A DNA stretch of 61,869 bases, taken from NCBI GenBank assembly GCA_903940125.1, contig CAJAJL010000036.1, positions 1 to 61,869 of the forward strand. The letters run 5' to 3'. Origin of the DNA: an uncultured Chlorobiaceae bacterium (GTDB lineage Bacteria; Bacteroidota; Chlorobiia; Chlorobiales; Chlorobiaceae). The translations under genes and the position numbers were made by a program. The notes beneath the pieces were generated by a model. That model made no database searches and had not been told where the DNA came from. It saw only the letters and a program-made list of their open reading frames with translations. Positions 1-61,869 of this stretch are shown in pieces; position 1 is the first letter of the stretch, and the number at the start of each line of letters is the position of its first letter.

Positions 1-157
1 CATTTTCGGCAACCCGTGGCTTACCGTCCAATATGGTTAGCGCAACATCTCCCATTGCTTGGCGTCGAACTGGCCACGGAATTAAGGTAACCAGTCGAGT
101 AATCAGCCCTGCTATCTCAGGAGTTATGCCGTTGCGATTCATTACAGATGTCTTCAT
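1..157 (-). CDS. N-terminus of a transposase-like protein (partial, runs off window)
   Basis: The minus strand is open from an ATG at 157-155 to the window edge, giving about 52 residues. The stretch RRQAMGDVALTILDGKPRV resembles, from memory, the N-terminal helix-turn-helix part of ISAzo13-type (Rhodopirellula-type DDE) transposases. Only the start is visible, so neither the catalytic domain nor terminal repeats can be checked. A phage terminase stub 240 bases away fits a patch of decaying mobile DNA. The family name is a recollection of sequence pattern, not a search result. A host protein of unknown function remains possible. Confidence 0.45.
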   Translation of the reverse strand, partial: MKTSVMNRNGITPEIAGLITRLVTLIPWPVRRQAMGDVALTILDGKPRVAEN

Positions 158-399
158 ATGCAAGTTCTCCAGTTTTTACGTTGCAGTATGAAGATATTAT
201 AAAAGGTAGATCAGTATTTTCCAAATCCCTAAGCACTTCTTAACGATGTGATGCGAGCGAAATGATTTTATCGACTCTGCCGACGATATGAGTACCTACA
301 CCCTTCAGACAAACATATCCTATCATATAACTCTTTTTAATACATATCTTTAATAGGCGATACGATGTGTTTTGTGTGGCTATGAACATAAGGAGAGAT

Positions 400-621
400 A
401 TGAAGTTCAGGATTGATAAGCGGAGGATGCTGCCGCATCAGGTGGCGTTTTGGGAGTTGCCGAATTTTGTGAAGTTGCTGGTTGGCGGGTATGGGTGTGG
501 GAAAACGCATATCGGGGCGGTCGGGTCGATTTATGACAGTTTTGTGAATGCTCCGGCTCCGCATTTGTATGTGTCGCCTTCATATAAGCAGGTGCGCAAA
601 ACGGTGCATTGGAGGGTGTGA
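400..621 (+). pseudogene. Phage terminase large subunit, N-terminal fragment
   Basis: A 73-residue frame begins at an ATG with a good ribosome-binding site (AGGAGA at 391-396). It carries a Walker A motif (GGYGCGKT) preceded by LPNFVKLLV and followed by a YVSPSYKQVRKT segment. This is the layout of the start of the ATPase domain in phage terminase large subunits, the motor that packages DNA. The reading frame stops after about 73 residues, whereas full terminases have 400-600. Walker B and the nuclease domain are absent, so this is a stub left by a prophage. No other phage gene is recognisable nearby. The ORF extends upstream to 367, but the ribosome-binding site favours 400. Confidence 0.6.
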
Positions 622-857
622 ATTTTGGCTGGGGAAGCTTTAAAGGAACGAATCAATGAATAAATGCTGTTTAAAGAATAACTCTATACTTGCTCTCTGT
701 AATCCTGATTGCATTGATTTTTTACTTGTTCGGCATGTGAAATGGCGTGGTTTAGAATTGTAAATTTCCTGTAAATTATCGCCGGAAAGCGAAGTCGAGA
801 ATAGTATCTAACCTATTATTATATATAACATTATAGGAATATAATTTTCATTTTTAT

Positions 858-1400
858 ATGAAACAGCTCTCTTTACTGCTGCTTGTGTTTGCAACTCTGC
901 TTTTCTCTTCTACAGCACCAGCGGAAAAAATCAAGACACCCAAAAAAATGGAACAGCAAAAGCCCTCAAATCCATATTATTCCCGCACTGATAAGGCGAA
1001 ACTCAATCTGCCCGATGCGGTGTGGAAGAAAGTGCTCTCCCCGGAGGTCTACGCAGTAGCCCGTAAAAAAGAGACTGAGTCTGCGTTTTCCGGCAAGTTC
1101 TGGGACTATACCGGTAAGGGCACCTATTACTGTGCGGCATGTGGAAACGCCCTTTTTCGATCCGATGCAAAATTTGCCTCGACCTGCGGCTGGCCGAGTT
1201 TTTTTGAGGAGGTGCGGAAAGGCAGTGTAACCTACCTTCCGGATCGTTCACACGGCATGGTAAGGACTGAGGTACTCTGCGGAAGGTGCGGCGCCCATCT
1301 TGGTCATCTCTTTGATGACGGGCCACCTCCTACCGGAAAACGCTTTTGCATGAACTCTGTTGTGCTGGATTTCGTCCCGGACAGGCAAGGAGCAAAATAG
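858..1400 (+). CDS. msrB: Peptide-methionine (R)-S-oxide reductase MsrB, exported
   Basis: MsrB reduces the R-epimer of methionine sulfoxide in oxidised proteins, using thioredoxin-like donors. The 180-residue product begins with a hydrophobic signal segment ending near PAEK (residues 1-23), so it probably works in the periplasm. Zinc-binding pairs are CAAC (92-95) and CGRC (141-144). The family blocks CGWPSF (110-115) and RFCMNS (162-167) are present, the latter with the catalytic Cys164. It stands alone and converges on the emrB gene, which ends 14 bases downstream. Oxidant repair in the envelope would suit a cell handling iron, but that is inference. The family call is firm. Confidence 0.93.
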   Translation: MKQLSLLLLVFATLLFSSTAPAEKIKTPKKMEQQKPSNPYYSRTDKAKLNLPDAVWKKVLSPEVYAVARKKETESAFSGKFWDYTGKGTYYCAACGNALFRSDAKFASTCGWPSFFEEVRKGSVTYLPDRSHGMVRTEVLCGRCGAHLGHLFDDGPPPTGKRFCMNSVVLDFVPDRQGAK

Positions 1401-1414
1401 GCAAAGAGGGTTGC

Positions 1415-3034
1415 TCAGTGTGCCGATGAGAGATCAGCCTTTTCCCCTTTTGGTATTCTGATCAGAAGGAGTAGAGGTAATGCAAGAGCAAAGAGGAGCG
1501 CAATAAGCTTAAAGGCATCCATATAAGCAAGATGGTGGCTTTGAATTGTAACCGTCCCATCCAGTGCTTTTATGGCTGCGGCTTGTGCTTGGTTCACTGA
1601 AAGCCCTGCCTTTATGGTTGCAGCCTGCTGTACAGCATCAAGCCTTATTACAGCAGCAGGATCGAAGGGTGAAAGATGGCTCAGCAGTTCCACCCTGTGA
1701 GCCGCAACCCGCCTGGCTATATAGGTATTAGTAAGCGCAATGCCGAACGAACCGCCAAGCTGACGCACCATGTTATTCAGTCCAGTAGCCTGTCCAATGT
1801 CCTTGCCGTGCAGACCCGCTACGGCGAGCATGGTAACGGGAATGAAGATAAAGCCAAGCGCGAAACCGCGCAGGAGCAGTATCCAGAAAAAGTTTTCCGA
1901 ACCTGACTGCATGGTTTGCTGGCCGAGTTCCCAGCAGAAAATGGTAAAGGTTACCATACCAACCGCCATAAGCTTTTTAGGAGAAATCCCTCGTTGCATG
2001 GCAATGCCGAGAGGCATGGAAATCATACCTGTCACCATGGCACTCGGGAAGAGCACCAGTCCTGTCAGCAGTGCGGTAAAACCGAGAAGGCGCTGGACAA
2101 AGACAGGAAAGACAAAGAGCGATCCATAGAGGCCATAGCCGACAACAAAGGTTAGTACTGCGGCAATTGCGAGGTTTTTGCTTCGGGCAAGTACTCTCAG
2201 GTCTACTGCAGGTTCTTCGGTGTGCAGTTCCCACCAGACAAATGCTACGAGTGAAACGGTGGCGATGATGGTAAACCAGGTGATGTAGGGAGTTTCAAAC
2301 CAGTCTTTCGACTCTCCCCGTTCCAGAATAAACTGCAGTGAGCCTATGCCTACGGCAAGCAGTCCTATGCCTGTCCAGTCGATTTTGGTGACTGCGTGCT
2401 GCACTTTCGGCTCCCTGAGAAAGGTAAAGGCAGACCATGCGGCAAGCAGACCGACAGGGATGTTGACGAAAAAGCACCAATCCCACGAGAAATAATCAAC
2501 AAGAAAGCCGCCGAGCAGCGGCCCTATAGTAGGGCCTAGCACAAGTCCCATTGAAAAGATGCCGGTTGCCTTGCCCCGTTCTTCAGGACGGTAGGTTTCG
2601 TAGAGTATCGCCTGGGATGTCGGCAGAAGCGCTCCACCGCCGAGACCCTGTAGAAAACGGAAAATAACGAGCGCCCATATATTCGGGGCCATCCCGCAAA
2701 GCAGCGATGCAAAGGTAAACAGTAAAATTGAGCCGATGTAGTAGTTTCTACGACCAAGCAGGTTGCCGAGGAATCCTGAAAGAGGAATAACAATAACGTT
2801 GGCAATGGCGTAGCTGGTAACGACCCATGCAACATCATCAATGCTGGCGCCGAGGTTCCCGCTGATCTGTGTGAGTGCAACATTCACAATGGTGGTGTCG
2901 ATCAGTTCAAGCATAGCTGAAACGATCACCGTCAAGGTGATGATTATTTTCCTGAACCCAGTGTCATAAGTCAGGGCTGGATTCGGCAGCATTGCTGCGA
3001 CTGCTACGCCATTCTTTTGTTCTGATTGTGCCAT
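1415..3034 (-). CDS. emrB: EmrB/QacA-type (DHA2, 14-TM) MFS efflux transporter
   Basis: This is a proton-driven drug/H+ antiporter of 539 residues, the usual size for the 14-helix DHA2 branch. The start (residues 1-20) is cytoplasmic. Motif A-like GFLGNLLGRR follows helix 2. The antiporter motif C region GLVLGPTIGPLLGG lies in helix 5 and is followed by FSWDWCFFVNIPVG, typical of EmrB. It is the last gene of a four-gene operon, 80 bases after emrA. With the HlyD-type adaptor and the TolC-type channel it should form a tripartite pump spanning both membranes. The substrate cannot be read from sequence. The operon is probably driven by the sigma-54 promoter near 5938. Confidence 0.93.
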   Translation of the reverse strand: MAQSEQKNGVAVAAMLPNPALTYDTGFRKIIITLTVIVSAMLELIDTTIVNVALTQISGNLGASIDDVAWVVTSYAIANVIVIPLSGFLGNLLGRRNYYIGSILLFTFASLLCGMAPNIWALVIFRFLQGLGGGALLPTSQAILYETYRPEERGKATGIFSMGLVLGPTIGPLLGGFLVDYFSWDWCFFVNIPVGLLAAWSAFTFLREPKVQHAVTKIDWTGIGLLAVGIGSLQFILERGESKDWFETPYITWFTIIATVSLVAFVWWELHTEEPAVDLRVLARSKNLAIAAVLTFVVGYGLYGSLFVFPVFVQRLLGFTALLTGLVLFPSAMVTGMISMPLGIAMQRGISPKKLMAVGMVTFTIFCWELGQQTMQSGSENFFWILLLRGFALGFIFIPVTMLAVAGLHGKDIGQATGLNNMVRQLGGSFGIALTNTYIARRVAAHRVELLSHLSPFDPAAVIRLDAVQQAATIKAGLSVNQAQAAAIKALDGTVTIQSHHLAYMDAFKLIALLFALALPLLLLIRIPKGEKADLSSAH

Positions 3035-3114
3035 ACGTTGCTTTGCTTACGCAATCCTGTCAGTCATTGTTGGCCTCTTTTCTCGTCTTTTTATTTGTCA
3101 TTCCGAATCCACAT

Positions 3115-4113
3115 CTATTTTATTTCAATGTCAACGACCACGTTCATACCTGCGGCAAGCTGGTGATTCTTGTCAGGTTTTTCAGTAAAGACGATTTTCA
3201 CGGGAACACGCTGTGTTACCTTTATAAAGTTGCCGCTTGCATTGTCGGGGGGAAGCAGAGAGAATTTTGCACCCGTGCCCGATGAGAGAGACTCAACTTT
3301 TCCCTTGAACTCTTTATCAGGATATGCGTCAACTCTAATCGTGACCGGCAGTCCTGGACGTATTTTTTCAAGCTGCGTCTCCTTGAAATTCGCAACCACC
3401 CAAAGGTCGCTGCTGCCGACAAGAGCAATGAGTTGCTGTCCGGGGGCAACGTATTGGCCGGGTTCAATATTCTTTTTTGAGATATGTCCTGAAGCTGGTG
3501 CTATAATATTGGTGTAGGATAACTGCAGCTCGGCATTGCGTAGTTCCGCTTCCTTTAATCTGAGCTGTGCGGCGGCAGCTTTCTGCTGTCCTACTGTTGA
3601 GGAATGTTGAGCTGAGGATGCTTCGGCACCGGCACGGATGGCATCGAATTCAGCCTGTGAAATCACGTCCTGCCCACGAAGGGTGCTGTTGCGCCGGAGA
3701 TCGGCGTCGAGTTTCCGCTCGGTAGCTGATGCCGCTCCTGCGTTTGCTTCTGCCGCAAGAACCGATGCCCGTGCGCTCTCTACAGCTGCAGCGGCAATGT
3801 CCCGGCGGACTTCATAGTCGGCGACTTCAAGTCGGATAAGAGTATCCCCCTTATGTACCTGCTGGTTATCGTTTGCCAGAACCTCCTGCACTTTTCCGGG
3901 AATTCTTGAAATCACGGAATAGACATCCCCCTCTATCTGGGCGTTGTCGGTTTCAACATAGAGGAAAGAGTGGTAGAGGGCTTTTCCTCCCCAGATCAGG
4001 GCTACAGCAATAACAACAGCTGCAATAATGATGCGCAGCGGGTTTGACGCCTTTGCCGGATCTTTTCCGATGCTCTTGTTTTGTGGTATTGTTGTTGATT
4101 CAGGTTGTTCCAT
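3115..4113 (-). CDS. emrA: EmrA/HlyD-family periplasmic adaptor
   Basis: This is the membrane-fusion protein of a tripartite efflux pump. It has 332 residues with a cytoplasmic N-terminus, one transmembrane helix at about 27-46, and the family start block VETDNAQIEGDV. A lipoyl/barrel-sandwich half motif (GKVQEVLANDNQQVHKGD) follows, then an Ala/Glu-rich helical hairpin (about 100-185), and the second half with PASGHISKKNIEPGQYV. It overlaps the end of the universal stress gene by 14 bases, which suggests translational coupling. It should join EmrB in the inner membrane to the TolC-like channel encoded first in the operon. Confidence 0.92.
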   Translation of the reverse strand: MEQPESTTIPQNKSIGKDPAKASNPLRIIIAAVVIAVALIWGGKALYHSFLYVETDNAQIEGDVYSVISRIPGKVQEVLANDNQQVHKGDTLIRLEVADYEVRRDIAAAAVESARASVLAAEANAGAASATERKLDADLRRNSTLRGQDVISQAEFDAIRAGAEASSAQHSSTVGQQKAAAAQLRLKEAELRNAELQLSYTNIIAPASGHISKKNIEPGQYVAPGQQLIALVGSSDLWVVANFKETQLEKIRPGLPVTIRVDAYPDKEFKGKVESLSSGTGAKFSLLPPDNASGNFIKVTQRVPVKIVFTEKPDKNHQLAAGMNVVVDIEIK

Positions 4114-4531
4114 GGTTTTTGTTTTTGTTGTCAGGCGTTTTCAGAATCACAACGGGGCATGGTGCATGCCGCATCACGGTTTCCGCAGTGCTCCCAACCA
4201 GAAGCCGAGTTATGGCTGTGGTTCCGTGGGAGCCGAGTAGAATCATATCTGCTTTATGCTCTTTTGCATAAACGAGAATCCCGGCAGCAGGGTCACCGTA
4301 TTGAACAGTAAATATTGCGTGTGCTTTATATTGAGAGAGCATATCGCTGTATCGCGAAAATTCATGCAAGAACATGTTCAGTGAACTATTATCACTATTT
4401 TCCACAGGAGCGATATAGAGCAGGATAATTTCTGCATTTGAGCAGTGCATTGCAGCGGCATAGCGTACCACAGAATCCGCAGCGGTTGAAAAATCAACTG
4501 CGCAGATTATTTTTTTTAATGAAGTAGTCAT
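4100..4531 (-). CDS. Universal stress protein (UspA family, single domain)
   Basis: This 143-residue single Usp domain has a Rossmann-like alpha/beta fold predicted to bind ATP. It starts KIICAVDFS and ends with the nucleotide-binding signature G-2x-G-9x-G-S (GSHGTTAITRLLVGST), followed by HAPCPVVIL. It lies inside the efflux operon, one base after the TolC-like gene and overlapping emrA. A cytoplasmic Usp inside a drug-efflux operon is unusual. It may sense ATP or stress for the pump, or may simply be co-induced. The family assignment is certain; the function is not. Confidence 0.93.
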   Translation of the reverse strand: MTTSLKKIICAVDFSTAADSVVRYAAAMHCSNAEIILLYIAPVENSDNSSLNMFLHEFSRYSDMLSQYKAHAIFTVQYGDPAAGILVYAKEHKADMILLGSHGTTAITRLLVGSTAETVMRHAPCPVVILKTPDNKNKNHGTT

Positions 4532-4532
4532 G

Positions 4533-5858
4533 TTACCAGAACACCTCCCCGGTTGCGCGCTTAAGCGTATAGTTGTTTATCACATAGGCATAGTTCGCTT
4601 GTAGTTTTCCAAGTTCTGCCTGGGAGAGTGATGCTTCGGTATTAAGAAGGTCAAGTACTGTAGCCATACCGTTTTCGTACCGGGTTCTTGCATGTTCAGC
4701 TGCAAGTTTCGCCTGTTGCACTTGTGCTTCAGCCGTTATAATCTTTTCCGATGCGGTCTGCAGTGCATGGGTTGTCTCTTCGATATCAGTTTTTACCTGC
4801 TGTTCAGTATCAACCTTTCTCTGGGCAGCAGCATGCATGAGGGCGGTAGTTTCCTGACGCTCCGCACTTGTTTTGAACCCGCTGAAGAGAGGTATCTCAA
4901 GATGCAGGCTGCCCACAAAATTCTCACGGATTTCATTAATATCAGGCATGAGACCATTGGTGACACCATAAGAGGCGCTGCCGGATAGTATCGGAAGCCC
5001 GCTTTTTATAGCGATGGAACGACGCTGTTGGGCAGCTTTTTCCTGTTCGTTGGCAAGTTTCATCTCAAGCCGCTGGTCTAAAGCGTGACTGACATGCTCA
5101 GAGCTTCTATGATCTGCAGGAGTGACGGAAAACGATCCCTGAATATTGAGCGGTACGTTTTCAGATATACCTGTAAGCCGACGCAAAGTCAGTTCCTGTC
5201 GGAGCAGTTCATGTTTCAGATCAAGCATTTTGTTTTGTGCTCCGGCAATTCGCACTTCGGTTGAAAGGACATCAAACCGGGTTGCAGCACCGCTCTTGTA
5301 CCGTTTGCCTGTAAAGTCAAGAGCTTTGTTGAGGGCGGTTATCTCTTTCTGTTCGACGTTTATATTTTCCCTTATAAACAGAATGCCGTAAAAGAGCTGG
5401 ACAGTCTGAAAAGAGAGATCTCTTTGTGTGATTTCAAAAGAATGTTCAGCTGCTCTTTTACCTGTTTTTGCAAGGTCGACCGTAGAGGCTCTTTTCCCGA
5501 AATCAAACAGGGTTGCCTTGGCGGTGACTTTGGCCTCATAATTGTCATTTGGTGCAAACTTGAGCATGGGACTTCCAAAGAGACTCATTTCCGATACAGG
5601 GTCCAGATAGGTGTATCCTGCGCTGGCTGAAATCTGTGGATAATATGCGCTTCTGCTTTGGGTAATTCGGGCTTCAGCCGCACTGACGTCAGCAGCAGCA
5701 GCCTTGAGCGCAGGATTGTTATCACGGACGAGACGGATAGCTTTTTCAATCGTAAGCGGTTCTTCTGTCGGAGTTTCTGCTCCGATTGCCAGTAACGGCC
5801 ATGTAAGCATCAATGCAGTTGCTGCGATTCCAGCAGTTCTGGTCAGAATTCTCTTCAT
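4533..5858 (-). CDS. TolC-family outer-membrane efflux channel
   Basis: The 441-residue product has a signal peptide (residues 1-27, cleavage near IGAETP) and two similar halves, each with long helical stretches. This is the outer-membrane efflux protein (OEP) arrangement: a trimeric barrel with a periplasmic alpha-tunnel. The first half starts LTIEKAIRLVRDNNPALKAA, typical of the family, and the C-terminus is YTLKRATGEVFW. It is the first gene of the operon TolC-Usp-EmrA-EmrB, read from a probable sigma-54 promoter 80 bases upstream. It provides the exit duct for the EmrAB pump. Confidence 0.93.
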   Translation of the reverse strand: MKRILTRTAGIAATALMLTWPLLAIGAETPTEEPLTIEKAIRLVRDNNPALKAAAADVSAAEARITQSRSAYYPQISASAGYTYLDPVSEMSLFGSPMLKFAPNDNYEAKVTAKATLFDFGKRASTVDLAKTGKRAAEHSFEITQRDLSFQTVQLFYGILFIRENINVEQKEITALNKALDFTGKRYKSGAATRFDVLSTEVRIAGAQNKMLDLKHELLRQELTLRRLTGISENVPLNIQGSFSVTPADHRSSEHVSHALDQRLEMKLANEQEKAAQQRRSIAIKSGLPILSGSASYGVTNGLMPDINEIRENFVGSLHLEIPLFSGFKTSAERQETTALMHAAAQRKVDTEQQVKTDIEETTHALQTASEKIITAEAQVQQAKLAAEHARTRYENGMATVLDLLNTEASLSQAELGKLQANYAYVINNYTLKRATGEVFW

Positions 5859-5937
5859 AATAGCTCGATGATTTGTTCCGTTATTCTACTGACACATTGA
5901 AAAACGTTTGGTTTTACATGTCATGCACACATAAATT

Positions 5938-5953
5938 CGCAATTTGCATGCCA
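5938..5953 (-). promoter_or_regulatory. Sigma-54 (-24/-12) promoter of the efflux operon
   Basis: On the minus strand the sequence reads TGGCATGCAAATTGCG. This matches the sigma-54 consensus TGGCACG-N4-TTGCW at 10 of its 12 defined positions and keeps the exact 10-bp gap between the invariant GG and GC. Transcription would start near 5926, leaving a leader of about 65 bases before the TolC-like gene at 5858. The divergent neighbour at 6101 encodes a sigma-54 activator, which strengthens the call. This is seen directly in sequence; promoter activity is inferred. Confidence 0.8.
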
Positions 5954-6040
5954 GACAGCGGAAATGGGTAAATAATATCTAATATCCTTGCTGTATAAGG
6001 CTTTTAATTCGTGTTGGTATCCTGTAATTCCGAAAAAATC

Positions 6041-6085
6041 AGAAATTTCTCTACATTGTGTTCTTGCTATTTCAGAATATCTGAA
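6041..6085. promoter_or_regulatory. Candidate activator-binding palindromes (UAS) in the divergent intergenic region
   Basis: Two palindromes lie 90-150 bases upstream of the sigma-54 promoter. One is AGAAATTTCT at 6041-6050. The other is TTCAGA-ATA-TCTGAA at 6071-6085, a perfect 6-3-6 dyad. Their distance from the -24 box suits the enhancer sites of a sigma-54 activator. The second site lies 16 bases before the activator's own start codon, so it could also mediate autoregulation. The binding protein is inferred to be the product of the gene at 6101. Confidence 0.5.
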
Positions 6086-6100
6086 CCTTGTTAACGTGAT

Positions 6101-8200
6101 ATGAGTATTTCTTCTGTTCATGAGGCGCACCTTCTCATGCAGTACATCAGTGATGCGGTTGGCTCCATTCGCGATCCTGACGAACTTTTCCGAACAGTTA
6201 CTGATAAACTTCGTCTTGTCTTTGAGTTTGATTCTGTCGTGATTATCACCTTTGACAAAGAGCGACGGTATAGCAATGTTTTTTTTGAAATGCTGCGATT
6301 TCAGGTTCCTGAGAGTATTGAACGCAAAAAAAGACCCATTGCCGGGTCATGGATTGAGCCGCATATGACTGATGTATCGGTTTCGGTTTTCAATATTAAA
6401 GAGGTTCTTGATCGTTATCCGGCAGATTACCCTGTACCGCATGTTCTGTACGATGTCGGCATGCGCCAGGTTGTATTGTCGCCGCTTCGGACGGGAGGAA
6501 AGGTTATAGGCTTTCTGAATTTTGTGTCAAAAGAAGAAAAAAACTGGTCGGAGAGCGATAAAGAACTGCTTGCCACTCTCTCATCTCCAATCGCAGTCGC
6601 GGTGAGCAATACCCTTGCTTATGAAGAGCTTCGTCTTCGTGAAGCTCAAACCGTTATGCAGCTTGCCGTCAACAATGCCCTGCTGACCATAAAGGACCGG
6701 AACAGAATGCTCCTTGCGGTATGTGATCAGATCGATAAGCTGGTGCCGTGTACTTTTCTTGGTATCCGTGTTATGGGCGATGATGGCAGGTTTCGTCTTT
6801 ACGACAATTTCATGCGTGAAGATGGTCACGGTTTTTTGCCGGTATCTTCGTCGGAAAAGCTTGATGTTACCGATTTTGACGAGATAGCCAGGGAGAGCTT
6901 TTCATTGATTACAAATCCGGGATGCTATGGAAGAGAAGCTTTTCTCCGACTTTGCACAAAGTACCGCATACTTGCGGTTGTCAAGGAGAAATTTGGTGTC
7001 TGTTCCCTGCTCACAGTACCCTTATGGGATACTCCGGGCAGTCGTGCCGGTCTGATTATTTCCGATACTTCCCGCTCTTTTGATGAGCACGATCAGGCAA
7101 CGGTCAGTCTGATTGTTCCCCAGCTCTCGCTTGCGTTGCAGAACTACCTTGCATTTGAGGAGATCGATGAACTTCGCCGGAAGCTCGAAGGGGAACGTAC
7201 CTGTCTTATCGAGGAAATCAAAGCCGGGCATAATTTTGAAGAGATCATCGGCAACAGTGCCCACCTGGCGTCGGTATTGCATCGTGTAAGTCAGGTTGGG
7301 CCTACCGATGCCACCGTATTGATCCAGGGAGAAACAGGTTCAGGAAAGGAGCTGTTTGCCAGGGCGCTTCATAATCTTTCAAATCGCAGGCAGAGAGCAT
7401 TGATCAAGATTAATTGCGCAACATTGCCCGGACCGCTTATTGAATCGGAACTTTTCGGTCATGAAAAAGGAAGTTTTACCGGTGCTATAGAAAGGCGTAT
7501 CGGCAAGTTTGAGCTGGCTGAAGGAGGAACTATTTTTCTTGATGAAATCGGTGAGCTGCCGCTGGAACTGCAGGCCAAACTGCTTCGTGTCCTTCAGGAA
7601 CGTGAGCTTGAAAGGCTTGGAGGCAAAATGGTGATCAAGGTTGATGTGCGGGTTATTGCCGCAACGAACCGTGATCTGGCAAAAGAGGTTGCTGAAGGGA
7701 GATTTCGTGAAGATCTTTATTTCCGTCTCAATGTATTTCCTCTTTCCATCCCATCACTTTGTGAGCGGCGTGAAGATATTCCAATGCTTGCAGCACACTT
7801 TGCTGCCAAATTTTCCAGAGAACTCGGCAAACCTCTCCGCCAGTTCAAAGAGAGCGATATGCAGCGTCTGGTCGCCCGCAAGTGGAAAGGCAATATTCGC
7901 GAACTTGCTCATATTGTAGAACAGGCGGTCATCGTTTCTGAAGGGCTATCGCTCGATTTTTCATCGATTCTTTCTTTCCCTGATCCAGTTATTGATCGTT
8001 CAATACAAGAAGAGGTTAAAACCATGCATGATTTTGAACTTGATGTGGCCTTGATGGAAAAAGAGCTGATTATTGAAGCTCTCGAACGTTCAAACGGTCG
8101 GGTGAGTGGTGCAGGCGGAGCTGCAGAGCGACTTGCCATGCACCCGAAAACACTCTACTCCCGTATTGAAAAGCTCCGTATTCAAAAGAGATATCAGTAG
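6101..8200 (+). CDS. Sigma-54-dependent transcriptional activator with two GAF domains
   Basis: The 699-residue product resembles FhlA/NorR-type regulators in layout. Two N-terminal GAF-like sensor domains (about 15-175 and 185-350) precede a linker and the AAA+ domain. That domain has Walker A GETGSGK (410-416), the sigma-54 contact loop GSFTGA (457-462, Ser replacing the usual Ala) and Walker B FLDE (479-482). A Fis-type helix-turn-helix ends the protein (about 655-695, with [21 protein letters not shown]). There is no phospho-receiver domain, so control is probably by a small molecule or redox signal bound to the GAF domains. It reads divergently from the efflux operon, whose promoter has a -24/-12 box, so that operon is the likely target. 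Confidence 0.93.
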
Positions 8201-8371
8201 GGTATTTTCTCTTTTTGCCTTCGGCACTTTTTACTCATTCAAATGAATTGTTTAAAAGTTATAAATCCCTTAGCTTTTACAACAGGCTATCTTTATGAAC
8301 AGATTATATTTGAAACAAGATACAGTGCGCATCGATGTAGTTCGAGCGATTTTTAATGAAGGAGTTTCACT

Positions 8372-8650
8372 ATGACCGAAACAATGACGTTTGAAGTATC
8401 CCAGGATTTGCTGGCCTCGCTCAAGATTGGCATACAGGACTTGGCACACGAGATTCGTCTCATGGCGGCAATACGCTATTTTCAGGAGAAAAAACTCTCA
8501 TTGGGAAAAGCCGCAGATTTGGCTGGATGTAATCGGCTCAGCTTTATGGATATACTTGCGCAAAAAGGGATTGTTATCTTTGATTATGACGAATCAATTG
8601 TAGAAAGCGAATTACAAGGAGTCGAGCAGTTATCTAAAGGAAGTGCATGA
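8372..8650 (+). CDS. UPF0175 family protein, probable antitoxin
   Basis: The 92-residue protein begins at an ATG with an AAGGAG site 8 bases upstream. The central stretch AAIRYFQEKKLSLGKAADLAGC, followed by MDILAQKGI, is the UPF0175 signature, a small helix-turn-helix-like domain. Such genes usually precede DUF3368/PIN-type toxins. Here the stop overlaps the start of the DUF3368 gene by 4 bases (ATGA). It is likely the antitoxin and autorepressor of the pair. A 12-bp palindrome at 8237-8248 (ATTCAAATGAAT) lies upstream, though 124 bases before the start. Confidence 0.85.
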   Translation: MTETMTFEVSQDLLASLKIGIQDLAHEIRLMAAIRYFQEKKLSLGKAADLAGCNRLSFMDILAQKGIVIFDYDESIVESELQGVEQLSKGSA

Positions 8651-9126
8651 TTATCTGTAATGCGACTCCGTTAATTGCCTTTGCCCGTATCGGTCAGTTG
8701 GCTTTGCTTCGAAAAGTTGTTGGAACACTTGTCATTCCAGATGCGGTTTGTAGAGAAATTTCTGTCTACAGTGACATTCAGCACGGGATCATTGACTTGG
8801 CACAAGAACCATGGATTTCAGTTCAAACAGTTCAATCTGAAGCCAAAGTTTGTTTATTGCTGCCGACACTTGATCGTGGTGAAGCCGAAGTTATTGCGTT
8901 AGCTTTAGAGCGAGCAGCAGGATTAGTGCTGATTGATGAACTCTCGGGACGCAAGGTGGCGGAATCATTACATCTGACCGTGTCAGGTTCTGTGGGGATT
9001 TTGATTCGGGCAAAACAGATGGGTGAAATCTCGGCTGTCAAACCGTTACTTGAGGAGATGATTCAAAGAGGAATCCGATATAGCCCGAGATTCGTAACGG
9101 CAATCTTGCAGCGGATTGGAGAATAA
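8647..9126 (+). CDS. DUF3368 (PIN-like) toxin candidate
   Basis: This 159-residue PIN-like protein starts IICNATPLIAFARIGQLALL, as is usual for DUF3368, with an early Asn-Ala-Thr in place of the Asp seen in classic PIN domains. Further conserved acidic positions are in DRGEAEVIALALE and VLIDELSGRKVAE. PIN-fold toxins are RNases that need a cluster of acidic residues. Its start overlaps the UPF0175 gene, forming a two-gene toxin-antitoxin operon. RNase activity is inferred from family membership and the loss of the first Asp makes it less certain. Confidence 0.85.
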   Translation: MIICNATPLIAFARIGQLALLRKVVGTLVIPDAVCREISVYSDIQHGIIDLAQEPWISVQTVQSEAKVCLLLPTLDRGEAEVIALALERAAGLVLIDELSGRKVAESLHLTVSGSVGILIRAKQMGEISAVKPLLEEMIQRGIRYSPRFVTAILQRIGE

Positions 9127-9130
9127 TAGC

Positions 9131-9355
9131 TCACTTCTGTTGTTGAAGGCGCTCACTGAGCCATATTTTTATCACCGATTGGCGCGATACCCCAAGACGT
9201 GTTGCCTCCATGTCGAGCGAGTCGATCATCCAGACTGGAAAATCAACATTCACCCTTTTATGCTGTTGTTTTATCCGACGTGCCTTGTTCAGATCAAGGT
9301 AAGGTGTGATATCTGAACCATCATCAAATGCCTTGTCAAATTCCTCTGTTTTCAT
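9131..9355 (-). CDS. CopG/BrnA-like antitoxin without a visible toxin partner
   Basis: The 74-residue protein has a ribbon-helix-helix C-terminal half (KRVNVDFPVWMIDSLDMEATRLGVSRQSVIKIWLSERL) and an acidic N-terminus (FDKAFDDGSDITPYLDL). This type normally follows a BrnT- or RelE-like toxin gene. Upstream on the same strand only 110 bases separate it from the divergent nuclease gene, and no toxin frame is present. It therefore looks like an orphan antitoxin. It could repress its own promoter or that of the nuclease at 9466, or neutralise a toxin elsewhere. Confidence 0.8.
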   Translation of the reverse strand: MKTEEFDKAFDDGSDITPYLDLNKARRIKQQHKRVNVDFPVWMIDSLDMEATRLGVSRQSVIKIWLSERLQQQK

Positions 9356-9465
9356 TTATCGCCACCTCCTCAAGGCGAGATATCTTGACGGAAAGTATAT
9401 TAAGAAATGCCCGAAAGAAAAAAGGAGAAGAGATATAGAATTTCATAATAAAAAGTGAGTGCGAA

Positions 9466-10377
9466 ATGGCGATTCCAGATTTTCAGAGCATCATGTTGCC
9501 GTTGCTCAGGCTTTGCAGTGACGGGCAAGAACACACCAACGGGGAAGTGATAGAGGTATTGGCCCGCGAATACAGATTAACTCCTGACGAGCTGAACAAA
9601 ATGCTGCCGAAAGCTTCACAACGTGTTTTTTATAATCGGGTTGCCTGGGCAAGGGCACACATGAAGATGGCACTTCTGCTCGAAAATGTCCGGCGTGGTG
9701 TTTTTCGCATTACTGAAAGAGGGAAAGCTGTTTTGGGAGAGTTACCGAAAGAAATCAATATTGCTTTTCTTCGCAAGTTTCCGGAATACCGTCCAGTTCG
9801 TGAGCTCCAACAGAATAACCAGACAAGTGATGATCTGCATCCAAAAGAGCAGGAGATAAAAACACCTGCTGAACGCCTTGAAGATGCGTACATGTCGCTT
9901 CGTGAAAATCTTGTCGATGAACTTCTTATCCAGTTAAAATCATCGCATCCTTCTTTTTTTGAGAAAGTTGTGGTTGATGTTCTGGTAAAAATGGGATACG
10001 GGGGTTCAATAAAAGATGCAGGCGAAGCTGTCGGCGGGAGTGGTGACGAAGGTATTGACGGCATTATCAAGGAAGATCGACTTGGTCTTGACATCATCTA
10101 TATTCAGGCTAAAAGATGGGACAATACTGTCTCTCGGCCAGACATCCAGAAGTTTGCCGGGGCGTTGCAGGGTAAGCGTGCCCGTAAGGGAGTTTTTATT
10201 ACCACATCGGATTTTTCAAAAAGCGCGCATGAGTTTGTGTCAGCGATAGAGAGCAAGATCATCCTGATCGATGGCCGTCAACTTGCCGGTTTTATGATTG
10301 ATTTCGGGGTTGGGGTTGCCACTGATGCGGTGTATGAACTAAAGCGCCTCGATTCAGACTATTTTGAAGAGAACTGA
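9466..10377 (+). CDS. Mrr-like restriction endonuclease (probably type IV)
   Basis: The 303-residue protein has an N-terminal winged-helix Mrr_N domain (about 1-100: IPDFQSIMLPLLRLC, followed later by FRITERGKAVL). The C-terminal Mrr_cat domain (about 160-285) is of the PD-(D/E)xK fold. Active-site blocks are FFEKVVVDVLVKMGY, GDEGIDGII and the QAK motif in IIYIQAKRW. Mrr enzymes cut DNA carrying foreign methylation and need no partner methylase. No specificity or methylase gene is adjacent. It sits next to the toxin-antitoxin genes in a small defence patch. Confidence 0.88.
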   Translation: MAIPDFQSIMLPLLRLCSDGQEHTNGEVIEVLAREYRLTPDELNKMLPKASQRVFYNRVAWARAHMKMALLLENVRRGVFRITERGKAVLGELPKEINIAFLRKFPEYRPVRELQQNNQTSDDLHPKEQEIKTPAERLEDAYMSLRENLVDELLIQLKSSHPSFFEKVVVDVLVKMGYGGSIKDAGEAVGGSGDEGIDGIIKEDRLGLDIIYIQAKRWDNTVSRPDIQKFAGALQGKRARKGVFITTSDFSKSAHEFVSAIESKIILIDGRQLAGFMIDFGVGVATDAVYELKRLDSDYFEEN

Positions 10378-10495
10378 GAAAACTGTTCTTTTGCCAAGTA
10401 GTATCCAATGATACTATTCGGTTCTTGCACTACGTTGATAATCCTGATTGCTTTGGATAAAAATGGGTATTTGTAAAGAAGATTGACAATCTCCC

Positions 10496-11752
10496 ATGAC
10501 CCTCGATGAACTGCAGAGACTTCTTGATCAGGAGGCTCAGTCGGTGATACATTTACACCAATCCGACGACCCTGCGGCTTTTGCTATGCAGTTTCATGCC
10601 AGGAAGGATTTGCCAGTCCGGGCAATGGCGGAACAGCTTGCCTGTAGGCAAAAGGCTGTAAAAAAGCTGCCGACACTTTCGCAGCACAACTTGCTTTATA
10701 CGCCGTTGGCACTCGAACAGTCCTCTGGGGAGTGCACTGCGGCTTATAAGGCTTCTTATATGTCGGGGAAGAGGATGATTGATTTGAGTGGCGGGCTGGG
10801 TGTGGATACGATGTTTTTAGCCAGGGTGTTTGGGGAGGTCGTTTACTGCGAGCGTGATCAGGTGCTTTGTGCTGTGGTGGAGCATAACCTGAAACAGTGC
10901 GGTATTTCCAATGTGCAGGTTAATCATGGTGACAGCGTCGATTTGCTGTCGTCTTATCCGGATGGTTTTTTTGATTGGATTTTTGTTGATCCGGCACGTC
11001 GGGAGCTGGGGCGGCGTTCTATAGCACTTGATGCGGCGAGTCCGGATGTTGTGGTTTCTCATGATATGATGCTTAGTAAGGCGAAGCGGGTATGCATCAA
11101 GGCTTCCCCGGCACTTGAGATCAGTGGTTTGAAAAAGCTTTTACCTGCTTTGCAAACGATTATTGTGGTTTCGGTCGATCGTGAATGCAAGGAGATTCTG
11201 CTGCTGCTTGATCGTGGAGCTCGCGAAAAACCGGTGACGGTCAAGGCAGTCTGCCTCTCGTCAAATTCGGAGGTTGTAACAGAAGTTGTGAGAGATGGTT
11301 TGGTTGAGCGGCCTCTTGCCTGTTTGTTGAAGGAGTATTTTTATGAGCCTGATCCAGCCATTATCAAAGCGAAGCTTTCTGATGTGCTTGCCAGAGATTC
11401 TGGACTTGAGTTTGTCAACAAAAATGTTGATTATCTAACCTCTGAGCGCAAAATAGAGGCTTTTCCAGGCAGGAGCTTTCGTGCGATTGAGGTAGTGCCG
11501 TATAAGCCGAAGGGCTTCAGGGGGTTTCTGGAGCGGCATGCCATTACAGGGGCAAGCATTCAGCGGCGCGACTTTCCTCTTTCACCGGAAGAGTTGAGAA
11601 AAAAATTCGGGTTGCTTGAGAGTGAAAGGGCCTTTCTCTTTTTTACCCGGGATGGCGAAGGTCATCCCATTTGCATTTATGCGCTCAGATGTTTCCCTGG
11701 AGACGAAGCAGCGCTTTCTGGGCAAGGCCAAAGCGAAGGCCCTGGATGCTGA
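10496..11752 (+). CDS. Class I SAM-dependent methyltransferase with THUMP-like C-terminal domain
   Basis: The 418-residue protein has a SAM-binding core with motif I MIDLSGGLGVDTMFLA (about 93-108), an acidic post-I position (YCERD) and a motif IV DPARR in WIFVDPARRELGRRS. The C-terminal part (about 330-400, with PKGFRGFLERHAITGASIQRRDFPLSPEELRKKFGL) matches THUMP-like/PG_1098-type proteins from memory. An RNA substrate is plausible but unproven. The last 22 codons run antisense through the end of the ppx gene (68-base overlap). The extra tail DEAALSGQGQSEGPGC looks like read-through into that region, not a conserved end. Confidence 0.8.
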   Translation: MTLDELQRLLDQEAQSVIHLHQSDDPAAFAMQFHARKDLPVRAMAEQLACRQKAVKKLPTLSQHNLLYTPLALEQSSGECTAAYKASYMSGKRMIDLSGGLGVDTMFLARVFGEVVYCERDQVLCAVVEHNLKQCGISNVQVNHGDSVDLLSSYPDGFFDWIFVDPARRELGRRSIALDAASPDVVVSHDMMLSKAKRVCIKASPALEISGLKKLLPALQTIIVVSVDRECKEILLLLDRGAREKPVTVKAVCLSSNSEVVTEVVRDGLVERPLACLLKEYFYEPDPAIIKAKLSDVLARDSGLEFVNKNVDYLTSERKIEAFPGRSFRAIEVVPYKPKGFRGFLERHAITGASIQRRDFPLSPEELRKKFGLLESERAFLFFTRDGEGHPICIYALRCFPGDEAALSGQGQSEGPGC

Positions 11753-12620
11753 CCCGGATTTCTTCTACGCCAAGCAGGCGCATGAACTGGTGCAGGATAA
11801 GAGTTCCCATGGTGATGACGTCGGCCCGTCCATCGGGGATGCCGAGCAGAATAATCTGCTCAAGGTTGCTCTCTTTAAGTTTTTCGAGAAAATTGTGCAC
11901 CTCTTGGAAACTGAGGGGATAGTTGTGCACTTTGTGGGCATCAAAATGTTTCAGTCCCTGGCTGACCTGAGCAATGGTGGTAAGAGTTCCTGCAACACCG
12001 TAAACATGCTTTCTTGCTGCGAAAAATGGCAGCATGCTTGAGGTGAGCAGCTCATTGATGCTCTTTTTTGCTGCGGCTAACTCTTGTTGAGGAGGAGGGA
12101 GTGTTGTAAAAAATCGTTCCGTCAGTCTGACTGAACCGATATTGAGACTTACGCTTTTTTCGAGAGCGGTAGTCGAACCAATGGAGATTTCGGTGCTGCC
12201 GCCGCCGATATCTATAACGGTGAAAAGGGCGGGAATATTACTCATGCCGGCAACCGCTCCGAAAAAAGTCAATTCCGCCTCTTCCTGACCGGTAATGCAT
12301 CGTATGGAAATGCCGGTCTCTTTGGCTACTCCGTTGATGACCTCAAAGTGATTTTTTGCATCCCTCAATGCACTGGTGCCTGCAGCAATTATCTCCTCTG
12401 CATTATGTTCATCGCTGATCCGGCGGTAATCGGAGAGGCAGTCAATGAGTCGCTGCAGTGCAGCTTGATCAATGATTTTGTCTGCATCCACATTTTTTCC
12501 AAGTCGTACAATGGTCTGTTTGTGATAGACCGGATTGATGGTGCCACTCTCCGGCTCAAGGTCGGCAATCAGCAGGAGGGCGGTATTGGTGCCGATATCA
12601 ATGCATGAAACTCTTTTCAT
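11685..12620 (-). CDS. Ppx/GppA-family phosphatase (exopolyphosphatase-like, short form)
   Basis: This 311-residue protein of the ASKHA fold contains the two phosphate-binding blocks IDIGTNTALLLIADL (8-22) and VIDIGGGSTEISIG. The length fits the two-domain family without the C-terminal HD extension of E. coli Ppx. It hydrolyses polyphosphate or pppGpp in its relatives; which one applies here cannot be told. Its start overlaps the end of prmA by 4 bases, so NlpC/P60-prmA-ppx probably form one transcript. It ends convergently inside the methyltransferase gene. Confidence 0.88.
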   Translation of the reverse strand: MKRVSCIDIGTNTALLLIADLEPESGTINPVYHKQTIVRLGKNVDADKIIDQAALQRLIDCLSDYRRISDEHNAEEIIAAGTSALRDAKNHFEVINGVAKETGISIRCITGQEEAELTFFGAVAGMSNIPALFTVIDIGGGSTEISIGSTTALEKSVSLNIGSVRLTERFFTTLPPPQQELAAAKKSINELLTSSMLPFFAARKHVYGVAGTLTTIAQVSQGLKHFDAHKVHNYPLSFQEVHNFLEKLKESNLEQIILLGIPDGRADVITMGTLILHQFMRLLGVEEIRVSIQGLRFGLAQKALLRLQGNI

Positions 12621-13525
12621 AGTGGTTTAATAAAGCTTGAGAGCCATTCCTCCTCGTAGATGGTTTTTTCAATCTTGTAGTCGAGGCGTTTCAGCAGTTT
12701 TTTAAGCCATGGTTCATCATAAATAAGTATGCCGGATAGCAGCACCATTGCTTGAGGTGCATATTTCCGGAGGACCGGCAGGATTCGGTCGATCACGTTT
12801 TTATTGATGTTGGCCAGGATAAGGTCATAACCCTCTTTGAGATACAATATAAGATCCTCTTCTGCATCGAGGAGCTTGATGGTAATATCCTGAGCATTGT
12901 TCTCCTTAATGTTTTCAAGAGCGTTTTCGACTGACCAGGAGTTGTTGTCGAATGCCAGGATTGGCAGGTTGCTGCCGATTTTACGGGCGGCGATGGCAAG
13001 TACGCCGGTTCCTGTGCCGATGTCCATTATTTTTTTGTTTGTCAGGTCAAGTGTTTCCATCTGACGCAGCATCAGGCGCGTTGTGGCATGATAGCCCGTA
13101 CCGAACGACATTTTAGGGTTGATTTCAATGACAATCTGGTCGGGTTTTGGCGTTATTTCACTGTTTTTCTGAACAATTAAAAGGCGGTCGGAGATTTCGA
13201 TGGGTTGCAGGGTTGCTTCCCACTCAGCATTCCAGTTTCTGTCGGCTATGAAAGTTGTCTGAAAAGGGGGGATAGTTCCAAACCTTTCTATTAAAAGAGT
13301 ACGAATGGTTTGCTCTCTCTCGTCTGTCCATTCGGTTTCAGGCAGATATGCAAGTAGTTTGTTGTCTTCTTCCTGAAAATATTCTATTCCCTCAGTGATA
13401 AGCAGGGCAATATAACGTTCGTGGAGGGTTGAGGTTATCTCAAAGGCAAGTTCGATATAATGGTGTGTTCCGGGTTGGGGCATAACAACAGTTCGGCAGA
13501 TTAAAGGATATACGCTGAATTTCAA
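12617..13525 (-). CDS. prmA: Ribosomal protein L11 methyltransferase PrmA
   Basis: PrmA trimethylates ribosomal protein L11. The 302-residue protein has an N-terminal substrate-recognition domain (about 1-110) and a SAM-binding domain. The domain includes the signatures PKMSFGTGYHATTRLM, MDIGTGTGVLAIAA (motif I) and LILANINKNVI (motif IV). The family usually has FGTGxHxTT, as found here. It overlaps ppx by 4 bases and follows the NlpC/P60 gene by 25 bases. The call is firm. Confidence 0.93.
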   Translation of the reverse strand: MKFSVYPLICRTVVMPQPGTHHYIELAFEITSTLHERYIALLITEGIEYFQEEDNKLLAYLPETEWTDEREQTIRTLLIERFGTIPPFQTTFIADRNWNAEWEATLQPIEISDRLLIVQKNSEITPKPDQIVIEINPKMSFGTGYHATTRLMLRQMETLDLTNKKIMDIGTGTGVLAIAARKIGSNLPILAFDNNSWSVENALENIKENNAQDITIKLLDAEEDLILYLKEGYDLILANINKNVIDRILPVLRKYAPQAMVLLSGILIYDEPWLKKLLKRLDYKIEKTIYEEEWLSSFIKPL

Positions 13526-13550
13526 TATAGGATTTTCCCCGGGGAAGGAC

Positions 13551-14171
13551 TCATTCTGTTGTTATCAGGTGGGCTGCACAGGCATAGTGGAGATTATAAT
13601 ACCAATCCAGAAGCTGGTTAACCTTTACCCCTTTGCTTGAAGCATGAGCAAAACGGTTATCACCGATAAAAATACCGACATGGTCGACTCTGCTTCCATC
13701 ACTGCTGAAAAAAACAAGGTCACCTGGCTGTAGTTCTTTTTTCGGTACCATAGTGCCGAGGAGTGCAAGTTCTCCGGAAGTACGCGGCAGAAGCATCCGG
13801 AAGTTTTGTTTGTAGAGATACTGTACAAATCCCGAGCAGTCGAAGCCCTCAGGGGTGGTGCCTCCCGATCGGTAATGGGTGCCCAGGAGGTCATCAATTG
13901 AAGAAAAGAGCTGATCAATCGATCGTTCCTTCACTTGTAACGGAAGGTGTTTGATGACTGGGGAAGCGCTTCCGTCAGGCATACAGGAGATATACGATTT
14001 TCTTTTTTTTAAACTATATTTGATCTCCATATTGTACCCTGAACCTGTACGGAAACTCTGGCAGCCGGTTACGCTGAACAGAATGCATAGAAGGGTGCCT
14101 GAGAGGAGCGCAGTTTTACATTGCGTAACCAATGGCAGCAGCAATGCTTGAAAGCGGTTGCTTTGTTTCAA
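13551..14171 (-). CDS. NlpC/P60 cell-wall endopeptidase, lipoprotein
   Basis: The 206-residue protein has a hydrophobic N-terminal segment ending in a lipobox (SVTGC, Cys37), so it is probably an outer-membrane or periplasmic lipoprotein. The NlpC/P60 domain spans about 85-200. The catalytic Cys112 is in FDCSGFVQYL, His164 is in VDHVGIFIG, and the third polar residue is His176 in FAHASS. Enzymes of this family cut stem peptides of peptidoglycan. It is the first gene of a likely operon with prmA and ppx and is divergent from lysC. Confidence 0.9.
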   Translation of the reverse strand: MKQSNRFQALLLPLVTQCKTALLSGTLLCILFSVTGCQSFRTGSGYNMEIKYSLKKRKSYISCMPDGSASPVIKHLPLQVKERSIDQLFSSIDDLLGTHYRSGGTTPEGFDCSGFVQYLYKQNFRMLLPRTSGELALLGTMVPKKELQPGDLVFFSSDGSRVDHVGIFIGDNRFAHASSKGVKVNQLLDWYYNLHYACAAHLITTE

Positions 14172-14258
14172 AAGATTCGGGGGTTTATATAAAGGATACT
14201 GAGTGCACCATGGTGCCTTTCAGGAGTAATATAATAGTTAACTCATTCGTTTGAATAT

Positions 14259-15701
14259 ATGGCGGTGATGAAATTCGGAGGAACCTCTGTGGGAACTGCT
14301 CGGGCTATGCAGCAGGCTATTTCCATTGTGGATCGGGAACGGGTGAATGCGGTGCCACTGGTGGTTTTGAGTGCATGCAGCGGCATCACGAATAAACTGG
14401 TTCGCATTGCCGATGCTGCCGGACGTGGCGCTATTGATGAAGCGATGGACCTTGCCGGTGATGTGCGTACTTTTCACTTCGCGTTGCTTGATGAGCTGAT
14501 CAAAAGCGATGTATTGAAAAAAGAGGTTGCTGTCAAGATCGAGGAGCTTGCCGGTCGTCTTGAAATGCTGATTAAAGGTGTGGATATTGTAGGTGAGCTG
14601 ACAGAGCGCTCCAGGGATATGTTCTGTTCGTTTGGTGAACTGTTTTCAACCACAGTGTTTGCCGCGGCCATGAAGGATCAGGGGCATAATGTTGAGTGGA
14701 TTGATGTCCGTACAGTGATGATTACCGATGATAATTTCGGGTTTGCGCGTCCAGTCAACGATGTGTGCGAAGAGAATGTCCACCGGATTATCAGTCCATT
14801 GCTTCAACAGGGAACGGTTGTAGTTACCCAGGGGTATATCGGAGCAACCAAAACCGGAAAAACGACGACGCTTGGCAGGGGTGGATCAGACTTTTCGGCA
14901 GCTTTGCTTGGTGCATGGCTCAATGAAAATGCGATCCAGATATGGACTGATGTAGACGGCGTCATGACCTGCGATCCGAGGATGGTGCCCGAAGCGAGGA
15001 GCATCAGGGTGATGACCTTCTCTGAGGCGGCGGAGCTTGCCTATCTTGGAGCCAAGGTGCTGCATCCCGATACCATTGCGCCTGCAGTGCAGAAAAATAT
15101 TCCGGTCTATGTTTTGAACTCAGTGCATCCGGATGCCAAAGGTACCATTATTACCAATGATCCAGAGAGGCTTTCAGGGATGAGTTATGATGGCCTTGTC
15201 AAATCAATTGCTATCAAAAAGGGGCAGTGCATTATCAATGTCCGCTCCAATCGGATGTTCGGACGGCATGGTTTTATGAATGAGTTATTCGATGTTTTTG
15301 CCTGTTACGGTGTATCGGTTGAAATGGTTGCGACCAGCGAGGTTTCGGTCTCGCTGACTGTTGATGACAAAAGTGTCAGTGATGAATTGATTCAGAAGCT
15401 GCAAGGTTTGGGTGACGTTGATTTAGAGCATCATGTCGCTACAATAAGTGTTGTTGGTGATAATCTTCGCATGTCGAGAGGTGTTGCCGGCAGGATTTTC
15501 AGTTCATTGAAGGATGTTAATCTCAGGATGATCTCTCAGGGAGCATCGGAAATAAATGTCGGGTTTGTTGTTGAAGAGTCTGAGGTGATTACTGCAGTCA
15601 ACAATCTGCACAGGGAGTTTTTTTCCGGCTTGCAGAATGAGGGCATTTTTGAAACCCCGGCAGGGAGTCTGCAGGGAGTAACGGTTGTGAAAGAACAATA
15701 A
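14259..15701 (+). CDS. lysC: Aspartate kinase
   Basis: Aspartate kinase phosphorylates aspartate at the entry to lysine, threonine and methionine synthesis. The 480-residue protein starts with the kinase signature [12 protein letters not shown]. It continues with [13 protein letters not shown] (substrate site) and [13 protein letters not shown]. It ends with two ACT regulatory domains (about 320-475), so feedback inhibition by lysine or threonine is expected. There is no fused homoserine dehydrogenase. The ATG at 14259 begins directly at the family's usual first residues. It precedes purM by 19 bases. Confidence 0.93.
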
Positions 15702-15720
15702 CAAGAGGTACAGAAAACAC

Positions 15721-16710
15721 ATGGATTATAAAAAAGCCGGAGTTGATATCAGTGCAGGTGAGGAGTTCGTCCGCATGATCAAGCCTCAGGTTCGACAGAC
15801 CTTTACCCCTGGTGTTATCACTGATATCGGAGCTTTCGGAGGTTTTTTTCAGCCCGACTTCTCGCAGTATAAAAAGCCGGTGCTTGTCAGCAGCATTGAC
15901 GGTGTCGGCACGAAACTCAAGATTGCCATTGAGCTTGGATTGTATGATACGGTCGGTTCCTGTCTTGTGAATCATTGCACGAATGATATTCTTGTCTGCG
16001 GTGCAAAACCGCTTTTCTTTCTCGATTACTATGCTTGCGGAAAGCTCTCTCCAGCCAATGCCGCTGCAGTGGTCACCGGTATGGTGAATGCCTGTCGCGA
16101 AAATGGCTGCGCTCTTATCGGGGGTGAAACCGCGGAGATGCCGGGGCTTTATCAGGAGAGGGATTTTGATCTTGCGGGCTCTATCGTCGGGGTTGTCGAT
16201 CATGAAAAAATTATTAATGGCTCCACCATTCAGGCGGATGATGTGCTTATCGGTCTTCCTTCGACCGGCCTCCATACAAACGGGTATTCGCTTGCAAGAA
16301 AAGTTTTTGAGAGCAGGATGCACCAGACTGTTACAGGACTTGACGGAACGATTGGTGAAGAGCTTCTGAAAATTCACCGCTCTTATCTTTCGGTTATCGA
16401 GCCATTTTTTGGTTCGCCCGATATCAGAGGATTGTCGCACATTACCGGGGGGGGACTGATGGGCAATACCATGCGTATTGTACCTGAAGGTTTGATGCTT
16501 GATGTTGACTGGAAGTCATGGCCGGAGCCTTTGATTTTCGATATTATTCGCAGGGAAGGCCATGTGCCTGAAGAGGATATGCGCAGAACGTTCAATCTAG
16601 GCATCGGTCTGGTGATGATTGTTGAAAAAAAAGCAGTTAACAGAGTCATCTCCTGCTTGAAATCACAACAGGAAAATGCTTACATTATTGGTCAGGTAAA
16701 CAGTAGGTGA
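15721..16710 (+). CDS. purM: Phosphoribosylformylglycinamidine cyclo-ligase (AIR synthetase)
   Basis: PurM closes the imidazole ring in purine synthesis (FGAM + ATP to AIR). The 329-residue length is normal. Family blocks seen are [29 protein letters not shown] (ATP site), [32 protein letters not shown] and [16 protein letters not shown]. It follows lysC by 19 bases and may share its transcript, with plsY and gpsA downstream at short intervals. The call is firm. Confidence 0.95.
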
Positions 16711-16757
16711 TACTATTTCTCTTTTTTGTTGAAATAAAGTAATAATCAGAAAGGTTT

Positions 16758-17465
16758 ATGCTGACTTTACTGGCCATTTTAGCGGTGAGCTACATCATCG
16801 GCTCTATTCCTACCAGTCTTATGGCGGGAAAAATGCTCAAAGGGATTGATATCAGGAACTTCGGCAGCGGTAATGCAGGCGGCACTAATGCTTTCAGAGT
16901 GCTCGGCTGGAAGCCGGGCCTTGTCGTAACGTTGATTGATATTTTCAAGGGTGTAATTGCCGCGGTCTCTGTTGTTGCCTTTTTCAGAAATCACCCGATA
17001 GGTGCATTTCCTGACATGAATGAAGTTGCCCTGCGGCTTCTTGCAGGAATGAGCGCCGTCATTGGCCATGTGTTTACACTTTTTGCCGGATTCAAGGGAG
17101 GCAAGGGTGTCAGTACCGCTGCGGGTATGCTGATCGGGATTGCTCCTGTAAGCATGCTTATGGTTGTCGGTATTTTTCTTATGACCGTCTATATTTCCCG
17201 CCATGTTTCAGTTGCTTCAATGCTTGCGGCAATCGCCTTTCCCCTGATTATTGCCATCCGAAAATATATTTTCGAGCTTGGCGGCGGCCTTGATTATTAT
17301 ATCAGGCTTTTCGGCTCGCCAGTCTCTTTTCATGACAGTCTTGATTATCATCTGATGATTTTCGGGCTTATTGTTGCTCTTGCCATTCTATATACTCATC
17401 GGGCCAATATCAGAAGGCTGATTTCCGGTACAGAAAGCCGTGTGACCTTCGGAAAGCATTCATGA
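16758..17465 (+). CDS. plsY: Acyl-phosphate:glycerol-3-phosphate acyltransferase PlsY
   Basis: PlsY is an inner-membrane enzyme that acylates glycerol-3-phosphate from acyl-phosphate, the first step of phospholipid synthesis. The 235-residue protein has five or more hydrophobic helices. Its three conserved loops are present: [12 protein letters not shown] near the start, [16 protein letters not shown], and [18 protein letters not shown]. It lies 11 bases before gpsA, which makes its substrate glycerol-3-phosphate, a sensible pairing. There is an insertion near 165-200 with [15 protein letters not shown] before the last helix. Confidence 0.94.
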
Positions 17466-17476
17466 TTTCGTGACAT

Positions 17477-18481
17477 TTGATGAATATCGCTGTATTGGGT
17501 GCCGGAAGCTGGGGAACCACTCTTGCTGTACTTCTTGCCAAAAAAGGGTATCAGGTGAGGCTTTGGGCTCATCGCCCGGAATTTGCCGCACAACTGGAGG
17601 CTGAACGCGAAAACAGCCGATATCTCAAGGGGATACATTTTCCTGAAAATCTGCATGTGGTTGATCATTTGCGAAATCTTGCCGCATGGTCGCAGATGAT
17701 TGTCACTGCGGTACCTTCCCAGGCACTGCGCGAGACGCTTCTCGGCTTCAGTGATCTTCCGCTGGAGGGAAAAATCCTGGTCAATGTAGCCAAGGGGATC
17801 GAGATTGGTACAGGAAAACGCATGTCGGAAGTGCTGCTGGAGGTGCTTCCCGCTCTTCAGGTATCCCAGGTTGCAGCCCTGTACGGACCAAGCCATGCCG
17901 AAGAGGTTTCTAAAGAGCAGCCTACCACTGTAGTCGCCTCTTCTCAATCGCTTCAAACTGCCGAAAAAGTTCAGGAGATTTTTCATACAAATACGTTCCG
18001 TGTCTATGTCAATACCGATATTATTGGTGTTGAAATTGCCGGTTCAGTCAAAAATATCATTGCCATTGCTGCAGGTATATCCGATGGTATAGGATTTGGC
18101 GATAATGCCAAGGCGGCCATTATTACCAGAGGACTTGCCGAAATATCAAGGCTCTGTTTAAAGCTTGGTGGCGATCCGCTGACTATTTCAGGCCTTTCGG
18201 GCATTGGTGATCTTGTTGTCACCTGTTTAAGCCGGCACAGCAGGAACCGTTATGTTGGCGAAGAGATCGGCCGGGGCCGTTCGCTTGACGAAGTCATCAG
18301 TCAGATGAATATGGTTGCCGAAGGCGTTCACACTTCGAAAGCGGTTTACGAGTTGAGCAGGGCTGTCGGCGTTGAAATGCCGATTACGCAAGCTGTCTAT
18401 GAAATGCTTTTTGAAGGTAAGCCAGCCGAGCAGGCGATCTTGGATCTGATGACACGGGATCCGAAACAGGAACGATACTAA
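17477..18481 (+). CDS. gpsA: NAD(P)+-dependent glycerol-3-phosphate dehydrogenase
   Basis: GpsA reduces dihydroxyacetone phosphate to sn-glycerol-3-phosphate for phospholipids. The 334-residue protein has the Rossmann start [18 protein letters not shown] (3-20) and the catalytic helix with [19 protein letters not shown]. Further blocks are [19 protein letters not shown] and the C-terminal part [12 protein letters not shown]. It directly follows plsY and ends 6 bases before the convergent sixA gene. Confidence 0.95.
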
Positions 18482-18486
18482 TCGTA

Positions 18487-18981
18487 TTAATCGTGTTTTT
18501 TGGGGAATTCGTACCAGACCAGCTTGCCAGTATTTTTCGCTGCATCCTTCCACGATTCGACGGCTATATCAATACGAGCAACGCTGCAGGTCACCATACT
18601 GTCGATGTGGTTTCCTGCGAGCAGGTTTGAAAATTCTGTCATTGTAGGGTTATGCCCGAAGAGCATCACCGTCTTGCCGCTGTCCGGGAGCTGTTGAACG
18701 ATGTTCAGCAGATTGCCGGTTCCTCCCTCATATATTTCTATTCGCCTCTGGATCAGCTCTTTCGGGAATTCGAGGGTGTCGCAAAAGATATCCGCAGTCG
18801 TGATTGCCCTGTTTGCGGGGCTAGTCACGATCATCTCGGGGAGTACCTTCTTTTCTTTCAGGAGTGCCGCCATCAAGGTGGCTGATTTCAAGCCACGCTC
18901 GTTCAGTGGCCGGTCGAAATCGCCTGTGTTTGCATTTGCCCAGCTGGATTTTGCGTGACGGACAAGGTAGAGGGTTTTCAT
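18487..18981 (-). CDS. sixA: SixA-type histidine phosphatase
   Basis: This is a small member of the histidine phosphatase superfamily (164 residues). The catalytic RHAKSSW motif is near the start and the second catalytic His is in MLFGHNPTMTEF. SixA of E. coli removes phosphate from phosphohistidine, for example on the nitrogen PTS or ArcB. The actual substrate here is unknown. Its start overlaps the end of the nagZ-like gene by 4 bases, so the two are translationally coupled. Confidence 0.88.
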   Translation of the reverse strand: MKTLYLVRHAKSSWANANTGDFDRPLNERGLKSATLMAALLKEKKVLPEMIVTSPANRAITTADIFCDTLEFPKELIQRRIEIYEGGTGNLLNIVQQLPDSGKTVMLFGHNPTMTEFSNLLAGNHIDSMVTCSVARIDIAVESWKDAAKNTGKLVWYEFPKKHD

Positions 18982-20102
18982 TTGTCGTTTGATCGATAAC
19001 GGTTTTTAAGTACCATGATTCTTTGATATGACTGGTCGATACGCTCAGGGGTAATGATTCTTTTTTGCAGCAGGGATCGGATTATCTCAGCTGCTTTTGA
19101 GGCAATGGCCGGGTCATAGGAGGTATTGTTTCCAAAGAGCAGCAGATCGACACCTGCTTCAATGGCCAGTTGGACAGCAGTTTCAAGCCCGTATCGTTCG
19201 GCTATGGCTTTCATCTGCATGTCATCACTGACGATAACTCCCTTAAAGTGAAGCTTGTCACGCAGCAGGCCAGTGAGTGTTTGTTTTGAAAGTGTTGCAG
19301 GGTAGAGTGTGTCGAGTTTTGCATTGAAGACATGTGCGGTCATGATGGCGTCAGAGTAACCTGAAGCAATAAGTGCGCGGTAGGGCTCCAGCTCCTGTTC
19401 TGACCAGCTTGCCGTTATATCGGTAAAATCACGGTGTGTGTCGGTAGTTGAACTGCCGTGTCCGGGAAAATGTTTCAAAGTGGCAATAATACCATTGTTA
19501 TGATATGCCTGGATGATCAGTTGCAGGTTGCTGATCACTATTGACGGGTCAGGTGAAAAGCTTCTACCGAGCCTGCCGATAACCGGGTTGTCGGGATTGG
19601 AATTAAGATCGGCGACTGGCCCGAAATTCATGCTGATATGCATGGCTTTCAGCGTTTGGGCGGTCTGTACGGCAGCAGTGGTTGTACTGTCTGGGTTGTT
19701 CAGTTTACCAAGATATGCTGCAGAAACGCTGGAAGGAAATCCTCTTGCTTGTTTAAGACGGCTGACCTTGCCTCCTTCCTGATCTATGGCTATAAAAAGC
19801 GGAATGTTCGCAAGCTTCTGGAGCTCAAGTGTCAGGCTGGCAAGCTGCTGCGGGCTGACGATGTTTCTTGAAGGAGAGTGGGCTGGAACATCATAGTCAA
19901 AGAGGACAATTCCGCCGATACGACGCATGGTTATATCGGCGGCAATTTCTGGAGCATTGTCAAGAGAGGTTCCCCTGAAACCGATCATCAGCATCTGGCC
20001 GATTTTAACAGAGAGGCTGTCAGGCCGTTGTGCGGCAACAGCGGGTCGGGAAAAAATGAAGAAGAAGAGCAATCCCGCTGTTGTCAGTGATTTTATTGTC
20101 AT
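18978..20102 (-). CDS. Glycoside hydrolase family 3 beta-N-acetylhexosaminidase (NagZ-like), exported
   Basis: The 374-residue GH3 enzyme has a signal peptide (residues 1-23). The motif IDQEGGKVSRLKQARGFPS marks the N-acetylglucosaminidase branch, with KHFPGHGSSTTDTHRD as the catalytic His/Asp loop. The nucleophile Asp lies in GVIVSDDMQM. It probably removes GlcNAc from cell-wall fragments. The presence of a signal peptide suggests a periplasmic enzyme, unlike the cytosolic NagZ of E. coli. It lies between the short clpB and sixA on one strand. Confidence 0.9.
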   Translation of the reverse strand: MTIKSLTTAGLLFFFIFSRPAVAAQRPDSLSVKIGQMLMIGFRGTSLDNAPEIAADITMRRIGGIVLFDYDVPAHSPSRNIVSPQQLASLTLELQKLANIPLFIAIDQEGGKVSRLKQARGFPSSVSAAYLGKLNNPDSTTTAAVQTAQTLKAMHISMNFGPVADLNSNPDNPVIGRLGRSFSPDPSIVISNLQLIIQAYHNNGIIATLKHFPGHGSSTTDTHRDFTDITASWSEQELEPYRALIASGYSDAIMTAHVFNAKLDTLYPATLSKQTLTGLLRDKLHFKGVIVSDDMQMKAIAERYGLETAVQLAIEAGVDLLLFGNNTSYDPAIASKAAEIIRSLLQKRIITPERIDQSYQRIMVLKNRYRSNDK

Positions 20103-20110
20103 GGTTATGT

Positions 20111-21433
20111 TTATGCCGCACTCTTGACGACGGAGATTTCTCCACCGGACATATCAATGGCGACTGCCTCCCCTTCTTTTACCCTGCCTGAAAGAATAAG
20201 TTCAGAAATCTTATTGGTTATTTTACGCTGCATTACCCGTTTGAGCGGTCTGGCTCCGAAAGCAGGATCAAAACCGGCATCGGAGAGCCATGCAATAGCT
20301 GCTTCAGAAATGGTGAGGTTGATGCGCTGGCGCATTGCTGTGGCCCTGATATGGTCAAACTGGATCAGGACTATTTTTTTTAGGTCTTCTCTGGTAAGTG
20401 GTGTGAACAGGATGACTTCGTCTATCCGGTTGAGGAACTCCGGGCGAACCTTCTGCTTCAGCAGCTGAAAAAGTTTTTCCTGCAGACCTGAAAGTACGTT
20501 GTCGCGATTCATACCATTCATGTTTTCCATTTCAGACTGAATCAGCTGTGCACCGATGTTGCTTGTCATGATGATAATGGTGTTCTTGAAGTTCACCGTA
20601 CGGCCTTTACTGTCGGTGAGCCGCCCGTCGTCAAGAATCTGCAGGAGAATATTAAAGACATCGGGGTGAGCTTTTTCTATTTCATCGAGCAATACCACCG
20701 AAAAAGGTTTGCGCCTTACCGCTTCAGTCAGTTGCCCGCCCTCTTCATAGCCGACATAGCCTGGAGGCGCTCCAACCAGACGGCTGACCGTATGTGCTTC
20801 CATATATTCACTCATATCGATGCGAATCATGGAATCCTCGTCATCAAAAAGATAGTCAGCGAGTGTGCGGGCCAGCTCTGTTTTTCCTACACCGGTCGGT
20901 CCAAGAAAAATAAAGGAACCTATCGGACGTTTTTCATCGCCCATACCTGCGCGTGAGCGCTTGACGGCTTCACTCACGGCACTCACAGCTTCTTCCTGCC
21001 CTATTACCCGCTTATGCAGCTCTTCTTCGATGAGCAGGAGCTTCTGCCGCTCTGACTGAAGCATTTTGCTGAGGGGTATCCCAGTCCATTTAGAAACGAT
21101 ATCGGCAATGTCCTCGGCATCAATCTCTTCTTTCATGATCAGATCGCCCGATGCTTTTTTATCTTCGATTTTCAGGCGGATTGCTTCAAGTTCATGTTCA
21201 ATCGCCACAGTTTTTCCATAGCGGATTTCAGCAACCTTTCCATAGTCACCCTGGCGCTCAAACTCCTCAGCCTGAACACGGAGCTGCTCAAGTTGCGATT
21301 TCAAGTTACGTGAAGATTGTATCAGCTCCTTCTCGCTATCCCATTTAGCTTTGATGACGGTCTGCTCTTCGACAAGATTTGCAAGCTGTTTTTCTATCTC
21401 ATCCAACCGATGTTTTGTGTCAGCGGTACTCAT
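20111..21433 (-). CDS. Short ClpB-like disaggregase: middle domain plus second ATPase domain only
   Basis: The 440-residue product corresponds to the C-terminal half of ClpB (about 860 residues). It begins within the coiled-coil middle domain ([20 protein letters not shown]). The second AAA+ domain has Walker A GPTGVGKT and Walker [14 protein letters not shown]. Sensor and C-terminal parts follow, with [10 protein letters not shown] and [14 protein letters not shown]. The N-domain and first ATPase domain are absent, and there is no upstream coding remnant on the strand before the kdsA start. The clean start and intact domain suggest a real short protein. The missing half may be encoded elsewhere (split ClpB), which I cannot verify. 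Confidence 0.85.
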
Positions 21434-21553
21434 TTTTTTTCATGTTTGATTGCGGGGTGTGAATAAGGAATTTTGTTGTAAATTTAAAGCTTATAAAATT
21501 AAAAATCATCTTCGATACATTCTTTTCACCATAAAAGAGTAACGGATAACAAC

Positions 21554-22384
21554 GTGCAAAAGTTCTCAATCGGTTCCCTGTCAATTCCTGACAGCGACAG
21601 TCCCCTGTTCATTGCCGGCCCATGCGTGATCGAAAGCAGAGCCATGGCCATGGAGACAGCAGAAGAGCTGCTGCGCATAACAGAGAAAGAAGGTGTTCGT
21701 TTTATTTTCAAGGGTTCCTACCGCAAAGCTAACCGTTCTTCAGCATCCTCTTTTACTGGTATCGGTGACATCGAGGCACTTGAAGTGCTTGACGAGATTC
21801 GCCAGACCTTTAAGATGCCGGTGATTACCGATGTCCATGAGACTAAGGATGTTACGCTTGCTGCCCGATATGTTGATGTTCTGCAGATACCGGCATTTCT
21901 CTGTCGTCAGACTGAGCTTCTGGTTGCTGCCGGAGAGAGTGGTCTTGCCGTTAACATCAAAAAAGGGCAGTTTATGGCACCTGAGGATATGGTGCTTGCT
22001 GCTGCCAAGGTTGCATCGACAGGCAACAGACGGGTTATGCTTACCGAACGGGGATCAAGCTTCGGCTATCACAATCTTGTTGTGGATTTCAGGGGGCTTG
22101 TTAAAATGGCTGAATCAGGATATCCGGTGCTCTATGATGCCACACACAGTCTCCAGCTTCCCGGGGCAGGTCAGGGTGTATCCGGAGGTGAGCGTCAATA
22201 TGTCATGCCCCTCGCCAGGGCTGCTGTCGCCGCTGGTGTGAATGGTTTGTTTTTTGAGATTCATCCCGATCCTTCAAATGCCCTTTCGGATGCAGCTACA
22301 CAGGTCGCTCTCACTGATTTCAGCATAATTATCAAACAACTGCTCCATCTTTATCGGTGTGTGCAGACACTTCATTCACTATAA
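21554..22384 (+). CDS. kdsA: 3-deoxy-D-manno-octulosonate 8-phosphate synthase
   Basis: KdsA condenses phosphoenolpyruvate with arabinose-5-phosphate to make KDO-8-phosphate for lipopolysaccharide. The 276-residue protein starts at GTG. Blocks are [46 protein letters not shown] and [10 protein letters not shown]. Cys in AGPC and the His/Asp metal set point to the family. It is followed 12 bases later by a KdsC-like gene, the expected next step. It is divergent from the short clpB. Confidence 0.94.
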
Positions 22385-22396
22385 ATCTCTACTCTT

Positions 22397-22972
22397 TTGG
22401 CCGGTTTTCAATATTTTGGAATGCAGCCTTCGCAGGCTGATCCCTCTTCGAGGATAGAGTATGCGCTCAAATCAGTCCGGGCGCTTATTTTTCCTGTTGA
22501 TGGTGTGCTGAATGGCGGCAGGATTACGTTTGACAGCTTGGGGGGGGAAATTTGTTCACTCTCTGTAAGGGATGCCGTTGCCATAAGGGAGGCGAGGAAA
22601 CAGGGGCTGCATATCGCCGTGGTTTCAGACAGGGATACGGAAGCCTACCGTCCCTTGCTTGAAGAGCTTGGCGTGCAGGATCTCTATCTCAGTGAGGGCA
22701 ATCTGATTGACGCCTATGAAGCATTCCGGGAGCTTCATGATCTTTCTGATAATGAATGCGCCTATATCGGCGATGATATTGGTGACATTGCGGTACTCGC
22801 AAAAGCAGGCTTGCCCGTTACCCCTATTGACGGAGCTGATTATCTCCGGAACCGTGTCGGTTATATCGCAGGGTACGAAGGTGGCAAGGGATGCGTGAGG
22901 GAAGTTGTCGAAATGATTCTTACACACCAGAATAAATGGCCATACATAGAGCGCCCTGACACTGAAGACTAA
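22397..22972 (+). CDS. KdsC-like HAD protein with the nucleophilic aspartate replaced
   Basis: Position directly after kdsA and overall similarity (LEELGVQDLYLSEGN, CAYIGDDIGDIAVL, YIAGYEGGKGCVREVVEMIL) identify a KDO-8-phosphate phosphatase homologue of 191 residues. HAD motif I should read DVDGVL. Here it reads PVDGVL (codon CCT, residue 33), so the Asp that forms the phospho-enzyme is missing while the second Asp (35) remains. Motif II is VSDRD instead of the usual TGRK. As read, it should not act as a phosphatase by the normal mechanism. Start codon: TTG at 22397, with an in-frame ATG at 22421 as alternative. Confidence 0.8.
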   Translation: MAGFQYFGMQPSQADPSSRIEYALKSVRALIFPVDGVLNGGRITFDSLGGEICSLSVRDAVAIREARKQGLHIAVVSDRDTEAYRPLLEELGVQDLYLSEGNLIDAYEAFRELHDLSDNECAYIGDDIGDIAVLAKAGLPVTPIDGADYLRNRVGYIAGYEGGKGCVREVVEMILTHQNKWPYIERPDTED

Positions 22973-22993
22973 GCGGAGGAGGTTCCCTCGGTT

Positions 22994-24442
22994 TTAATGT
23001 TCTTGTGGAACAAATTCAGGGTGAAGGAGAGGATTCAGGAGTTCTGCTGTTTCTGTCAGTGACAACATACCGACAATATTTGTACCGTGGTTCGGTTCCA
23101 CATGTATATCCCCCTTGTACTCAGTCCCATTCTGAAGTGCTTTTTCAAGCGCCTCTATTTTGCCACGAAGACTGTATACTGCTGATTGTGGTGTTGAACA
23201 GGATACAGGAGGATTCTGCTCTCCATGCAGAAAATAACCTTCGGGAAGCAGTTCGCTTTGCGGATAATCATGCCAGTGGGTTATTGATGCTCCGAATCGG
23301 GCAAGATGGCAGGGAAAACTTGCTCCCGGCCTCAGTTTCATCAGGATACTGGCTGCTAAGGCATTGCCCAGGGCATGTGCCAGAATAGTATGGGTGTCGA
23401 ATGATGGTTTGGCGGTATTGGACTGTGAACATCCTTCAGGGGTTTTCAGGTAGATCCGCCCCCGATCCGTACCCTGAATGAGACCGATTTCCACAAGATC
23501 CTTTTTCGGATCAAGATTATTTTTTCTGCATCCCGATCTGGTCGTTATGACCCTGATCTGTGGTACTTCAACGAAAAAGGGCTTTTCCTGGACTCTGATT
23601 TCCACCTGGTCAGCACTTCCGAAATCGAAAGCCGGCTTTGTGATCACCGGAAGCTGGCGGGCAAAAAAACCGTAACTCATACCGCTGCGCTGGTCGAGAT
23701 ACCGGGCAACAATCCTTTTGTAGAAATCGCTGCGGTATTCAAGCCCAGCTGTTGAGGTATGCGTTAAAAGCGAGGAGTTGCCGCTCCACAGGGCGCTGCA
23801 CTGTAAAAAATCGTCAGCAATAGCTTCAAACTCAGAGGTGTCAGTTTTCAGCTGACCGTATTCAATGTCAATCTCTTCTGGTCTGGGAGGAACAACCTGT
23901 GCGGTGAGTTTCGGAACCAGTGTGCCCCGGACATCCTCCCTTGAAGGATATGGGGTGTTGAAGGTCACTACTCCGCCGTTCATGGTGCAGATGGTCCAGG
24001 TCCTGTCTGTAACAAAAATAAGGATATGAACCATGTCGCGGGCGAGCCTGCCTACAATAGCGTCAAGGCGCTGCTGAGGCAGTGCATCGGTGGTGATTGG
24101 TGCCGGTTCGTCGTAAATACCGACAATGATGTTGTTATAGAGCGTTGCGACTCGGTTGATGGCAAGCAGGCTGTCAGGGAAAACCCCCGGAGCAAAAATA
24201 ACAGTGCCGGGCGCAAATCGTCCGTTACTGCTCGATGCCTCTTCTTCTGAAAGAACGGTTATATCCAGCGATTGCATGACAGAGACGAGGGCGCGGCAAA
24301 ACAGCTCCAGGCGACGTGTAAGCATAGGTGCTGGATAGATGAGAGGTTTGAGCCGTCTGCACATTTCGTCAATGCTCAGAGGAGTATCAAGAGGAATGCC
24401 AAGCAGCTGGTGGAGAGCTCCGGAAGAGATAGTGTTACTCAT
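22994..24442 (-). CDS. Conserved-looking protein of unknown function
   Basis: I do not recognise this 482-residue protein. It has no signal peptide or transmembrane helix. Visible features are an N-terminal region with LLGIPLDTPLSIDEMCRRL and a central stretch FVTDRTWTICTMNGGVVTF. A Cys-containing segment reads ITTRSGCRKNNLDP, and a helical region has HTILAHALGNALAASILMK. A late motif reads HWHDYPQSELLPEG. Codon use resembles the neighbours. It lies 45 bases after nadK on the same strand and probably ends the pyrE-tyrA-nadK operon. No function is proposed. Confidence 0.75.
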   Translation of the reverse strand: MSNTISSGALHQLLGIPLDTPLSIDEMCRRLKPLIYPAPMLTRRLELFCRALVSVMQSLDITVLSEEEASSSNGRFAPGTVIFAPGVFPDSLLAINRVATLYNNIIVGIYDEPAPITTDALPQQRLDAIVGRLARDMVHILIFVTDRTWTICTMNGGVVTFNTPYPSREDVRGTLVPKLTAQVVPPRPEEIDIEYGQLKTDTSEFEAIADDFLQCSALWSGNSSLLTHTSTAGLEYRSDFYKRIVARYLDQRSGMSYGFFARQLPVITKPAFDFGSADQVEIRVQEKPFFVEVPQIRVITTRSGCRKNNLDPKKDLVEIGLIQGTDRGRIYLKTPEGCSQSNTAKPSFDTHTILAHALGNALAASILMKLRPGASFPCHLARFGASITHWHDYPQSELLPEGYFLHGEQNPPVSCSTPQSAVYSLRGKIEALEKALQNGTEYKGDIHVEPNHGTNIVGMLSLTETAELLNPLLHPEFVPQEH

Positions 24443-24487
24443 GAAAATGTTCAGCCTGATTTGTTCGAAATAAAGATCATCGGCTGG

Positions 24488-25345
24488 TTAGAGACCGAAA
24501 TTATGCTCGCGACCCCAGAGTAGTTTTGTTCGCAGGATTTCGCAGTAATTGCGGCTTTCATTGGCGACAAGATTGATAACCTCTGCAGATTTTTTTACAA
24601 TGACGACCTCCTGAGGGGCAAGAAATTTTCTGAAATGTCCGTCGCAGTTGAGCGGAAATTCCCCGTCAGGAGCATCAACAGATATCTCGATAATTTTGTC
24701 ATCGCTGATAACGATAGGTCGGACGGTCAGCATGTGCGGGCATATCGGTGTTATGACGAAAACACTTGATTTCGGAGCTATGATAGGCCCACCGGCAGAC
24801 ATGGAGTAAGCCGTGGAGCCTGTGGATGTAGCAATAATAATACCGTCAGCCCTGTAGGAGCTGAGCAGCTCTCCGTCAAGTTTTATGACAAATGTCGGAA
24901 TACGGGGATAGGTGCCTTTTTCAATAACAACATCATTCAGAGCGTTGAACCGGAGAATCTCGTTATTAACGGCAATGGATGCTTCGAGCTGGAGTCGATT
25001 ATGAATAGAATAGGTGCCGTTAAGCACCTTCTCGATAGCTCCAAACATTTCAGCCTGGGTAAACTCCGTTAAAAAACCGAGGTAACCGACATTGACGCCG
25101 ATAATAGGCTTTGTTACAGCATAATGCGACGTGAAGAGCAGGGTTCCATCGCCACCAAGCGAGATAAAAGCGTCACAGTGCTTACTGATCTCCTCAATAG
25201 GAAGAGATTGTTCTATCTGCAGTTTTTCTGCTGACTGTGTTTCAAAGACATACGCAACGTCCCGCTCCTTAAACCACGAACCAAGCTTGCGGGCAAGATC
25301 AAGAGCTGTCTGTCTTGAAACATTGACGACAATGGCGAATTTCAT
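24488..25345 (-). CDS. nadK: NAD kinase
   Basis: NAD kinase phosphorylates NAD to NADP. The 285-residue protein has the GGDGTLL motif ([11 protein letters not shown]) and [13 protein letters not shown]. It also has the nucleotide-binding loop [24 protein letters not shown] with the NE/D pair [10 protein letters not shown] before it. Its start overlaps tyrA by 4 bases, so pyrE, tyrA and nadK are translationally coupled. The call is firm. Confidence 0.95.
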
Positions 25346-26220
25346 GACTGGTTCATCTCTTTAAGGGTTTGATAAAGTTGATTGGCATCACTGAAGCGCG
25401 ATTCGAGCAGCTTAAGGTCATGTTGCCGTACTTCCTGCGCGATTTTAGTAAGTTCTGTAGAAAAACGCTCGAGTTCCTCGGCAATGTTATCACTGTTCGT
25501 TGCAATGATGTCCTGCCATATCTGCCATGAGCTTCCTGCAAGCCTTGTAAAGGTAGCAAAACCTGGGCCCGATTTGCTGATCGAGTCTCCACAGTAGGCC
25601 ATCAGCAATGTCGATAGCAACTGGGGCAGATGACTTATTTTTGCTATGATGCGGTCATGCTCATCGGGGTTCATGCAAAGCGTCGTACACCCTGCTGAGT
25701 GAAGCAGTTCAATGAGAAATGTGCCTTTTTTCCCGGAGAGCAGGCTGTTATCGTCACAAAGGATAACGCGCCTGCCCTGCAGCAGATCCTCATGGCTTTC
25801 ATGGTAGCCTTGCTGCTCTTTACCTGCCATCGGGTGCATGCCTATAAAGGGAAGGTCAAGCTCCCAGGCTCTTCGGGCAATAAGAGACTTGGTGCTTGAT
25901 ACATCGCTCACAAGAGTCGTTGGTGGTGCAAGCAGCTTAATCTCATCGAGGAGAGCAATATTGACTTCAACCGGAGCTGAAAGAATAATGAGGTCTGCGC
26001 TGTAAAGCATTTTTTTGTCTTCGATAAACTGCTCAAGACCCAGCTCGGTGACGCGCTGTCGATCGCTGTCGGTAAAGTTTGAGTCAAACCCCTGCAATAG
26101 AATATGGTTTTCTATGGCAAGCGGTGAGCGTTTTATTGCTCTCAAGAGTGACATGCCAATCAATCCGAGACCAACAAACGAAATGCTGCTTATGGGTGGA
26201 TGCTCAGTCATGCCAGTCAA
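25342..26220 (-). CDS. tyrA: Prephenate/arogenate dehydrogenase
   Basis: TyrA oxidises prephenate or arogenate in tyrosine synthesis. The 292-residue protein begins with a Rossmann segment [16 protein letters not shown]. It contains the motif VSDVSSTKS and the catalytic region [16 protein letters not shown], with the His that interacts with the substrate hydroxyl. There is no fused chorismate mutase or ACT domain, so feedback control is not evident. It overlaps pyrE and nadK by 4 bases each. Confidence 0.93.
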
Positions 26221-26798
26221 CTTTGCTTGTTTGCCCTGCTTCCAGGAGCATCAATAGCCACTCCCTCTTTGCAGAGAGGGCAATCTTCGGGAGTATAGCT
26301 TATCACTTCCATTGAAAGTACTGAAAACTGGTCATCAGCAAGCCTGACTCTTCCATTACTGCGGTCAACAACCGAGCCGACTCCGACAAGCGAAGCACAG
26401 GAACGTTTAATGAGTTCAATAACCTCGGCAACCGACCCGCCGGTGGTTATGACATCCTCAATAACAAGCACGCGTTCGTTGGGCTCAAGGATGAATCCTC
26501 TGCGGATTGTCATGATTCCGTCCTTGCGTTCTGCAAAAATGGTTTTGACTCCGAGCAGGCGTCCTACTTCCGTTCCAACTACGATTCCTCCGATAGCCGG
26601 TGAAATAACGGTTTCAATGTTCTTGTCGGCGAAATGCCGGGCAATTCTGCTGCAGACTGCTGTGAGGTGTTCCGGATACTGCAGCACTTTTGCGCATTGA
26701 AAGTAGGTATTGCTGTGTCGTCCGGATGTCAGCTTGAAATGACCCTCGAGCAGAGCACCGGTTGTTTTAAAAACGTCAAGCATTGCTGAACTACTCAT
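26217..26798 (-). CDS. pyrE: Orotate phosphoribosyltransferase
   Basis: PyrE joins orotate to PRPP to form OMP in pyrimidine synthesis. Visible blocks are [19 protein letters not shown] and [12 protein letters not shown]. The PRPP motif is [14 protein letters not shown], with [12 protein letters not shown] carrying the catalytic lysine loop. I take the ATG at 26798, which puts the usual first residues ([18 protein letters not shown]) at the start. A longer frame would begin at a TTG at 26843. It is the first gene of the pyrE-tyrA-nadK operon. Confidence 0.93.
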
Positions 26799-26932
26799 AA
26801 AACATATTGAATGAAAACGTTGAGTGATGCGGTTACTTATCAATGAACATAAAGATAAAGAAGCAGTGCCGAAAAGCTAAAGGAAAAAGTCCCTTACTTC
26901 GACTGCCTTTTGGATGTGCTGTCCTCTTCTTT

Positions 26933-27397
26933 TTATCGACAGCTTTCAAGGTAATCACTCAGGATGACACATGCAGCAGCACTGTCGAGCCGGCCTTTCT
27001 GCTGCCGCACTTTTCTGGATGTGCCCGATGCAACAAGGATTCGTTGTGCATCCCTCGATGAGTGGTGTTCATTGACGGTTTCAACCGTTATAAGGGGGAA
27101 GGCCTCACAAAGCTCCTTAATAAAGCGGTCAAGCACGCCGGTCATGGCATTTTTCTCGCCTGTATTGCTGAGCGGGTAGCCGACAATGATTTTTTCAACA
27201 TCATTGTTCCCGAGCATAGCCTTAAGTGTTTTGAACAATCCATCCCGGTCAAAGGTGCCTACCGGCTGAGCAAAGAGCCCGAGAGGATCGCTTTGGGCTA
27301 ATCCTATGCGTTTTGTTCCGTAGTCGATCGCGAGGATTCGTTTTTTTTGAGTTAAGCTTATGGCACTCTCCCTAGTGGATTCAATGGTCGTGGACAT
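26933..27397 (-). CDS. ruvX: Putative pre-16S rRNA nuclease / Holliday junction resolvase-like YqgF
   Basis: The 154-residue RNase H-like protein has ILAIDYGTKRIGLAQSDPLG near the start, the family signature with the first catalytic Asp. It also has IIVGYPLSNTGEKNAM and a final DSAAACVILSDYLES containing the last acidic residue. The family trims 16S rRNA 5' ends in E. coli; older annotations call it a Holliday junction resolvase. About 20 residues precede the motif, slightly more than usual. It stands alone upstream of pyrE. Confidence 0.9.
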   Translation of the reverse strand: MSTTIESTRESAISLTQKKRILAIDYGTKRIGLAQSDPLGLFAQPVGTFDRDGLFKTLKAMLGNNDVEKIIVGYPLSNTGEKNAMTGVLDRFIKELCEAFPLITVETVNEHHSSRDAQRILVASGTSRKVRQQKGRLDSAAACVILSDYLESCR

Positions 27398-27533
27398 TAC
27401 TGAAGCGGTACGGTCAATGTTTTATGACTATAAATTAAAGCCGAATTATGACAAATTCAATTTTTAAGGGTGATCGTGAGTCATGAAAAACCTTTTCTCT
27501 TAAATGATTGTTTCCCTTGTATAGGTGTTATTT

Positions 27534-27547
27534 ATCATCATGATGAT
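27534..27547. promoter_or_regulatory. 14-bp perfect palindrome upstream of the SOUL lipoprotein gene
   Basis: ATCATCATGATGAT is a perfect 14-bp palindrome. It ends 14 bases before the start codon at 27562 and just before the ribosome-binding site GGGAGAAG. Its position would let a bound protein block transcription or initiation, so it is a candidate operator. A chance AT-rich palindrome cannot be excluded. Confidence 0.35.
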
Positions 27548-27561
27548 TTAGGGAGAAGATT

Positions 27562-28182
27562 ATGGGAGCATGGTCGGTGTTACTGATGACAAGCCTGATG
27601 CTTGCAGGCTGTTCGGTGCTGGGAAAGCGTACGGCAAATGAGCCCCCTTACAAGGTTATTTCAGAGGAGGGGGAGATTGAAATCAGGCAATATGGGGAGA
27701 TGATTGTTGCTGAAACGGTTGTTGAAGGTTCTTACGGGCAGACAAGTGGTGCTGCCTTCAGCCGTCTTGCAGGATATATTTTCGGCAAGAACCGTGCAAA
27801 ACAGAAAATTGCCATGACTGCTCCTGTGCTGCAGGAGTCTGTCAGTGAAAAAATTTCGATGACCGCACCGGTGATACAGGAAAAAAAAGGCAATGCCTGG
27901 ATTATGTCGTTTGTGATGCCCGAAGGGTATACGCTTGAAACGCTTCCAGTCCCTCTTGACCCCGCAGTGAAATTGAGGCTGGTTCAGGGAAAAAAGGTTG
28001 GTGTTATACGTTATTCAGGGTTGCATTCTGAAAATAATCTCCGGAATTATGCAGAGAAGCTGACCCTATGGCTTGAGAAGAAAGGGAACAGGGTACTCTC
28101 CGCGCCACGAGCCGCAAGCTATGACCCGCCATGGACTATTCCTTTTCTGCGGCGCAATGAGGTGCATATTGATATTGAGTAA
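27562..28182 (+). CDS. SOUL haem-binding family lipoprotein
   Basis: The 206-residue protein has a lipobox (MLAGC, Cys near residue 16) and a SOUL domain. The domain shows [20 protein letters not shown] at the start, then the repeated MTAPVLQE / MTAPVIQE motif and [23 protein letters not shown] proteins bind haem or other tetrapyrroles in some relatives; a conserved His ligand is not certain here. A lipid anchor would place it in the envelope. It has a strong ribosome-binding site and stands alone, with a palindrome upstream. Confidence 0.88.
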
Positions 28183-28277
28183 GGGAAAGCTTGTCAGATT
28201 AAGTGTTGTTGAGCTGGTTTTTTCATGACCTTATTATTACATTTTACAGGTAGGGCTCACTTAATCAAACTCAGGGT

Positions 28278-28505
28278 ATGAAGCCGCATTATTATTTTAT
28301 CGGAGCATCGTTTTCGATACTGCTTTCCATTTACGTGTTTATTTTTGGCACAGGGGTAAACCATGAGCTGATTGCTATTTTTATAGGATTGTGGGCGCCG
28401 ACAATTGTCTGCGTGGGTATTTTTAATACCCTGCTCGGTATTCTCGATGAAATGTGCTGTGCTCACAAGCGTATAGAAGAAGGACAAGGTGGTCATGATC
28501 GTTAG
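28278..28505 (+). CDS. Small two-helix membrane protein, unknown function
   Basis: The 75-residue product has two predicted membrane helices (about 5-23 and 30-55), separated by a short loop GTGVNHE, and a charged tail ending in HKRIEEGQGGHDR. It precedes the fluoride channel gene by 42 bases on the same strand and may be co-transcribed with it. I do not recognise a family. Support is moderate: an ATG start, hydrophobic pattern and gene spacing. Confidence 0.55.
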   Translation: MKPHYYFIGASFSILLSIYVFIFGTGVNHELIAIFIGLWAPTIVCVGIFNTLLGILDEMCCAHKRIEEGQGGHDR

Positions 28506-28547
28506 ATCCTTGTTCATTGTGGCAGTGCCTCCAGGGAGATTCACCTT

Positions 28548-28928
28548 ATGAAGGCAGAAGCGTTGCTGCTTGTCGGTACAGGTGGGTTTCTCGGTTCCGT
28601 GGCGCGTTATATGCTTACGCTTATGTTTTCTCCGCTCGCACCGGGGTTTCCTTTTGCAACCTTTGCTGTTAATATTCTTGGTAGTTTTCTGATTGGTTTT
28701 CTGAGCGAGTTGGCAGTTTCAACGACACTTGTATCTCCTGAAACAAGACTTTTTCTTGTAACGGGTATCTGCGGAGGATTTACTACTTTTTCCGCGTATA
28801 TGTTTGAATCTTCAGCACTCATGAAAGATGGTCAGATCTTCTATGCCGGCATGTATCTTGTCGGTAGTATCGTGGGGGGGCTGATTGCTCTCTATTCAGG
28901 AACGCTTCTTGCAAAACTTTGGACATAA
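28548..28928 (+). CDS. crcB: Fluoride ion channel CrcB (Fluc)
   Basis: CrcB/Fluc exports fluoride through a dual-topology dimer. The 126-residue protein has four helices. It has the signature blocks GGFLGSVARYMLTL (helix 1), FPFATFAVNILGSFLIGFL and GICGGFTTFSAYMFES, which carries the Phe/Thr pore residues. No fluoride riboswitch is evident upstream. It ends 8 bases before a DUF190 gene, a common neighbour. Confidence 0.94.
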   Translation: MKAEALLLVGTGGFLGSVARYMLTLMFSPLAPGFPFATFAVNILGSFLIGFLSELAVSTTLVSPETRLFLVTGICGGFTTFSAYMFESSALMKDGQIFYAGMYLVGSIVGGLIALYSGTLLAKLWT

Positions 28929-28936
28929 GGGGAATT

Positions 28937-29272
28937 ATGGAACTGAAACAATTAGAATCGCTCCGGATCTTTGTCGGTGAACACGTACGATTCGGTCATC
29001 GCCCTCTTTATGAGGAGATAGTCCGTGAAGCCCGGCAACTCGGTATGGCGGGTGCGACAGTAATGAAGGGTGTCCTTTCCTACGGTCACGACCTGCATAT
29101 CAATACCGCTAAAATAGTGGAGTTCGGTCTGAACCTTCCCATGATTGTTGAGCTTGTGGACACTACGGAGAATATTGAAGGCTTTCTGCCGCTGCTTCAG
29201 CAGATGGTGAGGGATTCGGCAGAACGGGTGATGATCACCAGAGAGAGTGTGCGATCGGGGATCATTGAATAA
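28937..29272 (+). CDS. DUF190 family protein
   Basis: The 111-residue soluble protein matches the DUF190 pattern: LRIFVGEHVRFGHRPLYEEIVREARQLGMAGATVMKG followed by a VELVDTTENIEGFLPLL segment. The fold is ferredoxin/PII-like. Such proteins are often encoded next to crcB and may regulate the channel, but this is not established. The ATG at 28937 has an AAGGGGAA site in front. A TTG start at 28919 is less likely because it overlaps crcB. Confidence 0.88.
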   Translation: MELKQLESLRIFVGEHVRFGHRPLYEEIVREARQLGMAGATVMKGVLSYGHDLHINTAKIVEFGLNLPMIVELVDTTENIEGFLPLLQQMVRDSAERVMITRESVRSGIIE

Positions 29273-29298
29273 TCCTTCTGCCGAAGCTTCAGATACAA

Positions 29299-29326
29299 AA
29301 AAGGGAAGCCTTGCGGCTTCCCTTTT
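29299..29326. terminator. Bidirectional intrinsic terminator between DUF190 gene and hemL
   Basis: The stem AAAAGGGAAGCC pairs with GGCTTCCCTTTT around a TTGC loop. A-tract and T-tract on the two sides allow termination in both directions. It sits between the convergent DUF190 and hemL genes. Confidence 0.85.
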
Positions 29327-29346
29327 AAGATAGAGTTATTCCTGAT

Positions 29347-30651
29347 TTAATTGCCGGAGGCAACAAGGGCGTTATAGTTTGCCTTGATGGTTTTTTCCAG
29401 ATCTGCATCGGTGTGCACGTAGCTCGTGAACATCGCTTCAAACTGTGATGGAGCAAGGTAGATCCCCTGGTCAAGCATTGAGTGGAAGTATTTTCCATGC
29501 TTTTTAACATCTGCAGTGATGGCAGTGTCGAAGTTGACGACTGGTGTTTCTGTAAAGAAGAGGCAGGACATAGAGCCGACACGGTTCTGGACGTAATTCA
29601 GTCCGAGTTTTTTCAAGTTGTCACTGAAGCCGGCTTCAAGAATTGCAGCTTTCCTTTCGAGTTCAGGATAGGGATCTTCTTCAATGAGAATTTTAAGGGT
29701 TTCAAGGCCTGCGGTCAAAGCCAGCGGATTACCTGAAAGGGTACCTGCCTGGTAGACATCGCCGAGAGGGGCAACGCGTTCCATGATTTCCCGTTTCCCC
29801 CCGAAGGCGCCGACAGGAAGGCCGCCACCGATAATCTTGCCCATAGTGGTCAGGTCAGGGGTGACGCCATACAGACTCTGCGCGCCGCCGAGAGCAACTC
29901 GGAAACCGCACATCACTTCGTCGAAAATCAGCACAATACCTTCTTTGTCGCACAACTCGCGAAGGGCGGCAAGAAATCCGGGTTGCGGGGGGATAACGCC
30001 GGTATTGCCTGCGACAGGTTCGATGATGATTGCAGCAACCTTATCCTTGTTTTCATTGACGAGCAGCTTGACTGACTCGATATCGTTGTATTTTGCATTG
30101 AGCGTATCCATAGCGGTGCCTTTGGTGACGCCGGGGCTGTCGGGAGCACCGAGTGTCAAAGCACCTGAACCTGCCTTGATAAGGAAACTGTCGCCGTGAC
30201 CATGGTAACAGCCTTCAAATTTGATGATTTTATCGCGTCCGGTGTAGCCTCTTGCAAGCCTTACCGCAGACATGGTCGCTTCAGTTCCGCTGTTGACCAT
30301 GCGGACCATTTCGAGCGATGGTACTATTTTACAGAGGAGCTCGGCAATTTCGATTTCCATTTCAATCGGGGTGCCGAAGCTGGTTCCGATATTTTTCAGG
30401 GTATATTCAAGCGCAGCAGTAATTCTTGGATGCATGCTTCCGAGAATGAACGGTCCCCATGAACCGACATAATCAAGATAGGTGTTGCCATCAACGTCGG
30501 TCAGGTATGCCCCTGAACCCTTAGCCATGTAAATTGGATTTCCACCAACGGATTTAAATGCCCGTACTGGAGAGTTCACTCCTCCGGGAATAAACTTCTT
30601 TGCTTTTTCAAAGAGTTCAGCTGATTTGGTAAGTTGAGGCATGTCGGACAA
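29347..30651 (-). CDS. hemL: Glutamate-1-semialdehyde 2,1-aminomutase
   Basis: HemL is a PLP enzyme converting glutamate-1-semialdehyde to 5-aminolevulinate, the C5 route to haem and chlorophylls. The 434-residue protein has FIPGGVNSPVRAF near the start, MVNSGTEATMSAVRLARG and FDEVMCGFRV. The PLP lysine region TMGKIIGGGLPVGAFGG places Lys at 272. A heavy tetrapyrrole demand fits a green sulfur bacterium and the many c-type haems encoded in this window. It is monocistronic by spacing. Confidence 0.95.
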   Translation of the reverse strand: MSDMPQLTKSAELFEKAKKFIPGGVNSPVRAFKSVGGNPIYMAKGSGAYLTDVDGNTYLDYVGSWGPFILGSMHPRITAALEYTLKNIGTSFGTPIEMEIEIAELLCKIVPSLEMVRMVNSGTEATMSAVRLARGYTGRDKIIKFEGCYHGHGDSFLIKAGSGALTLGAPDSPGVTKGTAMDTLNAKYNDIESVKLLVNENKDKVAAIIIEPVAGNTGVIPPQPGFLAALRELCDKEGIVLIFDEVMCGFRVALGGAQSLYGVTPDLTTMGKIIGGGLPVGAFGGKREIMERVAPLGDVYQAGTLSGNPLALTAGLETLKILIEEDPYPELERKAAILEAGFSDNLKKLGLNYVQNRVGSMSCLFFTETPVVNFDTAITADVKKHGKYFHSMLDQGIYLAPSQFEAMFTSYVHTDADLEKTIKANYNALVASGN

Positions 30652-30751
30652 TGCTGTTTAGGATTGAGCAAGACGTTAAAAGAGTAATAAAATGCTTGGT
30701 CAAGATAGAAATACTCCGGAAGATATAAAACCCCAAAAACTGGTGGCGTTA

Positions 30752-31537
30752 TTATTTCAGAAGGATTTGTGAAATGATGGAGAGGTTTTTACTGGGCTTG
30801 GCATGCCCGAAATGCAGAGAACAATAGTCCTGCAGCAGATTCCAGAGCATTTCAATGTCCGCGGGATCGGCCTTGATTGAGTTTCCTGAAGGAAATCGCG
30901 TTGACGCGAAGGTGCGTAACAGGATGACAAGCCGCATCGGGATGAGCTGTTTTGTTGCACTGCTCTCTCCCGAAGCTCCGGGCAGGGCGAGTCCGCCGGG
31001 ATTCATGACAAAATAGAGTTCTGTAAGCTTCATCGATTCAACAGCCGGCATGAGCTCCTTTCCGCTTATGACACAGAAACGAAGAGAGGGCTGAAAGCCA
31101 AGCAGTGAAACAAACCGCAAAAGGAACCAGGTATAGAGCTGCTGGTAATTGCTATCGATAGAGTAGAGTTCTTCAAGGGTTCCTGTCAGTAAAGTGAAAA
31201 CTGCCGGGTTTTTTTCGTTCACCTCTGTTGCATGCCTTACAAGGTCAATGATCTTGTAAAGGATAGCGAATCGATCAAGGTCAGGAGCGGGAACCATTGG
31301 GCTTAAAAGAAGGTTACCATCACTGACAAGTTGAATTTCCCTGCTGTTTTTTTTATAGAGCACCAGCTCGACAACATTGCCTGGGCTGAACAATCCGGTG
31401 AGTTTGTTTTTGGGGTTGCGTACACCTTTGACGATTACTGAAATTTTGCCGAAATCACGGGTGTAAAGAGAACAGATTTTAGACTGATCTCGATATTTGA
31501 TCTCTCTCAATATCACAGCCCGGGTTTTGACGATCAC
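30752..31537 (-). CDS. recO: DNA repair protein RecO
   Basis: RecO works with RecF/RecR to load RecA. The N-terminal OB fold begins VIVKTRAVILREIKYRDQSKICSLYTRDFGKISVIVKG. The helical C-terminal part contains LLRFVSLLGFQPSL. No four-Cys zinc cluster is visible, only one Cys in LRFCVISG. I use the GTG at 31537 (261 residues), since family members start at this point. A longer frame opens at 31633 with 32 extra residues that do not look like RecO. It is divergent from the FmdB gene. Confidence 0.85.
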   Translation of the reverse strand: MIVKTRAVILREIKYRDQSKICSLYTRDFGKISVIVKGVRNPKNKLTGLFSPGNVVELVLYKKNSREIQLVSDGNLLLSPMVPAPDLDRFAILYKIIDLVRHATEVNEKNPAVFTLLTGTLEELYSIDSNYQQLYTWFLLRFVSLLGFQPSLRFCVISGKELMPAVESMKLTELYFVMNPGGLALPGASGESSATKQLIPMRLVILLRTFASTRFPSGNSIKADPADIEMLWNLLQDYCSLHFGHAKPSKNLSIISQILLK

Positions 31538-31672
31538 TGCTTCAGCTTTTTTATTTTGGGAAATATAATTATATACGTTAACCCTGCCTGCATAAGGCCC
31601 ATAGACTTTAAACAATCTACTTACCAAGAACAATAACAGTCAGGAAAAGATTAATCAAGGAGAAAAATAGAT

Positions 31673-31933
31673 ATGCCGACCTATCAGTATCGTTGTAATA
31701 ATTGCGGGAATGAACTTGAAATTGTTCAGAAAATGTCCGATGACTCTTTGACGATATGTCCGAAATGTGAAAAGGAGAGCTTTGAACGTGTTATTACTGG
31801 TGAAGGAGGATTTGTGCTGAAAGGATCAGGGTTTTATAAAACAGATTATAACCCGACCACAAAAGATTCCACACCAGCATCTCCTGCACCCTGCTCAACC
31901 ACTGCATGCCCGACCTGTCCACTTGCAAAATAG
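31673..31933 (+). CDS. FmdB-family zinc ribbon protein
   Basis: The 86-residue protein has a start [16 protein letters not shown] with CxxC at 8-11 and a second pair CPKC (29-32), making a zinc ribbon. The following [13 protein letters not shown] is also typical of FmdB/CxxC_CXXC_SSSS proteins. The low-complexity tail ends in a Cys pair region [10 protein letters not shown]. It is possibly a regulator, but the function is unproven. A good AAGGAG site precedes the ATG. An intrinsic terminator follows. Confidence 0.88.
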
Positions 31934-31942
31934 AGTTTCGAA

Positions 31943-31970
31943 AAAAGCCTCCCGTTCAGGGGAGGCTTTT
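31943..31970. terminator. Intrinsic terminator shared by convergent FmdB and OstA-like genes
   Basis: AAAAGCCTCCC pairs with GGGAGGCTTTT around a 6-base loop. The element overlaps the stop codon and last codons of the leftward OstA-like gene, so it can serve both directions. Only the rightward copy has the typical T-run directly after the stem. Confidence 0.85.
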
Positions 31971-32888
31971 CTGTTGTTGAAACGGATTTTCCTTTTCTCT
32001 CCAGGCAAATTTTGACAGATTAATCTTTTTGTCACCACGGAAGCTCTCTGGGTATTGTTTTCCTTCTACATTTCCGGTAACCTTTACCCGCTTCAGAATG
32101 CCATTGGTGAAGAACATCCGGATCATATCTCCGCTGGAATAGTTGATGCCTGAAGGTTTCCGATCGTTGCCATAGAGGTGATAGAGGCTTTCCGCCTGGG
32201 TAGTAAGAGTAATACCGGTTATCTTTGAGTTATCGTTGAGCTGGATCACCATTTTTTGCCCACTTAACTGGTCGTAAGCAATCGGCGAAAGGGTAAGAGT
32301 GTCCTGGGCGGCAAAAAAAGCCTTTCCATGAACCTGCACTTCATCAATGCTTTTGCGTTTTCCATCGGTACCGATATCCTTGACATGCAGAAGAATTATG
32401 TCGCCGCTGATCTGCTGACGGTCATGCCATGCGATGGCTTCATTGTAGAGCCAAATCTGGCTGGTAGCCTTGTTAACGATAGCTGTTTTCGATTTTGCTG
32501 CCAAGGAGTTGTCAAGCATTCGTCCCCGTACGTTTCCGTTTAATTCTCCTGTTTGCCGGTCAGTGTAGTAAACTCCATTTTCACCAAAAATTTCAACGGT
32601 GTTATCGGTCATGAAGACGTTACCTGTGAGCACGATTTTGTTTTCCTGCTCAAAACTGGTGGCACGGTCACATTTCAGTGTTAAGTTGTCATGCAGAAAC
32701 ACAACATTGCCGATGACAGAGCGGTACGACCCCGCTTCAGTTTCGCCGCCTTCAATGACATCCGCGTGCTGGAGAATAATTTTCTTTTTTTCCGCCCGGA
32801 GTGTATTATGGTTCAGAGCCGGGAATATGATAATCTGAAGTGCCAGAATAGTGGTGGTCAATAACGTAGCTGAAATGGCTCTTCGCAT
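31956..32888 (-). CDS. OstA/LptA-family LPS-transport-like periplasmic protein
   Basis: From the ATG at 32888 the product has 310 residues with a signal peptide (RRAISATLLTTTILALQIII and onward to LRAEKKK). It then has an OstA/LptA beta-strand repeat region, seen as EGGETEAGSYRSVIGNVVFLHDNLTLKCDRA, VLTGNVFMTD and ITGNVEGK-like turns. LptA proteins form the periplasmic bridge for lipopolysaccharide. This product is longer than LptA and may act as a Bacteroidota/Chlorobi variant. A longer frame from 33008 would run into the divergent gene and lacks a signal start. Confidence 0.8.
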   Translation of the reverse strand: MRRAISATLLTTTILALQIIIFPALNHNTLRAEKKKIILQHADVIEGGETEAGSYRSVIGNVVFLHDNLTLKCDRATSFEQENKIVLTGNVFMTDNTVEIFGENGVYYTDRQTGELNGNVRGRMLDNSLAAKSKTAIVNKATSQIWLYNEAIAWHDRQQISGDIILLHVKDIGTDGKRKSIDEVQVHGKAFFAAQDTLTLSPIAYDQLSGQKMVIQLNDNSKITGITLTTQAESLYHLYGNDRKPSGINYSSGDMIRMFFTNGILKRVKVTGNVEGKQYPESFRGDKKINLSKFAWREKENPFQQQKSLP

Positions 32889-32967
32889 TGCGGGTAATAT
32901 ATTGATGGCGTCTCTGAAAGTGTTTATTATATATAATGTTCTAATGTAACAAAGCTTTGTTTTTACT

Positions 32968-34056
32968 GTGAAAAAAATACTTCTCGTTGCTGGCGGCAGA
33001 CCGGGCAATCTTTTACTTGCTCCTTTATATGACGCATTGAAAAAAAATAAGGCTTATCACACTGTAGCGCTGCTTGTTGCAATGGAAGGGGCCGAACCGA
33101 TCAGCAGCGATCTTGCTGAATGTTTTGGACTTGACGAGCCTGGGAGTTCAAAAGTCATTTCGTTGCCGCAAGGCTCTCCTGTTGAACAGCTTGCCACCGT
33201 TATGACAGGTATTGAAAAAGTTCTTGTAAGCGACAAACCTGATCTTGTTATGGTATGCGGGAGCGATAATGCCGCTCTTGGAGCAGCACTGACTGCCGCA
33301 AAACTCGGTGTGCCGGTTGCTGCGGTCGATGCCGGTCTGCGGAGCTATGAACGTCTGGATTCTGAAGAGATCAACCGTATAGCCATCGATGCCATGGCTG
33401 AATATTATTTTGTCAGCGAACACAGCGGAGAGTACAACCTGATCAATGAAGGGGTAGCCGATGAAAAAGTCTTTTTTTCCGGCAACCTTGCAGTCGACAG
33501 CCTTGTCAAATTGATGGAGCAGGCAAATCAACTTCCAGTATCCAGAGCTCATGGATTTCGTCCGAAAACTTATGCGATAGTGCTTCTGAATCCATCAGGT
33601 CATTTTTCAAATAAAGAGCCTCTTGAAATGATGCACCGGCTTTTGAAAGAGATTTCCGGCAGGACAACCGTTCTTATACCGCGGATTGATGGGCTGGATG
33701 CTGCATTCAACGATATTGAGAGCGTGAAGATTATTGAATCGCTTTCGCACGCCGGCCTGCTGATGCTGCTCAGAGATTCGTTGATGCTTCTCACCGACAC
33801 GGAAGAGTTGCAGTCGGAAGCCACGGTCATGAATGTGCCTTGTCTCACAATGATGGAGTCGGCGTCGCGCCCTGTGACTATAGAAATCGGTACCAATGTG
33901 CTGGTTGGCCTCGATGAGGAAGATATTTTAAGCCGCGTTAACGATATCCTTCATCCCGGAAAACACAAACACGAATCAACCCGCTCAAAAATTCCCGAAA
34001 AATGGGACGGTGCAGCTGCTCCCCGCATTGTCGCCGTGCTCGATAGGATATTGTAG
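32968..34056 (+). CDS. UDP-N-acetylglucosamine 2-epimerase-like (WecB-like) protein
   Basis: The 362-residue GT-B-like protein starts at GTG (32968). It keeps the WecB outline: AGGRPGNLLLAPLYDAL at the start, VCGSDNAALGAALTAAKLGVPVAAVDAGLRSYER, and DSEEINRIAIDAMAEYYFVSE with NLINEG. However, the THRREN segment of true epimerases is replaced by NPSGHFSN, and the C-terminal TERPE motif reads ASRPVTIE. It may be a divergent epimerase or a related sugar-nucleotide enzyme. Chain length fits. The next gene lies 41 bases downstream. Confidence 0.75.
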   Translation: MKKILLVAGGRPGNLLLAPLYDALKKNKAYHTVALLVAMEGAEPISSDLAECFGLDEPGSSKVISLPQGSPVEQLATVMTGIEKVLVSDKPDLVMVCGSDNAALGAALTAAKLGVPVAAVDAGLRSYERLDSEEINRIAIDAMAEYYFVSEHSGEYNLINEGVADEKVFFSGNLAVDSLVKLMEQANQLPVSRAHGFRPKTYAIVLLNPSGHFSNKEPLEMMHRLLKEISGRTTVLIPRIDGLDAAFNDIESVKIIESLSHAGLLMLLRDSLMLLTDTEELQSEATVMNVPCLTMMESASRPVTIEIGTNVLVGLDEEDILSRVNDILHPGKHKHESTRSKIPEKWDGAAAPRIVAVLDRIL

Positions 34057-34097
34057 ATTGGTTATTAAAAAAATCATTTAGCCCAGAGAGTCATACT

Positions 34098-34439
34098 ATG
34101 GCTGACTACGGCGAGTGGAATCGCAAGGGCGCAACCCTCAGCGAGTTAACAGCGAAGAAAGAATATGGTGTTGAGCATGAGTTCATTGTAAAAGGTATAC
34201 GTGCCGGCAAGCTTGAATACCAGGAGGGTGCCATATGGGGTAACCCATATCTCAAGATATTGAGAGGCCAGTTAGAGGATTTTATCACAGAGGAACTTGG
34301 TGCGGATTATCTGAATCAGGTAAGAACCAAGAGTGAACTTCTTGCGATCAAGAAGGAAATAGCTGTATTGAAAAAGAGAGTGAATGAACTTCAAGTTCGA
34401 AAAGCACTGATTGAATCAGGCAATGAAAAAATGCAATAG
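34098..34439 (+). CDS. Small protein with C-terminal coiled coil, unknown function
   Basis: The 113-residue protein has an N-terminal part (TLSELTAKKEYGVEHEFIVKGIRAGKLEYQEG) that resembles a helix-turn-helix or excisionase-like fold. A C-terminal helix (about 75-108) is rich in Lys, Glu, Leu and Ile with heptad spacing. No signal or membrane segment is seen. It sits between the WecB-like gene and a convergent phosphoesterase. DNA binding is a guess from the N-terminal pattern. Confidence 0.6.
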   Translation: MADYGEWNRKGATLSELTAKKEYGVEHEFIVKGIRAGKLEYQEGAIWGNPYLKILRGQLEDFITEELGADYLNQVRTKSELLAIKKEIAVLKKRVNELQVRKALIESGNEKMQ

Positions 34440-34446
34440 AATCAGA

Positions 34447-35289
34447 TCAATGCAGTGCAAGATCGTACATGATCTGATTGTTCTGATTGCGGATCACCAT
34501 TCGATTTTTTTCAAGTTCCACTAGGCTGCAGGTAAAGGACGGGTGCTCAAGACGGTTCACAAATGCCGGCAGTACCACAAAGTGTATTGCATCTTTTAGA
34601 GCGTAGCTGCCATAATGATAATGGCCGCTGAGGCACGCCTTTACTGTGGTTGAGGATGTAAGAATATCAACTATCTCCTGATGGTTCCAGAGTAGACCGT
34701 GTTTAGTGTCTGTCGTTTCGGGCAAGAGCGGGAAGTGGCAGATAACGATTACCTTTTCTCCAGTGTGTTCTGCTTTGTCAAGCTCCGCTTTCAGCCATGC
34801 TTTTTGAAGGGTACCCACTGCTCCGCAGTAGTCATGTTTGTCCGGCTGGGCAAGGAAGTATTCAAGTGTCTGGCGGTCTTCAGATTTTTCAGGCTCATTA
34901 TGTATTGATACATCCATTCCGTCAAGAACGATAAAGCGGAACCCTTTTTCGGAAAATGAATAATATGGGGTTTGCTTACCAAGTGCATTCAGTAGCGTCT
35001 TCCTTGATAGAGCAAGGCAGTGATTTCCGATGACATGGCGGATGGTTCCAGAAAACACTTTGAGAATGGAGCTTACTTGCCGGAGTTCTTCCCTGTTATG
35101 TTCATCACTCCCTTTGATCAGGTCGCCGAGCTGAAACAGAAAATCAACGTTGTTCGTTTTGCAGTTTTCAAGCCATGATCGAAGGTCTGCGGCAGTAGCC
35201 TCAGCTGCCGCAGGATCGCTGGTCGTTGAGAAGTGAATGTCGGTTATGATGCCGATTCGGAGGGTCGGTGTGTTCTGAAAGCTTGACAT
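34447..35289 (-). CDS. Calcineurin-like metallophosphoesterase
   Basis: The 280-residue protein carries the five metal-binding blocks: IGIITDIHFS (Asp-x-His), FQLGDLIKGSDEHN (GDxxx), VIGNHCL (GNH, one residue from GNHD), VICHFPLLP (His) and CLSGHYHYGSY (GHxH). This is the layout of cyclic-nucleotide or general phosphodiesterases of the Icc type. The third block having Cys after GNH is unusual. Its start overlaps the stop of prfB by one base, so it is translated from the same message. The substrate is unknown. Confidence 0.88.
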   Translation of the reverse strand: MSSFQNTPTLRIGIITDIHFSTTSDPAAAEATAADLRSWLENCKTNNVDFLFQLGDLIKGSDEHNREELRQVSSILKVFSGTIRHVIGNHCLALSRKTLLNALGKQTPYYSFSEKGFRFIVLDGMDVSIHNEPEKSEDRQTLEYFLAQPDKHDYCGAVGTLQKAWLKAELDKAEHTGEKVIVICHFPLLPETTDTKHGLLWNHQEIVDILTSSTTVKACLSGHYHYGSYALKDAIHFVVLPAFVNRLEHPSFTCSLVELEKNRMVIRNQNNQIMYDLALH

Positions 35290-36384
35290 CAGTCTCCGAA
35301 TTCAGAGAGATATTTTTCCATGAACTCATCAAGATCTCCGTCTAGGACGTTTTCCACATCGAACCGTTCGTAATTGGTGCGATGATCCTTGATTCGCCGG
35401 TCATCAAGTACATAGCTGCGGATCTGGCTTCCCCACTCAATCTTTTTCTTTTTACCTTCGATTTCACGCTTTTTTGCCTCCTCATCGTCGCGCTGTCTCT
35501 GGTAGAGCTGGGCCATCAGCATTTTCATAGCACGTTCCCTGTTCTGGAACTGTGAACGCTCTTCCTGGCAACCAACCACAATTCCTGTAGGGATATGCTT
35601 TATGCGGACGGCAGTTTCCACTTTGTTGACATTCTGACCACCCTTGCCTCCGCTGCGGAATGTTGATAGTTCGAGATCCTCTTTGCGGACGTCGATTTCA
35701 ACGTCGGGAGGTGCTTCGGGGTAGGTGAAGACGCTGGCAAATGAAGTGTGACGTCTGGCGTTCGAGTCGAAAGGTGAAACTCGAACAAGCCGGTGCACTC
35801 CATTTTCAGCTTTCAGATAACCGTAGGCGTAAGGTCCTTCTATTTCGAGAGTTGCGGTTTTTATACCTGCTCCATCACCTTCCTGGTAGTCGTCGGTATA
35901 GATTTTAAACCCTTTGCGTTCTGCCCACCTCATGTACATGCGATAAAGCATTTCCGCCCAGTCCTGTGCTTCGGTGCCTCCAGCTCCAGCATGAATGGTG
36001 ATGAGGGCATTACCGGCATCATCCTTGCCTGAAAGCATATTTTTAAATTCAATGGCTGCGATCTCGTGCTCGATTGATGCGATGGCTGTTGTGAGCTCAT
36101 CGGTGAAGGATTCGTCTTCAAGTTCTGAGGCAATGTCGAGTTCATCCTGACAGTTGGTTGTCTTCACTGCTATTTTCTCGTATGCATCTGTCCATGATTT
36201 ATGTTCGTTCAGTTCTTTTAAAACTTTGTGTGCTTCTTTCTGATCGTTCCAGAACGTTGGATCAGCTGAAATTTTTTCAAGGTCATCGATTTTCTCTTTA
36301 CGTTGATCAACGTCAAAGATACCCCCGTAACTGTTCGAGGCGACGATGAATCTCCTGCAGTCTTTCCTTTTGTGGTTCAAACAT
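35289..36384 (-). CDS. prfB: Peptide chain release factor 2, with programmed +1 frameshift
   Basis: RF2 ends translation at UGA and UAA. The gene starts at ATG 36384 with 23 codons ([19 protein letters not shown], then RGYL) and meets an in-frame TGA at 36315-36313. Shifting +1 at CTT-TGA-C continues into the rest of the protein (341 residues), giving 364 residues in all. The second part has [15 protein letters not shown] (GGQ-domain entry), GGQ in [19 protein letters not shown], and the tripeptide region [16 protein letters not shown]. The frame downstream of the shift appears open back to 36380, but its first residues are not RF2-like. Confidence 0.95.
36312..36327 (-). promoter_or_regulatory. 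prfB +1 frameshift signal (slippery CTTTGAC with upstream G-run)
   Basis: On the minus strand the sequence reads CGGGGGTATCTTTGAC. It holds an internal Shine-Dalgarno-like G-run, a CTT slippery codon and a TGA stop followed by C. This is essentially the E. coli prfB frameshift site. It lets low RF2 levels favour frameshifting and so autoregulates RF2. Confidence 0.93.
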
Positions 36385-36654
36385 GGTTGTTTCTACTGAT
36401 TGTTTTCAATAACTCTGTACAGCATTCTCAAAGAACAATTTTTTTCAGGAGAAATCAAAAGAGGTATCAATGTTTAAGTTTTAATGAGGCTTTTGAAATT
36501 AGAAGAGTATCTGAGTAAAAAAGTAATGGAGTTTTCATATTTTCCTTTCTGTTAATAAAAACAGGGAGCCTTACCGGAACTGTTTACGCTTCGTTATGTG
36601 CTGGCAGAACTATGACCGGGATCACCCCGGATACCAAATAGAAAGATCCTGAAG

Positions 36655-38667
36655 ATGAATCATACATTCAGACGGGCGGTTCCCCATTATAGCGACCAAC
36701 AGTTTGATGGTCGTCAACGCGTTATTATAGAAAATGTCACTCCTGAACTTGATGGGGGTAAATACTTTGCAAAAGCAGTAGAGGGTGAACATGTCGTTGT
36801 TGAGGCAGATATTTTTGTTGACGGAGCCGATACCATTTCTGCCGAACTCTGTTTTCGGCCTGCCGGTAGACCTGAGTGGCAGCGATCACCGATGGTTTTG
36901 CAAGGCAACGACCGATGGAAAGGGTTTTTAACCGTCGGAGTTCCGGGTATCTATAATTATACAATCGAGGCATGGGTAGATCATTTCCAGACTTGGAAAA
37001 AGGGTTTGTCCAAAAAAATCGAAGCTGGTCAGGAGGTTTCACTTGATTTGCAGATTGGTGCGATCTTTGTCAGCGATGGAGCTGCAAGGGCAGGAAAAGC
37101 TGATGCTGCAAAACTTGCCGCATACGCCGCTCTCCTCCGTTCAAAGGACCAGGATGAGGCTGTTGTAGCCGCGCTTGATGGAAATCTCGAACAGCTTATG
37201 AGCTGCAATCCCGATAAGGCACTTGCTACCGTCTATGAAAAGGTGCTCGGATTGACGGTGGAGCAGAAAAAGGCAGGATGCAGTGCATGGTATGAACTCT
37301 TTCCGCGGTCATGGAGCGCTATCCCCGGTAAACATGGGTCGTTCAACGATTGTAACCGACTGCTGCCACTGATTGCAGGGATGGGGTTTGACGTTATCTA
37401 TTTGCCTCCCATTCATCCGATAGGATACACCAAACGCAAGGGAAAGAACAATGCTCTTGTTGCAGCGCCAGATGATCCTGGAAGCTGCTGGGCGATAGGC
37501 AACAAGGATGGAGGGCATAAGGCGGTTCACCCGGAACTTGGTACTATCAGTGATTTTACAGAATTTGTCGTAGCGGCGGAAGAGCATGGTATTTCTGTTG
37601 CTCTCGATATCGCCTTTCAGTGTTCACCGGATCATCCTTATGTAGAGGAGCATCCGCAGTGGTTCAAGTGGCGTCCGGACGGGTCTGTGCAGTTTGCTGA
37701 AAATCCTCCAAAACGATATGAGGATATCCTCCCCATTGATTTTGAATCTGCCGACTGGGAGAATTTATGGATTGAACTGAAAAGCATTTTTCTGTTCTGG
37801 ATTGACAAAGGAGTGAAAATTTTCCGCGTTGACAATCCCCATACAAAGGCATTTCCTTTCTGGGAGTGGGCTATTGCCTCCATCAGGGTGGAGCATCCCG
37901 ATACGGTTTTTCTTGCTGAAGCGTTTACCAGGCCGAAATTAATGGCAAGACTGGCAATGGCGGGCTACAGTCAGTCTTACAGCTACTTTACCTGGCGCAA
38001 TACAAAGCATGAGCTCACGGAGTACATGCTTGAACTGACTGCATCACCCCTCAAACATTTCATGCGGCCTAACTTCTGGCCGAACACCCCTGATATTCTT
38101 CATGAGGAATTCCAGACGGGAGATCGAAGCCGGTTCATAATCCGGTTGCTGCTTGCTGCAACTCTTTCTTCGAATTACGGTATGTATGGCCCGGCTTACG
38201 AGCTCTGCGAGTATATTCCTGTACCCGGAACCAGAGAGGACTATCTCAATTCCGAAAAGTATGAAATCAAGCAATGGGATCTTGACCGGCCCGGAAATAT
38301 CCGTGCCGAGATTACGCGTATCAACAGGATCAGAAAAGAGAATACAGCGCTTCAGCAGACGAATGACATCACCTTTGTCCGCATTGAAGCTTCCCCTGGT
38401 CAGGAGAACGACCAGTTGATGGGTTATATCAAGCGCTCCGATGATGACCATAATATTATACTTGCAGTTGTCAGCCTTGACTCTGTCAATACTCAAGGGG
38501 GCTGGCTCCGATTCCCCCTCGAACTTTTCAATCTTTCACACGATTACCCGTTTAAGGTTGAGGATCTGCTCAGTGGCATTCATTATGACTGGAATGGAGA
38601 ATGGAACTATGTAGCAGTAAATCCCTGGATCATGCCTGCTCATATATTCAGGGTCACGCTCACCTGA
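36655..38667 (+). CDS. glgE: Alpha-1,4-glucan:maltose-1-phosphate maltosyltransferase
   Basis: GlgE extends alpha-glucan with maltosyl units from maltose-1-phosphate. The 670-residue GH13_3 protein has an N-terminal beta domain (about 20-140 with RVIIENVTPELDGG). The catalytic barrel contains MGFDVIYLPPIHPIG, the nucleophile Asp393 in FRVDNPHTK and the acid Glu422 in FLAEAFTRP. It lies 62 bases before the TreS-maltokinase fusion, whose product maltose-1-phosphate is its substrate. Together they route trehalose or maltose into glucan. No branching enzyme is in the window. Confidence 0.94.
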   Translation: MNHTFRRAVPHYSDQQFDGRQRVIIENVTPELDGGKYFAKAVEGEHVVVEADIFVDGADTISAELCFRPAGRPEWQRSPMVLQGNDRWKGFLTVGVPGIYNYTIEAWVDHFQTWKKGLSKKIEAGQEVSLDLQIGAIFVSDGAARAGKADAAKLAAYAALLRSKDQDEAVVAALDGNLEQLMSCNPDKALATVYEKVLGLTVEQKKAGCSAWYELFPRSWSAIPGKHGSFNDCNRLLPLIAGMGFDVIYLPPIHPIGYTKRKGKNNALVAAPDDPGSCWAIGNKDGGHKAVHPELGTISDFTEFVVAAEEHGISVALDIAFQCSPDHPYVEEHPQWFKWRPDGSVQFAENPPKRYEDILPIDFESADWENLWIELKSIFLFWIDKGVKIFRVDNPHTKAFPFWEWAIASIRVEHPDTVFLAEAFTRPKLMARLAMAGYSQSYSYFTWRNTKHELTEYMLELTASPLKHFMRPNFWPNTPDILHEEFQTGDRSRFIIRLLLAATLSSNYGMYGPAYELCEYIPVPGTREDYLNSEKYEIKQWDLDRPGNIRAEITRINRIRKENTALQQTNDITFVRIEASPGQENDQLMGYIKRSDDDHNIILAVVSLDSVNTQGGWLRFPLELFNLSHDYPFKVEDLLSGIHYDWNGEWNYVAVNPWIMPAHIFRVTLT

Positions 38668-38729
38668 CGGAGTTGTTTTACTCAATCACTTTAATCAATA
38701 TTCACTGTATCCCTAACTGACCATATATC

Positions 38730-41700
38730 ATGTATCAACCCGAAAAGTTCTGGTACAAGGACGCAATTATTTACGAAGCCCATGTCAAGACGTTTTTTGA
38801 CAGCAACAATGACGGTATTGGAGATTTTCAAGGATTGCGCCAGAAGCTTGGTTATCTTGAAAGTCTCGGTATTACAGCGATCTGGCTGCTTCCCTTTTAT
38901 CCTTCACCGCTGCGTGATGACGGCTACGATATAGCTGACTATATGACAGTTAATCCAGACTACGGTACTCTGGAAGATTTTAAAGCGTTTCTTGATGAAG
39001 CCCACAGCCGCGGCTTGAAAGTTATTACCGAGCTGGTTGTTAACCATACTTCCGACCAGCATGCCTGGTTTCAGCGTGCGAGAAAAGCCCCGGCCGGATC
39101 CCCTGAGCGGAATTTCTATGTCTGGAACGACGATCCGAACAAGTACTCAGAAACCCGTATTATTTTTCAGGATTTTGAAGCTTCCAACTGGACTTGGGAT
39201 CCTGTTGCCGGTCAGTATTTCTGGCATCGTTTCTTTCACCACCAGCCCGATCTGAATTTTGAGAACCCTGAAGTTCATCAGGCTCTTTTCGACGTGCTTG
39301 ACTTCTGGCTCGGCATGGGCGTTGACGGACTCAGGCTTGATGCTGTTCCCTATCTCTATGAGGCTGAGGGCACCAATTGCGAAAATCTTCCACAGACCTA
39401 CGAGTATCTTAAGAAGTTGCGTACCTATGTTGACGAGAACTACCCCAACAGAATGTTGCTTGCCGAAGCTAATCAGTGGCCTGAAGATTCCGCAGCCTAT
39501 TTCGGTACAGGCGATCAGTGTCACATGAACTTCCATTTTCCTTTGATGCCAAGGATGTACATGGCCCTTGCTACAGAGGATCGCTTTCCCATTATTGATA
39601 TTCTCGATCAGACACCTGAAATACCTGAAGGATGCCAGTGGGCATCCTTTCTGCGCAATCATGATGAGTTGACGCTTGAGATGGTGACTGATGAGGAGCG
39701 TGATTACATGCGCAGGGTCTATGCCAACGATCCGAAGGCTCGCATTAATCTTGGAATCAGGAGAAGGCTTGCACCGCTCATGACCAACGATCGTCGCAAG
39801 ATCGAGCTGATGAATATTATGCTGCTCTCACTGCCCGGAACTCCTGTACTTTACTATGGCGACGAGATTGGTATGGGTGATAACTACTACCTTGGAGACC
39901 GTGACGGCGTTCGCACACCGATGCAGTGGAACTCTGATCGTAATGCCGGTTTTTCGCGTGCCAATCCGCAGCAGCTCCTTTTACCGGTTATTATTGATCC
40001 GGAATATCATTATGAGGCTGTCAATGTTGAGGTGCAGGAAGCGAATGTCAACTCTCTTCTCTGGTGGACCCGTCATACGATAGCCACTGCTCGCCGATAC
40101 AAATCTCTCAACCGTGGCACAATCGAATTCCTGCAGGTGAGCAATCCAAAAGTACTGATTTTTATTCGGAGGTTTGAGGATGAAACGATGCTTACGGTTA
40201 TCAATCTTTCCAGAAATGCTCAGGCGGTGATGATCGATCTTTCACGCTTTGAAGGGTTTATTCCGGAAGAGGTGTTCAGCATGAACCGGTTCCCGAAAAT
40301 CAGGAAAGTTCCTTATATGGTTGCCTTAGGTTCCTTCGGGTATTTCTGGTTGAATCTTGTCAAGGATACCGAGGATGTTGTCGGGCGTTCCTATCTGGAG
40401 AGGCCTTTTGCCAACGTTTATCGCTGGCCGAGTCTCTTTTCAAGCAAGAATCGTCAGCTTCTTGAAACGGATATACTGCCTGACTATTATAAGGCAAGCC
40501 GCTGGTTTGGCGGCAAGGCACGCAATATCATGCGCATTTCCATTGTCGATACTATTCCTGTCGCGGGAATGGATCTGGCGAAACTGCTGATGACTGAAGT
40601 GCGCTATTCAAGCGGTGAAAACGATCTTTATCAGCTGCCCGTTTGTTTTGTACCGCTTACAGCAGTCAACTCCTCGGACGATAATTTTTACAAAAAGGTT
40701 ATTGCGAGAGTTATTGTAGGAGATCATGAGGGGTATCTGTGCGATGCAACCTTTGATAATCGCTTTCTGAACTGTCTTTTTCACCTTATTATGGGCAAAG
40801 AGGGATGGCAGGGAAAGTCAGGTCTTGTTTCCGGTTTGAAAGGCACACTGCTGGACGATTTCAGCAAAAAAGCGGCTAATGTAGAGCCGGAGCCTTCTCT
40901 GATGGCTGTTGACCAGACCAATACCTCGATCAGATTCCATGACTCGCTTTGCCTTAAGCTTTATCGCCGAATAGAAAACGGGGTTTCCCCCGAGGTGGAA
41001 ATGTGCAGTGCGCTCAGTGAACGTACAACGTTTAAAAACCTGCCGGGTTATCTTGGCTCGTTGAATTATGAGCAAAACCGATCCAGTCGTTATTCTATAG
41101 GCATTTTACAGAATTATGTTCAAAATGAGGGGGATGCCTGGCAGCTTTCGCTCGGTCAGGTGCAGCGGTATTATGATGAGGTTCTTGCAAAAATCAATAT
41201 CGGTATTGCACAGCCTTTGCTTCCTGCTCTGAGTGGTAATCCTGTATTGATCCCTAAAATCATGCACGAGCTTCTTGGTGAAGCATACCTCGGCATGATT
41301 GAAAAGCTGGCTGAACGTACTGCCGAAATGCACATCTCACTTGCTTCCCTCGACAGCGATCCTGCCTTTGCGCCCGAATCCTTTACTACGCTTTACCAGC
41401 GTTCTATTTATCAGGCAATGTGTGAACAGGTTAAACGCACAGTGATCCTTATCCGTGAAATCATGCACACTTTGCCTGTCGAGCACAGGGAGCTTTGTGC
41501 TCTTCTCTTGCAGAAACAGAAAACAATTCTCCAGCAGTTCGATCCTATCAGACTGGAAAAAATTGATACGTTGAAAATCAGGATCCACGGCGATTATCAC
41601 TTGGGTCAGGTGCTTTTTACCGGCAAGGACTTTGTGATTATCGATTTTGAGGGAGAACCGGCCCGACCCATTTCTGAACGCAAAATCAAACGATCGGTTT

Positions 41701-42032
41701 TTCGTGATATATCAGGGATGCTCCGCTCGTTCAACTATGCGGCTTTCAATGTGCTGCAGCAGGGTCAATCGGTTTTCCGTACAGAAGATAGACTGGCACT
41801 CGAACCTTGGGGCGACCTCTGGAGCTTTTTTGTAGGTCAGCACTTTCTCGATACCTACTTCGAAAAAACCAGGGGTAGTAACATTGTGCCTGAAGATCCG
41901 AAACAACGAGAGCACCTGATGCGGGCTTACCTTATGAACAAGGCGGTTTATGAGCTGAATTACGAACTCAATAACCGGCCTGAATGGGCAGGAATTCCTC
42001 TGAGAGGAATATTGAAACTTCTCGAATTGTAA
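38730..42032 (+). CDS. treS: Trehalose synthase fused to maltokinase (TreS-Mak)
   Basis: The 1100-residue fusion has an N-terminal GH13 trehalose synthase (about 1-555). Its catalytic Asp204 is in GLRLDAVPYL, Glu246 in LLAEANQ and Asp312 in RNHDEL. It interconverts trehalose and maltose. The C-terminal maltokinase (about 575-1100) has the start YYKASRWFGGKAR and the kinase loop IHGDYHLGQVLFTGKDFVIIDFEGEP, where phosphate transfer from ATP yields maltose-1-phosphate. It directly follows glgE. The fused form is known in several lineages and couples both steps of the GlgE pathway. Confidence 0.94.
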   Translation: MYQPEKFWYKDAIIYEAHVKTFFDSNNDGIGDFQGLRQKLGYLESLGITAIWLLPFYPSPLRDDGYDIADYMTVNPDYGTLEDFKAFLDEAHSRGLKVITELVVNHTSDQHAWFQRARKAPAGSPERNFYVWNDDPNKYSETRIIFQDFEASNWTWDPVAGQYFWHRFFHHQPDLNFENPEVHQALFDVLDFWLGMGVDGLRLDAVPYLYEAEGTNCENLPQTYEYLKKLRTYVDENYPNRMLLAEANQWPEDSAAYFGTGDQCHMNFHFPLMPRMYMALATEDRFPIIDILDQTPEIPEGCQWASFLRNHDELTLEMVTDEERDYMRRVYANDPKARINLGIRRRLAPLMTNDRRKIELMNIMLLSLPGTPVLYYGDEIGMGDNYYLGDRDGVRTPMQWNSDRNAGFSRANPQQLLLPVIIDPEYHYEAVNVEVQEANVNSLLWWTRHTIATARRYKSLNRGTIEFLQVSNPKVLIFIRRFEDETMLTVINLSRNAQAVMIDLSRFEGFIPEEVFSMNRFPKIRKVPYMVALGSFGYFWLNLVKDTEDVVGRSYLERPFANVYRWPSLFSSKNRQLLETDILPDYYKASRWFGGKARNIMRISIVDTIPVAGMDLAKLLMTEVRYSSGENDLYQLPVCFVPLTAVNSSDDNFYKKVIARVIVGDHEGYLCDATFDNRFLNCLFHLIMGKEGWQGKSGLVSGLKGTLLDDFSKKAANVEPEPSLMAVDQTNTSIRFHDSLCLKLYRRIENGVSPEVEMCSALSERTTFKNLPGYLGSLNYEQNRSSRYSIGILQNYVQNEGDAWQLSLGQVQRYYDEVLAKINIGIAQPLLPALSGNPVLIPKIMHELLGEAYLGMIEKLAERTAEMHISLASLDSDPAFAPESFTTLYQRSIYQAMCEQVKRTVILIREIMHTLPVEHRELCALLLQKQKTILQQFDPIRLEKIDTLKIRIHGDYHLGQVLFTGKDFVIIDFEGEPARPISERKIKRSVFRDISGMLRSFNYAAFNVLQQGQSVFRTEDRLALEPWGDLWSFFVGQHFLDTYFEKTRGSNIVPEDPKQREHLMRAYLMNKAVYELNYELNNRPEWAGIPLRGILKLLEL

Positions 42033-42113
42033 TTTGAACTTGAAGGCTAGGCCTGCTGCTGCATGGCAGGCTCTATGCTTTCAATGCCGTGCCTATCTTG
42101 TAAGCCGTTCTCT

Positions 42114-42752
42114 ATGCGGGAATACAATATTCAGACTGCTGTTAGCGGGAGATACCTTCTGCAATCACCAATACACTCAGGTACAGCCCCGCTTATGGTG
42201 GGGTTTCATGGTTACGGTCAGACCGCAGAAGATGAGCTTGCCCTGCTCAGCGCCATTCCTGGCTCCGGGAGTTGGCTTTGCTGTTCCATTGAGGCGCTTC
42301 ATCCTGTGTACACACCGAGAGGTGATCCTGGAGCAAGCTGGATGACGAGTCGCCATAGAGAGCTGCGAATCGCCGAAAATGTGCGCTATATCGATGAGGT
42401 TATTAGGTGTATCAGGGATTTATGTTCTGTGACTGACACTCTCTGTTTCCATGGTTTTTCGCAAGGGAGCGGAATGGCCTGTCGCGCAGCCCTGCTGGGT
42501 TGTCATCGCTCATGCGGCCTTATGCTGCTCGGAGGAGATATACCTCCCGAGCTTTCTTTGCATGGAAGTGTGGGCAAAGTTCACCTCGCTCGCGGTAATG
42601 GAGACCGGATCTACACACTGGAGCAGTTTGAGCAGGATCGTGCGCGCATCTCAGAAGTCGCTATCCCTTTTACCTCAACTCTATTCAACGGTGATCATTG
42701 GGCAAATGAAGAATACTTTAATGACGCCGGGCGGTTTCTGGCGACAGTATAA
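42114..42752 (+). CDS. Alpha/beta hydrolase (phospholipase/carboxylesterase family)
   Basis: From the ATG at 42114 the product has 212 residues. It has an oxyanion region MVGFHGYGQTAEDE, the nucleophile Ser in CFHGFSQGSGMA (GFSQG), a likely Asp in ARGNGDRIYTLEQF and the catalytic His in TLFNGDHWANEE. This matches the family of carboxylesterase/phospholipase proteins. A longer frame from 42063 adds 17 Cys-rich residues that look non-coding. It follows treS-mak by 81 bases, but a role in glucan metabolism is not supported by sequence. Confidence 0.8.
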   Translation: MREYNIQTAVSGRYLLQSPIHSGTAPLMVGFHGYGQTAEDELALLSAIPGSGSWLCCSIEALHPVYTPRGDPGASWMTSRHRELRIAENVRYIDEVIRCIRDLCSVTDTLCFHGFSQGSGMACRAALLGCHRSCGLMLLGGDIPPELSLHGSVGKVHLARGNGDRIYTLEQFEQDRARISEVAIPFTSTLFNGDHWANEEYFNDAGRFLATV

Positions 42753-42769
42753 GGAGTGTGGGATGCTAT

Positions 42770-43579
42770 CTATTGTTCTTTTGCCTGCTGCCATAGCTTG
42801 TCAAGCTCATCTGCAGTGAACTCCTGCCATTTGCGGCCTGAGAGCTGTACTGTGTCTTCAATTCTTTTGAACCGGACTATAAACTTGTTGGTTGCTTTTC
42901 GAAGAGAGTCTTCAGGGTTGGCACCGAGAAAGCGGCTGTAGTTTACAATGGTAAAAAGCAGATCGCCGAACTCATCTTCCTTTTCTTCTTTACTTGCGGC
43001 ATTCTTCAACTCTTCAATCTCCTCTGCAAGTTTATCAAGGACGCCCTCGTCGCCTGGCCAGTCGAAGCCTACACCTGCAACTTTTTTCTGAACGCGGTAA
43101 GCACGCAGAAGTTCCGACATGGAATTCGGTACCCCATCAAGCAGGCTCTTGCGACCTTCGTTAAGTTTCAAGGTTTCCCAGTTTTTTATCACATCCTGTT
43201 CGGTTTCTGCTTCTGTATCACTGAATACATGGGGGTGACGGCTGATGAGTTTGTGACAGAGAGCTTCGAAAACATCAGCGAAGGAGAATGTTCCCCTCTC
43301 CTCGCTGAGCAATACTTGAAATGAGAGATGCAGAAAGAGATCGCCAATCTCTTTTTTAAGTTCAATTTCATCATGCTGGTCGATGGCGTGAACCAATTCA
43401 TAGCTCTCTTCAAGGAGCAGATGTGCCAGCGATTCAGGAGTCTGCTTCCTGTCCCAAGGGCATTCCTGTCTCAGAACTTTTACCAGGCTCAATACCCGTT
43501 CAAACTGTTCCTGAAGAGTCCTCTCTTTTTTTGCTGCGATATCGGCTTTGAGCTGTTCTATTGATGATATTTCTGGCAT
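42770..43579 (-). CDS. mazG: Nucleoside triphosphate pyrophosphohydrolase MazG
   Basis: MazG hydrolyses NTPs to NMPs and pyrophosphate. The 269-residue protein has the tandem MazG layout. Domain 1 has LRQECPWDRKQTPESLAHLLLEESYELVHAID and EIGDLFLHLSFQVLL. Domain 2 has KVAGVGFDWPGDEGVLDKLAEEIEEL and DEFGDLLFTIVNYSRFLG. The EExxE and ExxD metal motifs are intact in both. It is divergent from mnmE and ends 18 bases past the esterase gene. Confidence 0.95.
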   Translation of the reverse strand: MPEISSIEQLKADIAAKKERTLQEQFERVLSLVKVLRQECPWDRKQTPESLAHLLLEESYELVHAIDQHDEIELKKEIGDLFLHLSFQVLLSEERGTFSFADVFEALCHKLISRHPHVFSDTEAETEQDVIKNWETLKLNEGRKSLLDGVPNSMSELLRAYRVQKKVAGVGFDWPGDEGVLDKLAEEIEELKNAASKEEKEDEFGDLLFTIVNYSRFLGANPEDSLRKATNKFIVRFKRIEDTVQLSGRKWQEFTADELDKLWQQAKEQ

Positions 43580-43714
43580 TGAAAATGAGTATTACGTTTC
43601 TCTCTCGACTGTTGTTGAAGTTACTATTTCTTGATGGTATTCCTTATACTGGTTGAATGTATCGTCAACACTTTAACGCTTGACACAGAAAAACTCAATA
43701 ACAAGCATGTTGTT

Positions 43715-45139
43715 ATGAAAACGTCATTTACACCACAACCTTTACAGGGAGAGCCGATTGCTGCTCTTGCTACCCCGCTGGGAGTCGGTGCTTTAGCGGT
43801 TGTTCGGATGAGTGGCAAGGATGTTTTCGATATCGCACAGCGGGTGTTTCGCAAAAAGAAGAAACCGGATTTTCTTTTTTCACAATCAAAAGGTTTTAGA
43901 GCTCATTTTGGTACTGTTCATGATCGTGAAGGATTGGTTGACGAGGTAGTTGCCTTGGCATTTCGTTCACCGAACTCGTATACAATGGAGGATATGGTTG
44001 AATTCAGCTGTCACGGAGGACCGGTAGTGGTTAGTCATATCCTGCAGGTCTTGCTTGATGAAGGATGCCGGCTGGCAGAACCCGGAGAGTTTACCCGACG
44101 GGCTTTTCTTAACGGGCGCATTGACCTTCTGCAGGCTGAAGCTATCGGCGAAATGATTCATGCGCGCACGGAATCGGCGTTTCGGACGGCAGTGAATCAG
44201 TTGCAGGGCTCTCTTTCCCTGCGACTCGATGTCATGAGGGAGCAGCTTTTATGTTCATGTGCCCTTCTTGAACTTGAGCTTGATTTCAGCGAAGAGGATG
44301 TGGAGTTTCAGAGTCGCAGCCAGCTGCAGAAAGAGGTTGTTGTTTTACAGGCAGAGCTGCGAAGTCTTATAGATTCCTATCAGCAAGGCAGACTATTGAA
44401 GGAGGGGGTTTCGACAGTGATTGCCGGAAGACCGAATGCCGGCAAGTCGACACTGCTTAATGTACTGCTTGACGAAGAGCGGGCTATTGTAAGTAATATA
44501 CCGGGGACGACGCGCGATTATATAGAGGAGTACTTTCTTTACGAAAAAACCATGTTCCGGTTGATCGATACAGCCGGGTTGCGTGAAGGTCATGAAGAGA
44601 TAGAGCATGAAGGTATTCGGCGCAGCTATAAAAAAATTTCGGAGGCCGATCTGCTTCTTTATCTTATCGATATCAGCACGGAGGAGTACCTCAGTGAAGT
44701 TCCTCAGATTCTTGAATTCATGGAGCGTTACAGCAATGCGAGTATGATTGTGGTAGCCAATAAAATTGACCTCACTTCAGACAGCGTTTTAAAAGTGCAG
44801 AAACTTCGAGAAATGACGGATTGCGAGGTCTGTGGCATATCGGCAGCAGACGGTGTTGGGATCAATGAATTGAAGCTTCTGATGAGCAGAATGGTCGAAG
44901 GGTTTGACAAGTTGCATGAAGCAAGTGTACTTGTAACAAGTCTGCGTCATTATGAGGCACTGCGTAATGCTTTGGATGCCCTTGAACATGCGCGTGGATT
45001 GATTGAAAGTGCCTCCGGAACAGAGCTTATAGCCTTTGAACTTCGTTCAGCGCTTGAGTATGTGGGGGAAATCACAGGGAAAGTAATTAATGAAGAGATA
45101 TTGAATGTAGTCTTTGACCGTTTTTGTATCGGAAAATGA
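43715..45139 (+). CDS. mnmE: tRNA modification GTPase MnmE (TrmE)
   Basis: MnmE with MnmG installs the carboxymethylaminomethyl group at U34 of tRNAs. The 474-residue product from ATG 43715 starts QPLQGEPIAALATPLGVGALAVVRMSG. It has the formyl-THF-binding part and helical domain, the G1 motif GRPNAGKSTLLN, G2/G3 GTTRDYIEE and LIDTAGLRE, NKID (G4), and the C-terminal FCIGK with the essential Cys. An ATG at 43631 extends the frame by 28 non-conserved residues and is less likely. Confidence 0.94.
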   Translation: MKTSFTPQPLQGEPIAALATPLGVGALAVVRMSGKDVFDIAQRVFRKKKKPDFLFSQSKGFRAHFGTVHDREGLVDEVVALAFRSPNSYTMEDMVEFSCHGGPVVVSHILQVLLDEGCRLAEPGEFTRRAFLNGRIDLLQAEAIGEMIHARTESAFRTAVNQLQGSLSLRLDVMREQLLCSCALLELELDFSEEDVEFQSRSQLQKEVVVLQAELRSLIDSYQQGRLLKEGVSTVIAGRPNAGKSTLLNVLLDEERAIVSNIPGTTRDYIEEYFLYEKTMFRLIDTAGLREGHEEIEHEGIRRSYKKISEADLLLYLIDISTEEYLSEVPQILEFMERYSNASMIVVANKIDLTSDSVLKVQKLREMTDCEVCGISAADGVGINELKLLMSRMVEGFDKLHEASVLVTSLRHYEALRNALDALEHARGLIESASGTELIAFELRSALEYVGEITGKVINEEILNVVFDRFCIGK

Positions 45140-45144
45140 AGCTC

Positions 45145-45639
45145 TTAGTTTTTTTTAAAGCGTAAAAATAACGCCCACCAGATAATGAATAGCTCAAGCA
45201 CAAAAGCCCAATGAGTGAAATAATTCAGCCCCCATGAGTTATACTCCAGGTCTGACGATACAAAGGAAAATGGTGTACTAAAAAATGGCATTAACCAAAA
45301 TATTTCCCCGGTAAAGGTATCTAAAAGCATATGTATTACACCGCCAAGAGCAAAAATAAAGGCAAATGCCGGATTTTGGCTATGATTATTGCTCAGACGT
45401 AACCATACAAATGAAAGCAGCAAGAGGGTCAGCCAGCAAAATGGTAAGTGGGTAAGATAAGTATGGTGGGGGTGTTGATAATCATCGATCGTGTAGTAAT
45501 AAAGTAAATCGATGTCAGGAGTTATAGCACCAAGCATACCCCAGAACATAAATGCTTTATAAAAAGCTGTGCGGTTCTTAAATGTTTTAAATAATAACTT
45601 TGCAGTAATATATCCGGCAGGTAAATGGCCAAAGATCAT
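45145..45639 (-). CDS. Membrane-bound metal-dependent hydrolase-like protein (DUF457/YdjM type)
   Basis: The 164-residue membrane protein has four to five helices and a motif GAITPDIDLLYY plus HPHHTYLTHLPFCW. The Asp and His residues are placed as in DUF457 (YdjM/LexA-regulated) proteins. A second His block GGVIHMLLDTFTGE follows. I take the ATG at 45639, which gives the usual start MIFGHLPAGYITAK. A longer frame to 45738 runs into the end of the VirK-like gene. Catalytic activity has not been shown for most of this family. Confidence 0.8.
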   Translation of the reverse strand: MIFGHLPAGYITAKLLFKTFKNRTAFYKAFMFWGMLGAITPDIDLLYYYTIDDYQHPHHTYLTHLPFCWLTLLLLSFVWLRLSNNHSQNPAFAFIFALGGVIHMLLDTFTGEIFWLMPFFSTPFSFVSSDLEYNSWGLNYFTHWAFVLELFIIWWALFLRFKKN

Positions 45640-45679
45640 GGGCTTTTTAAAAAGTAGGTCTTTATTGGTGTGGAACCCA

Positions 45680-46666
45680 TCAGATTTGCGAAAAAACGGC
45701 GTCTTCTTTTTCTTTTGGCGAGGAAGTACTGCGAGCATTGCTGTTTTTTATAGCAAGAGAGCTTCTTATCTGCATGGAGAGATTATCCATCATAGCATAA
45801 CGTCTACGATACATGGCCCTCTTATTTGACTTCATCTCATTCTCTCTTCGTCGTTCCGTCGTCAGTGGCAGCTTAAACCAGCCATCTGGTTCGGAAATGC
45901 CGCCCAATTCCTTCCAAAGCGAATCATAATCAAAAGTTGTATTATGTATGAAGGGCAAGCGTATCAGATATTTTTGATGATGCGGGTGAATGGTATTGCC
46001 AACACCGAAAAGATGCGTCATATTCAGAACGCTTATGATCTCCTGGACAATGAATAACATGACCGAATGCGGCCTCAGTCCATGCATGACCTTAGTCATT
46101 GCTTTAATCTCATCTTTATTGGATCGCCCCTGGATGCAGCCGATATAACAAGCCCTGCTTGTTGTTGATTTCTGTTCAAGAGAAAAGGCTATTTGAATCA
46201 CAGGTGCGCTCACAGATGCACATTTCAGTGAAACCATCAATACACCTTCTTTTCGAAGACTATTATCATAACAAAGAACAATTTTTATATCTCCATAGCC
46301 GTTCAGATGAAAACTGGCAAGAGTAGAGCCTTCAGCGTTAAGAATAGCCTCTTGCAGAGGGCCTCTAAATGTCCGGATAAAACTGTAGGTGTCCTCGATG
46401 ACTTTTTTTCTGTGAGCCATGTCCCACTTCGTGGACATAAAGACACGCATGGGTTTAAATGTCAGGTATGGTATATGTTCTGAAAATGAACGCATATCAT
46501 TAATATCCAACCTGTTAAACCAGTCTAATGATTCGCTTGGATTCATCGCGGCCATAACAGCCCAGCGAACTTTATTTTTTGAGCGCAAGCCGATTCCTGA
46601 TGAGCTGTATATGGAATTGGATAATGTCCAGGCAGCGAAGCCTGCTTTCAGAGAGCTATAAAGCAT
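45680..46666 (-). CDS. VirK/YbjX (DUF535) family protein
   Basis: The 328-residue soluble protein has the DUF535 features: HIPYLTFKPMRVFMSTKWDMAHRKKVIEDTYSF, LASFHLNGYGDIKIVLCYDN, CYIGCIQGRS, and the C-terminal block DSLWKELGGISEPDGWFKLPL with KSNKRAMYRRRYAMMDNL. In enterobacteria VirK/YbjX is linked to virulence and antimicrobial-peptide resistance; here the role is unknown. The 186-base gap upstream separates it from ccsA. Confidence 0.85.
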   Translation of the reverse strand: MLYSSLKAGFAAWTLSNSIYSSSGIGLRSKNKVRWAVMAAMNPSESLDWFNRLDINDMRSFSEHIPYLTFKPMRVFMSTKWDMAHRKKVIEDTYSFIRTFRGPLQEAILNAEGSTLASFHLNGYGDIKIVLCYDNSLRKEGVLMVSLKCASVSAPVIQIAFSLEQKSTTSRACYIGCIQGRSNKDEIKAMTKVMHGLRPHSVMLFIVQEIISVLNMTHLFGVGNTIHPHHQKYLIRLPFIHNTTFDYDSLWKELGGISEPDGWFKLPLTTERRRENEMKSNKRAMYRRRYAMMDNLSMQIRSSLAIKNSNARSTSSPKEKEDAVFSQI

Positions 46667-46852
46667 AGGGTTGCCCGATAAAGTTTTTACAACCTTCAGC
46701 TGTTGTCTTGACGTTCTTTTGTATAGTATTGCTATAAGGGTTTGCTGTGTTGTTCAACAAAATAATATCATAATTTTTCCGAGGAAGTTAAAATCCTTCA
46801 GTTTTCTTAACACTTGGAATCAGACTGTGAGCATGCCGTGTTCATTGCTTTG

Positions 46853-47650
46853 TCAGCTTTGCGTATAAGTGTGGACACTGTTTTGTGCTGAAGGAAGATA
46901 GTTGACCCCGAACCAGCATACAAGCAGCACAAGAAAAGCAAGCGCCAGATACCACTGCAGCTTACTCTGGTCTATCTTGTAGCGGAATGCATGGAGGTAT
47001 CCAAGATAGGCAAGCCATGAAAGAAACGCCCATGTCTCCTTCGGATCCCATGTCCAGTAATGACCCCATGCTTCTTTCGCCCAAAGAGCGCCGAATATAA
47101 GACCGAATGTCAACAGTACAAAACCAAGCAGGGCCAGATAGTGTGAAACCGATTCGCCTGTGTGATTCCCTTTGGATCGAAGCTGCATGTAGACGTTGTG
47201 CAACGCTGTAATAGACGATGTGGCGAGCAGAACATAGCCGACCAGATATACTACGACATGCGGAACAAACCATGGACTTTGCAGCGCAGGCATAAGTGTC
47301 TTGTCAAAGACTTCGGGATGAAGTATGTTGATGGCGAGAAAAAATGCCGCGAGTGCCATACAGTAATACTTCAGCCATCCGATTTTCCAGCGGTATTCTA
47401 CAAGAAATCCGACGAGAGGGATAAGGGTAGCGTACCAAAGACGAGTTTCACCAAGTGTTCTGAGAGGAGGACGATCAAGAGCCGACCAGTAAAAAGCTAT
47501 AAACCCTGCCATTATTGCCGAACCAGCAAAAGAGAGTGCAAAAGCAGGAATTTTCAATGCAGGCGTTCGACCTGAAAAAAAACTTAGCAATGAACCAGTC
47601 GCCCAGCAGGCAATGGCAAGTTCTGCTGCAGTGTTAAAATTCACTATCAT
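46853..47650 (-). CDS. ccsA: Cytochrome c biogenesis protein CcsA/ResC (system II)
   Basis: This is the haem-handling half of the system II synthase. The 265-residue polytopic protein contains the WWD-type motif WGHYWTWDPKETWAFLSWLAYLGYLH and conserved His residues flanking it. It forms the CcsBA complex with the adjacent ResB-type protein, attaching haem to CXXCH sites outside the cell membrane. Overlap with ccsB is 4 bases, so the two are translationally coupled. It is adjacent to the cytochrome cluster whose products it must mature. Confidence 0.93.
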   Translation of the reverse strand: MIVNFNTAAELAIACWATGSLLSFFSGRTPALKIPAFALSFAGSAIMAGFIAFYWSALDRPPLRTLGETRLWYATLIPLVGFLVEYRWKIGWLKYYCMALAAFFLAINILHPEVFDKTLMPALQSPWFVPHVVVYLVGYVLLATSSITALHNVYMQLRSKGNHTGESVSHYLALLGFVLLTFGLIFGALWAKEAWGHYWTWDPKETWAFLSWLAYLGYLHAFRYKIDQSKLQWYLALAFLVLLVCWFGVNYLPSAQNSVHTYTQS

Positions 47651-48885
47651 TTTTTAACCTCGGTTCGTTTAATGCCATTCCAGAAAAAAAGGATGTTTGC
47701 CGCCATAATCATAAAAAACCCAAGATAAACTGCGGGCAGCCATGGATCATGGATAACTTCGATCAGGCTTAATTTTGACCATCGTCCAGCCTTTTCATCA
47801 TAGCCCATCTGATAGAGTTTCCATCCGATAAAATTAACAGGATGGTTTACCTCAAGATTTGCAATTGTTTCATGGCCTTTTTCATCCTGCACAGTTACTG
47901 CTGAACGGAATGATTTTGGTGTGCCTGGTACCATGATCAGATAAAAACCGTCCATTTGTGCCGCGTCAGGTTTCAGTAACGGGCTGCCTGTGCTGATCCA
48001 TGCTTCGCGCTGTGCGGAAGCTGAGTTGATCCTGACTTTTGCAAAAGGGATGCCTTTAGCACGATCTGCAGGTTGAGGTATACCATTGTTTCCAGGAAGA
48101 GCGCTGGGAAGATATTCGAGCACAAGAACCTCTATTCCCTGCCATGTTGCTGTTGTCCCCTTCCGTACTTCCAAAATGGCCTGTGACTTGTTCATGAGGA
48201 GCTTGTCGTTATGCGGGTCGTATAAGAGCAGTTGTGGAGGGTACTCTTCAAGTGAAAAGTCATGCAGAAATATAGAAAATGGCAGCTGTTGCGGTGTATC
48301 GCTATCCATAGTATACCCAAGGTTATTTGCCTTTCCTACATTAATTGGCACGACAAGACGTTGAAGGTCGGAACTTCCAAAAACTGCGCATGACAGGGCA
48401 ATCCAGAACCCGGCATGAAACAGGATGAACTGGATATTCTGTGGTTTAACAGGTATAAGTTTCCAAGAAAGAGAAATACCAAGGTTGGCAAGAAACAGCA
48501 GGACTGCTCCTGCAAAAGGCCAGCTTGAAAAAATCTGATTCAAGCCAAGCAATACCGGCAGTGAGCTTTTTGCTGAGGCCTGTTGAGGTATTACTCCACC
48601 TATCAATGAGAGCAAGGCAATTGCAAGAATCAGACAGAGGCCAAGAGGAATTCCTCCTAACCATTTGACTAAAGGAGTATTCCTTAAAACCAAACCAGTG
48701 CATAACACTATAGCAGCAAAAAGCGATAATGCTATTGCGTTGAAAGGCAGGTGAGGCATTGCAATACCGCTTCCAGAAGAAGCAATCTGAATTACAAAAC
48801 CTGCAACAACCGCAAGTGCCGTGAAAAGCGCAGATTCCCTGAACTCCCATGGAGCCTGAAACAACCGACGTCGGACAACCACCAT
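47647..48885 (-). CDS. ccsB: Cytochrome c biogenesis protein CcsB/ResB (system II)
   Basis: The 412-residue protein has the ResB layout: four membrane helices (three in the first 150 residues and one at about 380-400) and a large periplasmic domain. Features include LSLIGGVIPQQ near helix 2, FHAGFWIALSC and VNHPVNFIGWKLYQMGYD in the periplasmic part. It starts at ATG 48885. With CcsA it matures c-type cytochromes. It reads leftward from the same 1.1 kb gap that precedes cyc2, suggesting a shared control region. Confidence 0.9.
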   Translation of the reverse strand: MVVVRRRLFQAPWEFRESALFTALAVVAGFVIQIASSGSGIAMPHLPFNAIALSLFAAIVLCTGLVLRNTPLVKWLGGIPLGLCLILAIALLSLIGGVIPQQASAKSSLPVLLGLNQIFSSWPFAGAVLLFLANLGISLSWKLIPVKPQNIQFILFHAGFWIALSCAVFGSSDLQRLVVPINVGKANNLGYTMDSDTPQQLPFSIFLHDFSLEEYPPQLLLYDPHNDKLLMNKSQAILEVRKGTTATWQGIEVLVLEYLPSALPGNNGIPQPADRAKGIPFAKVRINSASAQREAWISTGSPLLKPDAAQMDGFYLIMVPGTPKSFRSAVTVQDEKGHETIANLEVNHPVNFIGWKLYQMGYDEKAGRWSKLSLIEVIHDPWLPAVYLGFFMIMAANILFFWNGIKRTEVKK

Positions 48886-49611
48886 AATGACAACCTGAAT
48901 TAACCTTTATTATAATAAATCCTTAAGCATGAGAGTACAATGCATTCAGCATGAAAACAGTATCTAAACCCAAACAATGACAAACTACTGTGCCAGATAT
49001 CAGTTAACCTAAAGTAATCGCTATTCGTTGATTACCATTTCGGTAAATAAATAAAACAGCCATGAAAAGCCCGCAAATGCTTTGAGTTGCGGGTGATTAC
49101 CATGGACTTGCAATGTGTGAAGTTTGCAAATATAACCGGGGAACAAGAGTTTAACAAATATCAGGAACTCCCATTCTTTTGTCTACATACTTTATATATG
49201 TAAAGCATGTAACTGTTAGCGGTAATATCTATAAAAATTCTATATCTCGTTTTTGTTATAGCTCAAATTACGGAACGAACATCCAGTATTTCTATTGATG
49301 AAGTTTAAAAAAAAAAAAAGCAGTTTGTTGTTTTTATTGGCTTATAATATTAAAATGGGGAGTAAATAAAAGTATAACATACCATATATCTGCTATAAGT
49401 TTTTGTGATTCGACGTGTTATATGAGCAATAATTCGCAATAATTTATTTTTTTAAATAAATATTTTAACAATTAATTAACAATCGTTATTATCAGTGAAA
49501 TTTATAAATGAAGGTTTGCTGGGCGCAGTATGATAAACATGGTTTAAGTTCGTGTAGGTATTTAGGAGGCAGGTTATCATGTACTGTATGAGCAAGGATT
49601 GTTAGTAAAGA

Positions 49612-49650
49612 ATCAAAAGTAATTTTTTTAACAAAAAATTTACTTTTGAT
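49612..49650. repeat. Inverted repeat upstream of cyc2
   Basis: ATCAAAAGTAATTTTTT and AAAAAATTTACTTTTGAT are reverse complements but for one extra T, separated by 4 bases. The stem is about 17 bp and AT-rich. It lies 365 bases before cyc2 and 760 bases before ccsB. It may be a regulatory site or a leftover terminator. Confidence 0.7.
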
Positions 49651-49704
49651 AATATTTTATACCATATTCATGGTATCTTTGATCGATACATAGCTGATTT
49701 GTTG

Positions 49705-49732
49705 TTGAGCGTTTGATTTTATTTGTTATATA
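49705..49732 (+). promoter_or_regulatory. Candidate sigma-70-type promoter for cyc2
   Basis: TTGAGC (49705-49710) and TATATA (49727-49732) are separated by 16 bp, a weak but acceptable -35/-10 pair in the reading direction of cyc2. A start near 49739 would leave an untranslated leader of about 275 bases containing the short frame at 49785. Confidence 0.3.
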
Positions 49733-49784
49733 CGTTGTAAAGGATTTCTACGTGGTGGTTTTCGATTTCCCGAGGTGAATAAAA

Positions 49785-49832
49785 ATGGCTGAAAACATTA
49801 TTAAGTCTTTCATCCCTGATTCCCTCATATAA
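49785..49832 (+). CDS. Possible 15-residue leader peptide
   Basis: A 15-codon frame (MAENIIKSFIPDSLI) has an ATG 6 bases after GAGGTGA (49772-49778), one of the better ribosome-binding sites in this gap. It lies 183 bases before cyc2 with no clear attenuator structure after it. Such frames arise by chance, so this is only a candidate. Confidence 0.25.
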   Translation: MAENIIKSFIPDSLI

Positions 49833-50015
49833 TACGTTTTGTCTTTCATACTTTCCATTTGGGATTCTACCCTTCTGGTTGTTGGTCAATCATAAGTTAT
49901 GATGCGCCTGATACTGGTGTCTTATAGCGGTTTGCGATAATAATGTATTGCCTCGGAATTTTGTGTCTCTTGTTTTAAAAAACCAATCATAACAACAAAT
50001 CAAAAGAATCGATCT

Positions 50016-51263
50016 ATGAGAAAATCGACATTTGCGTCAATTGCTTCGCTCTGTATGGTACCAGCTTTATTCTGGAGTCAGGATAGTTCAGCGGTACCGG
50101 CGTTTGCAAGAAAGTATCAGACATCATGCTACACCTGCCACTCCGGTTTCCCGAACAGGAATGCTTTTGGTGAAGCCTTCAAGAATAACGGCTACCGCTG
50201 GCCGGGTGGGGAAGAAGAAGATCATGCCAAGCAGGAACAGACAAAAATGGGCGCAGCAGGCTGGAAAGAAACTTTCCCTAACTCGCCTTGGCCTTCAGAC
50301 ATCCCGGGTTTTGCTCCATTTGCTTTGTTCGTTACAGGTCCACTGGTTAATTATGCTGATCAGGTAAAGAATAATAATGGTGTGGTAACAAAACAAGAAA
50401 CGTTATATCAGGGTGGTCCTATTGACGCTCGTATTTTGTTTGGCGGTACAATCGGAGAAAATCTCGGTGTAGTTGGCGCTATTGAAGGTTTTGTTAGGGG
50501 TGCAACAGCAACCAATCTGAGAGCAACATGGTCGTTTGCGCCTGGTGTTAACCTCGGTTTTGGTAATGGATTCAGCGCATGGACTGGTGCTGCAAGCCCA
50601 ATTTCGGTTTACACAAGTGTATTCCCTGGGTCAGGAACAAGTACAGAGTTGAATTATACTACAGGGAAGCAGGGTGGTTTCAATCTTATTGCCGGTGTAG
50701 CAAGTAAGCCTACCGATACCATATTAATACCTAACATTAATAGCGACAAGCTCGATGATACACGGTATGTTCGGGCAAAATACAAACTGTTTGGTGCAGG
50801 TCTGCTGAGCGGTGCTGGCGGTGTATATGGCAATGAGTATGTTGGTCTGGATAACAGTTTGGCTATTGGTGTGGGTCTTGTCAATGCAAATAAAGGTATC
50901 CTTGCGAGTAATTATGCGAATGAGACGTTAGTCTACGGAGCAGATATTGCCGGAAACTATGGTAGCTTTACCGCTGGTGCGGCTTACAGTAAGGATAGTG
51001 ATCTGCAGCTCAATAACTATGCTGTTGATGCAGGCTACTACGTTTATCCATGGCTTCTGGCAAGGGTAAGGTATGCTAATTTAGGAGTGGCAGGTGTTGA
51101 TTTGAACAACCCGACAGTCACAGCATCGGTAACAGCATGGCTCAGAGCTAATGTTTCTGTAGCAGCTTCGTACAAGCGTTTCACCAAGGATACGTTACCA
51201 ACATCAACGAGTGGTGAGAACAATCAAAACACCTTTACATTGACTACCGCATTTGCGTTTTAA
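50016..51263 (+). CDS. cyc2: Cyc2-like fused cytochrome c-porin, candidate outer-membrane Fe(II) oxidase
   Basis: The 415-residue protein has a signal peptide (about 1-26). A single haem-binding motif CYTCH (38-42) lies in PAFARKYQTSCYTCHSGFP, and the rest is rich in alternating polar/hydrophobic strands. The C-terminus is a Phe (TTAFAF), as in outer-membrane barrels. This is the Cyc2 arrangement: a small cytochrome domain plugging a porin of about 16 strands, which takes electrons from Fe(II) at the cell surface. Family length (about 400-450) fits. The neighbours supply the inner electron carriers. The Fe(II) substrate is inferred from the family. Confidence 0.85.
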   Translation: MRKSTFASIASLCMVPALFWSQDSSAVPAFARKYQTSCYTCHSGFPNRNAFGEAFKNNGYRWPGGEEEDHAKQEQTKMGAAGWKETFPNSPWPSDIPGFAPFALFVTGPLVNYADQVKNNNGVVTKQETLYQGGPIDARILFGGTIGENLGVVGAIEGFVRGATATNLRATWSFAPGVNLGFGNGFSAWTGAASPISVYTSVFPGSGTSTELNYTTGKQGGFNLIAGVASKPTDTILIPNINSDKLDDTRYVRAKYKLFGAGLLSGAGGVYGNEYVGLDNSLAIGVGLVNANKGILASNYANETLVYGADIAGNYGSFTAGAAYSKDSDLQLNNYAVDAGYYVYPWLLARVRYANLGVAGVDLNNPTVTASVTAWLRANVSVAASYKRFTKDTLPTSTSGENNQNTFTLTTAFAF

Positions 51264-51299
51264 TAGGTTAGCATGCTGAGGTAGCATTATGCATCAGAT

Positions 51300-51352
51300 A
51301 GAGGCAGGTTCATTCTCTTTATGGAATCGTAGAGAGAGTCTTTCCTGCCTCT
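51300..51352 (+). other. Hairpin after cyc2
   Basis: AGAGGCAGG pairs with CCTGCCTCT 36 bases later, and inner TCTCT/AGAGA segments can also pair. There is no T-run after it, so it is not a standard intrinsic terminator. It might reduce read-through into the Rieske gene or stabilise the cyc2 message. Confidence 0.5.
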
Positions 51353-51518
51353 CGCTGAGTGGTTAAAGGTGATGTTGTGTATGGTTGAGGTGTGTTAAAA
51401 AAAGGGAAATGTTATATTGCTTTTCTAAATAGTTTCCATTTTTTCAGCACGCCTTTTTTATGCGCGGTTACGGGTTTCAGTTCATTAAAGATCTCATTGA
51501 AAGCAAAAAAAAACTGCT

Positions 51519-52070
51519 ATGCAGGATGACAGAGAGCTCGTAATAGAGCAACAGGAAGAAAATGCAGGTCAGGCGGAGTCAAGCGCTCGACGGAAATTTC
51601 TGACACGGGTTGGCTGGGGCAGCCTTGTGGGGTTTCTTGCCCTGAATTCAGCGGCCTTTTTACGATTCCTTTACCCAAGAGTGCTGTTTGAACCTCCGTC
51701 ACAGTTTAAGGTCGGTTTTCCATCAGATTACCCTCCGGGAGCGGTTAATTCTCAATATCAGAGAGAGTTCAGTACATGGATTATAAGGCTGCAGGACGGC
51801 AGTTTTTTTGCTATGGAGACTAAATGCACCCATCTTGGCTGTACACCAAGCTGGATGGAGGCACAGAAGAAATTTAAATGCCCCTGTCATGGAAGCGGCT
51901 ATTATATAACAGGGTTGAATTTTGAAGGCCCTGCACCTAGGCCGATGGATCGATTTAAAATAAGTATTGCCGAAGATGGTCAGCTGCTGGTAGATAAAAC
52001 AATCAAGTATCCGGGTGTTCCTGGAAAAGAATCGAATGAGGTCTATCCTGAGAGTTTATTGAAAGTGTGA
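51519..52070 (+). CDS. Rieske iron-sulfur protein
   Basis: This is the Rieske subunit of a cytochrome bc-type complex, 183 residues. A twin-arginine motif (ARRKFLT, 23-29) precedes one membrane helix (about 33-50), so it is exported folded by Tat and stays anchored. The [2Fe-2S] ligands are in CTHLGC (Cys103, His105) and CPCHGS (Cys121, His124), with the disulfide pair Cys108/Cys123. It begins the run ferredoxin, cytochrome b, subunit IV, cytochromes c. Confidence 0.93.
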   Translation: MQDDRELVIEQQEENAGQAESSARRKFLTRVGWGSLVGFLALNSAAFLRFLYPRVLFEPPSQFKVGFPSDYPPGAVNSQYQREFSTWIIRLQDGSFFAMETKCTHLGCTPSWMEAQKKFKCPCHGSGYYITGLNFEGPAPRPMDRFKISIAEDGQLLVDKTIKYPGVPGKESNEVYPESLLKV

Positions 52071-52094
52071 TGAGTATCAGAAAACTGAAAACTA

Positions 52095-52433
52095 ATGAAT
52101 ATGGGTAGTGATGAGAATAAAGCGGCGCTTCGGAATCCATCGCCACTGCAGAAAGTTTCCGGAGCGCGTAAACGTGCGGCGGCAAGGGTTATCTCAGAGC
52201 TCTGTACAGGGTGCAGGATTTGTGTTCAAACCTGTCCCTCAAACTGTATAACAATTGTAGAGTCCGAATTGAATTTTACCGGGATCGCACAAGTGGATGA
52301 GAGTTGTACAGGCTGTAATATATGTGCCATAGATTGCCCGTGGACTGGTGTCGAGATGGTTAATCCGGACGGAACACGCAAGGATGAAGCCGAATATCTG
52401 AGGCAGTTAAAGAGGTTGCGAGGATATCAGTAA
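52095..52433 (+). CDS. Ferredoxin with two [4Fe-4S] clusters, encoded inside a bc-type operon
   Basis: The 112-residue protein has CTGCRICVQTC (Cys37/40/43/47, then Pro) and CTGCNICAIDC (Cys71/74/77/81, then Pro). These are the two four-Cys motifs of a bacterial 2[4Fe-4S] ferredoxin. The N-terminus (about 30 residues) is polar and basic, with no signal or membrane segment, so the protein is cytoplasmic. It lies between the Rieske and cytochrome b genes, an unusual place. It may bind the cytoplasmic face of the complex and pass electrons between quinone and a low-potential acceptor. This is inference. Confidence 0.88.
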   Translation: MNMGSDENKAALRNPSPLQKVSGARKRAAARVISELCTGCRICVQTCPSNCITIVESELNFTGIAQVDESCTGCNICAIDCPWTGVEMVNPDGTRKDEAEYLRQLKRLRGYQ

Positions 52434-52463
52434 ACTGTTTAGCAAATAAAATGTGACGGGACT

Positions 52464-53237
52464 ATGAAAAGCCTACCAGAGATAACTGACAAAGTGAAAA
52501 AGAATCTGATATGGAAATCCGTATTCAGACGAGATTATCGTAATACCGTAAGAGACCGTGCTCAAGCTGTTTTCGGTAACGTTTTTCTTCATCTGCACCC
52601 TGTGCAGGTACGGGAAAGCGCAGTCAAACTTCGGTTTACCTGGGGAATGGGAGGGATTACTTTTTTTGCCTTTATCATTCTTATTATTACAGGTGTTGTT
52701 TTGATGTTTTATTACCATCCTTCGATAGACCAGGCATACACTGATATCAAGGATCTTGAATTTCAGGTACCATTTGGTGTAATTCTCCGTAATCTCCATC
52801 GTTGGGGAGCTCACTTTATGGTTATTGTTGTTATGATTCACATGTTCCGGGTGTTCATGACCGGATCTTATAAAGCTCCTCGACAATTTAATTGGGGTGT
52901 TGGAGTTATTCTGCTGGTACTTACCTTTCTTTTAAGTTTTACCGGGTATCTAACACCGTGGGATCAGCTTGGGTTCTGGGCCATCACCGTTGGAACAAAT
53001 ATGGGTGCAGCGACACCATTACTTGGATATCAGGGTCCATTCAGTGAGTATCTGCATATTACACCATACAATGATGTGCGTTTTGCCCTTCTTGGCGGGG
53101 CACGGGTTGGCGGTAATGCTCTTTTAAGATCTTATATCTGGCATTGTGTTGCTATTCCTCTTGTAGCGACAATTTTAATGTTGGTTCATTTCTGGCGTGT
53201 CAGAAAAGATGGTGGAATTTCAAAACCTCAAAAATAA
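52464..53237 (+). CDS. Cytochrome b (b6-type, N-terminal half)
   Basis: The 257-residue membrane protein has four helices with the two haem b His pairs His112/His126 (LHRWGAH and MIHMFRV) and His227/His242. The second pair is 15 apart, as in b6. GYLTPWDQ (161-168) is the Qo/haem region block. The b6f-type Cys for haem ci is not present near WGMGGIT. The split between this gene and the next follows the b6 / subunit IV pattern. It forms the quinone-reactive core of the complex. Confidence 0.92.
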
Positions 53238-53257
53238 CAGAACGGGCATAGGCGATT

Positions 53258-54142
53258 ATGAACCCTTTTATTGAAATCATTACCCAGCCTGATAATATTG
53301 CCATTGTGATCATGGTCATTATGGTGACATTCTATATGGTTTGGGCTTTTCAGCAGGCCTTTCAGAATGACAGGCTTCTTGCGGCGGGACTTCCTGTTGA
53401 CGGCGAAAACGATAGGTTTGTTGACACATTCAAACCTCTTGTGCGCATTGAGCTGATTATTGCACTTGTCGTAATGGTTGGCCTTACGGTATGGTCTATA
53501 TTGGTTGATGCTCCGCTGGAGGAGATTGCCAACCCGACCTTAACCCCGAATCCTGCAAAGGCTCCCTGGTATTTTCTTGGCCTTCAGGAACTACTGGTCT
53601 ATTTTGATCCATGGCTTGCAGGAGTGGTGCTGCCTTCTCTGATTGTTGTCGGTCTCATTGCAATTCCCTATATCGATATAAATCCGAAGGGAAACGGCTA
53701 TTACACATTTGCAGAGAGAAAGTATTCAATAATCATTTTCTCATTTGGATTTTTTGTTCTCTGGCTGCTATTGATTGTAATCGGTGTATTTTTTAGAGGA
53801 CCGGGCTGGCTTTGGTATTGGCCCTGGCAGGAGTGGGATCATTCCAGAGTTGTTTTCGAACCTACAAAGGATTTGACGGCTCTTATAGGGATTGAGTCAA
53901 GATCTCTTGCAGGATTTATTATTGGTGCTGTAGTTGTCGGCTTTTATATGATAGCTGGCATGATTGCCCCTTACATGTACTGGAAGAAAAATAATCCTGA
54001 TCTGCTCGCACAGCTTGGGATGATCCGGTATGTAACCATTGTATTTTTATTTATAACCATGATGGCTATACCGATAAAAATGGTTCTAAGGCTGGTTTTT
54101 CTTATAAAGTATGTATGGATAACCCCGTGGTTTAGCGTTTAG
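53258..54142 (+). CDS. Subunit IV-like C-terminal half of cytochrome b
   Basis: The 294-residue protein has about six helices. The Qo-site motif is APWY (102-105, in NPAKAPWYFLGLQELL), the variant found in menaquinol-type bc complexes instead of PEWY. This fits a menaquinone-using organism. Compared with plant subunit IV (about 160 residues) it has an extra N-terminal helix and two extra C-terminal helices (about 216-240 and 257-287), which may help anchor the c-type subunits. It lies 20 bases after the b6-type gene. Confidence 0.9.
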   Translation: MNPFIEIITQPDNIAIVIMVIMVTFYMVWAFQQAFQNDRLLAAGLPVDGENDRFVDTFKPLVRIELIIALVVMVGLTVWSILVDAPLEEIANPTLTPNPAKAPWYFLGLQELLVYFDPWLAGVVLPSLIVVGLIAIPYIDINPKGNGYYTFAERKYSIIIFSFGFFVLWLLLIVIGVFFRGPGWLWYWPWQEWDHSRVVFEPTKDLTALIGIESRSLAGFIIGAVVVGFYMIAGMIAPYMYWKKNNPDLLAQLGMIRYVTIVFLFITMMAIPIKMVLRLVFLIKYVWITPWFSV

Positions 54143-54207
54143 CACTGGTCAATAAGCTCTGGTATACGGTAACAGGTCATTCTAAAAAGCCCAAAAAACT
54201 CTTGAAC

Positions 54208-56823
54208 ATGGCGAATGAGAATAAAAGCAATTCATCCCTAAGGCTCTACATCTTTGTTTTTTTCAGTGTAGTATTGTTAGCTCTCTCTGTATGGGTGGTA
54301 TGGGATGATGAATTTGGCCTGAGGCCATGGAAAAAATACCAGGAAGAGTATAAAACTCTGAAGCACGATAAACTTGAAAAAGACTATCGCCTTGCAGTTG
54401 TTGAATTTGAGCGATCTGGTGGACATAGAAAGCTTGCCGAGCTGGAGGCTAAGTTAGAAAAGGCCGAAGCTGTTTTCAAAAGCAAGGATAACCAGGAAAA
54501 GTATGCAAAGCTGAACTCGCAGTTGGAAACGGCACATGAAATCCTTACGAAAAGCCAAAAGGAGCTTAGGGATTTCCGAGGTCAGTTTCTTGAGACGGAG
54601 TACTATTATACAAAAACACAACAGCCGGATTATAAGGCTAAGATGGATGTTTTGCAGCGCAGTATTGACGCTGTTGTATTGCGGGTAGCTGCGCAGCAGA
54701 AAGTTGAGGATTCTATTAAAGGATCATTGTCGTCGCTTACTGCAGTAACGGCAGGCATCCGGGCCGAGATAGAGAAAATGAAGAATGGTCTTGAGGAGAA
54801 AAAAGAGAAAATTGCAAACAATCAGAAAGTACCGGTCGAGATCAAGCAGATTCATATTGCTGATGTCGACAAAGCTGATCGTTGCCAATCGTGTCACATT
54901 GGAATAGATGGTAAAAGTCAGGTTTCAGGCAAGCAGCCATTCACAAGGCACCCGGCAAGTTTTGTCTATCTCGACCATCATGATCCTGGAAAGTTTGGCT
55001 GCACCTTCTGCCATCGAGGACAAGGTCGTGCGACAACTTCAGCTGAAAAAGCACATGGTAATATCAAGCATTGGGATGAACCGATGCTACAGGGTGATAT
55101 GACACAGACATCGTGCTTGAATTGTCATGGTGATATAAAAGGCCTTCGTGGTGCAGAAAAAATTATTAAAAGCACTGAGCTGATAAAGAAGTATGGATGC
55201 TATAGCTGCCATAAAATTCCTGGATATGAAACAGTTGGTGATGTAGGACCTGTTCTCACACAAGTTGGTACCAAGGTGAATTATTCATGGGCTACCAAAT
55301 GGTTGATGGACCCTAAAAAATACTTTGCAACAGCCAGGATGCCAAAGTTCTATTTTACTCAGGATCAGGCAGAGGCCATTGCTGACTATCTGTTCAGCAT
55401 GTCAGGCACCACCCGTCATGATGTTGATAATACAAAGAACAAGTCGGATGCTAAGCTTATCGAGCAGGGTAAAGCATTGTGGGCACAGTCTCGTTGTAAT
55501 CTCTGCCATATAACTGGAGGTAGAGGTGGAAACAATGTTAAAGTATACGCACCGGATTTAAGTAAAGTTGGGAGCAAAGTAAACAAGGAGTGGATGTTCA
55601 AATGGATTAAAAATCCAAATGACTATTTCCCTGGTACCAAGATGCCCCGATTCCGCTTTACTGATGAGGAAATCAATGCTCTTGTCGCATACATAACAAC
55701 AGAGTATCAGGATGAAGATGCGGAGTACAAATATGTTCAACCGGTTGATATCAAGGCAGCCTCAATAGCGAAAGGAAAAGAGCTGATCCAGAAATATGGC
55801 TGTTACGGTTGCCATAAACTTCAGGGTATGGAGGATATGGTTCAGGTTGCACCATCACTCAGAAAACAAGGCGTTACCTTCCTTAGAAATAATGAGATGC
55901 GCGAAAAGATAGGAATGGAGCTCTCCTCTATTGGAAGCAAACCAGTAGATATGCTTGATTTCGGAAAGCTTAAAAAATCTATTCCTAACGACCGTTTGAG
56001 TTATATCAAGCAGAAACTGAGAGATCCAAGAGGTTACCGGCTTGGATTACGGATGCCGAATTTCCGTCTGGCCGAATCAGAGATAAATGAATTGGCTTCA
56101 GTCCTCTATGGTTTTACCGATGCAAGTGTGCCTACTCGTTTTCTTGTGCCTTCTCGACAGGAGTTGGATAGAATGGCAGGTGTACCTTCATATAAATTCA
56201 CTGGTGACTTTGCGAAGGTTATTGCTGATGTTAAATGCACCAACTGCCACTCGATCCGTGGTATTGGAGCAGATTATGCCCCTGATATTTCAATTGCAGG
56301 TAGTAAACTGCAGGAGGGATGGATTCGCAAATTCCTTGCTAATCCTGATGTGATTCGTCCTCTGTTACAGCAGATGCCGAAGTTCGGGTTATCAACAGGA
56401 AAACCTCAGGCAAAAGTAACTATGCCAAGGTTTAATCTGGGACAACAGAAGGTAGAAGATACGAACAAAACGGATGTTGATGTTGTAATCAACTTCTTCC
56501 AGCAGGAGCTTCTTTCAAGCGATATACCGAAAGTGATACCTGCTATTGCTACAGTGACGTTACCGGATCAGATTGTAAAAGGCAAGCAGCTCTATGATCT
56601 CAAAGGTTGCAAGGCTTGTCATCAGATAGGAACGGAAGGTGGCGCACTTGGTCCTAATCTAACGAATGTCGGTAACCGGTTGACGTCCGGATTCATTTTC
56701 AAACATCTTGAAAATGCACGGAAATTCAAAACCGATATTGTTGAACCAAATTATGGTTTCACAGAGCCGGAAAGAATTTACTTAACTAACTATTTGATGA
56801 CCCTGAAACTGGACGCTAAGTAA
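54208..56823 (+). CDS. Membrane-anchored octahaem c-type cytochrome
   Basis: The 871-residue protein (ATG 54208; a TTG lies 6 bases earlier) has one N-terminal helix (about 11-32). A long Lys/Glu-rich coiled coil follows (about 45-205), then eight CXXCH sites beginning at residues 226, 265, 303, 331, 430, 532, 677 and 801. Motifs such as ARMPKF, TKMPRF, LRMPNF, QQMPKF and VTMPRF repeat after the later haems and could supply Met ligands. It therefore looks like fused small cytochrome c domains. It probably serves as the c-type subunit of the Rieske/b complex or as a wire across the periplasm. Confidence 0.88.
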   Translation: MANENKSNSSLRLYIFVFFSVVLLALSVWVVWDDEFGLRPWKKYQEEYKTLKHDKLEKDYRLAVVEFERSGGHRKLAELEAKLEKAEAVFKSKDNQEKYAKLNSQLETAHEILTKSQKELRDFRGQFLETEYYYTKTQQPDYKAKMDVLQRSIDAVVLRVAAQQKVEDSIKGSLSSLTAVTAGIRAEIEKMKNGLEEKKEKIANNQKVPVEIKQIHIADVDKADRCQSCHIGIDGKSQVSGKQPFTRHPASFVYLDHHDPGKFGCTFCHRGQGRATTSAEKAHGNIKHWDEPMLQGDMTQTSCLNCHGDIKGLRGAEKIIKSTELIKKYGCYSCHKIPGYETVGDVGPVLTQVGTKVNYSWATKWLMDPKKYFATARMPKFYFTQDQAEAIADYLFSMSGTTRHDVDNTKNKSDAKLIEQGKALWAQSRCNLCHITGGRGGNNVKVYAPDLSKVGSKVNKEWMFKWIKNPNDYFPGTKMPRFRFTDEEINALVAYITTEYQDEDAEYKYVQPVDIKAASIAKGKELIQKYGCYGCHKLQGMEDMVQVAPSLRKQGVTFLRNNEMREKIGMELSSIGSKPVDMLDFGKLKKSIPNDRLSYIKQKLRDPRGYRLGLRMPNFRLAESEINELASVLYGFTDASVPTRFLVPSRQELDRMAGVPSYKFTGDFAKVIADVKCTNCHSIRGIGADYAPDISIAGSKLQEGWIRKFLANPDVIRPLLQQMPKFGLSTGKPQAKVTMPRFNLGQQKVEDTNKTDVDVVINFFQQELLSSDIPKVIPAIATVTLPDQIVKGKQLYDLKGCKACHQIGTEGGALGPNLTNVGNRLTSGFIFKHLENARKFKTDIVEPNYGFTEPERIYLTNYLMTLKLDAK

Positions 56824-57269
56824 TGCAAAAAAACTTAAAAATCAGGAAGATCGCCCTACTCGCAGCTCTTTCATTGCTTGTCATTTCGGGTTGTGGTAAG
56901 AAGCAAGGAAAAGCAGAGAAAGCTGATCAAAAAAAATCGGAAGTTGCTGTAGATTCAGCATCGGTTGCTGGGCAGAAGATACCGTATGCTTTAAAAGAAG
57001 GCAAGCGACTCTTCTCCCACTACTGTGCGGTGTGTCACGGAGAAACCGGAGATGGAAGTGGACAATATTACGGATTGACACCTTCACCAGCCAATTTTAC
57101 CGATAAGGCGTTTATGAAAACCTTGCCTGACGACAAACTGTTTAAAGCGATAAACGAAGGGTCAGCTTCAGTGGGCAAGTCAAACATGTGTCCTCCATGG
57201 GGTAAATCATTTCATCCCGAGGAGACAGAGTTTATTGTTGCCTATATTAGAACCCTTGCAGGCAGTTGA
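56823..57269 (+). CDS. Lipoprotein monohaem cytochrome c with CPPW in place of MPPW
   Basis: The 148-residue protein has a lipobox VISGC (Cys24) and one haem site CAVCH (68-72) followed by GETGDGSG, as in class I cytochromes. The usual axial Met before PPWG is a Cys here (NMCPPWG, Met122 Cys123), so the sixth ligand could be Cys or the Met one residue back. Its start overlaps the stop of the octahaem gene (TAATG). Lipid anchoring suggests it works close to a membrane. Confidence 0.88.
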   Translation: MQKNLKIRKIALLAALSLLVISGCGKKQGKAEKADQKKSEVAVDSASVAGQKIPYALKEGKRLFSHYCAVCHGETGDGSGQYYGLTPSPANFTDKAFMKTLPDDKLFKAINEGSASVGKSNMCPPWGKSFHPEETEFIVAYIRTLAGS

Positions 57270-57349
57270 ACGAAACAACAAATTTGTTCGTTGTATGATT
57301 TCGATCCAGAAAAAAATATTTCTTAATAACCTAATTTATGGAGAAGAAC

Positions 57350-57949
57350 ATGTTGAAATGTAAAAGCAGCTTATTGAAAACAGCTTTTTTAATGACAAGT
57401 TTCGGGTTTATCGCATCAAATGCTTTTTGCGGTGGTACAATTACAGGTACAGTTGATGCAAGTATTCCCAAGTACAAAGCGGATGCAGTTGTATATCTTT
57501 TAGGTGTGAAGGGTCCGGTTACTCCGCAGCATGCATCTGTTGATCAAAAAAGTCTTGTTTTTGTTCCTCATGTAACTGCTGTGCCGGTTGGATCAACGGT
57601 CGACTTTAAAAACAACGATAAAGTCAATCACAATATATTTTCAGCATCAGCTGCAAAAAAATTCAATCTTGGTACCTATAATCCAGGAATGTCAAAACCT
57701 GTTACCTTTGATAAACCTGGTGTGATTAATCTGCTCTGTAACGTTCACTCAGAAATGTCTGGTTATGTTGTTGTGACAGAAAACCAATATGCCGCAGTTT
57801 CAGAACATGATGGAAAATTCACTATTAGTAATGTTCCTGCAGGAACCTACAAAATCACTGCGTGGAGTGAAAAACTGAAAGCACAGGAAGGTACAGTGAC
57901 CGTTGCTGATGGTAAAACTGCCACTGTAACAGTAAAACTTGCAAAATAA
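57350..57949 (+). CDS. Exported cupredoxin (amicyanin-like) with C-terminal beta domain
   Basis: From ATG 57350 (site GGAGAAGA just before) the product has 199 residues with a signal peptide (about 1-27). The blue-copper ligands are His94 (KVNHNIF), Cys130, His133 and Met136 (CNVHSEM), with the C-x2-H-x2-M spacing of amicyanin. Residues about 150-199 look like a carboxypeptidase-regulatory or DUF2012-like beta sandwich (DGKFTISNVPAGTYKITAW). It is a mobile periplasmic one-electron carrier, probably linking the cytochromes of this cluster. It is the last gene before a strong terminator. Confidence 0.85.
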   Translation: MLKCKSSLLKTAFLMTSFGFIASNAFCGGTITGTVDASIPKYKADAVVYLLGVKGPVTPQHASVDQKSLVFVPHVTAVPVGSTVDFKNNDKVNHNIFSASAAKKFNLGTYNPGMSKPVTFDKPGVINLLCNVHSEMSGYVVVTENQYAAVSEHDGKFTISNVPAGTYKITAWSEKLKAQEGTVTVADGKTATVTVKLAK

Positions 57950-57975
57950 TTCTCTACAAATTTTGGTAATACTTT

Positions 57976-58007
57976 ATGAGGAATCTGTTGCAAAGCAGAT
58001 TCCTCAT
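57976..58007 (+). terminator. Intrinsic terminator after the cytochrome cluster
   Basis: ATGAGGAATCTG pairs perfectly with CAGATTCCTCAT (12 bp, 8-base loop) and is followed by an AT-rich stretch beginning TTATATTATATTC. It lies 27 bases after the cupredoxin gene. Confidence 0.8.
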
Positions 58008-58150
58008 TTATATTATATTCTTTCCTTACCCTTCTTTCCCTCCACGCTTCAATTTCACAACATCCTCTGTCCTCGAGTATTGTAAGAATAACGCTATTAT
58101 TCAAATATTTAATAGCTATCAAGTAGTGTCTAAAACTCAAATAACTTGTC

Positions 58151-58266
58151 TTAACAGCACTTTTAAGATGTTTTTAAGTGTTTGTTAATGTAGTGTTAAG
58201 TTATGATTGATTACTATAATCATGTTATGTAACAGCTTTTATTTGTAGTTACTTAACACGATTGTA
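58151..58266 (+). promoter_or_regulatory. Phased TTAA repeats, TATAAT box and inverted repeat (copy 1)
   Basis: Five TTAA cores start at 58151, 58163, 58174, 58185 and 58196; the last four are exactly 11 bp apart. TATAAT follows at 58215, 19 bp after the last core. The TATAAT begins an imperfect inverted repeat (58215-58232 and 58249-58266, 15 of 18 paired, 16-base loop). Direct repeats of TTAA type at 11-bp spacing just upstream of a -10 box are typical of PhoP/PhoB-type response regulators. The same element recurs at 59849. Confidence 0.6.
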
Positions 58267-58449
58267 GTTTATGTTAATTGATGGATTCATAATGATATCT
58301 GTCAAGAAATATGAAATGTTATAGGAGTCGCTCTTTTTTTTTCAGCAATGTGCCTTATATTATGGCCCTCTGGATTTGAATAGAAATCATCGGAACGTGA
58401 TTTTATGCGTTTAAAGTAACAAAATGATAAGGACTGACAACTCAGTCAG

Positions 58450-58545
58450 GTGCAAAGCGAAAATGCATATTCTTTTATAAGCAACACGCCAATAGCAGGA
58501 AAAAGGTCGATAAATACAACCTACACAAGTAATTCTTTTTGTGAT
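58450..58545 (+). pseudogene. Remnant of a DUF3570 gene
   Basis: The frame SENAYSFISNTPIAGK, continuing RSINTTYTSNS, matches the N-terminal part of the intact DUF3570 protein at 60124 (VSVNAYTVMGMAPIAGK, then WSISTTYTNDS). DNA similarity is clear from the CGCC at 58487 and fades after about 58545. The start, signal peptide and nearly all of the barrel are gone. The remnant lies between the copy 1 promoter and the first Ig-like gene, as expected if a two-gene unit was duplicated and then eroded. Confidence 0.8.
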
Positions 58546-58625
58546 AATTATAATAATAAAGATCATATAATGGGAAGGTTTATGATGATCACCGATAAAA
58601 CAACATACTTAATATAGGGGAAGAT

Positions 58626-59768
58626 ATGGCTACAATTATCTGGACGGGGTCTACCGGTAATGATACCATAAGATTTGCCACTTATGGTCAACCGAGTTCA
58701 ACAAATACCTATACTTTGGATGCATTGGCAGGTACCGATACGTTAGATATGGTTGCTGGCAATCAATACGCATCAAAATTTATAAGTTCAAATTTTACAA
58801 TAGGCACAGCTGATTCCAATGGAATGATTGTAGTGACCGGTGCCAGTTCTGGAGGGAAGGACCATTTTACATTCAATCTGAAAAGTGTGGAATCCATAAA
58901 GTTTTCTGACACAACAGTTCAACTCTCTTACGGTACTCCGGTACCTCCGGCTGACACAACACCACCGACAGTATCTGCGTATAGTCCAGCGGTTGGAGCA
59001 ACAGGTGTTGGAGCAGGCAGCGACATAGTTCTAACCTTCAGTGAAACAATAAATAAGGGCTCTGGAGCAATTGAGCTGCATAGTGACTCAGCAACAGGAG
59101 CACTTGTTGCAAGCTATGATGTGGCGACGAGTACCAATCTAACCGTTACGGGCAATACACTCACTATAAATCCAACGGTTGATTTGTTGAACGGGACGCA
59201 TTACTATGTTACGCTGGCGGCGGGTTCCATTAAGGATGTAGCTGGAAACAGCTATGCGGGTACGACAGCCTATGATTTTTCGACGACCTCTGCGACACCT
59301 GCTACCGACACCACACCTCCGACAGTTGTGACTTTCAACCCTGCCAATGCAGCTACAGGGGTTGGAATCAGTAGTGATCTCGTTCTTACTTTTAGCGAAC
59401 CGGTGCAGCAGGGTACTGGTGTGATTGCAATTCACAATGGTTCTACAACTGGTGCCGTCGTGGCAAGTTCTGACAACCCGATGACTGAAAGTATTTCGAT
59501 TTCAGGTTCTACTCTTACGATCCACCATACCAATAATCTGGCGTACAACACTCACTATTTTCTAACGTTTGGCCAGGCATCAGTCAATGACCTTGCAGGG
59601 AATCACTTTGATGGTAATACTCCTTACGACTTCATCACAGAACAAGCACCTATTGCACCTTCTATTCCGATAGTTAATCCGGGGACAACAAGCGGTAACA
59701 GCGATATTACTTCTATCATAGTCGGTGGAGGAATACTGGGTGCCTTGTCGTGGGTTCTTTTTTTATAA
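58626..59768 (+). CDS. Surface-type protein with two bacterial Ig-like domains
   Basis: The 380-residue protein has a distinct N-terminal domain (about 1-105: GSTGNDTIRFATYGQPSS, later KSVESIKFSDTTVQLSYG) reminiscent of GNDT-type calcium-binding sequences. It then has two SbsA/Big_5-like domains (about 112-222 and 230-340), each starting DTTPPTV and containing GVG-SDIVLTFSE. It ends in a hydrophobic tail of 18 residues (SIIVGGGILGALSWVLFL) without following charges. There is no N-terminal signal. Function unknown; adhesion or surface-layer roles are common for such domains. The site AGGGGAAG precedes the ATG. Confidence 0.75.
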   Translation: MATIIWTGSTGNDTIRFATYGQPSSTNTYTLDALAGTDTLDMVAGNQYASKFISSNFTIGTADSNGMIVVTGASSGGKDHFTFNLKSVESIKFSDTTVQLSYGTPVPPADTTPPTVSAYSPAVGATGVGAGSDIVLTFSETINKGSGAIELHSDSATGALVASYDVATSTNLTVTGNTLTINPTVDLLNGTHYYVTLAAGSIKDVAGNSYAGTTAYDFSTTSATPATDTTPPTVVTFNPANAATGVGISSDLVLTFSEPVQQGTGVIAIHNGSTTGAVVASSDNPMTESISISGSTLTIHHTNNLAYNTHYFLTFGQASVNDLAGNHFDGNTPYDFITEQAPIAPSIPIVNPGTTSGNSDITSIIVGGGILGALSWVLFL

Positions 59769-59848
59769 GAGATGATTGTAATGTCTGATTGAAAAAATAT
59801 TTGGATTCACAGTCAATGAGAACAGGTGTACCGTTTCAAACTGCATTT

Positions 59849-59952
59849 TTAAGCATTTTTTAAGGGTTTCTTAATGTCGCTTTAAGTTACGATTGATTAC
59901 TATAATCATGTAATGTAACGGTACTAATTCGCAATTACATTACATGATTATA
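59849..59952 (+). promoter_or_regulatory. Phased TTAA repeats, TATAAT box and perfect inverted repeat (copy 2)
   Basis: Four TTAA cores start at 59849, 59860, 59871 and 59882, each 11 bp apart. TATAAT begins at 59901, again 19 bp after the last core. The inverted repeat TATAATCATGTAATGTAA (59901-59918) and its exact complement (59935-59952) have 18-bp arms and a 16-base loop. Architecture and loop length equal copy 1, while the arm sequence differs. Transcription from this -10 would include the hairpin in the leader of the DUF3570 gene. Confidence 0.65.
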
Positions 59953-60123
59953 TCCCCGTTTTCAATTGAAATTGCTTATGAGATTATATCACTATCTCAT
60001 ACCTCAAAAAGTAAAATACTTCTGATGGCAGATTGCTCAAGAGTATCATAGGTTCTTGATGCGTCTCAGGGGTAGACGGCTGTGATTGTAGTTAAATATA
60101 ATTCTAAATGTTGGGGCACACCA

Positions 60124-61245
60124 ATGAAATCAGTCACGAAAGAAACAACAAATGTTATCGGAGCTGCCCTTTTTGCTGCAGCTATTTCCTTGCCATTATC
60201 TCAATCTGTATTTGCTGAAGCAGCTCCAGAGCGTGGTATTGTCAGTTTCAAGTATCTTAATTACAAGGACAGCCAACCCGATCAGGAGCGAGTAAGCGTA
60301 AATGCCTATACAGTTATGGGAATGGCGCCTATAGCAGGAAAATGGTCAATAAGTACGACCTACACCAATGATTCTGTTTCAGGTGCATCTCCGGAATATA
60401 ATTCACATATAGTTTCAGGTGCTTCCAAAATGAAAGATCACCGGGAGGCTGTTGATCTGAGTATTACTCGTTATTTTCCAATAGGATCGTTAACCTTGGG
60501 AAGCAGTTATTCAAAGGAGAACGATTACATTTCGCGCAGCTATTCAGTGCAACAGAGCATTTCGACCGAGGATAAGAATACAACTTTCACTTACGGCGGC
60601 AGCTATACTTCCGATACCATCAATCCCACAGTCAACAAAGATTTATTTTACGACAAAAGAATCGTTTCCGGGATGATTGGGTTAACCCAGGTTTTGACGA
60701 AGCGGGACATCGTGCAGCTTAACCTAGGTTATTCAAGGGCCAAGGGCTATAATAGTGACCCTTACAAGTTGTTTGACGAGAGGCCGGATCAGCGGGAAAG
60801 TAAGACGGTCATGACTCGATGGAACCATCATTTTGATGGAAAAGATGGTACCTCAAGGCTCTCATACCGCTATTATACCGATACCTTTGGTATCAACGCA
60901 CATACCTTTGGAATAGAGTATGTCCAGCCACTGCCAAAAGAGTGGACGGTAACACCGCTCGTGAGGTTTTACTCCCAAACAGCAGCGAATTTTTATCTTC
61001 CCGGTTTTCCTGATGCTTCAGCGGATCTGCCGACATATTACTCCTTGGATCAGCGTCTTTCAGCTTTTGGTGCAGTAACGATTGGTATCAAACTTGAGAA
61101 AAAAATTGCCAAGGATTGGCTTGTAGATGCAAAAATTGAGAGTTACCAGCAGCGTGCAGAATGGAGTATAGCCGGAGGTGGAGACACTGGTCTGGCTCGA
61201 TTCAGTGCGAGAAGTATTCAACTTGGCTTGTCGCGAAACTTATAG
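60124..61245 (+). CDS. DUF3570 outer-membrane beta-barrel protein
   Basis: From ATG 60124 the product has 373 residues with a signal peptide (about 1-31, ending VFAEA). The family pattern is clear: VSFKYLNYKDSQPDQERVSV, SVSGASPEYN, KDHREAVDLSITRYF, SYSKENDYISRSYS, LTQVLTKRDIVQLNLGYSR, SDPYKLFDERP, RWNHHFDGKDG and a C-terminal QLGLSRNL. Strands alternate as in outer-membrane barrels. The role is unknown. Relatives are often near flavin-transfer or thioredoxin-like genes; here it is paired with Ig-like proteins. A GTG at 60082 extends the frame but lacks a signal start. Confidence 0.88.
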   Translation: MKSVTKETTNVIGAALFAAAISLPLSQSVFAEAAPERGIVSFKYLNYKDSQPDQERVSVNAYTVMGMAPIAGKWSISTTYTNDSVSGASPEYNSHIVSGASKMKDHREAVDLSITRYFPIGSLTLGSSYSKENDYISRSYSVQQSISTEDKNTTFTYGGSYTSDTINPTVNKDLFYDKRIVSGMIGLTQVLTKRDIVQLNLGYSRAKGYNSDPYKLFDERPDQRESKTVMTRWNHHFDGKDGTSRLSYRYYTDTFGINAHTFGIEYVQPLPKEWTVTPLVRFYSQTAANFYLPGFPDASADLPTYYSLDQRLSAFGAVTIGIKLEKKIAKDWLVDAKIESYQQRAEWSIAGGGDTGLARFSARSIQLGLSRNL

Positions 61246-61340
61246 CAGGGTAGATGGGGGAGTTGTATAGCGACGGAAAGTTTTACGATTACTCATGGTA
61301 ACATGATATAATATAATATATTAACATTACAGGGGAAAAT

Positions 61341-61869
61341 ATGGCTATAGTTAACTGGACGGGGACTACCGGTAATGATACCATAAGATTTGCCACTTAT
61401 GGTCGACCAAGTTCAACAAATACCTATACTTTTGATGCATTGGCTGGCACCGATACGTTAGATATGGTTGCGGGTAATAATCAATACGCTTCAAGATTTA
61501 TAAGTACAAATTTTATAATAAGCGCAGCTGATGCTAATGGAGTGATTGTAGTAACCGGTGCCAGTTCTGGTGGGCAAGACCATTTTACGTTCAACTTAAA
61601 AAGTGTTGAATCTATAAAATTTTTTGACACAACTGTCCAGTTATCTTACGGCCCACCTCCCCCACCTATCGACACTACTCCTCCTACTGTTTCTGCGTAT
61701 AGCCCAACGGATGGCGCGACTGATGTACGAGTTGGCAGCGACATAGTTCTTACCTTCTCTGAAGCAATAATGAAAGGCTCTGGTGCGATTGAGCTGCACA
61801 TTGGCTCAGCTACAGGAGCACTTTTTGCAAGCTATGATGCTGCAACGAGCACCAACCTTACCGTTTCGG
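61341..61869 (+). CDS. Second Ig-like surface protein, paralogue of the gene at 58626 (partial)
   Basis: The frame starts at ATG with AGGGGAA in front and stays open to the window end (176 residues). It is close to the gene at 58626: the N-terminal domain differs at a few positions (NWTGTTGNDTIRF, GRPSS, an extra Asn in AGNNQY) and the first Ig-like domain starts after a proline run (GPPPPPIDTTPPTVSAYSP). The second half and the hydrophobic tail lie outside the window. It follows the intact DUF3570 gene by 95 bases and is likely co-transcribed. Confidence 0.8.
   Translation, partial: MAIVNWTGTTGNDTIRFATYGRPSSTNTYTFDALAGTDTLDMVAGNNQYASRFISTNFIISAADANGVIVVTGASSGGQDHFTFNLKSVESIKFFDTTVQLSYGPPPPPIDTTPPTVSAYSPTDGATDVRVGSDIVLTFSEAIMKGSGAIELHIGSATGALFASYDAATSTNLTVS

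Follow-up and report, generated by a model that had tools for sequence, protein, structure and literature searches.

The window analysed here, a stretch of 61,869 nucleotides from an uncultured member of the Chlorobiaceae, carries a gene for a single-haem cytochrome-porin (50016..51263, forward strand), which raises the question of what such a protein does in a green sulfur bacterium and whether it marks its host as a photoferrotroph. In Chlorobia, cyc2 is in use as a marker of photoferrotrophy; if two classes of protein unrelated by function are lumped under this name, many lake genomes may have been miscalled photoferrotrophs from the wrong gene. The answer bears on the life of green sulfur bacteria in iron- and humic-rich, sulfide-poor lakes. 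Of chief interest are the unit formed by the porin and a bc complex of its own, a concrete and testable chain across both membranes, and a putative operator in common with sulfur genes, from which follows a testable prediction on when the porin is used.

The gene is an ATG-initiated open reading frame of 415 amino acids with a single CXXCH (C38-H42) and the C-terminus ...TAFAF, the last residue being Phe, exactly as the first-pass annotation described it. Its N-terminus resembles a signal peptide (MRKS, a hydrophobic stretch and ...DSSA/VPAF), as judged by eye and from the conserved start. Full-length homologs with 30-89% identity, present across dozens of Chlorobiaceae genomes, rule out a chance open reading frame. 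No family in Pfam or NCBIfam was above cut-off for the protein, and no relative was found in the PDB by single-sequence or profile search or in the viral contigs searched. The AlphaFold2 model, built from an alignment of 42 homologs, has 16 long strands running from residues 102-114 through 406-414 (pLDDT 75.7, pTM 0.75). By Foldseek, its top matches in the PDB are outer-membrane porins, including OprP (2o4v, TM 0.50), which is the template named for Cyc2 (PMC8406198). The strand-rich remainder claimed earlier is therefore borne out. Of the expected barrel of about 16 strands with the haem domain in the pore, the barrel stands and the haem placement is conjectural, the haem domain being modelled at low confidence (residues 18-34 and 63-80 below 50).

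A search of 61 related genomes with the window porin separated two classes of cytochrome-porin in Chlorobia: full-length relatives, and a second class sharing only about 60 residues around the haem. The first, or RKY, class has the motif P-x-[FW]-[AGS]-R-K-Y..CH-xxx-P-x-R-N (in short, FARKY...TCH...P-x-R-N), and the second, or FARQT, class has [AS]-x-P-x-[FY]-[AS]-R-Q-T..CxxCH-xxxx-P-x-L-N, read in the genus as FARQT..CxxCHFQRFPLLNAYGRSFKANGYT. The classes can thus be told apart by a simple motif, FARKY..P-x-R-N versus FARQT..P-x-L-N. FARQT genes usually adjoin a gene for a small monohaem c cytochrome, and are present in 13 of 37 genomes of the genus, the window genome not being among the 13.

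The claim that the window protein is of Cyc2 type holds in the broad sense. The signature AXPXFAR[QK][TY], called unique to Cyc2 by Keffer et al. (PMC8406198), is present as A26-V-P-A-F-A-R-K-Y34, followed by QTS and then C38; there is a single CXXCH in a protein of at least 365 amino acids; and the predicted 16-stranded porin is similar to OprP/OprO. However, four residues after CXXCH, the place of PXL, a motif said to be shared with other cytochromes (PMC8406198), is taken by P46-N-R48, and the porin is therefore filed here as Cyc2-like, not as plain Cyc2. Arg occupies the third position of PXR in all 33 Chlorobia RKY rows examined, and the Ignavibacteria relatives have PML. Invariant in the RKY clade are R32, K33, Y34, C38, C41, and H42. 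A conserved Met or additional His was considered as sixth haem ligand and rejected, none reaching 80% in the clade.

The source genome is a 2.98-Mb draft of a green sulfur bacterium, 98.6% complete, in which both the FMO protein and dsrA are present. Three RKY-class porins are encoded, on contigs C36 (the window gene), C46, and C100, and a cluster-1-like FARQT Cyc2 is absent from the assembly at this completeness. Since MtrB/PioB was not found in this genome either, the window porin may, by default only, be its best candidate surface oxidase. Contamination of the assembly was considered and rejected, as the mnmE-ccsA-resB-porin synteny recurs in many Chlorobiaceae. The paralog on C46, of the a2 type (L051:8975-10986), is oriented divergently to an adjoining small monohaem cytochrome gene, and several related a2 genes are adjoined by one or two such cytochromes.

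Downstream of the window porin, the Rieske gene starts 255 nt after the porin stop and opens a tight run on the forward strand. The products are a Rieske iron-sulfur protein (51519..52070; PF00355; CTHLGC...CPCHGSGY), a ferredoxin-type protein with two 4Fe-4S motifs (52095..52433; PF14697/PF00037), a cytochrome b6-type subunit (52464..53237; PF00033), a subunit IV-type C-terminal half of cytochrome b with the variant Qo motif APWY (53258..54142; PF00032), a membrane-anchored c-type cytochrome with eight CXXCH and a long helical stalk that separates its anchor from the haem part (54202..56823, the probable start being the ATG at 54208), a monohaem c-type cytochrome that is probably a lipoprotein (56823..57269; PF13442/PF00034), and a periplasmic cupredoxin-like protein (CNVHSEM) with a carboxypeptidase-regulatory-like domain (57338..57949; PF00127 and PF13620). 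The Rieske ligands (CTHLGC/CPCHG), the pairing of PF00033 with PF00032, the candidate haem His 112/126 and 227/242, spaced 14 and 15, and APWY are those of a Rieske/cytochrome b complex, and the best solved match of the b6-type subunit is b6 of b6f (6rqf). Because the genome also encodes, at another place (C121, 41% identity), the fused cytochrome b that green sulfur bacteria usually have, the downstream set is, judged from its genes, the second bc complex of this organism. The octahaem cytochrome model (pLDDT 47) is well predicted only for the anchor and a helical stalk of approximately 170 residues. As there is no terminator-like site between the porin and Rieske genes, the bc genes would be under the same control as the porin and would share its promoter.

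Upstream, on the reverse strand, are the conserved neighbours ccsA (46853-47650; named from sequence) and resB (47647-48885; PF05140), both for cytochrome c maturation. Downstream, on the forward strand, are two frequent neighbours, a Big_5 Ig-like repeat protein (58626..59768; PF13205) and a predicted outer-membrane protein of the DUF3570 family (60082..61245; PF12094), the latter near both cytochrome-porin classes. DUF3570 and Big_5 genes are found downstream of RKY porin clusters as well as of FARQT cyc2 loci (L047, L049), and may belong to cytochrome-porin function in general.

The linkage of porin and bc complex is conserved. Among the 37 genomes of the genus, the second b6 subunit (at least 91% identity) and an a1-type porin, the close form of the window porin as assigned by identity and motif, are found together in the same 11 genomes (11/11, versus 0/26 of the others). 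Copies of the a1 type without bc genes nearby exist (L090, L111), while in the genus every second bc complex seen came with the porin; the linkage is therefore one-way. In 28 loci, the porin stop and the Rieske start are 177-443 nt apart and the order Rieske-ferredoxin-b6-subunit IV-octahaem-monohaem-cupredoxin is kept. The set is also present in Chloroherpetonaceae (L136) and, in changed order, in Ignavibacteria RBG_16_34_14 (L161) and two further families of Bacteroidota (L203, L204), with a looser version in another member of that phylum (L212). Five loci have porin-cupredoxin pairs with the bc genes not nearby (L205-L207, L210, L211), and G052, a genome from Bacteroidota, has the bc complex and no porin match. 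In other Chlorobium genomes, the slot from mnmE-ccsA-resB to DUF3570 holds an a2-type porin and no bc complex (L109, L110, L114, L119, L122, L126, L159); it seems that porin modules are exchanged in this slot.

Alignment of the upstream regions of close porin orthologs revealed a palindrome, TACCATATTNATGGTA, approximately 340 bp upstream of the window porin ATG and conserved in close relatives. Together with a genome scan, this places a putative operator common to sulfur-assimilation genes at 49660..49675 on the forward strand (TACCATATTCATGGTA). The genome-wide scan, in which palindromic sites were counted on both strands, gave five perfect sites and others with one or two mismatches, 20 in total, versus five for the reversed pattern. 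The perfect sites are upstream of cysK, of a sulfite reductase-like gene accompanied by cysH, of the gene for a sulfate/thiosulfate-type binding protein, of a gene on contig C69, and of the window porin. Weaker matches were found before another cysK and before the gene for a sulfonate-type binding protein. Likewise, three other genomes (G016, G033, and G005) have sites with no more than one mismatch before cysK, sulfite reductase-cysH, a sulfate-binding protein or outer-membrane protein gene, and the cytochrome-porin. In G003, the porin of which is on a more distant branch, the only site precedes cysK.

Across all loci, the operator was found at -341 to -373 from nine of the 32 distinct a1-type genes and upstream of no a2 (0/23), a3 (0/21), FARQT (0/20) or other (0/14) gene, and is therefore a lineage-specific trait. 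The nine a1 genes are close relatives and not independent; the putative regulon within the genome is the stronger evidence. Because the putative operator is common to the porin and to sulfur-assimilation genes, scarcity of reduced sulfur probably induces the porin module in this lineage. Another conserved block upstream of the gene, TTTTAACAATTAATTAACAATCGTTATTAT (49464-49491), holds a -10-like hexamer and may be a promoter, and an 11-bp inverted repeat at approximately 49612 is not conserved. The gene on C69 (L243, L248) encodes a protein of at least 408 amino acids with no Pfam match and has two operator copies upstream; the same contig carries sulfate- and sulfonate-type transporter genes. 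An outer-membrane protein of approximately 390 amino acids, also with no Pfam match, has the sulfur operator in five genomes (L246:13-1191, reverse strand; L258, L264, L266, L268), and may be a porin that admits sulfate or organosulfur compounds.

Taken together, the reading preferred here, and judged somewhat better than an even chance, is that the window gene encodes an outer-membrane porin of the RKY clade of Cyc2-like proteins, with a predicted monohaem domain facing the periplasm, and that it is the electron port of a trans-envelope chain completed by the downstream bc/octahaem genes, with electrons probably flowing inward. The haem domain, on the periplasmic side, would pass single electrons through the outer membrane, as has been proposed for Cyc2 (PMC8406198). 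The cupredoxin and the monohaem lipoprotein cytochrome would be the periplasmic carriers, the stalked octahaem cytochrome, anchored in the inner membrane, would be the hub, and the second b6f-type menaquinol/cytochrome c complex would form a further part of the chain in the inner membrane. The periplasmic c pool would receive electrons from dissolved Fe(II) or from reduced humics and feed them to the type I reaction centre, although as regards specificity for Fe(II) the porin is a candidate only. The bc complex would link this pool to menaquinone and, in inward flow, may carry out the uphill reduction of menaquinone or sustain cyclic flow. Its role during inward flow is the weakest step, as the reaction centre could take electrons directly from the c pool; a dedicated bc complex fits uptake loosely, because a type I reaction centre can use Fe(II) without one. 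Also counted against this reading are the lineage-specific operator, the long distance (approximately 340 bp) between operator and ATG, and the description of cluster 3 Cyc2, to which this clade may belong and which Fe(III) reducers carry, as 'probable iron oxidation and possible iron reduction' (FeGenie, PMC7005843).

The dedicated quinol-oxidising complex is what an outward route would need, and the best surviving alternative, although an unlikely one, is that the second bc complex oxidises menaquinol and electrons leave through the octahaem and monohaem cytochromes, the cupredoxin, and the porin, as overflow or dark respiration, with humics, Fe(III) or other cells as acceptors. This is in keeping with the presence of the cluster in Ignavibacteria and other Bacteroidota outside Chlorobia, and with the occurrence of cluster 3 Cyc2 in iron reducers (PMC7005843). 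However, control shared with sulfur assimilation would point to use of the porin when sulfide, the usual donor, is missing, and the Cyc2 proteins that have been characterised oxidise iron (PMC8406198). Furthermore, Trout Bog Chlorobium populations take up electrons from their surroundings in the light (PMC12285243), and the two populations in question carry both RKY and FARQT porins. Inward flow is for these reasons favoured over export.

Less probable still, at long odds, is a haem-plugged porin with a different function, for example the uptake of sulfur compounds or metals under sulfur limitation, with the haem serving assembly or sensing. Sulfate uptake genes and the gene for an outer-membrane protein of ordinary appearance (C13 and homologs) do have the same operator, but it is missing from most a1 orthologs and from all a2 and a3 genes sampled, in which the haem site is kept. 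The bc linkage is also kept in a1, and linkage to redox genes extends across the phylum.

The FARQT class agrees with the cluster 1 Cyc2 published for photoferrotrophic Chlorobia, on the basis of its motif, its small monohaem neighbour, and one genome (G123) that is taken here to be P. luteolum DSM 273. A genome scan with the mixed alignment A1 gave matches mostly in Chlorobiaceae. In a tree of 63 rows, including three proteobacterial homologs from the plasmid search and with cluster 1 represented by the Chlorobium FARQT proteins, the RKY and FARQT classes are on opposite sides of a branch with support of 100/97. On the FARQT side are the Chlorobium FARQT proteins, the proteobacterial plasmid homologs, and one Bacteroidota protein; the RKY side holds the remaining Bacteroidota together with Ignavibacteria and Chloroherpetonaceae. 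A single clade of all Chlorobia proteins was rejected (AU p=0.0125), with a weak barrel alignment and some long branches. This is good but not final evidence that the RKY proteins, the window porin included, are separate from the Chlorobium FARQT clade.

Cluster 1 Cyc2, that of neutrophilic Fe oxidisers such as Mariprofundus (Cyc2PV-1), Chlorobium ferrooxidans, and other photoferrotrophic Chlorobia, is described as the marker of photoferrotrophic Chlorobia (PMC8406198, PMC7029218, PMC12442345) and, in Chlorobi, as acquired from Proteobacteria (PMC9342728, PMC12442345). It shares with the window porin a signal peptide (putative in the latter), AXPXFAR..CXXCH, a 16-stranded porin, a length of approximately 400 amino acids, and a terminal Phe. 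Compared with the Chlorobium FARQT proteins as representatives, however, the window porin has KY for QT after FAR, PXR for PXL, a spacing from CXXCH to P that is shorter by one residue, and a barrel that cannot be aligned by BLAST; its neighbours are a bc complex, in place of a lone small cytochrome, and the clades are deep and separate. The earlier proposal that it is the canonical cluster 1 Fe(II) oxidase of photoferrotrophic Chlorobia, for which the signature motif, single haem, 16-strand porin, and terminal Phe would speak, is thus very improbable in view of the separate clade, PXR, homology confined to some 60 residues around the haem, and different neighbours. An extension of Cyc2 type to the cluster 1 marker is not supported, and the call of a probable photoferrotroph does not follow, as the porin is in another clade, the marker-class Cyc2 is absent and dsrA is present; nor is it warranted when the RKY clade and gene cluster also occur in Ignavibacteria and other Bacteroidota outside Chlorobia.

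The RKY clade may belong to published cluster 3, which includes the Leptospirillum Cyt572, reported as long-branched and with an unusual haem (PMC8406198), and homologs from DeMMO Ignavibacteriales. Ignavibacteria RBG_16_34_14 and one DeMMO MAG have RKY members; of the DeMMO Cyc2 from sites other than D1, the majority have been typed as cluster 3 (PMC8478452). The nearest parallel in parts is Acidithiobacillus ferrooxidans, in which a Cyc2-type porin, periplasmic cupredoxin (rusticyanin), c cytochromes, and a dedicated bc1 complex are encoded in two operons, rus (cyc2-cyc1-cup-cox-rus) and pet (PMC10654088). In the window, by contrast, a single cluster encodes the porin, the cupredoxin, and a bc complex of b6f type that includes an octahaem subunit, and the host is a phototroph that lives anaerobically and uses a type I reaction centre. 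A wider proposal, tentative and rated at rather less than an even chance, is that the RKY porin with its own b6f-type, octahaem, and cupredoxin partners is a native electron chain of Chlorobia, older in the phylum than the acquired cluster 1 Cyc2, and that one lineage has placed it under a sulfur-starvation regulon, for a switch from sulfide to extracellular electrons.

Cyc2 homologs have been published in Ignavibacteriaceae and Bacteroidetes (PMC6344600, PMC8478452). In the literature searched, that available without subscription, there was no account of a separate RKY class in Chlorobia, of its link to a bc complex or of the sulfur operator. For Trout Bog Chlorobium GSB-A and GSB-B, three Cyc2 homologs per genome have been published, one of them strongly transcribed, and in the accessible text the classes are not separated and bc linkage is not mentioned (PMC12285243). 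The GSB_A and GSB_B MAGs each have one a1 and one a3 porin, both RKY, and one FARQT porin, matching the published count of three. The a1 gene of the GSB-B MAG, an example of the form with the operator, is frameshifted near the C-terminus (L087:10001-11246; the same gene in L215 and L223), either through error or as a pseudogene. No mutual exclusion of the bc-linked porin and FARQT Cyc2 was seen in the genus (3/11 versus 10/26 genomes, p=0.71); L227-S-6D and L304-S-6D, for instance, have both the bc cluster and a FARQT Cyc2. In Chlorobium L227-S-6D (L098:10001-20022), the RKY porin-bc cluster is directly followed by a small monohaem c cytochrome and a FARQT cyc2.
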